A stretch of 64,000 nt of DNA from Microthrixaceae bacterium (lineage in GTDB: Bacteria; Actinomycetota; Acidimicrobiia; Acidimicrobiales; Microtrichaceae). This document shows, one piece after another, positions 1-64,000 of the stretch (positions within the stretch are counted from its first letter, which is position 1; every line of letters begins with the position of its first letter). The DNA is taken from contig JAOSKI010000004.1 of the NCBI GenBank assembly GCA_027493675.1, positions 36,894 to 100,893 on the forward strand, written 5' to 3'. The translations under genes were made by a program, and so were the position numbers. Under the pieces are notes generated by a model, which was not told the origin of the DNA, did no database searches, and saw only the letters and a program-made list of their open reading frames with translations.

Positions 1-3000
1 CGGCGCAATCCCGGTGACACCGGCGCGTCCGTCGTCGTCGTCGGCAGCCGAGGCACCTCCAGCACCGACCGCCCATCGATCGAGCGCTGCTCCGAGCGCT
101 GATTCGTCCCCAGCCGCCCCCTGGCACCCCCGCCTGCAGCATCACGTGGGTGGGCGCCTCCGGCGGCGACTGGGACGTCACCGGCAACTGGAACCTCGCT
201 CGAATCCCGAACGACACCGACGTGGTCTGCATCCCCGACGACGCCACGGTCGTGCACTCCACCGGTCAGACGATCGTCCGGTACCTCCTCTCCGACGGCG
301 ACATCACCCTCTCCGGCGGTTCGCTGGCCGCGGCCGAGGAGTCGCACGTCCAGAACCTGGACCTCTCCGGTGGAACGATCTCTTCAGGGAGCGAGCTGAC
401 GGTCACAGCGAGCCTCTCCTGGAGCAGCGGCTCGCTGGGTGGATCCGGCACCACCGTGGTCGCCCCCGGGGCGGCGGGTGTGATCTCAGGCTCCGGGACC
501 AAGACCCTCACCGGCCTGCTCCGCAACGACGGCAACATCACGTGGTCGGCGGGCACCCTCGAGATGGCCTCCGGCGGCAACGGCCCGCACCTCGACAACG
601 CGGGCGCCCTGACCATCAGCGGCGCCGTGACCACGACGACCGTCACCAACGAGGACACTCCACGGATCACGAACCGGGTGGGGGCCTGATCCGCAAGACC
701 GGTGGAGCGACAACCAGAGCCTCCCTCGGCGACGGGGGTTCTCTCTCCAACGAGGGCAGGATCTCCGTGGCGGGCGGGACGGCTTGGTGCTCGACGGAGA
801 TGTCGAGCAGGTCTCGGAGCACCTCACCGGTGGCACCTGGGAGATCTCGGAAGGCGCCCTGACGATCGCCGCCGGGTCATGGCCTCTCGTTCAGACCAGG
901 CCGAGATCGTCCTTTGGGGCGACTCGACGGCACGATCCTCAACGGCTCGGACCTCGGCGCGTTGACGGGTTCCTTCAGGCGGCAACCAAGGAACGCTGTC
1001 CTTGCACGACAGGCAACTCGTCGTGTCCCCTGGCTTCGGCAACCAGGGCACGATCCACCTCGAGGCGTGGTCTCAGCCTCGATGGACCTGACGGGTTCTC
1101 GCAGTCCTCCAGCGGGCGACTCCAGGTCGAGATCTCGGGTGTGGCGCCGGCCGGATCGAACGGCAGGGTCGAGACGAACGTCGCCTCCTTGGGCGGAACC
1201 ATCGAGGCGATCCTCGTCCCCACGGACGAAGAGGAGAGCGAGGCTCCTTACGAGCCGGGCCCGGGCGACGCCTTCACCGTGATCGATGCCGACTGGCTGA
1301 TCGGGACGTTCGACACCGTCGAAGGCCCGCTCGAGGCAACCTACGACTCCGACGACGGTGACGTGATCCTCTCCCTGGGTGGCGTCACCGGAGGCTGCAC
1401 CGTGAGCTGGGACGGCGGCGCAGGCGACGGGCGCTGGGACACGGCCGCCAACTGGGACACAGACGTCGTTCCGGGATCCACCGACCGGGCCTGCATCCCC
1501 GAGGGTTCCACCGCCGAGCACTCCACCGGCACCTCGAGCGTCGGCTCGGTCGATGCCCAGGGGACCCTCCGGGTGTCGGGAGGCACGCTCGGCATCGCCG
1601 GCGACTCCTCGGTGTCCAACCTCCAGGTCGCCGGCGGCATCCTCGACGGCTCGGGTGACCTCGCCGTCACCGACACGTTCACCTGGACCTACGGCACGGT
1701 GCGTGGTGGGGGTGTGCTGCGGCTGGCACCGGGGTCTTCCGGGTCGATCTCGGGCACGGTGACCTTGGCTCGTCACCTCCAGAACGAGGCCACCCTCGTG
1801 TGGCAGTCCGGGTCGATCGCGTTCTCGGAGTCGGGTGGGGTGCACGCCCATCTCGACAACCACGCCACCTTGGAGATCCGCAATCCCGAGAACGCGTACT
1901 CGGTGTGTTGCACCGCGCAACCCATCATCACCAACCGTGCGGGTGCCACCATCACCAAGACCGTCGACGGCATCACCACCCTCGGCGCCGGTGGCAACCA
2001 GTTCACCAACGACGGCACCGTGCGCTCGGTGGCCGGACTGCTGCTCATCGGCGGCGGCACCGCCAGCGGCGGGTCGGGCACCTGGGTCGCGGATGCCAAC
2101 CTGTCCCTCCACGCCGGCACCTTTGCGCTCACCGGCGCGGTCACCGGCAGCGGCCAGTTCTCGGTCTCGGGTGCCGCCGTGCGTTTCACCGGCTCCAACC
2201 AGTTCAACCCTGCGCAGACCGCGGTCACCGGCGGCAGTCTCGACCTCGATCAGGACACCGACGGCGGCAACACCACCGGCACCCTGGCGGTGTCCTCCGG
2301 CGTGCTCGACGGTGACGCCGACCTGGCCGTGACCGACGCGTTCACGTGGACCTACGGCACGGTGCGTGGTGGGGGTGTGCTGCGGCTGGTACCAGGGTCT
2401 TCCGGGTCGATCTCGGGCACGGTGACCTTGGCTCGTCACCTCCAGAACGAGGCCACCCTCGTGTGGCAGTCCGGGTCGATCGCGTTGTCGGAGTCGGGTG
2501 GTGTGCACGCCCATCTCGACAACCACGCCACCTTCGAGATCCGCAATCCCGAGAACGCGTACTCGGTGTGTTGCACCGCCCAACCCACCATCACCAACCG
2601 TGCGGGTGCCACCATCACCAAGACCGTCGACGGCATCACCACCCTCGGCGCCGGTGGCAACCAGTTCATCAACGACGGCACCATCCGGATCGGCTCCGCT
2701 TCGACGCTGCAGGTCGGCGACACGTTCACCCAGGGAACGACCGGCCGCCTGCAGTTCGGCCTGGCCGGGACCAGCCCCGGAACCACCCACGGCCGGTTGC
2801 TCGTGAGCGGGCAGGCGACCCTCGCCGGAACGGTGGCCTCCACCTTCGAGGGCGGCTTCACATCCACCCAGGGCGAGCAGTTCCTCGTCCTCGACGCCGC
2901 CTCGCTGTCAGGCTCCTTCGCCACCGTGGACAGCCCCTTGGTGCCCCACTACGACACCGCAGCGGCCACCGTCACCCTGGTCGACGAGACGTTCGTGCCG

Positions 3001-6000
3001 GTGCCGCCCACGGTGTCGCTCTCCCCGCAGTCGGCGGTGGAGAGCTCCGGCACGTTCATGATCGAGGTCCGCGGCATCGGCGGCAACGTGCCCGTCGAGG
3101 TGCCCGTGCATGTGCTCGCCGGCACCGCCGGCGAGCCGGCGGACTTCTCCACCGACTTCACCCCCACGACCGTGACCGTCCTCCCCGGCGGGCTCACCCA
3201 CGTGCCCGTGACCATCGAGGCCGACACCCTCGACGAGGACGACGAGACCTTCACGGTGGTCGTGGGTGGCGCCATCGCCACGATGACCGTCGTCGACGAC
3301 GACGAGCCACCTCAGGTGGTGATCGACGGCCTAAGCATCACCGAGGGTGACGAGGGCACGGTCGACGCAACGCTCAGCGTGCGGCTCGTGGGGCCGTTCC
3401 TCGGTTCGCTTCCGCAGCCCTCCGGTCGCCTGGTCACAGTGGAGGCCACGACACATGCCGGCACGGCACTGGCAGGTTCGGACTACATCGCGACGAGTGA
3501 CATCGTGGTGTTCCAACCGGGGCAGACCACGAAGCTGTTCACGGTCCCGATCGTCGGTGACACCCTCGACGAGGACCACGAGCAGTTCACCGTGACCCTC
3601 CAGGGAGCCGTCAACGCCACCGTGGCCGAAGGGGAGATGGCCACCGTCACCATCGTCGACGACGACAGCACCGCCACGGGTGACGTCGCCCAACAGCTGG
3701 ACGAGGGTGGCGGGCAGCTGTTCGACCTGCTGGACGACTGGGGTGGCGAGTACGACCTCGATCGCAACGGGCCCTCCCCTTCGAGCTGCCCGGGCACACC
3801 GACGAGCTGGCCGGTCTGTACGAGCCCCAGGACGAGCTCGGCGCGCTCGAAAGCCCTTCGACGAATCTCGACGACGACCTGGCCGCTCTGTGCGGGCAAC
3901 TCGAGGATCGGGGTCTCGAGATCGACTGGGTCGAGGGAGGTGTGTGCGGCAAGCCGGCACCTCCCACGGAGGCCGACATCATCCAGGTCCGCTACACCGC
4001 ACGGCTCTCGGAGCTCGCCGAGGCCATCGGCTTCACCGCGGACGAGCTCAACGACGACGCCGAAGGGGTCCTCGACGGCCTGGCGGCGAACCTCGGCCTC
4101 GACGCCGACTTCGATGCCGGCGCGGACCTCGTGGTCACCCTCGTGGTCGGTGTCGACGAGACCGGCTTCTACGTCTCCGACGAGAGCGGCATGCGCCTCG
4201 GGCTCGACACCACCACCACGGTCCGCGGCACCGGCGACGTCGGCGGGATCACCGGGCTCGACCTCGAGGGACCGACCGACGTCGACGTCGCTGTCCTCCT
4301 GCAGGCCAACGGCGGCGCCGCCCGCCTGCGCACCGCAGAGCTGACCCGACCGCCCGCGGCCTACCTGCGCCCGGCTGCCGAGGGAACCGTCGCGATGCAT
4401 CTCGACGCCACCCTCGACCCGGTGGACCTCGCCTGGGACGCCACGTTCACCCTGGCCGTCGGGCCGGACTTCAGCACCGACATCACCGTGGACGCCCGCC
4501 TGGCGGGCACCCTCACCCTCCCCGGTCTCACCGAGGCGGGCCAGCCCGCCGTCATCACGTTGGTCCGGCACCTTCGACGGCACGACCTGGACCCTCACAG
4601 GAGAGGGCGCCTCCGCCGCCGAGTACGCGCTCGCCGGGTTCGACGTCGACGAGCTCGGCTTCCAGGTGATCCTGTCCCCAGACACCTTCACCGGCACCGC
4701 AGCCGCCACCCTGCACACCGACCTCGGTGACGACGACCACCCCGTCGACATCGACCTGACCAGGAGCTTCGACCACACGACGTTCCACGTGGATGGTCAC
4801 CTGGAGATGGGCGACGTGAGCCTCGGCGGCGACCCCGCACCCGCCTGGCTGGGCGGCCTCACCCTCGACGCCGGCTTCGACGGCGACATCGCAGCAGGCA
4901 CTCTCAGCGGCGGCGTCACGGTGGCGGCCGACGTGGTGGTGCTCGACCCGCAACCGGCGGCGGGCGGCGAAGAGCCAGAGGGCGTCGCCCGGGCGGGGGC
5001 GTGAGCGGCACCTCACCGCGGACGGCCACCTCGCTCTGCACGCCGACTCCCTGACCGCCAGCATCGGTGGCGCCATCGACATCGCCGCCAGCGACGTCGA
5101 CATCTCCCTCGGTGCCGACGCAACCGGTCCTGTCCTCACCATCGCCTCCGCCACCGCCACGGTGCCCTCGCTCAACGGCCTCGGGGTGACCTTCACCGGC
5201 CTGCACCTCAACCGCGACGGCACCTGGGGTGCGGACGGCGTGGCGGTGGCGACCCAGGGGCTCCTCCAGACGATCGGTCTGGGCGGGATCGTGCCCTTCG
5301 ACATCACCTCCGTCGCCCTCGACTTCCCCGACATGGAGGACCTGGACGCCTTCGAGGTCTCCGTCACCGGCAGCATCGACTTCGCCGCCATGGGCACCTG
5401 CCGTTCACGCCGATCATCGGCCTCGGTGGCGACCCGGTCGGCCCTTCCTCCCCGCCGGAGGACAACGACTTCAGCTTCTCCGTCGCCGTCGAGTCGCTGA
5501 GCGAGGGCGGATCCGGCCCTGGGACCTCGGGCCGATCACCCTCGGCTTCGAGGACCTCGTCGTCGGAGACAGCGGGATCACGTTCGGCTCGCAACTCACC
5601 CTGGGCGGCTACCACGACGGCGTGTGGGCCGGCGACGCCTGCGGCTCGTTGTCGATCCTGGGCGGCCTCGACGACCTCCAGGGCGAGGCCGCCATCGACG
5701 TGTGCGGCTCCCTGGATATCACCCCCGACGGCGCCAGCCTCGACCTCGACGGCACCTTCTCGGTCTCGGCGACCCTGGGCGATGCCGTCACCGTCGAGGG
5801 CGCGCATCTCCGCTTCGGACTCGGCATCGCGATGGACGACCAGTTCGCCTTCACGGTCACCGGCCCCACCTTCGAGGGCTTCGGTGTCGACCGCATCGAG
5901 ATCGCGTTCGGCGACGTCATGCGCCTCGTGGGCACCGAGGTGGACATCGACTTCTCCCCGGCACCCGGCGAACCGCTCGTCGCCTTCGGCGGTGCGCTCG

Positions 6001-9000
6001 GCGACGGCTCGCTCGCCGTCGAGTTCGACGACGCGGACGTGTTCTCCGGCTGGGGTGGCGAGGCCGGCAACCTCGGGATCGCCGCCGACGGCACCGTGGT
6101 GCTGCTGCCCGGCTTCTTCGTGGACATCCACGTTCCCGACGGCGAGCGCTTCGGCCTGCCCGACTGGCTGCCGTTGAGGGTCGACGAGGTCGGGATCCGC
6201 TTCCCCGACGTCGACCTGGGGAACATCCCGCCCGAAGGCGTCCCCGTGGAGGACCTCGCGGACTTCGCCCTGCGCTTCTCCGGCGGGCTGGAGGTCACCG
6301 ACGCGTGGCCCATCGCGGCGGCCGTCGACGGTCTCGAGGTGGACCTGGGCAAGCTGTCCCGCGGCGAGGAGTTCCCCATCACCAACCTCGACGGGTTCCG
6401 CATGGGCGTCGAGCCCTTCGAGCTGGTGCCGGGCTTCCGCGTCGGCGGCGGCCTCGAGCTCGGCAGCGTGACCGTCGACGCCGACGCTGAGCCGGGGAAC
6501 CAGCCCGAGGACGTCCTCTACGGCAGGATCTTCGGCGAGTTCAGCTACGAGGGCATGGGGGCGGGCATCGACCTGGTGGTCAGCCAGTACGGCCCGGTAC
6601 TCGCTCAGCTCCAGGTCCCCCTCGCGATACCCATCGACGGCGGGGCCCTGGGTGGGGTGATCCTGTCGTCGGTCGAAGGTGGCATCGCCTTCGGCGGGCC
6701 GGCCTTCCCCGACCCCGAGCGGCCCGTCGAGATCCTCCACGACCCGGCCTTCGACACCGACTTCCCGGTGAACGACGACACCATCCGCGACTCGGTGGAA
6801 CCGGCGGTGCAGAACGGCAACCTCACCTGGGACAACGGCTTCACCCTGGCGATGTCGGGGAACCTCACCCACGCCCTGGCCCCCGGCGTCGTCACAGGTG
6901 ATGTCACCCTCGGCGCCAACATCGGCATGGTCCCCGGCCAGGAGGGCCTCAAGCTCCTCGGCAGCGGCGACATCTCGGTGTGGGGCATGTCCTACGCCGG
7001 CACCGCCCTGCTGATGGACCTCACCGACCCGGCCAAACCGAGCTTCGACTTCGCCTTCGAGACCCCCCCAGGTGGGCAACCCGCTCAGCTTCCTGATGCC
7101 CGCCCAGGCCGTGCTCGAGGCGAGCCTCGACACCACCGGGATGCTCTCCGGGTTCGGCCTCGGCGTCGGCACGTTCCTCGACCGGCTCACCACCGGCACC
7201 CTGGAGGTGGGCCAGGGGTTCTTCGAGGACACCCTCGACGCGCTCGCCGCCGACCTTCAGGCCCACCACGACCGTCCCCTGTCCACGATCGTGCTCGACA
7301 GGGACCACAGCGGCTTCGTCTCGGCCACCGAGGACGAGGCAGTGATCGACCGCCAGTTCCTCATCTCCGGTGTCATGGGATGGCTGGGTACGGGTGAGGA
7401 CTCCCTGCCCTCCGACCCGGTCGGTGCGGCCAGAGCCGGACAGATCTTCCTCGCCGAGCTGCTGTCCACCGCCGGCGACGTCCTCCACGGCGGCGGCACC
7501 TTCGACCTGGCCGATGTGTTCACCAAGGCCGACTACATGGCCTTCGCCCAGATCCTCGGGGCCGGCAAGGAGGCCGTTGCCGCCGTCCTCGGGGTGATGC
7601 GCGACGCGGTGATCGACGCCGGCGACGCCTTCATGTCGCAGTTCGACCCGTCCTTCCACCTGCGCGGCGCCCTCCAGCCGATCATCCTGGGCATCCCCTT
7701 CGGCGAACCCCAGCACGAGGTGGAGCTGATCATCACCGAGGACGGGCTCGGCTTCGGCTTCGACACGAGCGTCGTGGACATCGGGATGCAGCTCTGCGAC
7801 CGCATCGCACCCTTCATCGGCAGCGCCGTGTGCCGGATGTTGTCCCTGGGCTTCGAGGACCACCTGGGCATGACCGTCGAGCTGCCCCCTCGGCGGGATC
7901 GTCGAGGGCCTCTTCGGGGGTTCAGGGACTCCCCACCGTCGACCCGATGAGCGGCGACTGGGCCATCGAGCTGCGCGGCGGGCTGCGTTGGCTCGACTTC
8001 GAGGTGGGCCAGATGACCGGCCTGGCGATCGCCCCCGGGAACCAGGCCTTCCTCGACGCCCACGTGCAGAAGCTCTACGAGGACCCCGACGCACCGCTGG
8101 ACACCTCCCGCATCCCGATCCAGAGTGCGGACCACTACGAGGACCTGCTCACCTACGGGGGGGTGCTGCTCAACGGCCGCCTCCTGCTTCCGGAGCTGCT
8201 CACCGATCCGGTCGGCCTGCTCGGCTCGCTCGACATCCCCGTTCCGGAGGATCCCCTGGAGCTCCCCGCGTGGGTCTCCGCGGTCGCCGAGCACCTGAGC
8301 CGGGTGGCGCAACCGGCCACGGTCCAGCTCTACCTGCCCAGCTTCGCCTCGGTGCTGCTGCCCGACTACGACGCGCCGACCGAGGCCGAGCGGCTCATCC
8401 CCGTGGGTTCCGGACAGGAGCTCGCGGATCGTTTCAACGAGGTCTCCCAGGCCGCCTACCTGGAGGGCACCTTCGACGGCACCCTGCTGAGCATCCCCTT
8501 CGGCAAGGCCCGGGTCTACACCGACGTCGACACCATCGGGGTCGAAGGGAAGCTGCCGCTGATCGGGCTCCAGGCGAACTTCCAGCTCGACACCGCCCCG
8601 ACCGCCGGCTCCGACGGCACTGTGCAGCTGCCCCGGGCGATCACCACTGTGAGCATCGACGAGGCAGAGATCGACGCGGCACTCGCGAGGCTCGGCCTGC
8701 CTCCGATCGTCGGCGGGGTGGCCGGCGTGGACTCCACCTTCCGGGCTGTCTCACCCGGCTACGAACCCACCTCCACCGATCCGCTGCTGCGCAAGGGGCA
8801 TCGAGCTCCTGGACGCGCCTGGCTGTCGACGGACTCGTGGACGATGCGGAGTTCCGCCTCGCCATCACCCCGCCGACCACACCCGGGCTACCCGACCTCG
8901 TCGGCACCGCCCGAGTCGGCCGGATCGGCCTTGCCGGCGTAGAGCTGAGGGACACCGAGCTCACCCTCACCCAGAGCGAAGGCCGCTTCTCCATCGGCGT

Positions 9001-11389
9001 GGATGCCAACGCGAGGATCCTGGGTGCGGGCCCACGGGTGCACGGACAGCTCCAACCCCGACCTCACCGGCACGCTCGCCGTCGAGTTCGACAGCGGAGG
9101 CCCCCGACTCGCCGGCTTCGACCTGAGGACGGGATGGGGGCTCACCGTCACCCGGGTGAACGGACAGCTCGTCTCCACGTTCTCCTTCGACGGCACGGTC
9201 GGGTTCCCCTCCTGGCTGTCCACCGCCACCGGACAGGGCTCCGCCCACGCCACCGGCACCGTCGCCTCCGACGGCACGATCGATCCTCGCCCTCGGCATC
9301 AGCTCCCTGAACCTCGGCGGCTTCCAGGTGCACAGCGGCACCTTCCACGTCATCGGCAACACCACCTCCGCCCAGATGGAGCTCGACGCCCAGACGTCCT
9401 TCCTCGGCGCCAACCTCGGCGTGACCGGCTCGCTCGCTTTGAGCGGGAGCGGCCCGTCGGGCTCGCTGACGTTGAGGTTCCTCTCGGGCAACTCCCTGGC
9501 CTTCGGACCGGTGGCGGTCAAGGGAACCCTCTCGCTGGCGGTCACTCCGACTTCGGCCGACGTCAGCGCCACCGGGTCCGTCGACGTGCCCGGCGTGGCC
9601 GACGGCCTGGGCGTCTCCGGGCGGATCGCGTCCGACGGCACCGGCAGCCTGGCGCTCACCGGCACCTCGCTGGGGCTCAAGGGCTTCGGCCTCACCCGTA
9701 GGAGTGGCACTCCGCCGCCGCCTCTGGCGTCGATCACCGCACGCTCACCGCCACCACCATGACCGTCGACGCCCGGTTCAACTTCCTCGGCAACGTCCTC
9801 GACGTGGACGGCAACCTCTCGCTGTCGCTCAGCGGGCCCAGCGGCTCGCTGGCGCTCACCTACGGCGGATCGGTCAACATCCCCTTCGGTGGCTGGACGT
9901 TCGAGGGCGGGGTCACCATGGCCATCACGCCGAGCGGGGGCAGCATCGCAGTGAGCTCCCGCATCGACGTCCCCGGACTGGCCAGCAACCTGAGCACCTC
10001 CGGCAGCCTGGACTCGTCGCTGCGGGGCTCGATGACGGTCAGCGCCGGTTCACTGCGCCTCGGCCCGCCCGGCTCCCCGTTCTCCATCAGCGGCTCGTTC
10101 ACCCTGAGTCGCCTCGGCAGCCCGGCGGTGATCGCCCTGACGGCGTCGAACGTGTCGCTCGACTGGGCGAACGTGAGCGCTTTCACGGTGAACACGTTCA
10201 CGATCGCCTCCGACGGTCGCTTCGATGCATCGGTCACCGGTAGGACGGTCGGCATCTCCCAGTTCTCCTGGACCTTGCCCGACTTCAACCTCCACGTCGG
10301 CCCCAACGCCACCGGCGTCCAGCTGCAGCTCGGTTCGTCGTCGCTGTCGATCACCGGGATGAGCACCCTCACGATCCCCGGGCTCAACATCGACACCACC
10401 GGCAACTTCAGCGTGACCCTGGCCGGCACGCGGTTGGACATGGCCGCCCTGCAGCTCCATGGAAGGCTGATCTTCGAGCGCCAGAGCGGGATGTTCCGCC
10501 TGCGTGTCAGTGGACCCAACTTCTTCACCCCGGCCAGGTTCTCCATCCCGGGCTTCGCCACCATCAACGTGGGTGACTTCACGATCGCATCCAACGGCAC
10601 CTTCTCGGTGCAGGCCTCCACGACGCGGCTCGGGCCCAGCGCCCTCAGCATCCGCAACGCATCGATCCGGGTGCGCAAGACCGGCTCTCGCCGAGCACCC
10701 TGAAGGTGGCGTGGTCGGCGGCGATCTCTACCTGCCCGTCGGCGACCCCATTGACCTACCGACGCTCGAGATCGATGGAGACGCCACCTGGAGCCACACC
10801 TTCACCGCCAGTGGGCTGGACCTCGGCCCGGCGCTGCGCACATCCAACAACCCGTCGTTCACGTTGTCGCTCGCTGACGGCGTGCTCGTCCTGGATCTCG
10901 ACGAGACGCTCTATGTGGAGCGTGCTCGCCGGCAGCGTCGACATGCGGCTCCGGGAGCTCCACGTGGGATCGGACGGCACGTTCGAAGGCAACGTCCGCG
11001 GCCGCCTCTCGGTGCTCGGCTACCTCTTCGCCACCGCCACGTTCGACGTCAGCCTCTCCGGGGCAGGGTGCGCATGATGATCCCCTCCAACGACCCTGTG
11101 AGTGTGGACCTCGGCCCGGTGAACGGCAGCGTCCACGGCTCGGTCTACTCCGACGGGGACTTCGACTTCAGCGGCGATGCCGTCGTCGACCTCACCCGGT
11201 GGGGGGGGGTTGTTGGGCACGGCCACCGTGCGCCTGCGCGACAGCGGGCTGTCGGGGAGCTTCACCGGCCAGGCCTGCGCCCTGGTCTGCATCGACGTGG
11301 TCGGTGGATCGATCAGCCGTAGCGGAGTCCTCACCTTGCGGATAGCCGGGATCAGGTATCGGATCCAGATCTTCGATCCTCCGCAGTAG
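1..11389 (+). CDS. Giant secreted beta-repeat/Calx-beta surface protein (whole locus, frame-broken, 5' end outside window)
   Basis: One continuous plus-strand protein can be read through about 15 frame changes from the left edge to the stop after IQIFDPPQ. N-terminal repeats open with C-x-[IV]-[ST]-W and carry a G-x-W-x(4)-NW motif; Calx-beta-like segments with acidic VTIVDDD endings follow near 3.0-3.7 kb. The remaining ~7 kb is Ser/Thr/Gly/Asp-rich beta-strand sequence with repeated phrases such as SGPSGSLALTY and VTPTSADVSATGS. No catalytic motif or membrane segment is visible. Such composition is usual in very large extracellular adhesin-like proteins; the adhesive role is inference. The fragments are listed separately because an ORF caller will report them that way. 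Confidence 0.7.
150..689 (+). CDS. Giant surface protein fragment 1 (first beta repeat)
   Basis: The frame continues upstream of the GTG at 150 as PACSITWVGASGGDW, so 150 is not a true start. It carries the first copy of the C-x-[IV]-[ST]-W ... NW repeat, then glycine/serine-rich strands ending ITNRVG. The frame is lost near 680; the continuation GLIRKTGGATTRASLG lies in another frame and aligns with the ITNRAGATITKT part of later copies. Confidence 0.6.
   Translation: MGASGGDWDVTGNWNLARIPNDTDVVCIPDDATVVHSTGQTIVRYLLSDGDITLSGGSLAAAEESHVQNLDLSGGTISSGSELTVTASLSWSSGSLGGSGTTVVAPGAAGVISGSGTKTLTGLLRNDGNITWSAGTLEMASGGNGPHLDNAGALTISGAVTTTTVTNEDTPRITNRVGA
784..4344 (+). CDS. Giant surface protein fragment 2 (beta repeats then Calx-beta-like modules)
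   Basis: Genuine coding runs from about 1,080 to 3,770. It contains a repeat opening CTVSWDGGAGDGRWDTAANW, two near-identical 221-aa-period repeat copies, and two Calx-beta-like modules with acidic strand ends (VTIVDDD). Calx-beta modules are calcium-binding extracellular folds in known proteins. After LDRNGPSP the frame breaks; the Arg/Ser-rich tail to 4,344 is out-of-frame and should be ignored. A further break lies near 870-1,060. Confidence 0.65.
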   Translation: MVLDGDVEQVSEHLTGGTWEISEGALTIAAGSWPLVQTRPRSSFGATRRHDPQRLGPRRVDGFLQAATKERCPCTTGNSSCPLASATRARSTSRRGLSLDGPDGFSQSSSGRLQVEISGVAPAGSNGRVETNVASLGGTIEAILVPTDEEESEAPYEPGPGDAFTVIDADWLIGTFDTVEGPLEATYDSDDGDVILSLGGVTGGCTVSWDGGAGDGRWDTAANWDTDVVPGSTDRACIPEGSTAEHSTGTSSVGSVDAQGTLRVSGGTLGIAGDSSVSNLQVAGGILDGSGDLAVTDTFTWTYGTVRGGGVLRLAPGSSGSISGTVTLARHLQNEATLVWQSGSIAFSESGGVHAHLDNHATLEIRNPENAYSVCCTAQPIITNRAGATITKTVDGITTLGAGGNQFTNDGTVRSVAGLLLIGGGTASGGSGTWVADANLSLHAGTFALTGAVTGSGQFSVSGAAVRFTGSNQFNPAQTAVTGGSLDLDQDTDGGNTTGTLAVSSGVLDGDADLAVTDAFTWTYGTVRGGGVLRLVPGSSGSISGTVTLARHLQNEATLVWQSGSIALSESGGVHAHLDNHATFEIRNPENAYSVCCTAQPTITNRAGATITKTVDGITTLGAGGNQFINDGTIRIGSASTLQVGDTFTQGTTGRLQFGLAGTSPGTTHGRLLVSGQATLAGTVASTFEGGFTSTQGEQFLVLDAASLSGSFATVDSPLVPHYDTAAATVTLVDETFVPVPPTVSLSPQSAVESSGTFMIEVRGIGGNVPVEVPVHVLAGTAGEPADFSTDFTPTTVTVLPGGLTHVPVTIEADTLDEDDETFTVVVGGAIATMTVVDDDEPPQVVIDGLSITEGDEGTVDATLSVRLVGPFLGSLPQPSGRLVTVEATTHAGTALAGSDYIATSDIVVFQPGQTTKLFTVPIVGDTLDEDHEQFTVTLQGAVNATVAEGEMATVTIVDDDSTATGDVAQQLDEGGGQLFDLLDDWGGEYDLDRNGPSPSSCPGTPTSWPVCTSPRTSSARSKALRRISTTTWPLCAGNSRIGVSRSTGSREVCAASRHLPRRPTSSRSATPHGSRSSPRPSASPRTSSTTTPKGSSTAWRRTSASTPTSMPARTSWSPSWSVSTRPASTSPTRAACASGSTPPPRSAAPATSAGSPGSTSRDRPTSTSLSSCRPTAAPPACAPQS
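1675..2688 (+). repeat. Two near-identical ~350-bp direct repeats, 663-bp period, inside the giant gene
   Basis: Bases ~1,675-2,025 and ~2,338-2,688 agree at almost every position (both contain cctacggcacggtgcgtggt, at 1,688 and 2,351). The offset of 663 bp is 221 codons, so the repeat keeps frame. Substitutions are few, which suggests recent duplication or gene conversion. Confidence 0.9.
3942..4730 (+). CDS. Giant surface protein fragment 3
   Basis: The frame is coding from about 3,770 (LPFELPGHTDELAGLYEPQD) to about 4,560. It links the Calx-beta part to the C-terminal beta-rich part and includes a short helical stretch (FTADELNDDAEGVLDGLAA) followed by strands such as DLVVTLVVGVDETGFYV. 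No family was recognised. The frame breaks at VITLVRH; the Arg/His-rich end is out of frame. Confidence 0.55.
   Translation: MCGKPAPPTEADIIQVRYTARLSELAEAIGFTADELNDDAEGVLDGLAANLGLDADFDAGADLVVTLVVGVDETGFYVSDESGMRLGLDTTTTVRGTGDVGGITGLDLEGPTDVDVAVLLQANGGAARLRTAELTRPPAAYLRPAAEGTVAMHLDATLDPVDLAWDATFTLAVGPDFSTDITVDARLAGTLTLPGLTEAGQPAVITLVRHLRRHDLDPHRRGRLRRRVRARRVRRRRARLPGDPVPRHLHRHRSRHPAHRPR
4666..5004 (+). CDS. Giant surface protein fragment 4
   Basis: This fragment continues the same beta-rich protein (DTFTGTAAATLHTDL ... GGVTVAADVVVLDP). It ends by frameshift in a G/C-rich run near 4,970; coding resumes at once in another frame as LTADGHLALHADSL. Confidence 0.5.
   Translation: MILSPDTFTGTAAATLHTDLGDDDHPVDIDLTRSFDHTTFHVDGHLEMGDVSLGGDPAPAWLGGLTLDAGFDGDIAAGTLSGGVTVAADVVVLDPQPAAGGEEPEGVARAGA
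5162..5500 (+). CDS. Giant surface protein fragment 5
   Basis: The coding frame runs from about 5,010 to 5,395 (TASIGGAIDIAASDVDISLG ... VTGSIDFAAMGT). The Arg/Ser-rich tail after 5,400 is out of frame. Confidence 0.5.
   Translation: MPSLNGLGVTFTGLHLNRDGTWGADGVAVATQGLLQTIGLGGIVPFDITSVALDFPDMEDLDAFEVSVTGSIDFAAMGTCRSRRSSASVATRSALPPRRRTTTSASPSPSSR
5229..7397 (+). CDS. Giant surface protein fragment 6 (long Asp/Gly-rich beta segment)
   Basis: Coding is genuine from about 5,516 (DLGPITLGFEDLVVGDSG) to about 7,070 (FDFAFETPPG). It is roughly 510 residues of alternating hydrophobic strands with acidic Gly-rich turns and no transmembrane helix. The first ~95 residues of the ORF and its Pro/Arg-rich end are frame artefacts. 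Confidence 0.6.
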   Translation: MRTAWRWRPRGSSRRSVWAGSCPSTSPPSPSTSPTWRTWTPSRSPSPAASTSPPWAPAVHADHRPRWRPGRPFLPAGGQRLQLLRRRRVAERGRIRPWDLGPITLGFEDLVVGDSGITFGSQLTLGGYHDGVWAGDACGSLSILGGLDDLQGEAAIDVCGSLDITPDGASLDLDGTFSVSATLGDAVTVEGAHLRFGLGIAMDDQFAFTVTGPTFEGFGVDRIEIAFGDVMRLVGTEVDIDFSPAPGEPLVAFGGALGDGSLAVEFDDADVFSGWGGEAGNLGIAADGTVVLLPGFFVDIHVPDGERFGLPDWLPLRVDEVGIRFPDVDLGNIPPEGVPVEDLADFALRFSGGLEVTDAWPIAAAVDGLEVDLGKLSRGEEFPITNLDGFRMGVEPFELVPGFRVGGGLELGSVTVDADAEPGNQPEDVLYGRIFGEFSYEGMGAGIDLVVSQYGPVLAQLQVPLAIPIDGGALGGVILSSVEGGIAFGGPAFPDPERPVEILHDPAFDTDFPVNDDTIRDSVEPAVQNGNLTWDNGFTLAMSGNLTHALAPGVVTGDVTLGANIGMVPGQEGLKLLGSGDISVWGMSYAGTALLMDLTDPAKPSFDFAFETPPGGQPAQLPDARPGRARGEPRHHRDALRVRPRRRHVPRPAHHRHPGGGPGVLRGHPRRARRRPSGPPRPSPVHDRARQGPQRLRLGHRGRGSDRPPVPHLRCHGMAGYG
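7072..7950 (+). CDS. Giant surface protein fragment 7 (more helical segment, EF-hand-like loop)
   Basis: This fragment includes amphipathic helices and an EF-hand/dockerin-like loop, LDRDHSGFVSATEDE (acidic and Ser/Thr residues spaced D-x-D-x-S-G), near residue 80. That spacing would suit calcium binding and fits the upstream Calx-beta modules; the binding is inference. The frame breaks near 7,885. Confidence 0.55.
   Translation: MGNPLSFLMPAQAVLEASLDTTGMLSGFGLGVGTFLDRLTTGTLEVGQGFFEDTLDALAADLQAHHDRPLSTIVLDRDHSGFVSATEDEAVIDRQFLISGVMGWLGTGEDSLPSDPVGAARAGQIFLAELLSTAGDVLHGGGTFDLADVFTKADYMAFAQILGAGKEAVAAVLGVMRDAVIDAGDAFMSQFDPSFHLRGALQPIILGIPFGEPQHEVELIITEDGLGFGFDTSVVDIGMQLCDRIAPFIGSAVCRMLSLGFEDHLGMTVELPPRRDRRGPLRGFRDSPPSTR
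7830..8942 (+). CDS. Giant surface protein fragment 8
   Basis: Coding is genuine from about 7,915 (GLPTVDPMSGDWAIELRGG) to about 8,795 (STDPLLRKG). Coding then continues in the 7,988-9,310 frame as LAVDGLVDDAEFRLAITPP to about 9,035. The content is still strand-rich and lacks recognisable catalytic residues. Confidence 0.55.
   Translation: MPDVVPGLRGPPGHDRRAAPSAGSSRASSGVQGLPTVDPMSGDWAIELRGGLRWLDFEVGQMTGLAIAPGNQAFLDAHVQKLYEDPDAPLDTSRIPIQSADHYEDLLTYGGVLLNGRLLLPELLTDPVGLLGSLDIPVPEDPLELPAWVSAVAEHLSRVAQPATVQLYLPSFASVLLPDYDAPTEAERLIPVGSGQELADRFNEVSQAAYLEGTFDGTLLSIPFGKARVYTDVDTIGVEGKLPLIGLQANFQLDTAPTAGSDGTVQLPRAITTVSIDEAEIDAALARLGLPPIVGGVAGVDSTFRAVSPGYEPTSTDPLLRKGHRAPGRAWLSTDSWTMRSSASPSPRRPHPGYPTSSAPPESAGSALPA
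9003..9701 (+). CDS. Giant surface protein fragment 9
   Basis: The genuine part is about 9,050-9,285 (NPDLTGTLAVEFDSGGPRLAGF ... ATGTVASDGTID), a repeat of the strand pattern seen in the following fragments. The Arg/Pro-rich remainder is out of frame. Confidence 0.45.
   Translation: MPTRGSWVRAHGCTDSSNPDLTGTLAVEFDSGGPRLAGFDLRTGWGLTVTRVNGQLVSTFSFDGTVGFPSWLSTATGQGSAHATGTVASDGTIDPRPRHQLPEPRRLPGAQRHLPRHRQHHLRPDGARRPDVLPRRQPRRDRLARFERERPVGLADVEVPLGQLPGLRTGGGQGNPLAGGHSDFGRRQRHRVRRRARRGRRPGRLRADRVRRHRQPGAHRHLAGAQGLRPHP
9328..9762 (+). CDS. Giant surface protein fragment 10
   Basis: About 130 residues contain the repeat unit LSLSGSGPSGSLTL ... VTPTSADVSATGSVDVPG. This unit recurs in the next fragment (LSLSGPSGSLALTYGG ... 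ITPSGGSIAVSSRIDVPG), so the C-terminal third is an internal array of ~145-aa repeats. Confidence 0.55.
   Translation: MHSGTFHVIGNTTSAQMELDAQTSFLGANLGVTGSLALSGSGPSGSLTLRFLSGNSLAFGPVAVKGTLSLAVTPTSADVSATGSVDVPGVADGLGVSGRIASDGTGSLALTGTSLGLKGFGLTRRSGTPPPPLASITARSPPPP
9759..10703 (+). CDS. Giant surface protein fragment 11
   Basis: This is an almost uninterrupted 305-residue part of the C-terminal array, rich in Ser/Thr/Gly and built of short strands (SSLSITGMSTLTIPGLNIDT). It overlaps the preceding fragment by 4 nt only because the frame shifts there; the ATG at 9,759 is not a convincing start. The frame is lost at VRKTGSR. Confidence 0.6.
   Translation: MTVDARFNFLGNVLDVDGNLSLSLSGPSGSLALTYGGSVNIPFGGWTFEGGVTMAITPSGGSIAVSSRIDVPGLASNLSTSGSLDSSLRGSMTVSAGSLRLGPPGSPFSISGSFTLSRLGSPAVIALTASNVSLDWANVSAFTVNTFTIASDGRFDASVTGRTVGISQFSWTLPDFNLHVGPNATGVQLQLGSSSLSITGMSTLTIPGLNIDTTGNFSVTLAGTRLDMAALQLHGRLIFERQSGMFRLRVSGPNFFTPARFSIPGFATINVGDFTIASNGTFSVQASTTRLGPSALSIRNASIRVRKTGSRRAP
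10706..11077 (+). CDS. Giant surface protein fragment 12
   Basis: In this frame the genuine part is about 10,910-11,060 (VLAGSVDMRLRELHVGSDGTF). The part before it (YLPVGDPIDLPTLEIDGDATW) is read in the 10,504-11,322 frame. Confidence 0.4.
   Translation: MAWSAAISTCPSATPLTYRRSRSMETPPGATPSPPVGWTSARRCAHPTTRRSRCRSLTACSSWISTRRSMWSVLAGSVDMRLRELHVGSDGTFEGNVRGRLSVLGYLFATATFDVSLSGAGCA
11177..11389 (+). CDS. Giant surface protein C-terminus
   Basis: The last ~65 residues (LLGTATVRLRDSGLSGSFTGQACALVCIDVVGGSI) end at a TAG. There is no sorting signal, autotransporter barrel or other anchor at the C-terminus, so the protein is either freely secreted or held by an N-terminal device outside the window. 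Confidence 0.5.
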   Translation: MPSSTSPGGGGLLGTATVRLRDSGLSGSFTGQACALVCIDVVGGSISRSGVLTLRIAGIRYRIQIFDPPQ

Positions 11390-11439
11390 CCACTCGTGAG
11401 CAGGCCCCCGGGAGCGGCAGCCGTGTGGCGCCGGGTGGC

Positions 11440-12307
11440 TCAGAGGAGCTCGACCGCGTCGCCCTGGTTGATGCGGCCAGGCTCCACGATGTCGAGGCCG
11501 ATGCCGAAGTCCATCTTCGTCTCGCGCACCAGGGGTGCGCGGATCCGCCGCTCGGTGGGCAGGTCGTCCTGGGGGAGGGGTCACCATCACGCAGGGCGTG
11601 ACATGGGTTGGACCACCTCGGCCACCGCCGAGCCGATGCGCAGGTGACGGCCACACCAGTCGATCTCAGGGAAGCCACCGGGCTCGTCGCCGGTGTCGAC
11701 CAGGACGTTGGGACGGAACCGGCGGACGTCCATCGGAGGCGCCCGTGTGGCCGCGGCCAGCGTGGCGATCGATGTCGTGGTCAGCACGTGGAGCTGGAAG
11801 CTGTCGAAGTAGGTGCCCCGCGGGCCCACGTACTCGATGAGCTCGGTCGCGAGCTCGGGCGGCGCCATCGTGGTCCAGTCGGGTGTCGGCTCGTCGGGTG
11901 CAGTCCCAGCTGGCGGCGGAACTCGGTTTCGTCGGGCAGCTCCACCCGGCGGTAGTGGTCCAGATCCTCCGCGGGCCGTCGGGGCCACAGGGTGACCGGC
12001 CGGTCCAGCCGGGCCGACAGCACCTCTGCCACATCGGGCGCGTCGCTGGTGACGGTGGTGCCGTCGCCCAGGGCGATCTCGACCGGCGGGGTGGACGCAC
12101 CGGAGGGCGCCTCAAGGTATCGGGCGGCCAACTGCACCAGCGCCCCGATCTTCTTGGCACCCCGGATCTCCCCGATGCCTCGTCGCGCACCGCCCACCCG
12201 CGGTCGCCGGGGATCCCGTAGGTCGCCACCACGTCGGTCGAGCTGAGGCGTTCGCCCCGCATCGACTTCACCGGGTAGCGCCACAACTGCGCGACGGGTC
12301 CGATCAC
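11440..12307 (-). CDS. MOSC domain-containing protein
   Basis: The N-terminus IGPVAQLWRYPVKSMRGE is the hallmark MOSC_N beta-barrel start, where Y-P-[VI]-K-S-x-x-G is strongly conserved. The C-terminal MOSC part includes RRFRPNVLVD and ends GLDIVEPGRINQGDAVELL. The family (MOCOS C-terminus, mARC, YcbX) handles sulfur or molybdenum-cofactor-linked chemistry; the substrate here is unknown. About 285 aa once frame breaks near 12,180, 11,900 and 11,590 are closed. The GTG start at 12,307 sits inside a perfect hairpin. The conserved Cys of the sulfur-carrier MOSC class is hidden by a frame break. Confidence 0.8.
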
Positions 12308-12341
12308 CGGCCGGCTCCGGCTCGGAGCCGGCCGGTGATCG
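12301..12341 (-). terminator. Perfect 19-bp hairpin between ridA and the MOSC gene
   Basis: The arms cgatcaccggccggctccg and cggagccggccggtgatcg are exact reverse complements around a 3-nt loop. It lies 43 nt beyond the ridA stop and overlaps the proposed MOSC start codon. There is no clear U-tract, so it could be a terminator or attenuator, or a hairpin masking the MOSC start. Confidence 0.65.
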
Positions 12342-12383
12342 GGGCGCGGACGCGCGAACGGCGGCAGGCCTGTGGTCGGCCTG

Positions 12384-12773
12384 TCACAGCCGGGCCGTGA
12401 CCTTGATCTCGACCAGCACCTCCGGTACGGCCAGCGCGACGACCTGCACAAGCGTGCTGGCCACCTCGAAGTGTGGCCCCCAGACCTCGTGGCGGACCTC
12501 GTTGGCCACCGCCATCGCCGCTTCCATGTCGGTGACGAACACGACCTCCTCGACCACGTCGTCGAGGCTCGCCCCGTAGAAGTCCAGGACGTCGGCGATG
12601 TTCGCGTACGCGGCCCGCATCTGGTCCGCCATGCCCTCGGGGAGGTCCTCATCCTCGACGAACGCGGTCTGGCCCGAGACGTGGATGGTGTCGCCGGCCT
12701 TCACCGCCTGTGAGTAGCCGAAGTACTCCTCCACGACGTTGCCGTAGCGCATCGGTTCCTTGTGGGCCATCAC
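12384..12773 (-). CDS. RidA/YjgF/YER057c/UK114 family protein
   Basis: An intact 129-aa protein, the usual RidA length. It shows the family pattern: a YSQAVKAGDTIHVSGQTA strand region near residue 20, the helix MRAAYANIADVLDFYGASLDDVV, and the C-terminal VVALAVPEVLVEIKVTARL. Canonical RidA proteins hydrolyse reactive enamine/imine intermediates from PLP enzymes using an Arg near the C-terminus. Here the position reads ALAVPEVLVEI without that Arg, so it may belong to a non-archetypal Rid subgroup. A second ATG follows the first directly (MMAHK). Confidence 0.88.
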   Translation of the reverse strand: MMAHKEPMRYGNVVEEYFGYSQAVKAGDTIHVSGQTAFVEDEDLPEGMADQMRAAYANIADVLDFYGASLDDVVEEVVFVTDMEAAMAVANEVRHEVWGPHFEVASTLVQVVALAVPEVLVEIKVTARL

Positions 12774-12946
12774 TGCCTCCTCGCGCCCCGGCCGGCCCGC
12801 GTGCGGGTCCGGGTTCAGGGGCCTGTCGGGTCGCGGCTACGGCCAGGCTAGGTGGTGTTCGCGCCCCGTGGGATGCTCGGCGAGGGCTGCTCCAGCACCC
12901 AGCAGGTGACGGGCTGACCACGGTCGTGAGCATCGACGCGGTGCCA

Positions 12947-13662
12947 TCACGTCCCGATGATCTCGGACTGCACATCACCGAGGAGACGATCGAGTGCCGA
13001 AGCCCACGGCGCGCACCATGGCACGCGGCTTCGGCTTCGACCGCGGTCGTTCCCGCGCCGAGGGCCTTCACAGCGCGGAACCGGAGGTTCGCCGCGTCGC
13101 GACTTGCCGGATCCGATGGATCGTAGACCGCTGCGGTCTCCACCAGGGCCTGGTGGTAGCTGTTCCAGAACCTTGCGGTGCGCCACAGGCCCGCCGCCTC
13201 GAGTCGTGTCGCAATGTCCTTCATAGGGGCCTGAGCGCTGGTGAGCAGCTCCTGGAGATCAGCGTCCTTCGCGGTCGAGAGCTCCTGGGCGGTGCGAACC
13301 GCGATGTCGAACGCGGCGCACAACGCCTCGTCCGCGGATGCGGCCACCACACGATCGGGTGCACCCGCACCGTCGGCTTCATCGAGCAACCGGCGTTGCA
13401 TGTCCGAGATGGTCGGTGGCGCGGCATCGTCGCGTGATGACGGGTCAGCAGTGCTGCTCGCGCTGCGGGCGTCGTCGCCGGAGCTGCATCCGGTGATCAG
13501 CAGCACTACGGCCGCGGCAACCCAAGACCGCCTTGGTGAACGCCGGCAGGTTCGTATGGGTGCAGGGTACCGGCGACAGAGTGTCAGCCAGCAGGGCACT
13601 GGGAACGACACAGCGGAGGAGACCTCTGACACCTCGGTGGGAGCGGCGGCGGCCGTCGACAC
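12947..13662 (-). CDS. Putative lipoprotein of unknown function
   Basis: A hydrophobic run and lipobox (VAAAVVLLITGC-SS) follow a basic stretch (RTCRRSPRRS), then an Asp/Ser-rich linker and a helical domain (LDEADGAGAPDRVVAASADEALCAAF). It is therefore likely exported and lipid-anchored. The GTG at 13,662 leaves an unusually long leader, so the real start may be nearer 13,560. The C-terminus probably switches frame near 13,010 and ends ALDRLLGDVQSEIIGT at 12,947; the ORF that reads on into ridA is a shadow. No family recognised. Confidence 0.5.
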
Positions 13663-13936
13663 CCACAGGACATGAGCAGTGCGTGTGAGGTTCTCGATTG
13701 CAGACCGGTCGAGCGGTCACGGTGCAGGGCTGAGTGAACGCAGCTGCACCCACCCCCGGGCAGTACGCCGGAGATCACTGACGAGCTCGGGGATCAGGTC
13801 TCGGCATCCCGTGAAGGGACGGAGCAACAAGGTGTCCTGGTCCTCGGACAGACCACGCATCGAGGTGGCTCACCGCTACGGCATCTGCTGTTGATCCGCC
13901 GGATCCGGCTCGCCGTCGCCCGCGGTGGTCGCGCCC

Positions 13937-15813
13937 TCACGTCGCCGGCGCAGGCGCGATGGCGCCGCCCGCCACAGCAGCCGCGGTGGCGACCCCGGCG
14001 CCGACGAACGCGCCGACCGGCATGTCGTCGTCGGTTCCGGATGCGGGCCCGGCGCGCCGCGCCGGCGCCGTCGTCGGAGCGCCCAATCCGGCACGCCGCA
14101 GGTCGAACGGCGCGGCGAGGCCGAGCTCCACGTTCAGCGACGTCGCGGCGCCCAGGTGTCCTACCGCCGCCGCCTGCTCACCGTTCGCGGAGAGCTCCCG
14201 GCTGATCGACGCCAACCCGAGCGGGGACAGGTCGTCGTAGTCGGCCACGATCGGCGCGGCGTGCTCAACCATCGTGGCGAAGATCGACATCGTCCCGTCG
14301 TCGTTGTCGACCAGCTCCACGATCGCGCGTGTTCGGGGAAGTCCACGTGGCTGGCGGTGGTGATCTGCCAGAACCCACCGGTGCGCCCAGAGCGGTCCGG
14401 CATCGGTCGGACCTCGTTGGTGTGGGTGTGACCGTTCACCCAGGCGACGAGGTTCGGCCAGCGATGCAGGAATGCCACGAGCTCCTCGCCCTCGATGCGA
14501 CGTTCGCCCGGGTGCGACGGGTCGGGAGGAGCACCCGTCATCGTCTCGCTCGTGAAGTGGCTGAAGAGCACCACGAGCTGGTCGTCGTTGCCCGAGCGCA
14601 CCTCGCCGCCGGAGGAGTCGAACGAGCGCGAGTGCACCGCCGACAGCGTCGCCTCAAGGAACCGGAGCTGGTCCTCACCGATGGACCCCGAGTTGTACCC
14701 ACCGGTGTCCATCGAGATGCCCACGACGCCCGGAGCGATCTCGAAGCGGTACGACAGCGGACGACCGTCGAGGTGATCCTCGGTGTAGCCGTGGCCGGCC
14801 GGGCTCGGCCGATGGGTGGACGCCAGGTGGGCGTGGACCCAGTCCTGGGTGGTGAGGCTGCGCCGCTGCGGGTCCGCGGTGACGCTTTGGTGGGGCATCG
14901 ATCCGTCCGCCACCCGCCGCCGAATCGCCGCGGTGTCGCCGATCGCCTCGGCGAGGAAGGTCACGGCGCTGACCCCGTGGGGCAGGTCGGTGATCTTGAA
15001 GTCGGCGACGAGCAGCTCGTCGAACGCGTCGGAACGAGGTACGTTCCCCTGGATCAGGCCGTCGTGGTTGCCGTAGGTGGAGTACCAGGCGATGTCGAGA
15101 CCAGGTGAGCGGTGCGGCGCGATCGCAGCGTCCAACAGGCCCGGGACGGTCGGGAAGCCCGCTGCGAGGTAGGTGTCGGCGATGCCGCCGTCGGGGTGCC
15201 AGTAGCGGGGGTCGCCCCATTCGGTGGCCTGGACGCCTTCGTAGCGGTGCTGGTCGCCGGAGTTCGCGGTCACCGTTCCACCGTCGAGCACGCCGATGAA
15301 CCAGTCGAGCTCGTTGTGCTGGCAGTTGTCGATGTTGTCGCCCGTGGACACGGCGCAGTCGAGCCGGCGTCCTGTGATCGGCGCACGCTGCAGATCGACG
15401 AGCCGCTGCACCATCGACGCCTGCACCTGGGTCGTCAAGGTCTCCTGTGGTCGGTAGGCGCCGGTGAAAGGCTCGCCCAAGCCGTCGAGGAACTCCACAC
15501 GCCCGGGGCTCTGCGCGTCGATCAGGTGGACGTCGGTCAGGTGGGCGAACGCGGCGACCGCTCGTCGTCGGGTATCACGCGCGGTATCCAGCTCACGCAG
15601 CTCGCTGCGCACCACCGTCGGCCACCCCGGCCCCTCCCGGAGCTTCACGTAGCCGGGACCGTTCGGGCGCACGACCGTCACCGACAGGGTCGTGCCCTCG
15701 ATCGAGCTCGCACGCCGCGCCGTCTCGTCGAGCGCGCGGGTGCGGGCCGCCGAAGTGGCCCACCACGCGCTGGCAGCGGTGCCGCCGAGGAACCGGCGAC
15801 GGGAGAGGTCCAT
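13937..15813 (-). CDS. Tat-exported metallophosphoesterase (actinobacterial PPA1498-like family)
   Basis: Starts at MDLSRRRFLGG, a twin-arginine signal (SRRRFLGG), so it should be exported folded. Calcineurin-like motifs are in order: HLTDVHLID, STGDNIDNC, STYGNHDGLIQG, VVLFSHFTSE and VNGHTHTNEV, supplying the metal-binding Asp/His/Asn residues. The C-terminal ~45 residues end in a hydrophobic, Ala/Gly-rich segment (VGAFVGAGVATAAAVAGGA) that may be a membrane tail. About 625 aa after closing one frameshift near 14,325. The substrate is unknown. Confidence 0.85.
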
Positions 15814-16149
15814 CGGCGTCACCCTACGCGCCGGGTGCCGAGCTCTGACGCCTCCACGCTTCGCCGCCATGGCTGTCGAGGCGGATCGGGATGCAACGGA
15901 TGCGCCGACCTTCGGGCGTCCGTGAGCGGAAGAAGGCGACGAGCTGCCCGTCCGGCCCGGTGGTGATGCTGGCGTGCCCGGATCCCCCGCTCCCAAGTTG
16001 GGAACGTGAAGAGGTCGGCCTCGGTCACGGTGGTGGCCGACGGGGCACCGAGAGCCAACCCGGCGCTCCTGGTGGTGAGGTCGGTATGCCCTGTCGAGCG
16101 GGCACGGCACGATCGACGCGGCTTGTGCCTGCGCGGATCCGGGCGGCGC

Positions 16150-17038
16150 TCAGCTCGTCGTGTCGCGATGCGACGAGATCGTCCCGCCGAGGCGGGTGGC
16201 GTCGCCGTAGGCCGCCCACTCCTCGGAGATGTCGCAGGTCGGCGCATGGCCGGGCCTGCGAGGTCTGCCTCCCGACGCGACGAGGGTGTCGTCGCGCCAC
16301 CACAGCAACGTCGCGGGCGCCGAATGGTCCACGATGATCGGCGGACCCTCACCGCCGACCCCCGACCCGGTCTGGAACGCGGTGGATCCGGCGGTTGACA
16401 GCACGAGCGGGCCCCATTGGGTCTGCGTCGAACGGTGCACGTGCCCGGCGACCACCCGGAGCACCTGAGGGTGCCGGGACAGCACGCTGCGCAACAGCTC
16501 CGCGCCCACCACGCCCTGGTAGTCGAACCACCAAGAACCGGTCGGGTAGGGGGTGTGGTGGGTGAGCACGACGGTGGGCGTGTCGGGCGCGGCGGCGAGG
16601 GTCGGTCGAGCCATTCGGCGCTGTCGGTCGTGATCTCACCGGACTCGAAACCACGGCGTGTGGAGTCGAGCGCCACCAGGCGCACGGGCCAGTCGTCGAC
16701 CACGTGGTGCAGCGGATCGGCGGGGTCGCGCGGCACCGGGGTGCCAGGTCGGGCTGGATGCGCGCGATCGTGTCGCGCAGCTGCCTGGGGTTGTCGTGGT
16801 TGCCGGGCACCGCGACGATCGGCGCGGGCGCCTCGGCGAGGCACTCGGCCAGCAGGCCGTACTCGGCCTCGGTCGCGTCGTTGACGAGATCGCCGGTGAG
16901 CAGGATCACATCGGGTCGCTTCGGGAGCTCCCGCAGCGTGCCCAGCGCCGCCGCGAACCGGGTGGGGGTGTCGACCAGCGAACGCAGGATCGACCCCTCG
17001 ACGCTGACATGTGGATCGGAGAGCTGCGCGATGAGCAT
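16150..17038 (-). CDS. Metallophosphoesterase, cyclic-nucleotide phosphodiesterase (CpdA/GpdQ)-like
   Basis: The motifs MLIAQLSDPHV, LLTGDLVND, VPGNHDNPRQ, VVLTHHTPYP and VVAGHVHRS follow the order of class III cyclic-nucleotide phosphodiesterases, with two metal sites. There is no signal peptide, so it is cytoplasmic. Frames break near 16,740 and 16,610. An alternative start is ATG 17,053 (MRHWG). Downstream, 15,824-16,150, a further frame reads HASITTGPDGQLVAFFRSRT and ends at 15,824; it could be a C-terminal extension of this gene or a remnant. The gene lies back to back with the Tat-exported relative on the same strand. Confidence 0.75.
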
Positions 17039-17219
17039 CCCCCAGTGTCGCATCGCAGAAGGCGGCGTTCCGGCACCGTGTCGGGCAGCGCCGATGACCG
17101 GCCGCGCAGCAGAGCCGCATCGAAGGGTGGCCACCCGTACCGCGACCGCCGCCGGGACCCATGCCGTTGAAGCCACCGGGACCCGATGAACCGATCGGCC
17201 GAGCGTCTGTCGAACCCGG

Positions 17220-18009
17220 TCAGCTCTCCGGAGCGACGGCCCGGGCATTCAGCCACTCCCGCCATGCCGGCTCGGTCGCGGTCGCAGCGGCCGTGCCCGC
17301 GTCGCCGTACAGGTACGACCAGACCGACACGGCGACCACGTCGCCGTCGCCTTCGACGGCGACGAACGCAGTTCCGGGCGCGGGTTCGTCGAGCAGCAGC
17401 GTCACCCGCCACGACTCGGAGGCCACGACCGTGCCGGCCAGAAGGAGCGTCACCCGAGGTCCGGATTCGCTCGCCGACCGCCGGCTCCTCTGGGATGCCG
17501 AGCTCCGTGGCGAGCGTCGCCCAGGCTGCTGTCCTCGGGCCGGCCCACATCGCCATCGGGAGCACGGGCGTCGCGGTGAGGCCACCGAAGTGCTCCATGT
17601 GTAGCTGCAGGTTGGACAGGAACAGTCGCCAGCCTTCGACCATGCCGTCGTACTGGTCGTCCCAGCCCTCACCGGACCCGAACCCCGAGTTGACCAGACC
17701 CACGGTGCACGTCCCGTCGTCGTGGGCCTCGACACGCCACTCGAAGACCAGACCTCCTGCGTCCTCGCCACCGTCGAACACGATGCGCCGCGGTGGCTCC
17801 CATACGGCGACCCGGCCCGGGACCTGCATCTCGGGGCCCGGACCGAACGACGCCGAGGCGGCTCCTCCTTCACGCTCCTCGACGGTGTGGGGCACGTACC
17901 ACGACGTGATGCCGGGCCCGGTCGCGATCGCCTCCCACACCTCCTCGGGAGTACCGACGACCTCGACCTCGAGCTCGATCGACCGCGGGGTGTCGTCTGT
18001 CTCGCTCAT
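17220..18009 (-). CDS. SRPBCC (AHSA1/START-like) domain protein
   Basis: The first 130 residues match the AHSA1-type hydrophobic-pocket fold: IELEVEVVGTPEEVWEAIATGPGITSWYVPH, then GRVAVWEPPRRIVFDGGE and GMVEGWRLFLSNLQLHMEH. A second part after a frameshift near 17,450 (VTLLLAGTVVASESWRVTLLLDEPAPGT) adds a beta-rich tail; total about 263 aa. Ligand unknown. It is divergently oriented from the HD-GYP/LuxR regulator with 59 nt between the two starts, so a shared control region is likely. Confidence 0.82.
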
Positions 18010-18068
18010 CTTGGGACCTCCTGGATGGCCGCCGACCTACCGATCGTAGGCAGGCGTACGGTTGTCGG

Positions 18069-19515
18069 GTGCCTCGTTCGACGTGTGAGGACGACTCCGG
18101 GGTCTGTGCGGCGGACCTGTTGACAGCGCTGTGCCTGATCAGCGATCTCGGCATGGGGCGGCCCATGGATCACGCGCTGCACCGCAGCGTCGTGGCGGTG
18201 GGACTCGCGGAGTTGCTCGGGCTCGATTCGGAGACCCGCGCGCTCGCCTTCTGTGCCGGTCCGATCGCCTGGATCTCCGACCCACTCCACGACCGGGGTC
18301 GCCACGGAGGCCATGTAGTCGAGGCCGAGGGTTCCCACTGTCCCTGCTGTGTCGCCACCGATGCGCTGTCGGTGGGTCTCGGACTGCCGGAGTCGGTTGT
18401 CGAGACCGTCGAGCACGCCGCTGAGAGATGGGACGGGCGCGGCGGAGGTGGAGTGGGAGGTGAACGGATACCGGTCGCGGCGCGTCTGGTCGGCATCGCC
18501 GGCGTCGTCGAGGCGTTCCACAGGCGCAGTGGGCCCGAATCGGCGAGGGCGGCGGTCGCATCGTTGAGAGGAACCCGCTTCGATCCCGAGATCGTCGACG
18601 TGTTCTGCGAGCATTCGGAGCACGTGTGCGCGGGGCTCGGTTCACCTGCGGCATGGGACGAGGTGATCTCCTCCGAGCCGGTTCTGCACAGGCGGTTCAC
18701 GTCGTCGCAGCTCGACACGGCGCTCGGAGCGATGGGTGACTTCGCCGACTCCGGATCCCTGTGCACAGTCGGGCATTCCCGAGTCGTGGCCGAGCTCGTC
18801 GCGCACTGCGCCGCGACGCTCGGCCTGCATGATCCCGAGGCGACCGTCGCGCGGAGAGCGGCGCACGTCCACGATCTGGGTCAGCTCGGCCTGCCGGGTC
18901 CGATCTGGGAATCAGGACGAGCGTTGACGGTGTCCTCGCGGGAGCGTGTGAGGCTGCACCCCTACCTGACCGAGCGCGCGCTGTCCTCGGTGGACGGCCT
19001 CGTTCCGGTGGCGGTCGTCGCCCACCAGCACCATGAACGGCTCGACGGCTCGGGCTACCCGGTGGGGCGTCCACGGCGACGCCCTCGGGCACGGTGCACG
19101 CCTGGTTGCGGCCGCCGACTACTACCGGACCAAGACCGAACCCCGGCCCCACAGGGATGCCCTGGCGCCGCGCGACGCTGCGAAGTCCGCCCGCGACGAG
19201 GTCCGTCTCGGTCACCTCGACGGCGACGCAGTAGAGGCCGTCCTGGTCGCCTCGGGGCACGCCTCCGGGCACAGGGTCCGACGGCGAAGGCGTGCCGTCG
19301 CGGAGCTCACCTCACGCGAGGCGGAGGTGCTGGGTCTGGTTGCCCAGGGCCTGTCCAACAAGCAGGTCGCGGTTCGGCTCGGGATCTCCCCCAAGACCGT
19401 CGGCAACCACGTCGAGCACATCTACACCAAGCTCGAGGTGAACAACCGCACACTCGCGAGCGTGCGTGCGACCCACGACGGCCTCGTGGACCCCGGCCGG
19501 CAGGTTCGGACCTGA
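18069..19515 (+). CDS. HD-GYP phosphohydrolase domain fused to a LuxR-type DNA-binding domain
   Basis: HD motif AAHVHDLGQLGLPG and the GYP signature HQHHERLDGSGYP are both present near residues 255-330. Known HD-GYP domains hydrolyse cyclic-di-GMP or related nucleotides at a metal site. After a frameshift near 19,070 the C-terminus carries a LuxR helix-turn-helix (LTSREAEVLGLVAQGLSNKQVAVRLGISPKTVGNHV). About 480 aa, starting with GTG. The architecture suggests a one-component regulator whose DNA binding is linked to a signalling nucleotide; that link is inference. Confidence 0.85.
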
Positions 19516-19572
19516 GCGGATCGGCCCTCGTAGAGCCCGCGGTAGAGCCCGCGGGGTCCACCGCGGGCTGGG

Positions 19573-19947
19573 TCAGCGCTGAGGCTTCGCGTAGTCGGCG
19601 CCCTCCTTGCCGAAGTCGTAGGCGACGCACGGTTCGCTGCTCGTGACCCAGGCGTCGTGTCCGGGATCGATGACCGAGAAGTCGCCGGGGATCAGGTCGA
19701 GCTCGGATCCGTCGTCCATGCGAACGTGCATCGATCCTCTGGCGATGAAGATCCTGTGGGGGAACTCGCAGCTCTCGGTACCTGCGATCGGACGGACCGA
19801 GTCGAACCAGCGCCATCCCGGTTCGAATGTCGTCCTGACGAACTGCACTTCGCCGACGGTCACGATGTCGACGTGGCCGAGCGGGACCTCGCGGACCTCG
19901 TCGGGTTGTTCGATCGACTTCTTCGCGATCCTGGTCTTCGTAGCCAT
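19573..19947 (-). CDS. Cupin-fold protein
   Basis: An intact 124-aa protein with a single small beta-barrel: FPHRIFIARGSMHVRMDDGSELDLIPGDFSVIDPGHDAWV. It has the usual Gly/Pro turns and a His (PGHDAW), though the first cupin motif has only one clear His (PHRI). It has no signal peptide. Usual cupin roles range from enzyme to ligand sensor; the specific job is unknown. Confidence 0.82.
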   Translation of the reverse strand: MATKTRIAKKSIEQPDEVREVPLGHVDIVTVGEVQFVRTTFEPGWRWFDSVRPIAGTESCEFPHRIFIARGSMHVRMDDGSELDLIPGDFSVIDPGHDAWVTSSEPCVAYDFGKEGADYAKPQR

Positions 19948-20218
19948 ACCTACCTCCTCGGTTCTCCGACGGGGCTCGTGACCCCACGAGCCCCGTCGAC
20001 CGCCGGGCTCTTCCTACGGTCGACCTTCGCCCACCATTGTCGGAGGACCCGGCACGTCGCACATGAGGCGTTCACCCCATCATCTGGAAACCGACGCCGT
20101 TGCGAGGGGTGCGATCGACCGCCGACGCCTGACTGCCTGGCTGCCTGCCTCCCGAGCAGGCATGGCGGCCCGGGCGCGCTGCCTTGACGACGCGACGTCG
20201 GTATGATGCCGACATGCA

Positions 20219-20231
20219 GTCGATATATCGA
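20219..20231 (+). promoter_or_regulatory. Palindrome before the ABC permease gene
   Basis: tcgatatatcga is a perfect 12-bp palindrome about 11 nt upstream of the GTG at 20,242 and touching the Shine-Dalgarno-like gaggagg. A second partial inverted repeat (gtcggtatgatgccgac) lies just upstream. Either could be an operator for the TetR regulator at the end of this operon; this is inference. Confidence 0.4.
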
Positions 20232-20241
20232 GGAGGGCGCG

Positions 20242-21328
20242 GTGTTCGTCGCAGTCCGTGATCTACGTCGAGGGTTTCGCAGGTTCATGCTGCTGGGCGC
20301 AGTCGTCGCCTTGGTGGCGCTGCTGTCGACGGTGCTGTCGGGGCTGGCGACCGGCCTGGTCACCGATGGGATCTCGGGCCTGAGGGCGCTGCCCGCTGAG
20401 AGGCTCGCCTTCGAGCAGGGAGCGAAGGCGACCTTCAGCCGGTCGACCCTCGATGAGGGCGATCTCAGGGCGTTCTCGTCGCTCGACGGTGTGGAGGCGA
20501 CCCCGCTCGGTGCCAGCTTCGTCAACGCGGCATCCACCGACGGCGGTCCGAGCCTGGACCTGGCGCTTTCGGCGTGACCGCCGACAGCTTCCTGGTCACC
20601 CGCGATGATGCGCGCGCGGCCCTGTCGGGCGAGCCGGGCGTTGTGCTGGCCAGCGAGCTCGAGAGCGAGGGAGTGAAGGTCGGCGACCGCTACCGACTCG
20701 GAGGATCCGATGTGGAGCTGCCGGTGTTGGGCTTCACGTTCGCGGGGACCTACGGGCATGCCCCGATCGCCTTCGTGTCCCTGGAGACCTGGCAGCGGAT
20801 CCAGTACGGCGGGCAGCCCGACGGCCGCTTCTCGGCGGTGGCGCTGCGCGGCGACGCGAAGGCCATCGAGCAGGCCGGCTCGGGGCGGGACTCGACGTCC
20901 TCACCAAGTCCGAGGCCTACGAGGGGTCGCCGGGATACACCGCTGAGACCACGACGATGACCCTGATCCGCGGGTTCCTGCTGGTGATCTCGGCGCTCGT
21001 GGTCGGCGCGTTCTTCACGGTGCTGATCGTGCAGCGCACCCGCCAGATCGGACTCCTGAAGGCGATGGGTGCCACCAACGGCTACATAGCCCGTGACAGC
21101 GTCGGACAGATGACCGTCCTCGTCGCAGCGGCAACCGCGGTCGGTGTCACCATCGGGGTCGGAGTCGTCGCGGTTCTCAGTGGTGGTGACGCACCTGTCG
21201 AGCTCGCGCCCGGCTCGGTCGCCACGGTCGCGGTGGCGCTCGTCGTCAGCGGCGTCCTGGGGAGCCTCGCCGCACTCCGTCGGATCACCCAGGTCGAACC
21301 CGCCATCGCCCTCGGAGTCGAACCATGA
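20242..21328 (+). CDS. ABC transporter permease, FtsX/MacB type
   Basis: The N-terminus has one membrane helix (FMLLGAVVALVALLSTVLSGL), then a ~200-aa extracytoplasmic domain. Three C-terminal helices include the FtsX-like core (RGFLLVISALVVGAFFTVLIVQRTRQIGLLKAMGAT). This four-helix layout is that of MacB/LolCE-type permeases acting in export or mechanotransmission. GTG start with gaggagg upstream; frames break near 20,575 and 20,880. It overlaps the ATPase gene by 4 nt (ATGA). Confidence 0.85.
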
Positions 21329-22017
21329 CCACCACCGCCCCGCTCGTGTGCCGGGAGATCGTCGTGACGTACCCCGACGGACCGGACCGGCGCACCATCC
21401 TGGACAACCTCGATCTCGAGGTCGCTGCCGGAGAGATCGTCACGATCGCCGGTGACTCCGGCTCCGGGAAGTCCACACTGTTGACCGTCGCCGGGCTCCT
21501 GCGTCGCAGCGACAGCGGAGAGGTCACGATCGCAGGGGACGCGACCTCCGGCCTCTCCGAACGGCGCCGCACAGGACTGCGTCGCGACCACATCGCCTTC
21601 ATCTACCAGTCCGCCAACCTGCTGCCGACGCTGACAGCGATCGAACAACTCCAACTCGTCGGCCACATCCGAGGCCACCGACCATCGACGACCCGCGCCC
21701 TCGCCGGTTCGCTGCTCGACGACCTCGGCCTCGGCGACCGTGCCCACCAACTCCCGGCACAGCTCTCCGGTGGTGAACGCCAGCGCGTCGGCATCGCTCG
21801 GGCCCTCATCGCGGAGCCGACGGTGCTCATCGCCGACGAGCCGACCGCCTCGCTCGACCCCGCCCGGGCCGACAGCGTCGCCGCCATCCTCGCCGACGCC
21901 GCCCACGAACGTGGGATAGCCACCCTCGTCGTCGCCCACGACGACGCAGGCCGCCGCCGGGCCGACCGGCGTCTGCGCCTCCACGACGGCAACCTCTTGG
22001 AGGAGCCGTCCACGTAG
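21325..22017 (+). CDS. ABC transporter ATP-binding protein (MacB/LolD-like)
   Basis: An intact 230-aa nucleotide-binding domain. It shows Walker A GDSGSGKST near residue 45, Q-loop IAFIYQSANLLP, signature LSGGERQRVGIARAL, Walker B VLIADEPTASLD and the H-loop VVAHDD. Its length and the [FY]Q-x-[FYSA]-x-LLPxLTAxE block are typical of the LolD/MacB ATPase family that pairs with FtsX-like permeases. It is translationally coupled to the upstream permease. Confidence 0.93.
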   Translation: MTTTAPLVCREIVVTYPDGPDRRTILDNLDLEVAAGEIVTIAGDSGSGKSTLLTVAGLLRRSDSGEVTIAGDATSGLSERRRTGLRRDHIAFIYQSANLLPTLTAIEQLQLVGHIRGHRPSTTRALAGSLLDDLGLGDRAHQLPAQLSGGERQRVGIARALIAEPTVLIADEPTASLDPARADSVAAILADAAHERGIATLVVAHDDAGRRRADRRLRLHDGNLLEEPST

Positions 22018-22046
22018 GCGTGGGCTCGACGTGGAACGCTGAGACC

Positions 22047-22639
22047 GTGCCCCGCATCAACGCCGACAACATCGCCGAACACGTGGCCCGGCAACGCGCC
22101 GCCGTCCTCGATGCCGCCGTGGGGCTCTTCACCACCCGTGGCTATGGCGAGGTCAGCCTCGCGGACATCGGGCAGAGGTAGGCCTCGCTAGGAACTCCCT
22201 GTACCGCTACGTCCCCGACAAGCTTCACCTGCTGGTCGAGTGGTACCGGGCAGCCGTGCCGCGCACCATCGGCGAATGGAGCGACGCAGTCGCCGGTGAC
22301 GACCCACCGCCAGAACGGATCAAGCGGTGGGCACGCAGCTATCTCGGTTGGGCCGCGAGTCCCGAGCACCAACTCGTCGCACCGTTAATCGAGAGCCTCG
22401 GAGCGCTCGACGACGTCACCCGCACCGAGGTCACCGAACTCCACCGCTCCATGATGGACGTGGTTGCCGGTGTCGTCGCGGAGGCGGACATCCCAGAAGA
22501 TCAGGTCCAGGGCACCGTCGACCTCCTCGCAGGGCTCGTCCTCGGTGTCGCTCGAGCCGAGGCTCGGGGTGGCCGTGCCGACGCGGCTGTTCGTCGTCGA
22601 CTCGACGCTGCGATAGAGGCGGTTCTCGCTGCCCCCTGA
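22047..22639 (+). CDS. TetR-family transcriptional regulator
   Basis: The N-terminal helix-turn-helix is recognisable: RQRAAVLDAAVGLFTTRGYGEVSLADIG, then after a one-base frame break near 22,175 LARNSLYRYVPDKLHLLVEWY. The ligand domain (~130 aa) is helical. It starts with GTG 30 nt after the ABC ATPase stop, so it is probably co-transcribed with the transporter and controls it, a common drug-exporter arrangement. The ligand is unknown. Confidence 0.82.
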
Positions 22640-23016
22640 GCGACACCCTCGGCGTCGATGACATCGATTTCTCCCGATGCTTCCACCAGGTGCTCGGCTG
22701 GGCCGGCGGAGTCCCCCGACGGGACTGCGACGTCGGCCGGGTTACGCGGGCGGTTGCGGGCCTCGATCGCCGACCCCGCTGTCACGGGCGAAGTGCTCGA
22801 TGCGCACGAGCATCGCGGCAGACGGCACGACCTTGCCGGTGGCATAGGTGCTCAGGCGCGACGCGCTGGTGCCGATGTTTCGTGCGAACTCGGCGTTGGT
22901 CAGACCGGATCGTTCGATCGAACGACGTACGCGGGTGGCGACATCGCCCCGTTCGGCCTGTTCGGCGTGGTGGCGAGGGCTTCGACCGCTCGCAGCGTCG
23001 GAGAGATGCGACCCAT
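22640..23016 (-). CDS. XRE-family DNA-binding protein (frame-broken)
   Basis: The helix-turn-helix reads VRRSIERSGLTNAEFARNIGTSASRLSTYATGKVVPSAAML, a typical Cro/C1-type fold. The N-terminus is probably MGRISPTLRAVEALATTP from ATG 23,016, joined by a frameshift near 22,960. After another near 22,785 it continues IEARNRPRNPADVAVPSGD ... ASGEIDVIDAEGVAQG. The stop is unclear because the frame reads on antisense to the TetR gene. The tail may be a partner-binding segment; no cognate toxin is obvious next door. Confidence 0.55.
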
Positions 23017-23075
23017 GCGAATTATCATGACCGATAATCCGAGCCGAGCGGCGACGTGGCGCAGGTGGATGTCGG

Positions 23076-23513
23076 TCAGGTCCCGCTGTAGGCGGTGGTC
23101 CGCTTCGTAGTCGGACCGTTGCGCATCCTCTCGTTGAGTTGCGAACCGGCCGCAACGACGGTCCCCATCGTGGCCAGCGCCACCATCGAGATGGCGACGC
23201 GCCACTGTGGTGGCCGATGCCGGTACAGCACCCGGTGACTCACCGTCCAGGATCGGCGGAACGTGGCGGTCCCCATCGTGCGTGTCGTCGCGCTGCCCGC
23301 CGCCCGGGCGGTGATTCGAGCGAGCCGACGTCGCCAACCGACGTGGTGGCGCACGGCGAGAGACACCGTGGTCCCCGCGAGCCGGGCGAAGCGAGGTGAG
23401 CCCGGAAGGGCCGAGACCGCCCGGATGTAGCGGCCCTCGTCGGTCAGCACCACCCGGGCCCAGGCGGTTCCGGCGAGGAGCATCACAGCGGCTCCAATCA
23501 CGATCAGTGACAT
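23076..23513 (-). CDS. Small membrane protein of unknown function
   Basis: Starts MSLIVIGAAVMLLAGTAWARVVL, an N-terminal membrane helix, then a very basic central region (RHHVGWRRRLARITARAAG) and a second hydrophobic stretch (WRVAISMVALATMGTVVAAG). The ORF extends further upstream, but this ATG puts the hydrophobic helix at the N-terminus. No family recognised. Confidence 0.5.
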   Translation of the reverse strand: MSLIVIGAAVMLLAGTAWARVVLTDEGRYIRAVSALPGSPRFARLAGTTVSLAVRHHVGWRRRLARITARAAGSATTRTMGTATFRRSWTVSHRVLYRHRPPQWRVAISMVALATMGTVVAAGSQLNERMRNGPTTKRTTAYSGT

Positions 23514-23728
23514 CTCCGACACGCTACGCGCGGCGTGGGTGATGGTGCCACAAGTAGCTCCGAGGACGGGGAATCCGCTGAGACTGGTCGCACACACGGC
23601 CAAGGGTCATCGCGTCAGACCGGTTCTCGCTGTGCTCGTAGGGCGTCACGGCGATGCCGTCGCCATCAGGGATGACGCGACCCCCCCGGCTGATGGCGCG
23701 ATGGCGGTGTCGGTCGCGGGGCTCGAAC

Positions 23729-24353
23729 CTAAGCGGACTGCGGTGTCGCAGTTGCGACGAGGCGGGCGAGGCTGCCCGATGTCAAGGTTCGGAGCCGTGT
23801 CGAGGGGATCGACTCGAGCCAGTGCTGGAGCTCGCCTGGATCGAAATCGTCAGGGAGCTCGAGTTCCGGCAAGGTCACCTGCCCGTTGCGCGTCGCCAGC
23901 AGATAGACGGTGTCGAAGAGTGCCTTGGCCGGTGTGGCGACTCCCGCTCGGATGCCGTCTCCACCGGTGAAGCCACCGAACACGTCGGGGTGGAGTTGGT
24001 GGATCTCGAAGCGGCCCACGGCGCTCTCGTAGGTTCTGGGCCGACCGAGTGATACGGCGAAGGTGGCGCGGGGGATCTGTTCGATCATGGCGTGCCGCGA
24101 CAGGGCGCTCCATCCGGAGATGTAGCTGGGGTAGGGGTTCGTGAGCGCCGGCAGCACCACGGAGGGGCTCGGCGCGTCGGTTCCGACGTGCCAGAGTCCG
24201 TGGCGGACCTTGGTGATCAGCCCGACGTCGGCAAGACGCGAGCATCTTCGACGCCACGGGGAGTGAAGACCGCCAGGCCGCTGCTGCCTCGTGTGTCGTC
24301 ACGACAGGGCGACCGACCTTCAGCAGTCGGACGTAGCGGTCGGTCGCGCTCAT
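23729..24353 (-). CDS. AbiEi-like antitoxin (type IV TA)
   Basis: The N-terminal winged-helix part reads MSATDRYVRLLKVGRPVVTTHEAAAAW, then after a frame break near 24,240 the C-terminal half runs PSPSVVLPALTNPYPSYISGWSALSRHAMIEQIPRATFAVSL to VATPAKALFDTVYLLATR. This is the domain order of AbiEi/AbiEi_4 antitoxins, which bind DNA and counter the nucleotidyltransferase toxin. Its ATG overlaps the stop of the upstream AbiEii-like gene (ATGA), so the two are translationally coupled. The order is toxin first, the reverse of canonical abiEi-abiEii. Confidence 0.75.
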
Positions 24354-25171
24354 GGTCGACCGCCGCCCTGTCCCGTGCTCGCGGCGAGCTCTTCCAGGTC
24401 GGTAGCAAGCGTCATGCGCATCGTGTCCCACTGCCGTTCGTCGTAGAGCTCGGCCAGCCCTGCATCGAGGAAGGGGGCCACCTCGCTCGCGAAGGTCGCA
24501 AAGGGGATCGACATCGCTCGCTCTGCCGCATCGGTTGCATGTGTCGGGTCGAGCTCACCGAGGTCGGCGCCGCTTGCGTGGTGTTGTCGCAGAAGCAGGT
24601 CCAGATCGAAGATGTCGCGAGCCTTCGTTTCGCTTCGCAACGCCAACGCGGCGATCTTCTGATCGATCGCAGCGGTGGGGGAGGTAGTGCAGCAGGCTCG
24701 GTGAGTGGAGCCCGTACGGCCTCACGATCGCCTCAGGAACGGACTCGAGAGCGACATCGTCGCTCTGGCCGTCTCGATCGGAGAACTCGACCTTCGTTCG
24801 GATGAGATCCTCGTGTTCCGGCGCAGCGAGTCCGATCTCCCAACGCAGCGTCGTCTCGGTCTCATTGGCCGCAGACACTTCCGCGAGTTCGATCCTGGCC
24901 TGTCGTGCGAGGAGCGGCATCTGCTTTCCACCGTCGAGGAGCCCCCGACCTTCTTGGCGACCATCCAGCTCGCCTTGTCGTGGAAGTCCAGGTCGATGTC
25001 GTTCGAGTACCGGGGGCTACTGAAGAAGTACCGGAGGTTCGCTCCGCCCTTGAGGGTGCACCAGCCGGCATCGCCCGCGACCAGGACGCGCAGGAACAGC
25101 AGGTGGAAGATCTCGATGATCTGTGCTTCGCTGCGCTTCGTCACGGCATGGACAATGCTGAATATTGCCAT
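24350..25171 (-). CDS. AbiEii-like nucleotidyltransferase toxin
   Basis: The nucleotidyltransferase motif is clear: LKGGANLRYFFSSPRYSNDIDLDFHDK, i.e. GG-x(4)-R ... S-x-D-[IL]-D with the two metal-binding aspartates. After frame breaks near 24,920 and 24,640, IGLAAPEHEDLIRTKVEFSDR and KARDIFDLDLLLRQH follow, the second matching the helical KxRDxxDL element of AbiEii/DUF1814 proteins. In studied systems such enzymes add nucleotides to tRNA and arrest growth. About 270 aa; a TATA-rich stretch (gccatatatgtcaagg) precedes the start. Confidence 0.78.
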
Positions 25172-25308
25172 ATATGTCAAGGTTCGGCACTGCAACTCCA
25201 GGCGCACTTCCAGGCAGTGGGGAAGTTGAGTGAGGCGCGTGCCGGTCGGCCCGGTTCGTGGTCGGCTCGCAGCGGGACTCTGGTGCATCATGACATAAAG
25301 CCCCCCCC

Positions 25309-25403
25309 GGAGGGGAGTCGAGGATCAACCTCGACCGCGCGTTGCAGGTCGCCGCCGATCTGGAGGACGACGAGCTCCTCCGCCGCATACGGGCCGGATC
25401 GTG
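25309..25403 (+). CDS. Possible small antitoxin, C-terminal part only
   Basis: The frame [28 protein letters not shown] ends in a TGA that overlaps the GTG start of the PIN toxin (GTGA), the coupling expected of an antitoxin-toxin pair. No in-frame start is visible; a C-run (cccccccc at 25,301) probably hides a frameshift linking it to the ATG at 25,290. It could instead be a relic. Too short to assign a family. Confidence 0.35.
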
Positions 25404-25972
25404 AAGCTGGTCGACGCGAACGTCCTGCTGTACGCGGTGAACCGCGACGCCGTCCATCACGAGACCGCCCGCAGGTGGCTCGACGGCTCGCTCTCGGGCG
25501 ATGCCACGGTGGCCTTCGCCTGGGTAGCGCTGCTCGCGTTCGTCCGGCTGTCGACCAAGGTCGAGCTCTTCCCTGCGCCCCTGAGAATCGACGGAGCTCT
25601 CGACCGCGTCGACGCGTGGATCTCGGCGGGCCCTCGGTGATCGTGGAGCCGACCCCGGATCACCCCGGGATCCTGCGACGCCTGCTGGGTCAGGTCGGTG
25701 CGGGCGCCAACCTCGTCAACGACGCACACCTTGCAGCGCTGGCGATCGAGCACCGGTGCGCCGTGGTGTCCTACGACAACGACTTCTCACGCTTCGACGG
25801 GGTCGTGTGGGAGCGTCCCGAGGGTGACGACGCTCCTCTGATCAGGCCACCGCGGCCCGGCGGTCGGGACGCAGCGATACGGTGGCGGCGCGAGACCGGC
25901 CCGAGGATGCGCAGGCTCCGAAGGCACAGACGGCACCGGCCACGCCGGCGGCAAAGAGAGGACCGACCATGA
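25401..25972 (+). CDS. PIN-domain ribonuclease toxin (VapC family)
   Basis: [27 protein letters not shown] gives the first PIN acidic residue, and [32 protein letters not shown] gives the later ones (ND..L and DNDFSRF). VapC toxins are Mg-dependent RNases that cleave tRNA or rRNA. A frameshift near 25,630 separates the halves. The end is uncertain: the frame runs to 25,972, just overlapping the catalase ATG, but the Arg-rich last ~35 residues look non-native and the domain proper ends near 25,830. Confidence 0.78.
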
Positions 25973-27499
25973 CCGAAGACCCCGGATCGCTCCCGGAGAC
26001 GCGCCTGACCACCGACTTCGGTGCTCCGGTGCCGACCAACCGTGACAGCCTCACTGCGGGTCCCCGCGGTCCGCTGCTGGCACAGGACGTGTGGCTGAAC
26101 GAGAAGCTCGCAGGCTTCGTCCGCGAGGTCGTGCCCGAGCGTCGGATGCACGCCAAGGGATCGGGTGCGTTCGGCACCTTCACCGTCACCCACGACATCA
26201 CCCGCTACACCCGTGCCAGCGTGTTCGCCGAGGTCGGCAAGACCACCGACATGTTCGCCCGGTTCACCACCGTCGCCGGCGAACGCGGCGCGGCGGACGC
26301 GGAGCGCGACATCCGGGGGTTCGCGCTCAAGCTCTACACCGACGAGGGCAACTGGGACATGGTCGGCAACAACACGCCGGTGTTCTTCCTGCGCGACCCG
26401 CGCCAGTTCCCCCGATCTGAACAAGGCGGTCAAGCGTGATCCCCGGACGAACATGCGCTCCGCCGACAACAACTGGGACTTCTGGACGTTGCTTCCCGAA
26501 GCCCTGCACCAGGTGACGATCGTCATGAGCGACCGGGGCATCCCCGCCTCCTACCGTCACATGCACGGCTTCGGCTCGCACACCTACAGCTTCTGGAACG
26601 CCGATGGCGAGCGGTTCTGGGTGAAGTTCCACTTCGAGACCCAGCAGGGGATCAAGAACCTGACCGACGCCGAGGCCGCGGAGCTCGTCGGACGGGACCG
26701 CGAGAGCCACCAGCGCGACCTCTTCGACGCGATCGAGCGAGGCGACTTCCCCAAGTGGACGATGTACGTCCAGGTCATGGCCGAGTCCGATGCCGAGAGC
26801 TGTGGGAGTGCACCCGTTCGACCTCACCAAGGTCTGGTACAAGGCGGACTACCCGCTGATCCAGGTGGGTGAGTTCGAGCTGAACCGCAACCCGGAGAAC
26901 TTCTTCAGCGACGTCGAGCAGAGCGCCTTCTCTCCCAGCAACCTCGTGCCGGGGATCGGCGCCAGCCCCGACCGGATGCTCCAGGCACGGCTGTTCAACT
27001 ACGCCGATGCCCAGCGCTACCGCCTGGGTGCGAACTACCAGCAGATCCCGGTGAACAGCGCCCGCTGCCCGGTGCACAGCAACCACCGTGACGGCACCGG
27101 CCGGGTCGACTCGAACTACGGCGGCCTCCCGCACTACGAGCCGAACAGCTTCGGGCAGTGGCACGCCCAGCCCGAGTTCGCAGAGCCGCCGCTGCGCATC
27201 ACCGGTGACGCGGAGTTCTGGGAGTACCACAAGGACGACCAGGACTACTTCGAGCAGCCACGGCGGCTGTTCGCCCTCATGACCGACGACCAGAAGGCGG
27301 AGCTGTTCGGGAACACCGCCCGCGCGATGGGCGACGCGGCGCAGTTCATCAAGTTCCGCCACATCCGCAACTGCAACGCCTGCGACCCGGCCTACGCAGC
27401 GGGCGTGGCCGAGGCACTGGGCATCGACCTGGGAGCCGCGCCGCCTCCAAGCAGGACGACCCGATGTTCGGCAACCCGCTGGTGCCACTTCCAGCCTGA
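25969..27499 (+). CDS. katA: Monofunctional haem catalase (small-subunit clade)
   Basis: Catalytic His is in [15 protein letters not shown], the catalytic Asn in [16 protein letters not shown], and the haem-ligand Tyr in [15 protein letters not shown]. The family core ([30 protein letters not shown]) is intact. Converts hydrogen peroxide to water and oxygen in the cytoplasm. About 505 aa, ending GNPLVPLPA, once breaks near 26,410, 26,800 and 27,445 are closed. The C-terminus lacks the long flavodoxin-like extension of large catalases. Confidence 0.92.
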
Positions 27500-27724
27500 G
27501 CCGACTCGGGTACCCGATTACCGACGGTGCACGTCGGTGACCGCCTTGAACGAGGAGCGGCGACACGTCTCGTCTGCTGAGGCCCGGCAGGGCTCAGTGG
27601 AACTACTGTGCCCCAGGATGATCCGCTGCCGACCTGACCATGGTTCGACCCCGCGGTGGTCCGGGAAGTCCCGTTCGTGCGGTCCGGCACCCTCCGCCAC
27701 CACCCCATGACATCGGAATCGGGC

Positions 27725-29308
27725 ATGACAGGGGCGCCGACACGGGCAGGCGCCGTGCTTGCCACGCTCATCCTCGTAGCGGCGGTTGCGAACCTTCCAC
27801 TCGCCGTCGCGAACGTCGCGCCCTTCCATCGGCGAATACTTCGATGCCTCCCAGACGCAGCTGAACCTCGTCGCAGTCGGTTACTCCCTTGGCCTCGCTG
27901 CATCCGTTCTGTGGCTCGGGGCCCTCGGCGACAGGTATGGACGCAAGCAGATGCTGCTGTTCGGCGTTGCGCTCTCACTGCCGATCTGCCTCGCTTCGGC
28001 CTGGGCGCCCTCGATCTACGTGCTGATCGTTGCTCGCATCGTCGGGGGCATCGCAGCCGGGGATGGCCTACCCGACCACCCTGTCACTCATCACCGCCCT
28101 CTGGGCCGGTGAAGGCAGGACCCGACCGATCGCCCTCTGGTCGGCCGTCGGCGGTGCCGTGTCCGCCCTCGGCCCGCTGATCGCCGGAGTGCTGCTCGAA
28201 CACGCGTGGTGGGGATCGGTGTTCCTGGTCACGCTCCCGCTCGTGGTCGTCGCGATTCCAGCGGTGATCAAGCTGATCCCCACTCATGTCAACGAGACAT
28301 CCGATCGAGTCGACAACCTCGGTGGGTCCTGTCCGTGCTGGTTGTCGGTGCGCTCATCCTCGCAATCAACTTCGTGGCGGTGCCGGATTCCGCAGCAGCG
28401 GTCGCCGGACTCGTCGTGGTCGGCCTCGCTGCCTTGGCGGCGTTCGTGATCCGCCAGCGCCGAACCACTACCCCCCTCTACGACCTGGATGTGGCCGGCC
28501 GCAGGATCTTCTGGGTGGCTGCATGCGCGGGGATCATCGTCTTCGGGTCCCTCATGGGTGCGATGTTCATCGGTCAGCAGTTCCTTCAGAACGTGCTGCA
28601 GTACTCCACGGTCGATGCCGGCCTGGCCATCCTTCCTGCAGCTGTGTTCATGGTGCTCATCGCGCCGCATCTGCGAAGCTCGTCGAGGCGAAGGGGGCCC
28701 GGTTCACGCTGCTCGTCGGATACGCGCTCGTGCTTCTCGGGTTCGTCACGATGTTGGCGTTCTGGCGCGACGGCGTCGGCTACTGGGCGATCGGACTCGG
28801 CTACGCATTCGTCGGTGCCGGTGTCGGCTTCGCGGGGACGCCCGCATCCCACGCGTTGACGGGTTCGGTGCCGGTCACCCGGGCTGGAATGGCATCCGGC
28901 ACCGCAGATCTCCAACGAGATCTCGGGGGCGCGATCATGCAGTCGATCCTCGGTGCGCTCCTCAGTGCCGGATACGCCAGTGCGTTCCTCACGGCGATTG
29001 CCGATGCACCCGACGGGGCTGACGTATCCGCCCAGGTCCAGAGCCAACTCACCAAGTCGTTCGACAGCGCCGCCGCCATCGCACAACAGCATCCGCAGTA
29101 CTCGGAGCAGATCATCCAGGCTGCGAGGCAGTCGTTCGTCGAGGGCCAGGACTGGGCCTACCTCGCGGGCGTCATCGCGGTCACGTTGGGTGGCCTCCTC
29201 GTGTTCTTCCTCTTCCCGAAGCGGCAACACGAACGCGAGCTGCTTGCCGCCTACAGCGAAGCTGACGCCCGATCCGCCGCCAACCGATCGCACGTCGGGA
29301 CGACCTGA
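27725..29308 (+). CDS. MFS multidrug efflux transporter (DHA2-like, ~14 TM)
   Basis: Many hydrophobic helices and the MFS motif A LGDRYGRKQ after helix 2. LITALW...GRTRPIALWSAVGGAVSALGPLIAGVLLEHAWWGSVFLVTLP matches motif C and the loop of 14-TM drug:proton antiporters. The protein resembles DHA2 efflux pumps for cationic drugs and dyes; substrate unknown. Frames break near 27,820, 28,060, 28,325 and 28,670. The start is ATG 27,725 (MTGAPTRAG) or 27,707. No adjacent regulator is visible. Confidence 0.88.
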
Positions 29309-29377
29309 GCATCGACCACCTACCCGCTTGCATCAAGGGAGGCAGGACCGGGTGGAACACCACAGGTGCGCCGACGG

Positions 29378-29413
29378 TGGTCGTGGCGATGGTCGTGGCG
29401 ATGGTCGTGGCGA
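29378..29413 (+). repeat. Three tandem copies of tggtcgtggcga
   Basis: Three exact 12-bp copies in tandem (29,378, 29,390, 29,402) in the 260-nt gap between the MFS gene and the LURP-one gene. They keep frame but no real ORF uses them (the minus-strand RHDHRHDH reading is a shadow). The gap otherwise shows nothing I can assign. Confidence 0.85.
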
Positions 29414-29568
29414 TGTCGGCGTGGTCGAAGCACCTTGGGTGAGTCGGCGCTAGTGTCGTCGGCGCGCCGGTCGGGGCGATCTGTTGTGCCCGGCCACTCG
29501 CGGCGCTTCGGATCGACCACGAACCGGGGTTCCCGGCAGGGGATGAGACATGGGCTTGTTGCGCAACC

Positions 29569-30069
29569 GTGACCACGGGCGAGGGGATCCGACGGTTCCA
29601 GATGCGAGAGCGGATGCTGAGCATCGGCGACGACTACTGGATCGAGGACGAGTCGGGCGCGCGGGCGTTCCTGGTGGACGGCAAGGCGATGAGGGTGCGT
29701 GACACCTGGATCCTGAAGGACGCCGACGGCAACGACGTGGCGGAGATCAAGGAACGCAAGCTGTCGGTGCGGGACAAGATGAAGATCGATCTCGGCGGCC
29801 GGAGCGCGACGGTCACGAAGCGCATCGTCGGCATCCGTGATCACTTCAAGGTGGAGGTCGACGACGAGCCCGACCTGAAGGTCCACGGCAACGTCGTCGA
29901 CCACGAGTACGAGATCGAGCGTGACGGCGACAAGGTCGCCGAGATCTCCAAGAAGTGGTTCCGCGTGCGCGACACCTACGGTGTCGAGGTCGAGGCCGGT
30001 GTCGACCCGGTCCTGATCCTCGCCATCACGGTGGCGGTCGACGGGATGACCCGCGACGTCGGCAGATGA
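29569..30069 (+). CDS. LURP-one-related (DUF567/YxjI) protein
   Basis: An intact 166-aa beta-barrel-type protein: RRFQMRERMLSIGDDYWIEDESGARAFLVDGKAMRVRDTWILKD, with the repeated strand pattern K-x-L-S-V-R-D-K-M-K-I and a hydrophobic C-terminal helix (DPVLILAITVAVDGM). The fold is shared with Tubby/scramblase proteins, and bacterial members have no settled biochemical role. GTG at 29,569 is the track start; an out-of-frame ATG lies at 29,550. No operon partner. Confidence 0.88.
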   Translation: MTTGEGIRRFQMRERMLSIGDDYWIEDESGARAFLVDGKAMRVRDTWILKDADGNDVAEIKERKLSVRDKMKIDLGGRSATVTKRIVGIRDHFKVEVDDEPDLKVHGNVVDHEYEIERDGDKVAEISKKWFRVRDTYGVEVEAGVDPVLILAITVAVDGMTRDVGR

Positions 30070-30129
30070 GAACCGGGCGACGAGCAATCGCAGCGCTTCG
30101 CCACATGCTGGTCGAGATGGCCTTGTAGC

Positions 30130-31218
30130 GTGCTGCGACGGCCGGTCATCACACGTCTGGTCCTGGTCATGTGCATCGTCGTGGCGGCCGGCGCCTGCTC
30201 GGGTGACGGGGGCGACGGGCCACGACCCGAAGCCGAGGGGGCCGCTGCGCCGTCTACCACGGCTGAGAAGGCCTGCACGCCTGACCGGTCCGCGAAGCCC
30301 GGCACCGAGCGGATCACGGTCAGCGCCGGTGGCGTGCAGCGTGAGTTCGAGCGTGTGATCCCACCGGCCTTCGACGGCGCCGGCCGCCTGCCGCTGATCG
30401 TGGACCTGCACGGGTTCACGAGCACCATCGAACAGCAGAACCTGTTCTCCAACCTGCCCGCGGCGGCATCGGAGCGCGGGTACGTCCTGGTCACACCGCA
30501 GGCCGCTCCCGCCACCGTCCCGGTGGGTGACGAACAGATCACAGCACCGTTCTGGAACATCTACCCGAGCCTGGACGAGTCGCTGCCGGGCGCACAGGAC
30601 GACGTGGCGTTCCTCACCGAACTGATCGACGACACCGTGGCGCAGCTCTGTGTGGACGACTCGAGGATCTACATGACGGGCTTCTCCAACGGCGCCGGCA
30701 TGACCGCGGTGATGGCGTGCGAGCTGGGTGGACGCCTGGCCGCGATCGCGCCGGTGTCGGGGTTCAACCTGGCCGACGACTGCGGATCGCCCGAACCGGT
30801 GTCGGTCATCGCGTTCCACGGCGACGCCGACCCGTTGGTCGACTACGAGGGCGGTGCCACCGCGCAACGCCCGATCGACTCGCCGTCGATCGAGCAGCGG
30901 GTCGCCCAGTTCGCCCACGCAGCGGACTGCTCAGGTGAACCGACGGTGTCGGAGCCGTTCGACGACATCGTCCTGCGGCGGCACACCGGTTGCGAACCGG
31001 GTGTGGACGTGGAGCTCTACACCGTGGTGGGCGGGGGCCACACGTGGCCGGGGATGCTCAACTACGTGGACGTGGAGCAGCTCGCCGGGCTGGGTGACGC
31101 CGCCGAGATGGCCGAGGCCTACGGAGTCGACGTGCTAACCATCGCCGGGCACATGACCCCCAGCATCGAGGCGACCTCGTCGATGCTCGACTTCTTCGAC
31201 ACGCACCATCGGCCGTAG
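30130..31218 (+). CDS. Secreted lipoprotein esterase of the PHB-depolymerase/feruloyl-esterase (LpqC) family
   Basis: An intact 362-aa protein. The N-terminus has a lipobox (VMCIVVAAGAC-SG), giving export and lipid anchoring. The alpha/beta-hydrolase core has an HG oxyanion loop (LIVDLHGFTS), nucleophile Ser in GFSNGAG, acid Asp in FHGDADPLVDY and the catalytic His in GGGHTWPG. Family members cleave esters of polyhydroxybutyrate, ferulate or acetyl-xylan; the real substrate is not decidable here. It sits near the beta-galactosidase, which could point to carbohydrate use. Confidence 0.92.
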   Translation: MLRRPVITRLVLVMCIVVAAGACSGDGGDGPRPEAEGAAAPSTTAEKACTPDRSAKPGTERITVSAGGVQREFERVIPPAFDGAGRLPLIVDLHGFTSTIEQQNLFSNLPAAASERGYVLVTPQAAPATVPVGDEQITAPFWNIYPSLDESLPGAQDDVAFLTELIDDTVAQLCVDDSRIYMTGFSNGAGMTAVMACELGGRLAAIAPVSGFNLADDCGSPEPVSVIAFHGDADPLVDYEGGATAQRPIDSPSIEQRVAQFAHAADCSGEPTVSEPFDDIVLRRHTGCEPGVDVELYTVVGGGHTWPGMLNYVDVEQLAGLGDAAEMAEAYGVDVLTIAGHMTPSIEATSSMLDFFDTHHRP

Positions 31219-31296
31219 ATACTGCCGGAAGCGCCACCTGCGGGTGACCGGGTCGGTCCGGCCGGCGGCACTTGCGAGTAGCTGCGCACGGCAGAC

Positions 31297-34200
31297 TCAG
31301 GTGAGCGTGTCGCCGGGAGGCTCGGGTGTCATCACGACTCTGAGCCGCTGGGCGACGAGTGGTCGCAGCCGGAACCCGCGGTGGATGTTTGAGGTGCCCA
31401 GGCCGACGGGGACGTCGCCGCCCACGCCACGCTGGTGCACGTCGATGGTCACCGTCGTGGTGGGACGGTGCGCGAGCAGGTGATGGTGCGTCGTGTCGGC
31501 GAGGTCGCTCTGGCGGTACGGGCCGCGCGGTCATCTCGAAGTGCTCACCGGAGGCATCCGCGATCAGCAGCGTCGGCATGCCGGATCCTTCCAGGCGTGC
31601 CCAGCGGATGTCGGTGCGGTTCCCGTTCTCCTGGGGTCGCAGGTAGTCGTGGGCGAGCTCGGGGATCGGGAGCTCGTAGCGTCCCAGCGGTGCTCCGGTC
31701 TTGCGGTCCCACATCGTCTCGTGCGGGCCGCGGCCGAACCAGCGGAGCCGCTCGAACCCTTCACGCAGCTCGAAGGTGATCCCCATGCGCGGGAGGTCGC
31801 GCAGCGGAGTGAACGATGCATCGACAGCGATGGCGCCCGCTGCGTCGATGGTCCACCGGATCACGAAGGGTCGCAGGCCGGCACCGATGCGCCACGAGCT
31901 GGTGAGCCGCACGTCGCCGTTGTCGAGCACCGTCACGGTGGTACCGCTGCACCGTCGCGTTTCGCAGCGGCGCCGCCAGGGGTTCAGGTCGAAGCGGCTC
32001 AGCAGTCGCGGTACGAAGGTGGCCGCGGAGATCTCGTTGTCGACCTGGGCGCGCCACAGGTTCGGGGCGATGGGCGATTCGAGCAGCTCGTGGCCGGACG
32101 CCTCGATCGAGACCAGCTCGCCGCTTCGGCGGTCGAGCTCGACGGTCGTGGTGGAAGCCGTCACTCGGATCGACCGGTCCGATGCGGTGACGATCCTCGG
32201 GGGTGGCCCGACGGGCCTGCTGCGGCACAGGCGGGCGGCGGCGGGCACAGGGCTCGGGGCGGGTGTCAGGGTCCTCCTCACCAGGACGTGACCAGCGGGT
32301 GCCCACGCACTGGCGGCGGTCGTTCGGACCTCGGTCTCGATGGTCAGCTCGCGGTCGTCGCCCACGCTCGGGGTGCACCGGTGCGCACGCGCTCGGCTCC
32401 TCCCGGCGCAGCGCCGAGGTCCTGGGCCACCCACTCGGTGAGTGCCGACCCGTCGGCGGCCCATCTCCACCGGAGCGCGGTCTCCTCCAGGGTGCGGGCG
32501 CGAAGCGGTTCCGGACCGTGAGGCCGTCCCGGACCCCGCCGGCGAGGGTCACCTCCACGTCCGCGAACGCCGACGCAGCCTGGTGGTAGGCGGGATGCGG
32601 GGGTGCGGTCCGCCGCCACGATCCCGTTGCCGCACATGGCGCCGAAGTCCAACTCGTCGCTCAGGTCGCCGCCGCGTGCCCACATGACGGTTCCGTCGGG
32701 CAGTTCGTGGCGCAACCCCTGGTCCGCGAAGTCCCAGATGAACCCGCCGATGCAGTTGCGCTGCGAGCGGAACACCTCGAGGTACCTCTCGATGTCGCCC
32801 AGGCTGTTTCCCATGCAGTGGGCGAACTCGCACAGCACGAAGGGCACGCCGTCGAGCCGGCTCGGCGCAACCCGGAGCCCCCTGCCAGATCCCTTCGGCC
32901 AGCGTGGTGCGAACCAGCCAGTACCCCTTGCCCTCACAAGCCCGGCGGACGGCTCCAGCGGGCGGGTACATCGCGCTGAACACGTCGGTGACCTCCGCGC
33001 GGTGGTCACCCTCGTAGTGGATCGGTCGCGACGGATCGAGGCTGCGCACACGGGCGGCCATCGCCTCGTGGTTCGTGCCGAAGCCGGCTTCGTTGCCGAG
33101 TGACCACATGATCACACAGGCCCGGTTGCGGTCCCTGCCCACCAGCCGTTCGGCCCGGTCGATGCAGGCAGCGGTCCACAAGGGGTCGTCGCCGGGCACC
33201 TTGCGGCGCACCGCATGGCTCTCGAAGTCCGCCTCGTCCATCACGTAGAGGCCGACCTCGTCGCATAGGTCGTAGAAGCGTTCGTCGTCGGGGTAGTGCG
33301 AGGTGCGCACGGCGTTGATGTTCGCCCGCTTGATGAGCGCCACGTCCTCGCGGAGGCGCTGCGCGGTCATCGTCGCACCGCTCACGGGGTCCAGGTCGTG
33401 GCGGTTCACCCCGGTCAGCAGCACAGCGACGCCGTTGAGCAGCAGCTGACCGTCGCGGATCTCGACGCTGCGGAAGCCGTGGCGCACCCGCCGGACGTCC
33501 ACCGTGACGCCTGTGGGGTCCACCAGGGTCACGTACACGTCGTACAGCGCTGGTGTCTCCGCGGTCCACAGGTCGACCCCTCCGGCGTCGACCACCAGTT
33601 CGGCGACCGGGTTGCGGGGCTCCCCGCCGGGGTACATCACAGCAGCGCCTGCCGAGGCGATCTCTTCGCCGTCGCGACAGACCGCCACCTGCACCTCCCA
33701 GCCGTGCTCCAGCGGATCGGCCGGCGGCGAGGCTCGGTTGCCGGTGCCGATCCGGGCAGCCACGGTGAGCGCGGCGGTCCCGCGTCGCAGGTCGACCACC
33801 GAGCCCAACCCGACGTCGTCGAGTCGCACCAGAGGCTCGGCGCGCAGCTCCACCGAACGGAAGATGCCCGAGTAGAACCACATGTCCTGGTTCTCGAGGT
33901 AGCTGCCGTCGCTCCAGCGGTGCACCTGCACGGCGACGGTGTTGCCTCCGGGGCGCAGCAACCCGGAGACGTCGAACTCGGCCGGCGAGCGTGACACCTG
34001 GCTGTAACCGACGTAGGACCCGTTGACCCACAGGTACATCGCCGAGGACACACCCCCGAACAACATGGTCACCCGCATCCCGTCCCAGCCCTGGGGCAAG
34101 GTCACGTCGCGGTGGTAGCAGGCCACCGGAGCCCGGGCGACGTCGATCGAGGGGGTGTTCCACCACGCAACGCCGGGGCGAGGTGGTCCGGTGCGTACAC

Positions 34201-34490
34201 GAGGTTGCCGTATCCCCGAGCTCCAGCACCGACGGAACGGTTATCTCGTCCCACCCGGTGTCGTCGAAGTCGACCCCGTGGTGACCGGAGGGCACCGACG
34301 CGACGTCGGGCACCCACTTGAACCTCCAGGGCCCGTCGAGGGACCGGGACCGCGGCGTGTCGAGGTCCGGGTCGTCACTGGTCATGGACAGGGCGATCGA
34401 CGCAGCCGCAGCCGATGCCCTGTCGGGGAACGAACGCGCGGTCCAACGCGGCGCCAACTTGTCGACCGAGACCACGCGGGGTCGTTCCAC
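31297..34490 (-). CDS. lacZ: Beta-galactosidase, glycoside hydrolase family 2
   Basis: LacZ-type domain order: jelly-roll start SLDGPWRFKWVPD, then FGGVSSAMYLWVNGSYVGYSQ, an immunoglobulin-like domain, and the TIM barrel. The acid/base Glu is in IMWSLGNEAGFGTNH and the nucleophile Glu in PFVLCEFAHCMGNS. The C-terminal beta-sandwich has LRWFGRGPHETMWDRKTGAPLG and DYLRPQENGNRTDIRWARL. About 1,060 aa, the usual LacZ size; no signal peptide. Breaks near 34,180, 32,890, 32,580, 32,400 and 31,520. GTG 34,490 is my start choice; the first domain (VERPRVVSVDKLAPRWTARSFPD) begins right after it. Confidence 0.92.
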
Positions 34491-34627
34491 TCCGATCCGG
34501 TGGGTGGCTCCACAGGTCGTCGGCCACCCGTGGTAGAGGATCCGGCTGTCTCCCGCTGCACCACCGGAACCTACCAGCCGGGCACCATCGCGGACCCGGG
34601 AGCCCCATGTGAGGTTTGAGTTCAACT

Positions 34628-34642
34628 GGTAGGATTCCTACC
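34628..34642 (+). promoter_or_regulatory. Inverted repeat at the AbrB-type antitoxin start (likely autoregulatory operator)
   Basis: ggtagga-t-tcctacc is a perfect 7-bp inverted repeat ending directly before the ATG at 34,643. AbrB/MazE-type antitoxins commonly repress their own operon by binding such sites; binding here is inference. Confidence 0.6.
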
Positions 34643-34870
34643 ATGAAGGTCACTGAGAAGGGTCAGGTCACCATTCCCAAGGAGCTCCGGGATGCCCTCG
34701 GGATCGGAGCCGGCACCGAGGTCACCTTCGAGCGCCGCAAAGACAGCCTCGTTGTGCGCAAGAGCAACCGAGGGCCTTCTCGTGGACGGCGACTCGCCGA
34801 AGGGCTCAAGGGTCGCGGGGACGTCGAGATGACAACCGATGAGATCATGGCGCTCACACGTGGTGCCTGA
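34643..34870 (+). CDS. AbrB/MazE-family antitoxin
   Basis: MKVTEKGQVTIPKELRDALGIGAGTEVTFERRKDSLVVRK is the classic SpoVT/AbrB swapped-hairpin DNA-binding fold, followed by a ~35-residue toxin-neutralising tail. 75 aa from ATG 34,643; the track start (MSSTGRIPT prefix) would read through the palindromic operator. One base separates its TGA from the ATG of the PIN toxin gene, as in a TA operon. Confidence 0.9.
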   Translation: MKVTEKGQVTIPKELRDALGIGAGTEVTFERRKDSLVVRKSNRGPSRGRRLAEGLKGRGDVEMTTDEIMALTRGA

Positions 34871-34871
34871 G

Positions 34872-35285
34872 ATGGCGGTGGTGCCCTGGTCGACAGCAAC
34901 GTGTTGTTGGACATCCTCACCGAGGACCCGGTTTGGGGGTCCTGGTCCACCGATGCCTTGGCCGACGCCGCCGAGGCCGGCTTCATCTGCATCAATCCCG
35001 TCATCTACTCGGAGGTGTCGGTTCGCTTCACGACCGTCGAGGCGCTCGAGGAGGCGCTGCCGCAGCGGGGACTTCCGGCGTGAGCCGATCCCGTGGCCTG
35101 CGGCGTTCCTGGCCGCCAAGGTGTTCGCCGACTACCGGCGGAGCAAGGGCACGAAGGTGACGACGCTACCTGACCTCTTCATCGGTGCCCATGCGGCGGT
35201 AGCCGGTCTGGATCTCCTGACCAGAGACGTCCGCCGGTACCGGAGGTATTTCCCGACCGTGACCCTCATCGCTCCTGACTCCTGA
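34872..35285 (+). CDS. PIN-domain ribonuclease toxin (VapC family)
   Basis: Reading from ATG 34,872 with a frame break near 34,890 gives LVDSNVLLDILTEDPVWGSWST. After a second near 35,075 it gives FLAAKVFADYRRSKGTKVTTLPDLFIGAHAAVAGLDLLTRDVRRYRRYFPTV. The PIN acidic residues are DSN, the PD of LPDLFIGAHA and the RDVRRY region. About 137 aa, the normal VapC size. It pairs with an AbrB-type rather than RHH-type antitoxin. Confidence 0.82.
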   Translation: MAVVPWSTATCCWTSSPRTRFGGPGPPMPWPTPPRPASSASIPSSTRRCRFASRPSRRSRRRCRSGDFRREPIPWPAAFLAAKVFADYRRSKGTKVTTLPDLFIGAHAAVAGLDLLTRDVRRYRRYFPTVTLIAPDS

Positions 35286-35352
35286 GGAGCAGGCAACCGA
35301 GGATGCTGCGCGGAACCGGGGACCGCTCGCCGTGGTGGGCCATGATGATCCG

Positions 35353-36120
35353 ATGACGAGCGCCTTCGCCGACGCCACGTGGGCCGCACTCGAGCGTGGT
35401 GCGGATCGCGACCCGCCGTCGTTCGACCACGCCACGCTGGCGGACCTCCTGGTCCGGCGCAGAGGTTGCTGTCGGCGGCGTTGCCCGACGGGGTGCCGTT
35501 GCATGACGTCGTGCGCCTCACGATGCGCGGCGAGATCAAGCTCGCGACGGTGGTTGGGTTTCACCGCCGAGCAGATCCTGCGCCGGGGTGGGGTTCGTGT
35601 GGGCTCCGGTCGTCGGGGTCGCCTGGTGCGCTTCGTCGGCGCCGACGCGCTCGGTCCCGACGGTGCCCGCATCGAGTTCCGACTGCACGGCCGCATCCCC
35701 GTGGTGCGTGGTGCGGGCCCCGACATCGCCCGCAGCGCGCACGGTCGCCTGGCGGCCGAGACCGTCGCATGGCTGCCGAGCGCGCTCACCCCGCAGGCCG
35801 GAGCGGTCTGGCGGGCCCTCGACGACCACCGCGCCGTGGTCACCCTCACCGGCCCGGGTGAGCCCACCGACGTGGAGGTCACCGTCGATGCCGCCGGTGC
35901 GGTCACCTCACTCGCGCTCTCGCGCTGGAAGGACTCCGCGAAGCCACCCGCGTTCGCGCCCTTCGGCGGCACCGTCGATTCGGTGCTCACGACCCGGGAG
36001 GGGATCAGGGTTGCGGGATCGGGCACCGTCGGATGGGACTGGGGCACCCCGGCAGCCGCCGACGGATCGTTCTTCCGCTACGAGATCACCCGTGCAGAGC
36101 TCAGCGCGCCGGTGAGCTGA
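35353..36120 (+). CDS. DUF6544-family protein (formerly DUF6920)
   Basis: With two compensating frame breaks (near 35,455 and 35,555) the protein reads GPAQRLLSAALPDGVPLHDVVRLTMRGEIKL then GFTAEQILRRGGV, RIPVVRGAGPDIARSAHGRLAAETVAWLPSALTP, and ends GWDWGTPAAADGSFFRYEI. This order matches my recall of DUF6544 proteins, whose function is unknown. No signal peptide, and no clear operon with its neighbours. Confidence 0.7.
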   Translation: MTSAFADATWAALERGADRDPPSFDHATLADLLVRRRGCCRRRCPTGCRCMTSCASRCAARSSSRRWLGFTAEQILRRGGVRVGSGRRGRLVRFVGADALGPDGARIEFRLHGRIPVVRGAGPDIARSAHGRLAAETVAWLPSALTPQAGAVWRALDDHRAVVTLTGPGEPTDVEVTVDAAGAVTSLALSRWKDSAKPPAFAPFGGTVDSVLTTREGIRVAGSGTVGWDWGTPAAADGSFFRYEITRAELSAPVS

Positions 36121-36233
36121 CTGCGGCGCGGCGTGGCGGGTCCTTCGGTAACGTCACCGGGACCCTGCCGATCCGTAGCGTCCCGGCGCCATCCGCGGAC
36201 CTGCCGGCGGCCCGGCCGACCAAGGAGCAGATG

Positions 36234-37741
36234 ATGGAACCGACTCCCGGTGACCTGGCCGGCACATCCGAGGCCACCTCGTTGGCAGACCCGACGAGCC
36301 GTCGCAGGGCCGGGGACGGCTCCCGGTGGTCAACGCCTACAGCAGCGAACTCGCCAGGCTCGACGCAGTGGCGACCATCGACGCGCTCGATGCAGGTGAG
36401 CTGTCGGCTCGTGAGGTGGTGACCGCCGCGGTGCAAGCGCGCGCGACGTCGACCCGGATCTCGGAGCGGTCATGTTCGAGCGCTACGAGGCCGCGCTGTC
36501 GGGCGTGTCCGACAGGCGCAGCGGCCGCGGGTCCTTCGAGGCGCTGCCGACGTTCATCAAGGACATGGTCCCCGTAGCCGGTCTGCCGAGCACCTGGGGT
36601 GCCGCAGCACTCGCCGGTGCACCCCCGCAGAAGCGGACCCGGGGTGTGGCCCGCGACATCCAGGAGATGGGCATGGTGCTCCTCGGCACGTCGACGATGC
36701 CCGAATGGGGGTTCGTGCCCTCCACGGAGTTCCCGCAGCGGCCTCCTACGCGCAACCCGTGGAACGCCGCAGCGCACCATCGGCGGCTCCTCCGGTGGCG
36801 CCGCCGCGCTGGTCGCGTCAGGGGTTGTGCCGGTGGCGCACGCGGTCGACGGCGGCGGGTCCACCCGGATCCCCGCGGCGTGCGGGGGCCTGGTCGGCCT
36901 CAAGCCCAGCCTCGGGCGCCTGAGACGCCACGCCGACGAGAGGAACCTGCCGTTGTCGATCTCGGTCGACGGCGTGGTGTCGCGCACCTTGCGCGACACC
37001 GCCCGGTTCTACGCCGAGATGGAGCGGGTGTTCCGGCCACGGTCGATGGTCCCCCATGGGAGAGGTGACCGGGCCACCTTCGAGGAGGTTGCGCATCGGT
37101 GTGCTGGGGGAGATCCCCGGGGTCGCGGGCATCGACGCACCGACCCGGTCGACCCTGGATTGGACTGCGGAGCTCCTGGCCGACCTCGGCCACCACGTCG
37201 AACCGACGACGGTGCCCGTCGAGCCCGAGCAGTTCCGTGAGGACTTCATCTTCTACTACCGGTTCCTCGTGTTCATGGCCACCAACACCGCACGGATCGT
37301 GCACGGTCCCCACTACGACAAGCTCCGAGGCTCACGACGTTCTCCCAGGGCATGGCGGCGTCGTTTCGCGCCGAGCCCACCCGGATCGTGGCCGTGTCAC
37401 GCAGGCTCCGCCGGGTCCGCTCCCTGATCGCCGAGTTCAACCGGGACCTCGACGTGCTGTTGAGCCCCACGGTCGCCACGGTCGCTCCGCCGCTCGGTCA
37501 CCTCGGCGCTGATGTCGCGTACGAGCCGTTGTTGGAGCGCATAGCGGCCTGGATGCCTTACACGCCGTTGGCGAACGCGGGTGGCACGCCGTCGATCACG
37601 GTTCCGATGGGCTTCGACGACGAGACCCACCTGCCGGTCGGCGCGATGCTCTCGGGGAACTTCGGTGCCGACGCGTTGCTGGTGCAGCTCGCACTCGAGC
37701 TCGAAGAGGCCCGTCCCTGGGATCTCGCGGTGCTCTGTTGA
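36234..37741 (+). CDS. Amidase (amidase signature family)
   Basis: The Ser-cisSer-Lys triad is visible: Lys in [11 protein letters not shown], cis-Ser in [15 protein letters not shown] and nucleophile Ser in [22 protein letters not shown]. The C-terminus has the family element [32 protein letters not shown]. Hydrolyses an amide; substrate unknown. ATG 36,234 ([10 protein letters not shown]) seems the start, then breaks near 36,325, 36,455, 36,770, 37,050 and 37,335. About 500 aa, normal for the family. Confidence 0.86.
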
Positions 37742-38035
37742 GCGGCGTGGCCGCATGGCCGCGGTGACCTGCGGGCTCTCGTATTTGGGTCCGCCCCGCG
37801 GGCGTGTCCCGCGAACCCCAGGGGCCGCCCCGCCGCTTCCGACACATCCTCCACCCCGAAGCTCGAACTACACGGCTGTCGTACCAGTTGGCTACCAAGA
37901 GCGTGCGCCAATAGGTCACGTCTCACCTGGCTCGATCGTGGCGGCTACGCCGCCATACCCCCCTGTCACATTGGAGCGTCCGCCTACCGGCGGAAGCTCT
38001 AAGTGATGTCGGAATAGTAGTCACCCGAGGCCGCT
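37742..38035 (+). other. Gene-free spacer before the defence island
   Basis: No credible ORF. Around 37,857-37,912 the minus strand reads GGTAGCCAACTGGTA (D-arm-like) and GTAGTTCGAGC (T-loop-like), a tRNA-resembling stretch without an obvious anticodon arm or paired acceptor. A hairpin with gtccgccccgcgggc sequence lies near 37,790. It may be a relic tRNA or attachment site at the left edge of the Fic/RM/TA island. Confidence 0.35.
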
Positions 38036-38066
38036 CTCCTACTAATCTGACATCAACTAGTAGGAG
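38036..38066 (+). promoter_or_regulatory. Inverted repeat upstream of fic
   Basis: ctcctacta and tagtaggag are exact 9-bp reverse complements separated by 13 nt, ending 6 nt before the fic ATG. This looks like an operator, perhaps bound by the C-terminal winged helix of the Fic protein itself. Confidence 0.6.
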
Positions 38067-38072
38067 ATTGAC

Positions 38073-39412
38073 ATGAAGCTGCCTGCGACTCCGCCGGACC
38101 TGAGCGAGCTCCTCGTCGAGGCCACGCGAGAGGACCCCACCTTCCTGATCGGTGCCCGCCCCGTCGACGACAAGGGCAGATACCTGCACTGGGATGAGAT
38201 GCGGCATCGGAAGCCACCCGAAGGGCTCTCGCATCAGCGGTGGTGGCTGTCGACTGCCTTCGCACGCCACAGCATGGCGCAGAGCTTCCGCTGATGGGGA
38301 CCGACGGCCGGCCGTTCCGGTTCAGCAACGTCGATGCAGTTCAGAAGCTTGTTCACCTGATCGACCAGCAGGCCGGCGGGCAGATTCTCGCGGACGAGGT
38401 CGTGACGAACCTTCGCTCCAGCAATCGCTATCTGGTCAGTTCTCTCATCGAGGAGGCGATCACCTCCAGCCAACTCGAGGGCGCCAGCATCACGAGGCGC
38501 GTCGCGAAGGAGTTGCTGCAAACGGGACGGGCGCCACGCGGACGAAGTGAGCAGATGATCGTCAACAACTTCGCAGCGATGCAGGTCGCCCAGGAGATCG
38601 CTGATCGACCACTGGACGTTGAGACCGTGCTGAGCCTTCACGAGACGGTGACAGCCGACGCTCTGGACGATCCTGCGGACGCAGGGCGCATCCAAGGCCC
38701 CGGCGAGGAACGCATCGCGCTGTTCTGGCCGCAGGACAACACCCTGCTGCACCGCCCCCCGCCGGCTGATCAGCTGCCGGACCGTCTACAAGGGATGTGT
38801 GCGTTCGCCAACGGCCAGGAGATCGACGGCTTCATCCACCCGGTTGTGCGGGCGATCATCGTTCACTTCTGGCTCGCGTACGACCACCCTTTCGTGGATG
38901 GAAACGGCCGTACGGCCAGGGCGCTCTTCTACCGTTCGATGTTGCACGAGGGCTACTGGCTGACCCAGTACCTCTCCATCTCCAGCATCCTCAAGAAGGC
39001 ACCCGCCAGGTACGCGAAGTCGTACCTCTACTCCGAGACCGACGACAACGACATCACCTACTTCGTGATCTACCAGCTCGAGGTGATCAAGCGGGCCATC
39101 GACAGCCTGCACGACTACCTGCGACGCAAGATCGAGGAGACCCGCGACATCGAGGTCCTGATCAGCGGCTCGTCGCACCTCAACCATCGCCAGATCACCG
39201 TCGTCGGCGAAGCTCTGCGCGACCCGGGCGAGCCTTTCACGATCACCGCACAGCAGCGACGTCACGGGGTCACCTACCAGTCCGCCCGAACCGATCTCCT
39301 CGGTCTCGAGAGCCTTGGGCTGTTCAGCAAGCAGCGAGTCGGGAAGAAGTTCGTCTTCCGGGCGACGCCGGACCTACTTGATCGACTGCGTGCGATGGGC
39401 AGTGGTTCCTGA
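38073..39412 (+). CDS. Fic-family AMP-transferase, class II with inhibitory motif and C-terminal winged helix
   Basis: The Fic active-site loop HPFVDGNGRTAR near residue 270 matches HPFx[DE]GNGRxxR, so AMPylation or related NMP transfer is expected. An inhibitory helix motif [ST]xxxE[GN] is present in TSSQLEGASI near residue 130, as in self-inhibited class II Fic proteins. The N-terminal Fic_N-type part starts MKLPATPPDLSELL; one frameshift near 38,280 splits it from the rest. The C-terminus (ITAQQRRHGVTYQSARTDLLGLESLG) is a winged-helix-like segment that may bind the operator upstream. It lies 120 nt before hsdM. Confidence 0.9.
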
Positions 39413-39531
39413 CGCTGGTGCAGGTGGCGTGCCGTCACACTGGTGGTGTGGAGGGTGGGCATGTGTCCGGGGCATCCACCGGTGCTGCCGTAGAGTCGCT
39501 TGCACAGGATCGCCGGCGAGGAAGCAGGGGC

Positions 39532-41095
39532 ATGACCAAGGAAGCGCAACGCCGCCGAGTTGCACAAGACGATCTGGCAGATCGCGAACGACCTGCGGGG
39601 CAGCGTTGACGGCTGGGACTTCAAGCAGTACGTGCTCGGGATGCTGTTCTACCGGTTCATCTCGGAGAACCTCGCCGCCTACATCGACGAACACGAGCGC
39701 AAGGCCGGTTCGCCCGAGTTCGACTACGCCCGTCTCAGCGACGACGAGGCCGAGTTCGGCCGGGCCGAGACGGTCGCCGAGAAGGGCTTCTTCATCCTGC
39801 CCAGCGAGCTGTTCGCAAACGTGCGGCGCCGTGCCCACGACGACGAGAACCTGAACGAGACCCTCGAGCGGGTCTTCCACAACATCGAAGGCTCCGCTGT
39901 GGGCACCGACAGCGAGCACGACATGAAGGGCCTCTTCGACGACCTGGATGTCAACAGCTCCAAGCTCGGGCCGACGGTGGCCAAGCGCAACGAGAGGCTG
40001 GTGAAGCTCCTCGACGCGATCGGTGACCTGGCGCTGGGTGACTTCGCGGACAATACGATCGACGCGTTCGGCGACGCGTACGAGTACCTGATGACGATGT
40101 ACGCGTCCAGCGCCGGCAAGTCAGGAGGCGAGTTCTTCACACCCCAGGAGGTCTCCGAGCTGCTCGCCCGGATCACGGTGGTGGGCAAGACCGAGGTGAA
40201 CAAGGTCTACGACCCGGCGTGCGGCTCCGGGTCGCTGCTTCTGAAGTTCGCCAAGGTCCTCGGCGCGGACAACGTGCGGCAGGGCTTCTTCGGCCAGGAG
40301 ATCAACCTCACGACCTACAACCTGTGCCGGATCAACATGTTCCTGCACGACGTCAACTTCGAGCGCTTCGACATCGCACACGGCGACACGTTGATCGACC
40401 CGGCCCACTGGGACGACGAGCCGTTCGAGGCGATCGTGTCGAACCCGCCGTACTCCACCCGCTGGGAGGGTGACGCCAACCCACTGCTGATCAACGACCC
40501 CCGATACGCTCCGGCCGGGGTGCTGGCCCCGAAAGCCAAGGCCGACCTGGCCTTCACGATGCACATGCTGAGCTGGCTGGCGGTGAACGGCACAGCGGCG
40601 ATCGTCGAGTTCCCCGGTGTGCTGTACCGCAGCGGAGCGGAGAAGAAGATCCGCAGGTACCTGATCGACAACAACTACGTCGACACGGTGATCCAGCTGC
40701 CGGCGGACCTGTTCTTCGGCACGACGATCGCCACGTGTGTGATCGTCCTCAAGAAGTCCAAGGCCGACAACTCGACGTTGTTCATCGACGCGTCGGCGCA
40801 GTTCGTCCGGGCGGGCAACAAGAACAAGCTCACCGCGGAGAACCAGCAGGCCGTCCTCGACGCGTTCGTCGGACGGGCCGATGTAGACCACTTCGCCCGT
40901 CTGGTCGACAACTCCGAGATCGCAGACAACGACTACAACCTGTCGGTGTCGTCCTACGTCGAGGAGGAAGACACCCGCGAACCGGTCGACATCGTCGAGC
41001 TCAACGCCGAGATCGCCCGCATCGTCGCCAGACAACAGGAGCTGCGAGCGGCGATCGACGAGATCGTGGCGGACCTGGAGGGTGTCGAGCAGTGA
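39532..41095 (+). CDS. hsdM: Type I restriction-modification system DNA methyltransferase subunit
   Basis: The N-terminal helical domain AELHKTIWQIANDLRGSVDGWDFKQYVLGMLFYRFISENL is the standard HsdM start. SAM-binding motif I is DPACGSGSLLLKFAK and catalytic motif IV is NPPY, as in N6-adenine methylases. Methylates the recognition site and, with HsdS, forms the modification enzyme. About 520 aa; a frame break in the first ~15 codons hides the ATG at 39,532. Confidence 0.95.
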
Positions 41096-41130
41096 ACATG
41101 CTGTCCGCCCGGAGTCGGAGGCGAAGGCGA

Positions 41131-41156
41131 TGTACATCTATGTACAGCGATGTACA
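41131..41156 (+). promoter_or_regulatory. Three TGTACA palindromes at 10-bp spacing before the phd-like gene
   Basis: tgtaca occurs at 41,131, 41,141 and 41,151, so successive sites lie on the same DNA face about one turn apart. They fill the gap between hsdM and the antitoxin start at 41,165. This fits cooperative binding by a Phd/YefM-type antitoxin repressor. Confidence 0.6.
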
Positions 41157-41164
41157 ATCTGTCC

Positions 41165-41455
41165 ATGATGTCGATGAGCGTCAGCACCGCACGATCAGAG
41201 CTGCACAAGCTGCTCGACGCAGTCGAGCGCGGCGAGGAGGTGACGCTGACCCGGCACGGGTCTGCGGTCGCGGTGGTCGTGAGGCCCGATCTCCTTCGCG
41301 CCCGGCGCGCCGATGCCGTCTTTGCGACCGCGGCCCACGTCGCCGAGCTGGTCGCCGCCGGTCGCAGCCGACCACTTTCGGATGATCGCGGGATTTCTGC
41401 CGATCGGGCCGAGGAGCTCGTCGCTGAAGTCCGCGCCGGTCGTTCCGGTCGGTGA
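41165..41455 (+). CDS. Phd/YefM-family antitoxin
   Basis: MSVSTARSELHKLLDAVERGEEVTLTRHGSAVAVVV is the Phd/YefM N-terminal DNA-binding fold, followed by a flexible ~45-residue toxin-binding tail. 96 aa from ATG 41,165 (the track start adds five residues across the TGTACA sites). Lies between hsdM and hsdS and precedes a PIN toxin. Autorepression through TGTACA is inferred. Confidence 0.88.
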   Translation: MMSMSVSTARSELHKLLDAVERGEEVTLTRHGSAVAVVVRPDLLRARRADAVFATAAHVAELVAAGRSRPLSDDRGISADRAEELVAEVRAGRSGR

Positions 41456-41470
41456 GCTCACATCACTGCG

Positions 41471-41887
41471 ATGGATTCCTTCGACGCCGACGTGCTCATC
41501 TATGCGGCCGTGCCAGGCCATCCCGCTCGGCGAACCGGTTCGGGCGTTGTTCCGGCGAGCGGACGACGATCCAGGTGAGCCGTTCGCCGGCGTCGGATCA
41601 GTCCTGCTCGTGCCTGAGGTCCTGTCCAAGCCCCTGCGCGACGAAGCACAAGGCGAGTTGGAGGCCCTCACGGACCTGCTCGGACGGCTCCAGTTGTTGC
41701 CGGTGGACCCGGTGACCGCGGAGATCGCGTCTGCGCTGGCTTCGCGCTACCGACTGCCGCGGCCGATGCCGTTCACCTGGCCACTGCTGTCTCGGCCGGT
41801 GCCGACCGATTCATCACCGACAACTCGGCCGACTTCGTCGACTCCATCACCGAGATCGCCATCACCCACCCATCGGACCTCGCATGA
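41471..41887 (+). CDS. PIN-domain ribonuclease toxin nested in the hsd locus
   Basis: MDSFDADVLIYAA supplies the first PIN aspartate. After a break near 41,515 the frame reads GEPVRALFRRADDDPGEPFAGVGSVLLVPEVLSKPLRDEAQ. After another near 41,755, AADAVHLATAVSAGADRFITDNSADF gives the remaining acidic residues. About 139 aa. Its TGA overlaps the hsdS ATG (ATGA), so toxin and specificity subunit are probably translationally coupled. Confidence 0.82.
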
Positions 41888-43067
41888 GCCGCATCGACAA
41901 CCTGATCCGTGAGCTATGCCCCGAACGGTGTGGAGTACCGCGCGTTGGGTGAGATTCAGCGAACAGCGCGGAATGGCATGCGGAAGACCGACTTCGCTGA
42001 TGCAGGAGTGGGCTGCATCCTACTACGGCCAGATCAACACGTACTACGGGACTGGGTTGACGGAGACGATCTCCTGCATCCCGCCGGAGAACCTTCCTAA
42101 CTTGATGGGCGAAGGACCGGGATCATCGTGATCAACACGAGCGAGAACCTCGACGACGTCTGCAAGGCGGTGGCCTGGTAGGCGACGGTCAGATCGTGAC
42201 GGGCGGGCGAAGCCCCCGTTCAGTCTATCGCACGACCAAGATCGAAGTACCTCCTCCTACTTCCTCCAGACGGCGCAGTTCCATGCGGAGAAGAAGCGAC
42301 ATGCGACGGGGACGAAGGTCATCGACGTGTCAGCGAAGCGCCTCGCCAAGATCCGGATTCCGGTGCCGCCGATGGAGGTGCAGCGGGAGATCGTTCGTGT
42401 GCTGGACTTGTTCCAGTCGCTGGAAGCGGAGCTGGAAGCGGAGCTGGAAGCACGCCGCCGCCAGTACGCCCACTACCGCGACTCCCTCGTCCGGTTCGAT
42501 CGAGGCACGCCAATCATTGGTAGGTGGGCAAGGTCTGCCGACATGCGATGAACCCGGGCGCATGACGCCCTGCACCAAGTGGGCTCAGCGCAGCCGTATC
42601 CCTCACGGCGCCCTCATCCGTCGACTTCGTGAGTGAATGGCATTCGAGGGTGACGTTTCTGTTGACCACCCACGATGGCGCCACCTGCTTGGTCATCGGC
42701 CGCCAATTGCGCTTGTGCGGGAACGTAAGCGGGTTGCCGGACGGTTCATCAGCCACTGAGCACGCAGTGAGTTCCCGTCTACGCCGAAGATCGCATCGCA
42801 TCGACATGGAGACCTACCTGAACTCGATTGATCATCACCCTGGGTCTCAGGAGGACGAAGTCAGCGCAACTGGGCCAGCGTCGTTTGAACCGCATCCCGA
42901 TTCCACGCCCGCCTCTGCCTGAGCAGGAGCGGATCGTTTCGATCCTGGACAACTTCGACGCGCTGGTGAACGACCTGTCGGTCGGGCTTCCTGCCGAGCT
43001 GGCGGCTCGCCGCAAGCAGTACGAGCACTACCGGGATCGGCTGTTGAGCTTCGACGAAGCTGCGTGA
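41884..43067 (+). CDS. hsdS: Type I restriction-modification system specificity subunit (badly frame-broken)
   Basis: The protein starts [13 protein letters not shown] then [11 protein letters not shown], a typical HsdS opening. The first target-recognition domain includes ADAGVGCI...[10 protein letters not shown] and ends with the conserved helix [31 protein letters not shown] second conserved region ends the gene: [29 protein letters not shown]...[16 protein letters not shown]. So two recognition domains and two spacer helices are present, about 390 aa. The second domain (42,520-42,850) is hard to read in any frame and may be damaged or simply error-rich. Confidence 0.85.
42420..42450 (+). 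repeat. 12-bp tandem repeat encoding LEAE in the HsdS spacer helix
   Basis: ctggaagcggag occurs twice exactly and a third time in part (42,420, 42,432, 42,444), giving [11 protein letters not shown] in the coiled coil that spaces the two recognition domains. In EcoR124-type HsdS, copy number of a similar 4-aa repeat changes the gap in the recognised DNA sequence. Confidence 0.8.
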
Positions 43068-43115
43068 CCGCCCACCGCCGGCGTGTGTAGCCTTGTGTGT
43101 AAGGAGGTGCACATC

Positions 43116-43342
43116 ATGGCGACGAACCTGCGATCGACCCCGAACTCTTGGAGCGTGCCCTCGCGATCGGCGAAGAGAAGACCAAGAAGGCGACGGTGAC
43201 CGTTGCGCTGGAGGAGTACATCGCCCGCCGCGCCCAGGCACGAATCCTCGAATCTCGCGGCAAGTTCGACGACTGGGACCCAGACTACGACTACAAGGAA
43301 GAGCGGCGTAGTCGAGACCGCAAGCTGGGCTTGCTCGATTGA
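43116..43342 (+). CDS. vapB: VapB-type antitoxin (DUF2191-like)
   Basis: The start is ATG 43,116 with aaggagg 12 nt upstream, then MATNL and, after a break near 43,130, AIDPELLERALAIGEEKTKKATVTVALEEYIARRAQARI. This is a ribbon-helix-helix-like N-terminus with an acidic C-terminal tail (FDDWDPDYDYKEERR) for toxin binding. About 75 aa. Its TGA overlaps the TTG start of the PIN toxin. Located between hsdS and hsdR. Confidence 0.85.
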
Positions 43343-43746
43343 GCACCGTTCTCGTCGACACCAGCGCCTGGTCACGGTTCTACCGCAGCGACATCCCCGA
43401 GACCGACCCATACGTCTCAGCAGTGCAGCATGAGATCGCGGCACGCGGGGTCGTGACCACTGGCGTCGTCTACCTCGAGCTCCTGCGAGGGTTCACGCAA
43501 TCCGGCACCAAGGAAGAGATCCATCGGCAGTTCGACTCCGTGCCGTTCATCGAGCCGAGACGCGCCGACTACGCCGGGGCAGCAGAGCTCGGCACACGTT
43601 GCCGTCGGGCCGGTGTGCAGCTCGGCGCGGTCGACGCCCTCATCGCACAGGTCTGCATCGCCAACGACCTCACCCTGCTCACCGCGGATGGTGACTTCGT
43701 GCACGCCGCTCGGCATGTCCCGCTGAAGCTCTGGGCGCCGACATGA
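43339..43746 (+). CDS. vapC: VapC PIN-domain ribonuclease toxin
   Basis: An intact 135-aa PIN protein: MSTVLVDTSAWSRFYR (first Asp), VYLELLRGF (Glu), GAVDALIAQVCIANDLTLLTADGDFVHAAR (later acidic residues). It starts with TTG inside the antitoxin stop, and its own TGA overlaps the hsdR ATG (ATGA). Expected to be a Mg-dependent RNase held inactive by the adjacent VapB. Confidence 0.93.
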   Translation: MSTVLVDTSAWSRFYRSDIPETDPYVSAVQHEIAARGVVTTGVVYLELLRGFTQSGTKEEIHRQFDSVPFIEPRRADYAGAAELGTRCRRAGVQLGAVDALIAQVCIANDLTLLTADGDFVHAARHVPLKLWAPT

Positions 43747-46700
43747 GCCTCAGGACGACGACCGACGGCGCAGCGCCCCGCTACGAACCGATCGCGATCA
43801 GCGCCGAGAGCACCGTCGTCGCCGAGTTCGTCCCCGACCCCTCAGCAGATGCGGGCTACCAGTCCGAGGCCGATCTCGAACGGGCCTTCGTCGCCCTACT
43901 TCAGGAGCAGGCCTACGAGTACCTGCCGATTACCAGCGAAGCGGAGCTGATCGCCAACCTGCGGACCCAGCTCGAAGCACTCAACGGCATCGAGTTCTCC
44001 GACACCGAGTGGGAGCGGTTCTTCGGCGAGCGGATCGCCGGTGAAAAGGACGGCGTGATCGACAAGACGACCCGGATCCAGGAGGACCACGTCCAGCTCC
44101 TGCGCCGCGACGACGGAACGACGAAGAACGTCGCGCTGATCGACAAGACCAACGTCCACAACAACCGGCTCCAGGTCATCAACCAGTACGAGGTCACCGG
44201 CACCTACGCCAACCGCTACGACGTCACGGTCCTCGTGAACGGCCTGCCGATGGTGCACGTCGAGCTCAAGCGCCGCGGGGTCGACATCCGAGAGGCGTTC
44301 AACCAGATCGACCGGTACCAGCGCGACAGCTTCTGGGCCGGATCAGGGCTGTTCGAGTACGTGCAGCTCTTCGTGATCAGCAACGGCACGCTCACCAAGT
44401 ACTACAGCAACACGGTGCGCACCCGGCACCTCGATGAGCGCTCGGGTGCCAAGCGGGCCCGCAAGACCTCCAACAGCTTCGCGTTCACGAGCTGGTGGGC
44501 CGACGCCACCAACCGCCCGATCGAGGACCTCGCCGGGTTCGCCAAGACGTTCTTCGCCCGCCACACCCTGCTCAACGTCCTCACCCGCTACTGCGTGCTG
44601 ACCGCGGATCGCACGCTGCTCGTGATGCGCCCCTACCAGATCGTGGCCACCGAGCAGATCCTGCAACGGATCCAGGTGTCCACCAACTACAAGCAGTGGG
44701 GCACCGTGGCCGCCGGCGGCTACGTCTGGCACACCACCGGTTCGGGCAAGACTCTCACCAGCTTCAAGACCGCCCAACTCGCGACCAGGCTCGCGGGTGT
44801 CGACAAGGTGCTGTTCGTCGTGGACCGCAAGGACCTCGACTACCAGACGATGAAGGAGTACGACCGATTCCAGAAGGGTGCGGCCAACTCCAACACGTCG
44901 ACCAGGATCCTCAAAGCCCAGCTCGAGGACCCCGCGGCGCGGATCATCATCACCACGATCCAGAAGCTCGCCACCTTCATCAAGGCGAACAAGGGCCACG
45001 AGATCTTCCACGGCCACGTCGTGGTCATCTTCGACGAGTGCCACCGATCCCAGTTCGGCGACATGCACACGGCGATCACCAAGGCGTTCAAGCGCTACCA
45101 CCTCTTCGGCTTCACCGGCACCCCGATCTTCGCCGCCAACTCGGGTAGCGGTGGCAACCCGCAGCTACGCACCACCGAACAGGCCTTCGGCGACAAGCTG
45201 CACACCTACACGATCGTCGACGCGATCACCGACCGCAACGTCCTGCCGTTCCGCATCGACTACGTGAACACGATCAAGATGCCCGAGGCGATCGCGGACA
45301 AGCAGGTGAGCGCGATCGACAAGGAGAAGGCGCTGCTCGCGCCCGAACGAATCGCGCAGGTCGTCGCCTACATCCGCGAGCACTTCGACCAGAAGACCAA
45401 GCGGGCCTCGCACTACTCCCTGTCCGGCAGGCGCGTCCGCGGCTTCAACTCGCTGCTGGCTACCGCGTCGATCGACGCGGCCAAGCGCTACTACAACCAG
45501 TTCGCCCTCCAACAGGAGGGGCTGCCGACCGACCAACGGCTCAAGGTCGGCCTCATCTACAGCTTCGCCCCCAACGAGGCCATCGACGACGATCTGCTCC
45601 CCGAGGAGGACCCCGACCCCGACGGGCTCACCTTGGAGTCACGTGAGTTCCTCGAACACGCGATCCAGGACTACAACGACCTGTTCGCCACCAGCTTCGA
45701 CACCACAGCGGACAAGTTCGAGAACTACTACAAGGACCTGTCTCTGCGTCTGAGAAACCGTGAGATCGACCTGGTGATCGTGGTCAACATGTTCCTCACC
45801 GGCTTCGACGCCACCACGCTCAACACGTTGTGGGTCGACAAGAACCTGCGGTCCCACGGGCTCATCCAGGCCTACTCACGGACCAACCGGATCCTCAACT
45901 CCGTCAAGACCTTCGGCAACATCGTCAGCTTCCGTGACCTGGAACAGGAGACCAACGACGCCATCGCCCTGTTCGGCAACCCCGACGCCCGAGGCATCGT
46001 GCTGCTCAAGCCGTACGCGGAGTACCACGACGAGTACGCCGCACGGGTCGCCGAGCTGCGGGCCGAGTACCCGCTCGGTCGACTGATCGTCGGCGAGGAG
46101 GCCCAGAAGGCGTTCATCGCCCTGTTCGGATCGATCCTCCGGCTGCGCAACATCCTTGGCGTCCTTCGACGACTTCGCGGGCAACGAGATCCTCACACCT
46201 CGGGAGATGCAGGACTACCAGAGCATCTACCTCCACCTCTACCAGGAGTTCCGCGCCCAGAGCGACGCCGACAAGGAGCCGATCCACGAGGAGGTCGTGT
46301 TCGAGATCGAGCTGATCAAACAGGTCGAGATCAACGTCGACTACATCCTGATGCTCGTCGAGCAGCACCGCGAGGCCAAGGGCGACGGCGCCGACAAGGA
46401 GATCCGCGCAGACATCAACCGTGCGGTCGCCTCCAGCCCCTCGCTGCGCAACAAGCGCGACCTCATCGAGGAGTTCGTCGACTCGCTGTCGGCCACCGCC
46501 GAAGTCGACGCGGCCTGGGCGGCGTTCGTCGCGGCGAAGCGCACCGAGGAGCTCGGCCGGATCATCGCCGAGGAGGGCCTCGACCCGGCCGCCACCCGCG
46601 CCTTCGTCGACGCGGCCTTCCGCGACGGATCGATCCAGTCGAGCGGCACGGCGATCACCGAGGTCCTCCCGCGGGTCTCCCGCTTCGGGTCGGACGGCGG

Positions 46701-46773
46701 TCACGCCGCGAAGAAGCGGACCGTGCTCGCCAGGCTCGGCGAGTTCTTCGACCGTTTCTTCGGCCTCAGCTGA
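43743..46773 (+). CDS. hsdR: Type I restriction enzyme endonuclease/translocase subunit
   Basis: The N-terminal nuclease domain has [23 protein letters not shown] (D...ExK active site). The SF2 helicase core has Walker A HTTGSGKTLTS, DEAD-like FDECHRS, motif III GFTGTP and a late QAYSRTNRILN motif. Cleaves unmodified DNA after ATP-driven translocation, with HsdM and HsdS. About 1,010 aa. One frame break near 46,160 splits off the C-terminal helical domain (SFDDFAGNEILTPREMQDY ... LGEFFDRFFGLS). The gene is otherwise clean. Confidence 0.95.
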
Positions 46774-46797
46774 TCGCGTGGCACTGCCACTTGCCCA

Positions 46798-46870
46798 TGG
46801 AATCCAGGACCCGAGAGGAGAATCGAACTCCTGACGTGCTGTTTGCAGGTCGTGGGTCGAGTGCCCACCC
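46798..46870 (-). repeat. tRNA-3'-end-like repeat, copy 1
   Basis: The minus strand reads GTCAGGAGTTCGATTCTCCTCTCGGGTCC, a perfect T-arm (AGGAG-TTCGATT-CTCCT) with an acceptor-like strand. It is preceded by a second hairpin, GTGGG-CACTCGA-CCCAC. Copy 2 at 51,911-51,984 is about 85% alike over 73 bp by eye. No full cloverleaf can be drawn, so this is a relic tRNA or attachment-type sequence. Confidence 0.7.
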
Positions 46871-46893
46871 GTCGGTCTGTTGGGGTCCCGCGC

Positions 46894-48353
46894 TCAGGCG
46901 GGTGCGGGTGGTCGCTCTACCGGTGGTTCGGGTGGTTGTTCGCCTGGCGGCCGGGGTGGTCGTGGGCGGTGTTGGGTGGGTAGTTGGAGTCCGGTGGCGG
47001 TGGTGATCGTGAAGTAGCCGTCAGGACCGCTCGGGTGGGGACCGTTGAGGCTCATGGTCCAGCCGGTGCGGTGCACGATGCCGTGGTGGTGTCGGCACAA
47101 CAACACGAGGTTCACGATGACGGTTTGGCCGTCGTCGGCGTATTCGATGACGTGGTGTGCGTCACACCATCCGGGTGGGGCGTCACATCCGGGGAACACG
47201 CATCCGCCGTCGCGTACCGCGAGCGCGCGGCGCATCGCCCGGTTCGGTAACCGGAGCCGTTCACGCACCGCTACGGGCATGCCCAGGTGATCAAGGAGGG
47301 TCTCTGAGATCTGGGAGTTGCATACCAGTAGCTCCCATTGGGTGGGGGGTGAACCACAACCTGTTGCCGGCTATGTCGGTAACCGGCACACCGATGAGCG
47401 CCCCGGGCCCGGGCCGGTCTGAACAGCATCCAGTGGCGGTATCACCGGAACCGTGGGGGGGGGGGGGGGGGGGGGTGGGTGCCGTTGAGTGCGGCGGCGA
47501 GGATCGGGTCGATCTCGCCTGTTCGGTCGGTGTCGATGACCAGGTTCATCTCGGTGACCGTGCAAGCCGTGGTGTTGTCTTGCCTGGTTGTGGCACCGCG
47601 GCGGATGAGCTCGATGAGGGCTTGGGCACGGATCTGGGTTCTGGTGGGCATCTCGAGCTCTGGGCACCGCCTGCGATCGTCACGGATGCGGCGCCACATC
47701 CGGTTCGTCTCGGCTTCGAGGAGCTCTTCGAAGGTCACTCCGTCGGTGCCACACAGGGTGGCGTCGATGACCAGTTCATCGGCGCTGCGTCGCATCGACA
47801 CCTTCGATTTCGCCTCTGTGGGGTCATGACCGCCGTCGGCATCGGCGTAACGGGCGAGATCGTCGACCAACGCGGTGAACCGTGACCATCCCGGCTCCGC
47901 TGCCGACAGCGCCAACAACGCGTCTTGTGCGGCACCGAACGCATCCGCGTTGCGGTCGTTGACCCGAGCGGCGATGAACGCCGCACGTTCGAAGGTGATC
48001 TCACCACGACCGGCCGCTTCGAACAACTCATCAAGATCTGCTCGCAGACGCCTACCGGCACGAATCTCACGGTTCACAGCGGTACGAGAACGTCCGTGAC
48101 GACGCTCGAACCACACACCCGTAGCGGTGCCGTAACGGATGTCGCACAAACCGCGGCGGTCCACCTCGGCAAGCACTCCCGCGGATGCCGCATCCAGTGA
48201 CCGGCGAGCTGCTTCGATGTCGTCGACCATCCCAAGGCACTCCTCATCGGACAGCTCCTTCGCATCCACACCGGCCAGAGCACGTGCCGTGGTGATCACA
48301 CCAGCGGTGCTCCCCGACCCGTCCCCACAACCACTTCCCACAATCGAACCCAT
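46894..48353 (-). CDS. HNH endonuclease with DUF222 (13E12 repeat family)
   Basis: The N-terminal DUF222 region reads VDDIEAARRSLDAASAGVLAEVDRRGLCDIRYGTATGVWFERRHGRSR. The C-terminal HNH nuclease has CVFPGCDAPPGWCDAHHVIEYADDG and NLVLLCRHHHGIVH with the zinc-type Cys and His residues. These genes are multi-copy in actinobacteria and often mark mobile regions. A 21-base C-run (coding strand) near the middle and a break near 47,300 disrupt the frame. ATG 48,353 is chosen; an upstream GTG at 48,446 is possible. About 485 aa. Confidence 0.88.
47455..47475 (+). repeat. 21-base G homopolymer inside the HNH/DUF222 gene
   Basis: An uninterrupted run of 21 G on the plus strand encodes a polyproline stretch on the coding strand (HPPPPPPP). 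Length errors here are likely; it may also be a slippage-prone tract. Confidence 0.9.
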
Positions 48354-48539
48354 GTTCGATACCGTACCAACCCCGTGAGACATCGACGAAACCCGGGATC
48401 CGACTCCGCATCGGTCCCACGGATCCGCCCGGAGAGCCACGGACACCCATCCGGGCGTTCATCCTCCTCGGGCCGGTCGACCACAATGGAGCGGTGCGGG
48501 GATCCTCTGGCCATGACCACACAGCCGGTGGCCACACGT

Positions 48540-49648
48540 TCAGGACGATGAGGTCCCCGAGTCGACGAACGGGTCGGAGTCCGACCTCTTCGGTCGACTC
48601 GCCCGGATCGTCGCCCACAGCATCCGGAGGTCCCTGCTCGGCGTGTAGGTCCGTCCGCGGCGCTCACCGACCGCGGCCAGCAGGTCGGCTTCGACGAGCC
48701 GCTTGAGGTCTCGCGTCGCGGTCAGCTCGGCGATCTCCTCGCCGTCGCTCTGCGCGACGAGTCGCCGATATGTTGCGTTGCCAAGTCGGAGGCCGCGGGC
48801 TGCGTCCGCGAGCGGCCCGATCGAGCGGCTCGGCAGACCCCGCTCCCGGACCAGGTCCTCGAGGCCGGTCCAGAGCTGCTCGGTTTCCTCGACGCGACGG
48901 AGGAGCGTCCGGGCCTGGCGGTGATGTGCGGTGAGGCAGAACCGGACCCACGGCAGCGCGTCGTTGCCGGGGTTCCAGGCGCCCTGGCCCACCGCAGCGA
49001 GCACCTCGTAGTAGGCGGTGGCGTTGCGACCGAGGTACTCCTCGATGCTGGAGAACTCCGGGGCGAGGATCTGTTCCCGTGCGAGCACGAGCGTGTGGAG
49101 GCATCGGGCCATGCGGCCGTTGCCGTCGCTGAAGGGTGGATCATCACCAGGTTGAGATGGGCCATCGCGGCTCGGAGCACTGCGTGGTCATCGGTGTCGG
49201 AGGTGGTGTCGAGCGTTGACACGAGCTCCCCGATCAGCTGGGGAACGAGCTCCCGATCGGGGGCCTCGAAGACGAACTCGTGGTCCTCCTCCCGCTCGAC
49301 CCAGATGGCACCCGGTCGCCACTGCCCGGGGTTCTTGGACAGGTCATGGCGGATCATCATGAAGTGCAGGGACTTGAGCAGGGACTCGTCGATGGACGGC
49401 GGTTCCGGGTCGCGGGCGATCTGCATCACGTACGTCAGCGCATCGCGGTAGCCGCGCAGGGCGAGACGGGTCTCCTCGCCGGCTTCGAGTGTCTCCTCGT
49501 CGTCAACCGCAGCGAGGACGTCGTCGAGGGACGCGTCGTAGCCCTCGATGCTGTTGGAGCCCTGGACGTTGCGGGCGAAGGTCAATCGACGGAGGCTGCC
49601 GAGCCAGCGTCGCCGGTCGCGAACGTTGTGCCGCAGCTCTGAGCGCAT
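48540..49648 (-). CDS. Fic-family protein with N-terminal Fic_N-like region (second copy)
   Basis: RLTFARNVQGSNSIEGYDASLDDV contains the inhibitory motif SNSIEG; the active site reads HPFSDGNGRMAR once a frame break at 49,135 is closed. A C-terminal winged helix follows (EEIAELTATRDLKRLVEADLLAAVGERRGRTYTP). About 370 aa; likely self-inhibited AMP transferase. An upstream extension (SQLGEPELRVIDELD) in the same frame suggests the true start lies past 49,648, near ATG 49,709, behind another break. Confidence 0.87.
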
Positions 49649-49827
49649 CCGGTCGAGCTCGTCGATGACTCGCAGCTCGGGCTCGCCGAGCTGTGAAAGC
49701 GTAGATCATGCCTCTATGATAGTTACTAACTCCATCAGTGCCGATAGTTGGTAACCATCTGTTCGACGCGTGTCCTTCGAGTCGGTGATGTGGGACGTAC
49801 CGCTGTCCGTCGCCGAATGAACCGCTG

Positions 49828-50163
49828 TTATCCGTGGATGTCCAGGGTGGTTGGGTGAGACAAATGGTGAGGAGCGACGGGGGAGCTCAGGGCAACGTCG
49901 AGGTACCGACGGAGGCTTGCCGATGACCTCGCTGGTCGTCTTGTGTTGAGCTGCTTGCACGCCCTCGACCGCATCTTTCAAGCTGGGGTCCGTGCGTACT
50001 GGCACCACCTCGGCGGGTGCCGTGCTGAGATCGGTCGACCCGCCGTCGGGTCTGAGGCCCTCGACGTCGTAGCCCCGCTCGGCTTCGTCCGCCAACGCTT
50101 CGATATCGGCGTCGGTGAGCACCTTCCGGAGGCCGTGCGATAGGTCTTCGTTGGTTCAGTCAT
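49828..50163 (-). CDS. Antitoxin, ribbon-helix-helix/CopG-like
   Basis: MTEPTKTYRT then, after a break near 50,130, VLTDADIEALADEAERGYDVEGLRP, a TA-typical acidic segment. It continues RTDPSLKDAVEGVQAAQHKTTSEVI, then after a break near 49,915 SLRRYLDVALSS, a CopG-like motif in which the helices bind DNA. The stop TAA is at 49,828. The start overlaps the end of the upstream toxin gene by 8 nt. The order is toxin first. Confidence 0.7.
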
Positions 50164-50437
50164 GGTCGTGACCTCCTGGGAGGAGCTCGTGGTCGACGGG
50201 TCGAAGCGGCATGGCGTGGATCACCATGAGGCGACCGTCAGCGAGTTGCAGGAGGATGACCTCGCGAGGTTGCCCGCGCTGTCGGGGGCCGATCACGAGC
50301 ACCTTCGGCGGATCGGCGTGCTCGTCGATGTCGACCACGACGATGGCGTTGTCGACCACGTGCTGAATCGTCTCGTGGTCGATGCCGTGCCGTCGTGCCG
50401 ACCGATGGAACCCATACCCGATTAGTGTGATACACAA
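50156..50437 (-). CDS. Small toxin of a TA pair (DUF4258/BrnT-like)
   Basis: An intact 93-aa protein: FHRSARRHGIDHETIQHVVDNAIVVVDIDEHADPPKVLVIGP...EVILLQLADGRLMVIHAMPLR. The short alpha-beta order and basic N-terminus with HxxRxHGI resemble DUF4258/BrnT-type RNases; the family call is tentative. TTG at 50,437 is a weak start inside a small palindrome (gtgtgatacac). It precedes and overlaps the CopG-like gene. Confidence 0.65.
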   Translation of the reverse strand: MCITLIGYGFHRSARRHGIDHETIQHVVDNAIVVVDIDEHADPPKVLVIGPRQRGQPREVILLQLADGRLMVIHAMPLRPVDHELLPGGHDHD

Positions 50438-50477
50438 ATGGGCCTTCCCGTGGTTCGGGACTGCGCCTGGCAGGCCG

Positions 50478-50779
50478 TCAAGTCGCCGGGCGAAGGAGGA
50501 CCGCTACTTCGAGGTTCAGAGCCGTGGCAACCTTCTGCAGTGTCGTGAGCGTGGCGTCGACGCCGCCGGCTTCGAGACCCGCGATGGCCGCCTGACTGTC
50601 CCCATCCGCGAGGCGAGCTGCTGGGTCAGGCCCGCGGCTTCCCGGGCGTCGCGGACCTGTTCACCCACCTCCAACGCCAACCGGGTCGCAGTGTAGGTGG
50701 CGTCAAAATCGTCGCCTTCAGCCGCAGACATCTGATCCAGACGCCGGGCCTTCAGGTCATTGATCGTGGTTCGTGCCAT
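50478..50779 (-). CDS. XRE-family antitoxin (HigA-like)
   Basis: MARTTINDLKARRLDQMSAAEGDDFDATYTATRLALEVGEQVRDAREAAGLTQQ, then after a break near 50,610 LASRMGTSQAAIAGLEAGGVDATLTTLQKVATALNLEVAVLLRPAT. The HTH with G-L-T-Q-x-x-L-A and the C-terminal strand are typical of HigA-type antitoxins. About 98 aa. Its ATG overlaps the TGA of an upstream frame (TGATG), where the toxin gene would be. Confidence 0.78.
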
Positions 50780-50960
50780 CAGTCGTCCTGCTCTGCGGCG
50801 AGGGCCTCCGGGGTGCAAGGCACCCGCGATCACGGTGCCGCTCATCACGACGGTGCTGACGCTCACACCGGGCCTCGCCTGCGGTCCAAGAAAGGGGCAG
50901 GTCCGCAGCCGACAGGCCATGCACGATCAGAGTCAGGTCTGAACGCCGATCTGACCATGC
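50779..50960 (-). pseudogene. Relic of a toxin gene upstream of the XRE antitoxin
   Basis: A frame ending ALAAEQDD overlaps the antitoxin ATG, and upstream another frame reads SDLTLIVHGLSAADLPLSW, faintly like the C-terminal IVHGF strand of RelE/HigB toxins. Only ~180 nt remain before the tRNA-like repeat, so a complete ~100-aa toxin does not fit. It may be truncated by the neighbouring insertion. Confidence 0.35.
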
Positions 50961-51000
50961 CGGCAACCCTGTGATGCACGGGCCTCGACGGGTCCGGACA

Positions 51001-51060
51001 GAGCCCGAGCTCGGATTCGAATCGACCACCTGTTGTTTACAAGGCGTCCTTGGACCATCC
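51001..51060 (-). repeat. tRNA-like repeat, copy 3 (diverged)
   Basis: The minus strand reads GACGCCTTGTAAACAACAGGTGGTCGATTCGAATCCGAGCTCGGGCTCT. It resembles the anticodon loop, T-loop and acceptor of a threonine-type tRNA (CTTGTAA loop), but stems pair poorly. It shares CTTG-AACAACAG-TGGTC and CTCGGGCTCTG with copy 2. Confidence 0.5.
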
Positions 51061-51150
51061 ACACCGTGAGACTGCGTCGACTGTGGCCCGGAAACTCTCA
51101 AGGGTCTCGCGTTCACGCCGTGCCGCTCGATCCACCCGATTCGCCCTCGC

Positions 51151-51173
51151 GGATTAGCAAGGGATTAGCAAGG
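51151..51173 (+). repeat. 11-bp tandem repeat, left of the doc module
   Basis: ggattagcaag is present twice in tandem (ggattagcaagggattagcaagg), 10 nt past the doc stop. Its counterpart lies on the other side of the module at 51,853. Confidence 0.75.
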
Positions 51174-51182
51174 GGCCAGCGT

Positions 51183-51590
51183 CTACTCGCTGTCGTCGGG
51201 CGCGATCCGGGGTCGTAGCCAGGTGGCGGTCTGTGCTTGGTCCCATTCGCCCGATGCGATTGCGAGCACGGCGTGTTCGGCCTCGTCGACCGTTGGCGGC
51301 TCGACCCACGTCCAGTCGTTGAGGACGAGGAAGTACCGCAGCGCCACCCACGCGACGCGCTTGTTGCCGTCGGGTAGCGGGTGGTTCTTGGCGAGCCGGA
51401 CGATGAGCACCGCTGCCTTGTCGACGAGGTCCGGGTAGAAGTCGTCGTCGCCGAACCCCGCCGCCGGTGCGTGGAGTGCCGAGTCGGCCAGTTCGAGCTT
51501 GGCGACCTTCGTGATGAGGCCTTCGTCGAGGCCGGTGACAGCAGCAGCGATGCCGACGTAGTCGGCGAGGTCGAGGTACTCAGCGCTCAC
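51183..51590 (-). CDS. doc: Doc-type Fic toxin (death-on-curing)
   Basis: An intact 135-aa protein with the Doc-variant Fic loop HPLPDGNKRVAW; the Lys in place of Gly is characteristic of Doc kinases, which phosphorylate EF-Tu in the studied P1 system. ATG start overlaps the antitoxin stop by 4 nt (ATGA). YLDLADYVGIAAAVTG is the usual N-terminus. The module is bracketed by direct repeats. Confidence 0.92.
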   Translation of the reverse strand: MSAEYLDLADYVGIAAAVTGLDEGLITKVAKLELADSALHAPAAGFGDDDFYPDLVDKAAVLIVRLAKNHPLPDGNKRVAWVALRYFLVLNDWTWVEPPTVDEAEHAVLAIASGEWDQAQTATWLRPRIAPDDSE

Positions 51591-51796
51591 TTCGCGAGGC
51601 GTTCGAGCAGCTCGCGGTCCTCGTCGATGATCTGTCGCACGCGCTGCTTGAACTTCGGATCCCGGCGGCGCTGGTCGATCGCGGCAGACAGGGCGTCCTT
51701 GATGGTCTCGTTCACGCTCTTGCCCTCCACCCGGGCGAGCGCCTCGGTGTCCGCTGCCAGCTCGTCGGGGAGTCGAACGGTCATGTTCTTCGTCAT
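51587..51796 (-). CDS. Ribbon-helix-helix antitoxin paired with doc
   Basis: MTKNMTVRLPDELAADTEALARVEGKSVNETIKDALSAAIDQRR is an Arc/CopG-type ribbon-helix-helix (strand TVRLPDEL, then two helices), with a short charged tail. 69 aa from ATG 51,796; the longer track start adds unlikely residues. P1 doc is paired with Phd, so an RHH partner here is a known but less familiar combination. Confidence 0.9.
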   Translation of the reverse strand: MTKNMTVRLPDELAADTEALARVEGKSVNETIKDALSAAIDQRRRDPKFKQRVRQIIDEDRELLERLAK

Positions 51797-51852
51797 GGTG
51801 TCATGATACCGCGCTACCAGCCGAACGCATGAGCCGCGCTGTGACGGTCGGC

Positions 51853-51874
51853 GGATTGGCAAGGGATTGGCAAG
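51853..51874 (+). repeat. 11-bp tandem repeat, right of the doc module
   Basis: ggattggcaag twice in tandem (ggattggcaagggattggcaag), the same unit as at 51,151 with A to G changes. Together they flank the 615-bp RHH-doc module. Confidence 0.75.
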
Positions 51875-51910
51875 CGCCGGATCCTGAGAGTCCCGAGGGC
51901 AGAAAACCCC

Positions 51911-51984
51911 TGGAATCCAGAGCCCGAGAGGAGAATCGAACTCCTGACCAGCTGTTGTTCAAGTCGTGGGTCGAGTGTCCACCC
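51911..51984 (-). repeat. tRNA-3'-end-like repeat, copy 2
   Basis: The minus strand reads CTGGTCAGGAGTTCGATTCTCCTCTCGGGCTCTGG: a perfect 5-bp T-arm stem around TTCGATT, then an acceptor-like strand CTCGGGCTC. A 5' partner GAGCCCGAG is missing, so it is not a complete tRNA. Translated on the plus strand it gives REENRTPDQL, the well-known false protein sequence of tRNA ends; the ORF starting at 51,829 is therefore extended wrongly through it. Confidence 0.75.
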
Positions 51985-51996
51985 AGGTCCGAAACC

Positions 51997-52997
51997 GTGA
52001 GACTGGAACCGGATGTGGCGGCTGACGCGATGATGGACGTCGTGGAGGACTTCGTCGTGGCCCGGAATCCCGATGCAGACTCGGCGCTGCCGTACCTGGT
52101 GCGACTGCCGCTGGGTCCTCAGGGCATGGTGCTGAAGGTGCGCGACACGTGGCCTCGCACCGCGAAGGTGTACTGCCACCCCTCTCAGGACTGGGACGAC
52201 TCGGTCGAGGTGGTGGAGCGCGTGCCGGTCCGCTCGTGTGTGCGTCGGGGTGCGGCGATCGACCTGGTGTTGGACCGCGGTCGGGAGAACCGGTCGCAGT
52301 TCGTCTTCACCCGTGCTCGTGGCCGCGAAGTGATCTTCTGGCAGAGCGCTCGCACGGCGAAGCAGGCCCGGCCGGCGGTGAGCACACCGACACGACGCGC
52401 TTCGGGGCTGGTGCTCGAGATCCTCGTCGACAGCCACGAGCGCTACCCGTGGAAGTTCTCCGCCCAGCAGGCGACGACACGGCGACAGGCGTTGCCCGCC
52501 GGCGACTACGCGGTCGAGCTCGACGGTCGGATCGTCGCGGCGGTCGAGCGCAAGAGCCTGGCGGACCTGTCCTCGACGCTGACGACCGGCAGGCTGCGCT
52601 ACCTGCTGGCGGCACTCGACGAGCTGCCTCGTGCAGCGCTGGTGATCGAGGACCGCTACTCGGCGGTGTTCAAGTCGAGCTTCGTGGCGCCGGGTGTGTT
52701 GGCCGAAGGCCTGGCCGAGGCGCAGGTCCGGTTCCCGGCCGTGCCGATCGTGTTCTGCGAGACCCGCCCGCTGGCACAGGAGTGGACCTACCGGTTCTTG
52801 GGAGCGGCGCTCTCTCATGACGCGGAGGACGCACCTGCGGCGCAACGTGCCGCGGGCTGCCGGCCGCAGGGCCGTTGGCCCCCGCAGCGCCGACCGCTGC
52901 GGAGATCCGTGCCTGGGCGGTGGCCAACGGTCACGAGATCTCGGCCAAGGGCCGCATCCCGGCGTCGGTGCGCGAGGCGTTCGACGAAGCGAGATGA
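51997..52997 (+). CDS. ERCC4-type nuclease with C-terminal Lsr2-like DNA-binding tail
   Basis: The central ERCC4 nuclease core reads VDSHERYPWKF, LPAGDYAVELDGRIVAAVERKSLADLSSTLTTGRL, i.e. the GDY...ERK-x(3)-D signature of XPF/MUS81-type nucleases. The last ~35 residues, after a break near 52,865, read PTAAEIRAWAVANGHEISAKGRIPASVREAF, the Lsr2 C-terminal AT-hook-like fold (RGRIP-type loop KGRIP). The first ~130 residues are unassigned. About 333 aa. GTG 51,997 avoids reading through the tRNA-like repeat. Role in repair or defence is inference. Confidence 0.85.
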
Positions 52998-53119
52998 AGG
53001 CTGCACGGTGATCTCGGTCAGGTCGCCAGGCTCCACGAGCGCGTCGATCGCTGAGCGTCACCGCTCTCGTCGACGAGGCCTGGGTGGAGGTCGTCGCCGC
53101 CGAACCCTGCGACTGGGGC

Positions 53120-54349
53120 TCATCGATCGAAGTCGGTGTTGCGGACCATCGCGAGGTCGAGCGCGAAGTCGCTCCGGTCGAACGCGGCGGGATCGAAGTC
53201 GGGCCCGACGAAGTCGAGCCCGCTGTCGGTGCTGCCGGGGCGACCGGCGAGGGAGTCGAGCAGGTCCTGGTAGCCCCACGTACCGCCGCAGTCCTCCGGA
53301 GGGCAGGCCCGACGGCCGCCGATGCAGTCGGGGACCGGTGTGGCCGGGTCGGCCGGGGTGATCTTCTCGACGGTGATCTTGTGGCGCCAGTTGTCACCGA
53401 AGTCGTAGGTGTAGCTCGAACGAAGTGCCCTCTGTGGCCACATCGTGGAGGCTTGTGGTGCGCTCGTCGACCGCCGGCGGCCCGAAGTCCCAGTCCGGGT
53501 CGGGGACGCAGTAGCGGGTGCGGCCGATCTCGAAGTCGTGGAGGTGGCAGTTCCACCACCCGAAGGCAGCCTGGATGACCTCGTGAAGCTCGCCCAGGCT
53601 GCTCGAGCCGTCGACCAGGATCCGCCGCCAGATCGGCGGCTTGGTGCCCAGCAGAGTGACCTTGAGTTGGAACACCGATCCGGCGGTGGCGGAGCGCTGT
53701 ACCGGCGGTGTGGCCGACGTCGACGTACCGGCATCGACGGCTGCCCCCGAACCGGGGAACGCGATGATCGTCGCAGTGCGCTCCGGCATCCCTGGGAGCT
53801 CTGGCATCCCTGGGAGCTCTGGCATCCCTGGGAGCTCTGGCACCCCGAGGCCTGGCACCCCTGGCCTGGCGCGCTGTCGGCGAGGAGCGCCACGAGCGCA
53901 CGATCTGGGAACCCGTGGGTCGAACCGAGCGGACCGGTGGGGGTGCTCGCCATGCGGATCGAGAGCGCGTTGAGGTCGCCGTCGAAGACGTGCTCACCGA
54001 GGAACGCGAACTCGTTCATCACTCCGACGACGCTGCGGTCGTTGGTGGGGCGAACCGGACCTCGGTCATCGCGGGCCCGCTCGGCGGCGATGACCGAGGG
54101 ATCGACGCCGTGCAGCGTAAGGATCCCGGCGATCTCGTCGGGGATCCGCTGGAGCAGCTTCGGCGCCGGGGCCAGCGGCATGAACACCGGCAGGAAGGTC
54201 GTGGCGTTCACCAGCAGCGCGACCTGTGGCTTCCAGAACAACGCCGTTGCGAACCAGTCGCCGAGAACTCCGGTCGAGACGTCTCCATCGGTGGCCGCAG
54301 GCCCCTTCACCCGGTCACGGAGCTTCTTGGTTCCTCGCACGATGAGCAT
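53120..54349 (-). CDS. DUF6933 / plasmid pRiA4b ORF-3-like fusion protein
   Basis: The N-terminal ~150 residues (MLIVRGTKKLRDRVKG...GDWFATALFWKPQVALLVNATTFLPVFMPLAP) match my recall of DUF6933. After a Pro/Gly hexapeptide linker and a frame break near 53,860, the pRiA4b ORF-3 domain reads KVTLLGTKPPIWRRILVDGSSSLGELHEVIQAAFGWWNCHLHDF. After another near 53,425, SYTYDFGDNWRHKITVEKI follows. Both parts are common in plasmid-linked and phage-linked genes without a settled function. About 410 aa. Confidence 0.78.
   Translation of the reverse strand: MLIVRGTKKLRDRVKGPAATDGDVSTGVLGDWFATALFWKPQVALLVNATTFLPVFMPLAPAPKLLQRIPDEIAGILTLHGVDPSVIAAERARDDRGPVRPTNDRSVVGVMNEFAFLGEHVFDGDLNALSIRMASTPTGPLGSTHGFPDRALVALLADSAPGQGCQASGCQSSQGCQSSQGCQSSQGCRSALRRSSRSPVRGQPSMPVRRRRPHRRYSAPPPPDRCSNSRSLCWAPSRRSGGGSWSTARAAWASFTRSSRLPSGGGTATSTTSRSAAPATASPTRTGTSGRRRSTSAPQASTMWPQRALRSSYTYDFGDNWRHKITVEKITPADPATPVPDCIGGRRACPPEDCGGTWGYQDLLDSLAGRPGSTDSGLDFVGPDFDPAAFDRSDFALDLAMVRNTDFDR
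53785..53838 (+). repeat. Three exact 18-bp tandem repeats encoding a PGMPEL linker
   Basis: ggcatccctgggagctct is repeated three times without change (53,785, 53,803, 53,821). On the coding strand this gives a collagen-like PELPGM hexapeptide linker between the DUF6933 and pRiA4b domains. Degenerate further copies follow to ~53,870. Confidence 0.92.
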
Positions 54350-54577
54350 CCGCAGATTCTCTCAGACGCAGACCGTCGCCCGGAAGGAATGTGCCGGCAG
54401 CCCGGAACGGTCCGTCGGGCCGGCCGCCCACCCGTGCGCTGTCGTGTGATCGTCGGGGATGCTGGAAGCGAACCATCTGAAGGTGAGTGGTGGATACCAC
54501 CGAGCGCGACTCGTGCTGCTCGGTGACCGCGAGGACGCGGTGTTCCGGGCCGCGTTGCTCCGAGGCCTACGCGGGGA

Positions 54578-55030
54578 TCACCGTCGGTCGAACCCGAGGT
54601 GTGCCCTGCGCCTGAACGCCACGAGCACGACCCCCGCAACGACCATCGACGCGCCGACCAGCGCTGTGACGGGATCGGCGCCACCGGTGTACGCGAGGTC
54701 CGTGTCGGTGATCCCCGACTGCGATCCCGATCCTGTGGCCACACCGGCTGTCACGGCCCCGGCATCCGTGGGTCCGGTGAGCACGCCCGTCGTGGTGGTG
54801 GATGGCGCCGCGGCGGCCGGCGACGCAGCAGCCGGCGACGCAGACGGGGCTTTCGCAGCAGCCGGAGTGGTCGTGGGGGGAGCGGTCCTCGATGTCGGCA
54901 CCGTCGTGGGCGCAACGGTCGTGGTGGGGGCGACCTCCCTGCACGGTCAGCACCAGGGTCGCCTCCTTCTGGATGTTGTAGTCGGCGAGCGTCCGGCCGC
55001 CCCCGCCGCCAACTGAAGGCTCTCACCCAC
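54578..55030 (-). CDS. Truncated cell-wall-anchored protein with ubiquitin-like segment and LAYTG sorting signal
   Basis: The 5' end reads GGRTLADYNIQKEATLVLTVQ, which matches ubiquitin residues 53-70 (GRTLSDYNIQKESTLHLVL) at nearly every position. After a break near 54,945 comes a Thr/Pro/Ala linker (REVAPTTTVAPTTVPTSRT), then LAYTG, a hydrophobic helix (ALVGASMVVAGVVLVAF) and a basic tail RRRAHLG. That order is a sortase signal of the actinobacterial LAxTG type. No signal peptide or start is convincing, so the gene lacks its 5' part. It begins right at the hairpin following the HxlR gene. Confidence 0.6.
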
Positions 55031-55061
55031 CTATACGGTGGTCCACGCCCTTCAGTTCGCC
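55008..55061 (-). terminator. Imperfect ~24-bp hairpin at the end of the HxlR gene
   Basis: The arms gccaactgaaggctctcacccacc and ggtggtccacgcccttcagttcgcc are imperfect reverse complements around a tata loop. The stem overlaps the HxlR stop codon, so it is a likely terminator of the oxidoreductase-HxlR operon. It also marks where the truncated LAYTG-protein begins. Confidence 0.5.
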
Positions 55062-55535
55062 GGGGTGGGGTGGGTGGGGTGGGTGGAGGTCATCGGCCCG
55101 GGCGTCGCGGTCACCTCGCGGACCCGCAGCGGTTCGCCGCAGTGGCTGCACACCACGACCGCGGACGTGTCGTGGTCGCATGTGGTGTGGTGGAGCTGAA
55201 GTGGGGTTCCCCTCGGGGCCGACGAGCCAACGCTCCGCGTAGGCGGCCATCGCCGCGGAGCACGGGGTAGGCGTCGCGGCCCTTGTCGGTGAGGCGGTAC
55301 TCGTGGCGTGGTGGGTGTCGCCGGTAGGGCACCCTGCGCAGCAGTCCCCGTTCGACGAGCAGGTTGAGCCGGTCGGTGAGGATGTTGCGGCTGATGCCGA
55401 GGTCGCGGTGGAACTCCTCGAAGCGGCGCAACCCGAGGCAGGCGTCGCGCAGCACGAGCAGGGTCCAGTGGTCGCCGAGGAGGTCGGCGGGCGTGCGATC
55501 GTGCAGTCCCACTCCGAGGTGTCGGTGCGTGACAT
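55052..55535 (-). CDS. HxlR-family transcriptional regulator with C-terminal Cys pair
   Basis: The winged helix is LLGDHWTLLVLRDACLGLRRFEEFHRDLGISRNILTDRLNLLVERGLLRR, with the HxlR start MSRTDTSEWDC (Cys near the N-terminus). The C-terminus, after a break near 55,255, has CDHDTSAVVVCSHCGEPLRV, a possible zinc or redox site. About 160 aa. Its ATG overlaps the oxidoreductase stop (TGATG), so they form one operon. Such regulators often sense electrophiles or redox state. Confidence 0.88.
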
Positions 55536-57808
55536 CAGGGCTCGACCGCCTCGAGGCGGGCGGGGACGGTCTTGTGCCACGGGGTGCCCACCCACGGGTC
55601 GCGGTGCCCGGCGGAGGTGAGCTCGTTGGGCGCCACTCCGGTGGTGACCCGCCGCCCGTCGTGTTCGAGGTGGTCGGTGCCCATGCCGTTGGGCAGCGAC
55701 ACGTGACCCCGTGACATCGACTCGTCGAGGGCCACCACGCTCGACGCGGAGCCGCGAGGCGTGACGATGCGGACCGTGCCCCCGTCGCCGACGCCGAGCC
55801 CGAGAGCATCCTCGGGGTGGATGCGCAGCGCTCCCTCGGCGCCGCGCTTGCGCCACGCAGGGTCGCGGATGATCGTGTTGGCGGTGAACGAGCGCCGTTC
55901 TCCGGCGGCCAGCAGGAACGGCCAGTCGGGATCGTCGCCCGGGGGACCTCGGTGTCGAGGCCGTGCAACTCGTCGAGCAGCTCGGCAACGAGGAGTTGCG
56001 CCTTGCCACCCGGGGTGCGGATGCGTGACCACGTCGCGTCGTGGGTGTCGTCGGTGAAGACCACCCCGGACGGGCTCGCCAGGATCGCGCCGAAGAGGGC
56101 CTCGCCGGCGTCGAGTCCCTCGCCGTGGCCGGCGCGGCGCACGCCGTCGGGGTTCGCGAGCGCACAGAGCTGGGCGAGGCCCCACAGCACCGCTGCCGAT
56201 TCCATCCCCGGTCCGAGGCTCGGGCCCAACCCCCGGTACAGCAGGTAGGGGAGCAGCGATGTCAGCTCCGCCCGGCCGAACACACCCTCGAAGAACGCAG
56301 CCGCGAACGCGGGTCGTCCGTCGGCTGCGGCCCGTTGGAGCGACTCGACGATGCCCGGGTCGACGGCCCCGGCGGCCTCGACGAGGCGTGCGTGGATCTC
56401 CGCTTCGTGCAGCGGTCCCTCGGGGGATCCAGGACCGCCCGGCGCAGGTGGAACACGTTGCGGGGGAACTCGAAGTTGAAGAAGGTGGCTTCGAGCTTCT
56501 CGAACTGGGTGGGCACCGGCAGCACGTAGTCGGCGTGGCGGGCCGTCTCGGTCATGAACACGTCGATGACCACCACCAGGTCGAGCGCCGCGAACGCCTC
56601 GCGCATCGCGGGGCTGTCGGCGAGGGAGTGGAGGGGGTTGCCGCTCTCGACGATGATCGCCCGGAAGCGGTCGGGGTGATCGGTGAGGATCTCCTCGGGG
56701 ATCAGGTTGCACGGGAACAGCCCCGCCGCGATGCGTGAGCCGGTGACCGGCGTGGTCCGCGCTCCCACCCGCCCCGCTGCCGGATCCCGAGATGGCGGCG
56801 AAAGCCGAGGGCGCGTACTGGGTGCCGGCCCGGCCGAGGTTGCCGGTGAGCAGCCACACGAGCTTCTCCAGGTAGCTCACCAACGTGGAGTGGCGGTTCA
56901 TCTGCACGCCCAGGTCCTCGGCCACCGCGACGCTCGACGCGGCGGCGAGGCGCCGCACCGCCCGGCGGACCAGGTCCTCGGAGACCCCGCGATCCCGCAG
57001 TACCGGGTGACCGGGATCGCCCCCAGGGTGTCGAGGACCTCCGCGGCGCCGAGGGTGTGCTCGGCCACGAAAGCGTGGTCGATCAGGTCTTCCTGGACCA
57101 CGATGGCGGCCATCGCCGCGACGAGCCAGGCGTCGCGGCCGGGGCGCACCTGCAGGTGGAAGTCGGCCAGCTCGGCCGTCTCGCTGCGGCGTGGGTCGAT
57201 GACGATCATCGAACGTTGCGGGTCCCGGGCGATCTCCTTGAGGGTGCTGCGGGCGTGGGGGATGCTGTGGGACTGCCACGGGTTCTTGCCGATGAACAGC
57301 GACACCTCGGCGTTGGCGACGTCTCCCCGCACGTAGGTGCCGAGCATCTTGGCGTTGACCCACATCTCGCCGGTCTTCTCCTGGGCGAGCGCGTTGGAGC
57401 GGTAGCGGACGCCGTAGGCCGCAAGGGTGGCGCGGCCGTGCGCATGCCGCCGAGGTGGTTGCCCTGGCCACCGCCGCCGTAGTGGAGGATCGTGTCGCCG
57501 CCGAAGGTGTCGCGCACCTCGCGCAGGCGGGCCGACACCTCGGAGATGGCGGTATCCCAGTCGATCTCCTCGAAGGAGCCGTCGCTGCGGCGCCGCAGCG
57601 GCGACAGCACCCGCTCGCCGCGCCCGTTCTGGTATTGGTCGAGGCGCAGCGCCTTCTCACATGTGTAGCCCTTGGATGCGGGATGTGCCTTGTCGCCCCG
57701 GATCCGCTCGAAGCGCCCTGCGTCGCTCACCTTGATCTCGATCCCGCAGTTGCACTCGCAGAGGATGCAGGCGCTGGGGTGCCAGGAGTTGTCGCCGTCG
57801 TCGGTCAT
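55535..57808 (-). CDS. Molybdopterin-dependent oxidoreductase (DMSO-reductase family, formate-dehydrogenase-like)
   Basis: The N-terminal Fe-S site CILCECNCGIEI (C-x2-C-x-C-type) is followed by RIRGDKAHPASKGYTCEKA, then the Mo-bis-MGD domains (IGKNPWQSHSIPHARSTLKEI, DPRRSETAELADFHLQVRPGRDAWL, TARHADYVLPVPTQFEKLEATFFNFEF). The C-terminal molydopterin-dinucleotide-binding domain ends ALRIHPEDALGLGVGDGG ... TPWHKTVPARLEAVEP. About 755 aa; no Tat signal, so cytoplasmic. Five or more frame breaks. Substrate unknown; coupled to HxlR, which probably controls it. Confidence 0.9.
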
Positions 57809-57826
57809 CGACCCACGATAGTAGTA

Positions 57827-57843
57827 GGTTGCATTACGCAACC
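57827..57843 (-). promoter_or_regulatory. Inverted repeat upstream of the oxidoreductase-HxlR operon
   Basis: ggttgc-attac-gcaacc is a perfect 6-bp inverted repeat 19 nt upstream of the oxidoreductase ATG at 57,808. It is well placed as the operator for the co-transcribed HxlR regulator (inference). Confidence 0.55.
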
Positions 57844-57963
57844 CACCCGGGGTCCGGGGCCGACCGCTCGAGGCGAGCGAGCCCGCCTCGCTCCCGACCG
57901 GCCGGCCGGCTGTGATTCCATCGCTCAGTTGAACAGCGTCTTACAGCACACAACACTGAGCGG

Positions 57964-58828
57964 ATGACCCGACCCCACCCCGCCACCCACGTCCGTCGAC
58001 CCGTCCACCGCCGGTGGGTGGCGGCGGTGCTCGCGGGCGCCGCAGCCGTGGTCGTGGTGGGCTCGTGCTCCTCGGGTGACACCGACGAGGCCTCCAGCTC
58101 CACCACCGGTGCTGCGGAGACCACCACGACCACGCCCGACCGCTCGGGGAGGCGCTGGCGTCGACCACCGTGTTCCGCTCCGGCGAGGACGGCTACGCCA
58201 CCTACCGCATACCGGCGATCGTGGAGACCGCCGACGGCACGCTGGTCGCGTTCGCGGAGGGCCGGGTGTCCACCGCTGCCGACGACGGCAACGTGGACCT
58301 GCTGGCGAAGCGCTCCAGTGACGGGGGACGCACCTGGGGTGAGCTCCAGGTGGTCGCCGACATGGGATCGGACTTCATCGGGAACCCCTCCCCGGTGCTC
58401 GACGAGGAATCCGGTCGCCTGGTGGTGCTCGCCACCGGCAAGGCGGGCACCGACACCGAAGCGGAGATCATGACCGGCACCGGTGCCGACACGAGCCGCG
58501 AGTACCTGCTCACCAGCGACGACGACGGCCAGACCTGGTCCGAACCCTCCGAGATCACCGATTCGGTCAAGTCGCCCGATTGGCGGTGGTACAGCGTCGG
58601 CCCCGGCCACGCCGTGCAGATCCGCTCCGGTGATCACGAGGGCCGACTTGTTGCTGCGGCCAACCACTCCGACGGTGCGCTCAACTACGGAGCCCACCTG
58701 CTGTTGAGCGACGACGGGGGCGCGACGTGGCGCATCGGTGCCACCGACACGCCACAGGGCGGGCCGCACCACCCCAACGAGGCGACCGCCGCCGTGTTGG
58801 CGAACGGCACGATCGTGGTGTCCACATA
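57964..58828 (+). CDS. Sialidase (exo-alpha-sialidase) lipoprotein, 3'-truncated
   Basis: The N-terminus is a lipoprotein signal (VLAGAAAVVVVGSC-SSG), then a Ser/Thr linker and, after a break near 58,145, the sialidase core. FRSGEDGYATYRIPAIVETADGTLVAFAEGR carries the conserved RIP motif (YRIP) and the first catalytic Arg. Three Asp-box repeats are visible: SSDGGRTWGE, SDDDGQTWSE and SDDGGATWRI. The reading frame stops at VLANGTIVVST, well short of the ~350-400 aa needed, exactly where the DNA composition changes. Confidence 0.85.
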
Positions 58829-58829
58829 A
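58829..58829. other. Apparent chimeric junction
   Basis: Left: a high-GC sialidase gene interrupted mid-domain (after ...gtggtgtccac). Right: a minus-strand serS of different base composition, interrupted from its 3' side (last readable LVKFSHPDAS). Two unrelated genes from different backgrounds end at one point, with no repeat, integrase or IS sequence at the join. Confidence 0.8.
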
Positions 58830-59844
58830 GGTGCGGAGTGGTCTTGGCAGTTACAAGCCCTGTCCCCGGTGCCAGGCACACAGCCTGTCTCATGAGAATG
58901 ACCGAGTTACCTCCTTTGGTACTCACTAATTGTTGGTGAGCTCGGCTCGTCATACGAAGCGTCCGGGTGCGAGAACTTCACAAGCTCCCACCTTCTCGAA
59001 CTGGTGCTGGCGTATGGGCCCCTTTTATCGTCCTTCCAGCAAGAGCCCGCTTCGGCTCCAGCACAAGCAGGGGGTATCGGCCGCGTAGCTTACGGGAAGC
59101 CTTTCCTCGTCGATTATCTTCGTCGTATTAGATGTTCGTAACAGGGACTTTGCCGGGGTATGAGGAAGTGGTCCGAGCCCTCCACCTTGAAGAGGTCTTC
59201 CCTGAACTTCTGGAGCTGCCCTGTGCCAAGCAAGGCCGCCTCTCTTCCACCATGAAAGGCGGTAGCACCTCGGTATATCCGTGTCCCTTGCCATGGAGGT
59301 CGAGCACGAAAGGTATGAGCGCCCGCTCAGGCGCGCCCCGCCCACGAGGCGAACCCGCGCCCCGGATATCTTCCAGCCGCTCAAAATCAAACGCCATGAC
59401 GCCCTCTCACCGCCAGTATGCTCAAGAGGAGAATTTGCAAGTCAAGCCTATTTCGCCCCATTTTCTTATGACCGGTTATCGGTCAGTCGCTTTCCAACAG
59501 GCACGGAAAGGTGGCACGTTCGGCACGCCGAGAAGGAAGTTACTAAGGCTTCCTCACTCTGACACCTGTTGCCTCTGCCTCAAGGGCCTTGGGAAGCTCA
59601 GCGCCTTCTTCACCATCTCGGCCATAGATGTGACGCGTCCTTCTTCTCCCTCTTAAGCTTCCCCACCTCTTCTGAGACTTAGCGTTCCTCTTGGCAGGAG
59701 CATTCTCGGCCCTCGGTGAGAAGCCTCCCTTCTACGTGTATCAGGGATCCCTGAAGCCTAGGGGTCTTTGCCCCTCTTGTCTTGGGCCTCTTTTCGGACC
59801 TCTTTGAGGTTCTCCCTCAAATTACCCATCGAGCCCTTTCTCAT
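58830..59844 (-). pseudogene. serS: Seryl-tRNA synthetase, 3'-truncated and frame-broken
   Basis: SerRS pieces are readable in order on the minus strand: NLRENLKEVRKEAQDKRGK (N-terminal coiled coil), ALEAEATGVR, LGVPNVP...[45 protein letters not shown] (class II core), VPVTNI, IIDEERLPVSYAADTPC and LVKFSHPDAS. The remaining C-terminal part is missing at the chimeric join. Breaks are so frequent that this is best read as error-rich sequence of a functional gene. Charges tRNA-Ser in the source organism. The start is approximate. Confidence 0.75.
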
Positions 59845-60860
59845 GCCTCGAAATCTAGATCCGCCGCTTTGGCGCGGTTTAATTATTACGAATATACCCC
59901 GTTTGTTGCAGGAGGCTCATGTTGGTTCTACCGAGCTGGTCTATAAGCCGAATTCTTCGCTTCGCTCAAGAATGACGGCAAAATCTTGACGCAAAGCTTC
60001 CGGAAAAAGCTCCTCACCCTCGACAGACGCGGGGATTATAAGCTAATCCCCCTCCCTTTTCCACCGGTTGAAGGAGGTTATTCCTCGACACCGAGGACGT
60101 CAGCACCTTTCCCGCTGCAAGATCGACTATCTCTTCTGACGCTGGAAGGGCTTTTCTGGTAGGAACCGCGGGCATTGCCGGGAAGGATAACTACCCCGGC
60201 CTTTGACAGCCTGGGCATGATATGCGGATTGTATCGTGCTCAAGGGGGTTTCCCCTCGGCATTAGCTTCAGCGGCCGCCGCTCCCCTTCGACATGCAGTC
60301 GGCGGCCCGCTCGGTGGGTTACGCGAGACCCTGGACGCTATCCTTGCAAGGGTCCCGGCTGAGCACGGGCAGACTATCGCTAGCGCTTTACGAGGGATGA
60401 GCCGCTCGCGGCAGAGGCGGCAGTCGTTATGCGGGATGAGCCTCAAGCGCCCCTTGGCCGGGCACCCTTTACTCGAGGGAATGGATAAGGCGTGAAGCTT
60501 TCGCGTCCGCCCTCAGTGCACTCTATCCCCAGCTCCTCTTTCCAGATTATCATGCTTGAAGAAGGGGATGACGAGAAACCATCGTCTCGCCTAGAAAAGC
60601 TCATTCGCTATCTTGAGTCCGTAAGCGGCGCCCGCTTGCCCGATCAGGGGCCCAGAAGATATCCAGCCACTCTGCTTATTCCCTTCATCCGCCGCCGTTT
60701 AAGTCCGGGATGTTGAACGCGGCAGCGGCTTCTTCTCCCTTTCAGGGGAAGGCCGGGAGGGCGGGATATCTTACCCTCCCCCTCTGTCCTCACGCCTGAT
60801 ATGGGAGGGGCCGTCTGAAGGATACCCGGATGCTGGCGTGAGGTGTTTATTTCCGGGGCT
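59845..60860. other. Unassigned 1-kb stretch
   Basis: The track shows plus-strand ORFs (e.g. 60,175-60,495, 60,492-60,716) and many short minus-strand frames. None shows a family motif that I recognise. GC-skewed composition and neighbouring frame breaks suggest a damaged gene rather than a true spacer. An isolated gluey fragment EEIVDLAAGKVLTSSVS on the minus strand is not diagnostic. Confidence 0.3.
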
Positions 60861-62336
60861 TCACGATAACGTAAATCGTATTGCCGCCTCTCTCGACTTA
60901 AAGGAAGGGTACGATATCATTCTTCTTTCCGCCTCGTTGAGAGCCCTGCTGTAATCGGCCATGCCCCTTATGGGCTTCCTGTCAATTTCCTTTACGGGGT
61001 CTCCCCTCTTCAGACCCGCTTCGGAAGCGGCGCTGTCGGGCTTTGCGGAGCTTATTATGACCCCGTCCGTCTCCTTTTGCCGAGCCGCTTGGCTGTCTCC
61101 GGGGTTATGGGCTGCGCCGAGATTCAGCCTCTTGTCCGGGAGAGCCGTTATCTCTGGTTGCCGCAGGCTCGTCAATATCTTCATCGACCTTGGTCCCCAC
61201 CTTCACGAAGAATACCCGCTCCTTGCCGTCCCGGAGGACCTTCACTTCCGCGTTCTTGCCGGGGAGTGGTGGCGACCACCTCGGCAGGTCGCTCAGCTCG
61301 TTTACCCGCCTGCCGTCGAAGGATATGATGATGTCCCGGCCCTTCAGGCCACCTCGGTCCGCCGGCTCGTTGGGGTTGACCGAAGAGATAAGCACCCCCC
61401 TCGCCTCCTTGACCCCGAACGACTTTGCGGAGCCAGGAGTAGATCCTGCATGCTCACGCCTATCCAGCCCTGGTCACCCTGCCTGTTTCCTTGCGCCGCA
61501 GGAGCACCTCCTTCACCATGTTAATGGGTGTAGCGAAGCCGATGCCCCGGCCGCCGGCCACGATAGCCGTGTTTGTGCCAACGACCTCGCCATTCGTGTT
61601 GAAAAGAGGGCCGCCGGAGTTACCAGGGTTGATGGACGCGTCAGTCTGGAGGAAGTTGTGTGCGGGGCCGGCTCCGATTACCCTCCCCTTCCGGCTCACT
61701 ATTTCCGGCGGTGACAGTGCCGCCGAGGCCGAAGGGTTCCCTATGGCGAGCACCCACTCCCTATCTGGCTTCGTCCGAGTCGCCAAGTACGGCAATCGGG
61801 AGCTTCTCCTCGGGTTTTATCCTTATGAGGGCGATGTCGAGCTTCTGGTCTGGCCCACCACAGTCGCCTTGTATTCCTTCTTGTCCTCGGAGAGAGTGAC
61901 GATTATCTCGGTGGCATTCTCGATAACGTGGAAGTTGGTGAGTATGTATCCTTCGGAGTTGAGTGTGAAGCCCAGGCCGAGGCTCTGGCGCTTCATCTCC
62001 CTCCGGGCGGCTCCTCGAAGAACCTCCTGAGTCGTCTCCGAAGAACTCCTCGAAGGGGCCACCCCCTGAACTCGGGGAACGGCATGGTGGGCCTCTCCTT
62101 CATCACCCGGGTGGTCGATATGTTCACGACCATCGGGAGAGCTTCTTGCCGAATCCACGTAGTTATTGGGCACGGCCCTGTCACCAGCGGGCTCGAGTCC
62201 GCGTCCTGCCGGAGTTCTGGGCCGTGGTGGTGTCGGTCATATCCGAAACGGGCCGTGATCATCACGCCCGCGATTACTGAGATAAAGGCGACAAGCACGA
62301 TTGTCTTCAGCCCGAAACCTTTTTCTTTTCGTCCAT
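60861..62336 (-). CDS. degP: Serine protease HtrA/DegP (Do-like), frame-broken
   Basis: The start [27 protein letters not shown] is an N-terminal anchor helix. The trypsin-like domain has the catalytic His in [14 protein letters not shown], and catalytic Ser in [25 protein letters not shown]. Two PDZ domains follow: [26 protein letters not shown] and [27 protein letters not shown] periplasmic or membrane-linked quality-control protease. About 490 aa once breaks near 62,100, 61,830, 61,450 and 61,180 are closed. Confidence 0.88.
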
Positions 62337-62401
62337 TGGTGCTCCTAATTTGGAAATCCCCGGGTCTTTCGAAGCGCCGGTCAGGTGCGACCCGGGGTCT
62401 A

Positions 62402-62716
62402 TGAGGCCAGTTTCACATACCAGAGGCGGAGTTCATGGAGGACCTCGTCCATGAGCTTCGCTTCCTCTTCCGTGAGGTTTCCGTTCGTCTTTTCCCTCAA
62501 TAGAGCGATAAGATTCATCGTCTGCTTCGCCACCTCGGGCTCCTTTCGGTCTTTTTGGTGACCGGGTTCTCGACAAGCCCGAGGTTCGTGAGGGCCGAAG
62601 TAGAGAGCGAGAGTATGAACGCGGAGAAGTCCAGCGCCGGGAGCTGGGCGTTCTTTTTTCCCGCCCTCTTCTCCTTCTTTATTGATTTCCACGTTCTTTT
62701 CGCCGTTCTCTTCCAC
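62402..62716 (-). CDS. DUF1844 family protein
   Basis: The C-terminal half is clear: EVAKQTMNLIALLREKTNGNLTEEEAKLMDEVLHELRLWYVKL, which is the conserved end of DUF1844 proteins. The hydrophobic N-terminal half lies in another frame (ALDFSAFILSLSTSALT); the break is near 62,570. A charged leader (EENGEKNVEINKEGEEG) precedes it. Function unknown; the family is common in Deltaproteobacteria and relatives. Confidence 0.8.
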
Positions 62717-62739
62717 TTGGCACCGCCGCCCTTTCTTTT

Positions 62740-63183
62740 CTACTGCACCTTTATCCTGATGCTCCCGGGCCCGATGTCCTTCGGCTGGGGACGGTGATTC
62801 TCAATACGCCGTCCTGAAAATTCGCTTTATGTCGCTACTTTCCACTGTGTAAGGCAGGCTGAAGGCCCTCTGGAAACTGCCGTAGAACCTCTCCATCCTG
62901 AAGTAGTTCTCCTCCTTGAGGTCCTTCTCGAACTTCCTTTCCCCCTTGATGGTGAGCGTATTTTCGCTCGCCTCGACGCTCACGTTGCCGGGCTCGACCC
63001 CCGGGACTCGGCCTTTAACACCGTGGAAGTCCTCTGTCTCGTATATGTCGACCGGGGGTACCAGTGATTTCCCCCTGAAGTCTTGTATTTAAGGAGCGTC
63101 TCGTCGAATATGCGGCTCATCCTCTCCTGGAGGAAGAGGAGGTCCTTGGAAGGGGTCTTTCTTTTTAAGGGCCACGGAAGCAC
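62740..63183 (-). CDS. Small heat-shock protein, Hsp20/alpha-crystallin family
   Basis: The alpha-crystallin core VSVEASENTLTIKGERKFEKDLKEENYFRMERFYGSFQRAFSLP includes the conserved ERFYGSFxRxF, and after a break near 62,830 the C-terminal strand ANFQDGVLRITVP follows. The N-terminus is PWPLKRKTPSKDLLFLQERMSRIFDE. ATP-independent holdase chaperone. About 148 aa, GTG start at 63,183; further breaks near 63,060. It sits just beyond clpB, a common stress-gene neighbourhood. Confidence 0.88.
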
Positions 63184-63237
63184 ACCTCGGTTCAGAGCCC
63201 GGAGCTGACCGGCGAGAAAAAACTCATAAATCCTAAT

Positions 63238-64000
<763 letters not shown>

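Follow-up and report, generated by a model that had tools for sequence, protein, structure and literature searches.

Among described mobile elements, two kinds come closest to the locus analysed here. One is the cis-mobilizable element (CIME), described in PMC5704250 together with tandem accretion at tRNA genes; the other is the tRNA-targeted cassette (PMC7771536, PMC10872708) of additive genomic islands, which build up at tRNAs through the addition of small cassettes. Such tRNA-targeted cassettes, with direct repeats of tRNA sequence, are known from Actinomarinales (PMC7771536) and Methylophilaceae (PMC10872708); Actinomarinales genomes reportedly have no toxin-antitoxin genes (PMC7771536). 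Tycheposons, as described in PMC10872708, are cargo-carrying elements of 4-200 kb found at tRNA genes, with a tyrosine recombinase.

The locus lies in a 64-kb stretch of DNA (the window) on contig C4 of a 3.44-Mb genome (G000), assembled in 45 contigs with an estimated completeness of 56%. Here, a cassette of ~0.93 kb carries genes for a ribbon-helix-helix (RHH) antitoxin and a Doc-like toxin. Like a CIME, it is without integration and transfer genes, has kept both attL and attR (the attL with an altered core), and forms a tandem array with related elements at a tRNA 3' end. Unlike a CIME, it is smaller than 1 kb, has one toxin-antitoxin pair as its cargo and shows no trace of an ICE or IME backbone. 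Moreover, both of its arm pairs have near-standard spacing, and the same ends surround other cargo in other genomes. As in additive island cassettes, a direct repeat of part of a tRNA is found at the cassette end, with tRNA-Thr 3' fragments on both sides. In contrast to those cassettes, the present case allows both ends to be identified together with the arm-type repeats, and a relative that shares these ends carries an integrase; the cargo, moreover, is often a toxin-antitoxin pair. Tycheposons are similar in carrying cargo at a tRNA gene and in their link to a tyrosine recombinase, but the window cassette is far below their size range and has no recombinase of its own.

Integron gene cassettes are small and integrase-less, stand in arrays and have common ends with attC hairpins, and their cargo often includes toxin-antitoxin pairs. 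The cassettes considered here are likewise small, arrayed, integrase-less and united by common ends, often with toxin-antitoxin cargo, but their boundaries are tRNA 3' fragments and arm repeats rather than attC, and no integron integrase was seen. A limited search of the open-access literature returned no cassettes that consist only of a toxin-antitoxin pair bounded by tRNA fragments. On the sequence evidence, we consider it probable that the window cassette is a non-autonomous integrative cassette, bounded by the attL and attR of an element whose tyrosine integrase targets tRNA-Thr, with the RHH-Doc pair as its sole cargo. By extension, some chromosomal toxin-antitoxin pairs may move about as near-minimal integrative elements.

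The RHH-Doc cassette and its tRNA-Thr fragments

All features of the cassette and its array are on the minus strand, and their coordinates are those of the window. According to open reading frames and a domain search, RHH and Doc are the only genes between the two ends. The RHH gene (51587-51796) matches PF01402 (E 1.2e-5); its inferred start is MTKNMTVRLPDEL, with the ATG at 51796, a later start picked within a longer open reading frame. The toxin gene (51183-51590) encodes a Fic/DOC domain (PF02661, E 2.7e-10, 41.4 bits vs a cut-off of 24). We label the protein Doc-like because it scores below the curated Doc subfamily cut-off (TIGR01550, 35.3 vs 38.65 bits). Its motif is HPLPDGNKR, and canonical Doc has Phe where this motif has Leu. 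As in Phd-Doc, the Fic/DOC-family toxin is encoded downstream of the antitoxin, although the antitoxin here is an RHH protein and not Phd. The two genes are predicted to form a toxin-antitoxin pair.

The original prediction described the same 11-bp tandem unit on either side of this pair, which is confirmed. The two copies, GGATTAGCAAG x2 at 51151-51172 and GGATTGGCAAG x2 at 51853-51874 (22 bp each), have no other matches in the window at up to 3 mismatches, and the mean in 100 dinucleotide shuffles of the window was 0.00. Read on the minus strand, the left pair is CTTGCCAATCC x2, a repeat also found between a tRNA and an integrase gene elsewhere, and the right pair is CTTGCTAATCC x2. A gap of 10 bp separates the doc stop codon from one arm pair, and ~57 bp separate the RHH start codon from the other arm pair; the two genes thus fill the interior. 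No PF00589 (integrase) match was found in the window part of contig C4. The left end, which we call A-type, extends from the tRNA fragment to the cargo (51838-51918; model R2, E 1.5e-22) and is 93% identical to the DNA 3' of an intact tRNA-Thr on contig C1 of the same genome. The A-type right end (51044-51172; model R1, E 1.4e-35) shares 111 bp at 93% identity with the right end of an element on C1.

The tRNA-like repeats reported further out proved to be true 3' parts of tRNA-Thr(TGT), running from the anticodon loop to the end of the gene. Fragment 1, on the attL core side (51919-51963), agrees with the intact tRNA-Thr of the same genome at ~42 of 45 positions, and its core is altered, with CTTGAACAAC in place of CTTGTAAAC. 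By comparison with the intact gene, fragment 2, on the attR core side (51001-51043), has kept the CTTGTAAAC start and the CTCGGGCTC end, and its T-arm is decayed. To these we add a third fragment, absent from the earlier description (46810-46847; 36 of 38 positions). Neither ARAGORN (window) nor Rfam (46.5-52.5 kb) calls the fragments, which are too short. Their identity thus rests on the comparison with the intact tRNA-Thr of the same genome, and standard tRNA annotation misses them. ARAGORN found no intact tRNA in the window, the high end of which is the contig end.

The cassette is part of a tandem array of such elements (46.8-52.0 kb). On the minus strand, it is followed by a B-like element without an integrase (46870-51000), which is closed by fragment 3. 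This element carries HTH, DUF4258-like and Fic-like genes, of which the DUF4258 match and a second Fic match are both under the cut-offs, and it matches the B element region of C1 at 84% in two stretches (50932-51170 and 50465-50817). An ERCC4-domain nuclease gene (52000-53000) adjoins fragment 1. An 87% identical relative of this gene lies ~1.1 kb 3' of tRNA-Thr(TGT) in another genome (G315), and a 66-bp piece occurs after the array on C1.

An integrase-bearing relative and an empty site

A search of the source genome with the right flank led to more copies, on contig C1. This contig has an intact tRNA-Thr(TGT) (L012 8209-8282), behind which come the same spacer and repeat pair (CTTGCTAATCCCTTGCTAATCC) and then a tyrosine integrase gene. 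Two tandem elements, A and B, extend from this tRNA, each closed by a tRNA-Thr 3' fragment. Element A (~12 kb) encodes integrase A, a TrwC relaxase and a TraI-like helicase, and element B (~4.4 kb) encodes integrase B, a Gp49-like gene with an adjoining HTH remnant, and an Mrr-type nuclease. The window cassette matches element A over its first 74 bp (92%) and its last 111 bp (93%), with no match in the interior, and the spacing from arm to tRNA core is nearly equal in the two at both ends. Element A is IME-like with the same ends, and the cassette has no remnant of its backbone. Integrase A is split over three frames, through either sequencing error or real decay. Since HsdR (window 43743-47006) and the C1 integrases run across several frames, and given the completeness of 56%, the assembly looks indel-rich.

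The same genome has a second array on contig C12 (11265-31004; L112, L113), in which an intact tRNA-Glu(CTC) is followed by five tRNA-Glu 3' fragments. Its end sequences are repeated, and some of its elements have integrase matches; two short ones (1.3 and 1.6 kb) have none. An AbiEii match in this array was below the cut-off and is not counted.

A comparison of related genomes for precise presence and absence, proposed with the original prediction, yielded such a pair for an A-type right end but not for the window locus itself. In one genome (G292), the tRNA-Thr is intact and runs into its flank without an insertion. In a second genome of the same genus (G108), an A-type right end is followed by a 43-bp tRNA 3' part and then by the flank seen in G292. 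The two genomes match over 3,008 bp at 96.6%, beginning exactly at CTTGTAAAC. From this pair, the outer boundary of the A-type right end is known to the base, and the crossover can be located to the anticodon loop or its immediate vicinity. The window locus without the module was not found in two genomes of the same genus as the source, in which the neighbouring ERCC4-domain DNA is absent, and no close relative with the exact window locus was found.

The 11-bp repeats are most likely arm-type integrase binding sites, to judge from where they lie, how they are spaced and their tandem form. With up to 2 mismatches, they occur in 6 of 298 genomes of the order, the source genome included. They are found directly between a tRNA and a PF00589 integrase gene in G079, G135 (tRNA-Glu) and G005 (tRNA-Arg), as they are on C1. 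For this reason, we regard them from their genomic context as part of the attachment region of tRNA-targeting tyrosine integrases, and not as specific to toxin-antitoxin genes. Occurrence of the repeats without the module, named at the outset as a possible refutation, was seen in one respect only, in that an integrase-bearing element has the same ends. Four of the eight matches to the exact motif among species genomes closely follow a tRNA or a fragment of one (Thr, Lys, Ser, Glu). The other four (L079, L080, L081, L083) have no tRNA nearby and no recognised integrase, so the motif by itself is no proof of an att site. The exact arm pattern had no match in the viral contigs searched, and a link to phages was thus not found. 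In a Bacillota MAG (JAAYXB010000033.1; L078 179-1450), a tRNA-Lys is followed by three CTTGCCAATCC-like repeats and then by a nucleotidyltransferase and HepT-like pair; the nucleotidyltransferase match is weak, and there is no second tRNA fragment within 8 kb.

Ends and cargo in other genomes

The ends of the window cassette recur around different genes. At a tRNA-Thr(CGT) in G309, A-type left and right ends surround an Xre-RES pair and one unknown gene, on a contig with no integrase match. A third end type, C, occurs at tRNA-Thr(CGT) in four genomes (G316, G317, G215 and G072) and closes at least eight cassettes, which have only their last ~100 bp in common. Their cargo includes MNT-HepT (G317), DUF433-DUF5615 PIN-like pairs (G215, and G072 at 0.8 kb), LtrA, an aquaporin-like protein and others. 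LtrA is in opposite orientations in two G316 cassettes, and related Gp49-like genes are found in the B element of C1 and also follow an A-left end in G274 and a C-left end in G315. Given the swapped cargo, the Gp49-like genes behind different ends and LtrA in both orientations, the sequences indicate that ends and cargo assort independently.

By our raw count, a recognisable toxin-antitoxin pair is present in ~6 of ~17 fully bounded integrase-less cassettes. The cassette-bearing contigs of G316, G317, G309, G310, G215 and G274 have no PF00589 match; G072, G315 and G308 were checked for integrases by reading of open reading frames and tblastn with integrase B only. Two loci, in G167 (L020) and G274 (L066), have an A-left end each and no matching right end; we rejected them as complete cassettes and did not count their genes. 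The end models R1-R3 were built from loci first spotted by tRNA fragments, so their matches beside tRNA fragments are partly by construction, and searches with them mainly show that further copies are few.

Homologues of the toxin (E<=1e-20) are present in 73 of 397 genomes of the order. In a genome of another family (G264), RHH-Doc is bounded on both sides by tRNA-Gly(GCC) 3' fragments, which match exactly over 49 bp and are 1.03 kb apart; the cargo there is oriented opposite to that of the window cassette. ARAGORN called one of these fragments as a full tRNA-Gly, a call that we rejected because its 5' half is unlike tRNA-Gly. Among 27 Doc loci with full flanks, the window included, strong flanking direct repeats (66-148 bp, bit scores 79.7-139) were found in G264, G037, G007 and G321, besides the window. 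For comparison, the top score among 108 mismatched control pairs was 62.5. A set of 120 random positions contained one higher score, from a long 69% repeat of 890 bp, and two scores of 64, each from what proved to be a genuine tRNA-fragment array. The RHH-Doc repeats in G037, G007 and G321 (L125, L126, L130; 82-148 bp) are not recognisable tRNA pieces and are kept apart from the tRNA-bounded cases. By eye, a similar upstream gene family is found next to RHH-Doc at each of these three loci. The RHH-Doc copy in G314 is frameshifted and 88.5% identical; it has no such ends, and homology stops at the edges of the pair.

Possible mobilisation, decay or exchange of the cassette

As no integration enzyme lies inside the cassette, it would have to borrow one. 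With the tRNA 3' fragments as core and the tandem 11-bp repeats as arm-type sites, we infer that an integrase from elsewhere in the cell, for instance from a relaxase-bearing relative such as that on C1, could bind the arm sites and recombine the anticodon-loop part of the core (CTTGTAAAC). Recombination would circularise the cassette or insert it, the target being either a tRNA-Thr 3' end or a tRNA fragment already present; repeated insertion would build tandem arrays. In this scenario, RHH-Doc may act as a stabiliser, an addiction module that penalises loss and holds the array in place. A small, presumably mobile cassette that uses tRNA 3'-end sites, as first proposed for this locus, is still the best reading. 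Several features speak against free mobility at present, namely the altered core of fragment 1, the decayed T-arm of fragment 2, the lack of an intact tRNA in the window, and the split integrase A, if that is not a sequencing error. Given its altered attL core, the window copy may now be fixed. We also count against the cassette reading the end-less copy in G314 and the failure to find this exact locus in any close relative. Since the arms and the tRNA core, a relative with an integrase and the same ends, and cassettes whose cargo has been swapped are all identified, mobilisation in trans is directly testable.

A broader idea, which we offer tentatively and think rather unlikely, is integron-like gene capture on tRNA 3' ends. 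Integrase-less cassettes that share standard ends but differ in an interchangeable cargo would be added serially at tRNA-Thr (and tRNA-Glu and tRNA-Gly) by tyrosine integrases acting in trans, and toxin-antitoxin cassettes would stabilise the resulting arrays.

The main rival to a trans-mobilised cassette is a decay remnant, a CIME in the strict sense. A full element with integrase and relaxase would have lost its backbone by deletion and never have moved as a small unit; its ends would have survived together with the toxin-antitoxin pair, the latter because its loss is costly. In favour of this account are element A on C1, which joins the same ends to an integrase and a TrwC relaxase, the altered cores of the window copy, and the fact that tandem decayed elements are common at tRNA genes (PMC5704250). 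However, the backbone has left no trace, only the ends match, and the room between the arms is taken up by the two genes. The same clean deletion would also have been needed many times, given the other pair in G309 and the many integrase-less cassettes with common ends. We give this account an appreciable chance, well short of even. It differs from mobilisation in trans mainly in history, and the readings can overlap; our confidence in each was therefore judged separately, and the values do not sum to one.

It is improbable, in our view, that homologous recombination pasted the pair between pre-existing att ends, with no site-specific integration in its movement. The G314 copy, with homology ending at the pair edges, and the occurrence of cargo in both orientations relative to the ends would fit such an exchange, but it leaves unexplained the tRNA fragments that bound each cassette and the empty-site pair of G292 and G108, and flanking homology that would allow such recombination was not seen. 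Chance or an assembly artefact, in which an ordinary chromosomal toxin-antitoxin pair happens to have repeats and tRNA fragments on its sides, might be suspected in an assembly of 45 contigs with 56% estimated completeness and apparent indel errors, but zero chance matches are expected for the 22-bp repeats. In addition, this architecture is seen again in other genera and in another family, in assemblies independent of this one, a recurrence that already refutes the explanation; its probability is negligible.

The window contains other short tandem repeats. An 18-bp unit is repeated ~5 times at 53780-53864, inside a predicted PRiA4_ORF3-like coding region. Perfect 12-bp tandem repeats are found at 29378-29415 (TGGTCGTGGCGA x3.2) and at 42419-42451 (GCTGGAAGCGGA x2.8).
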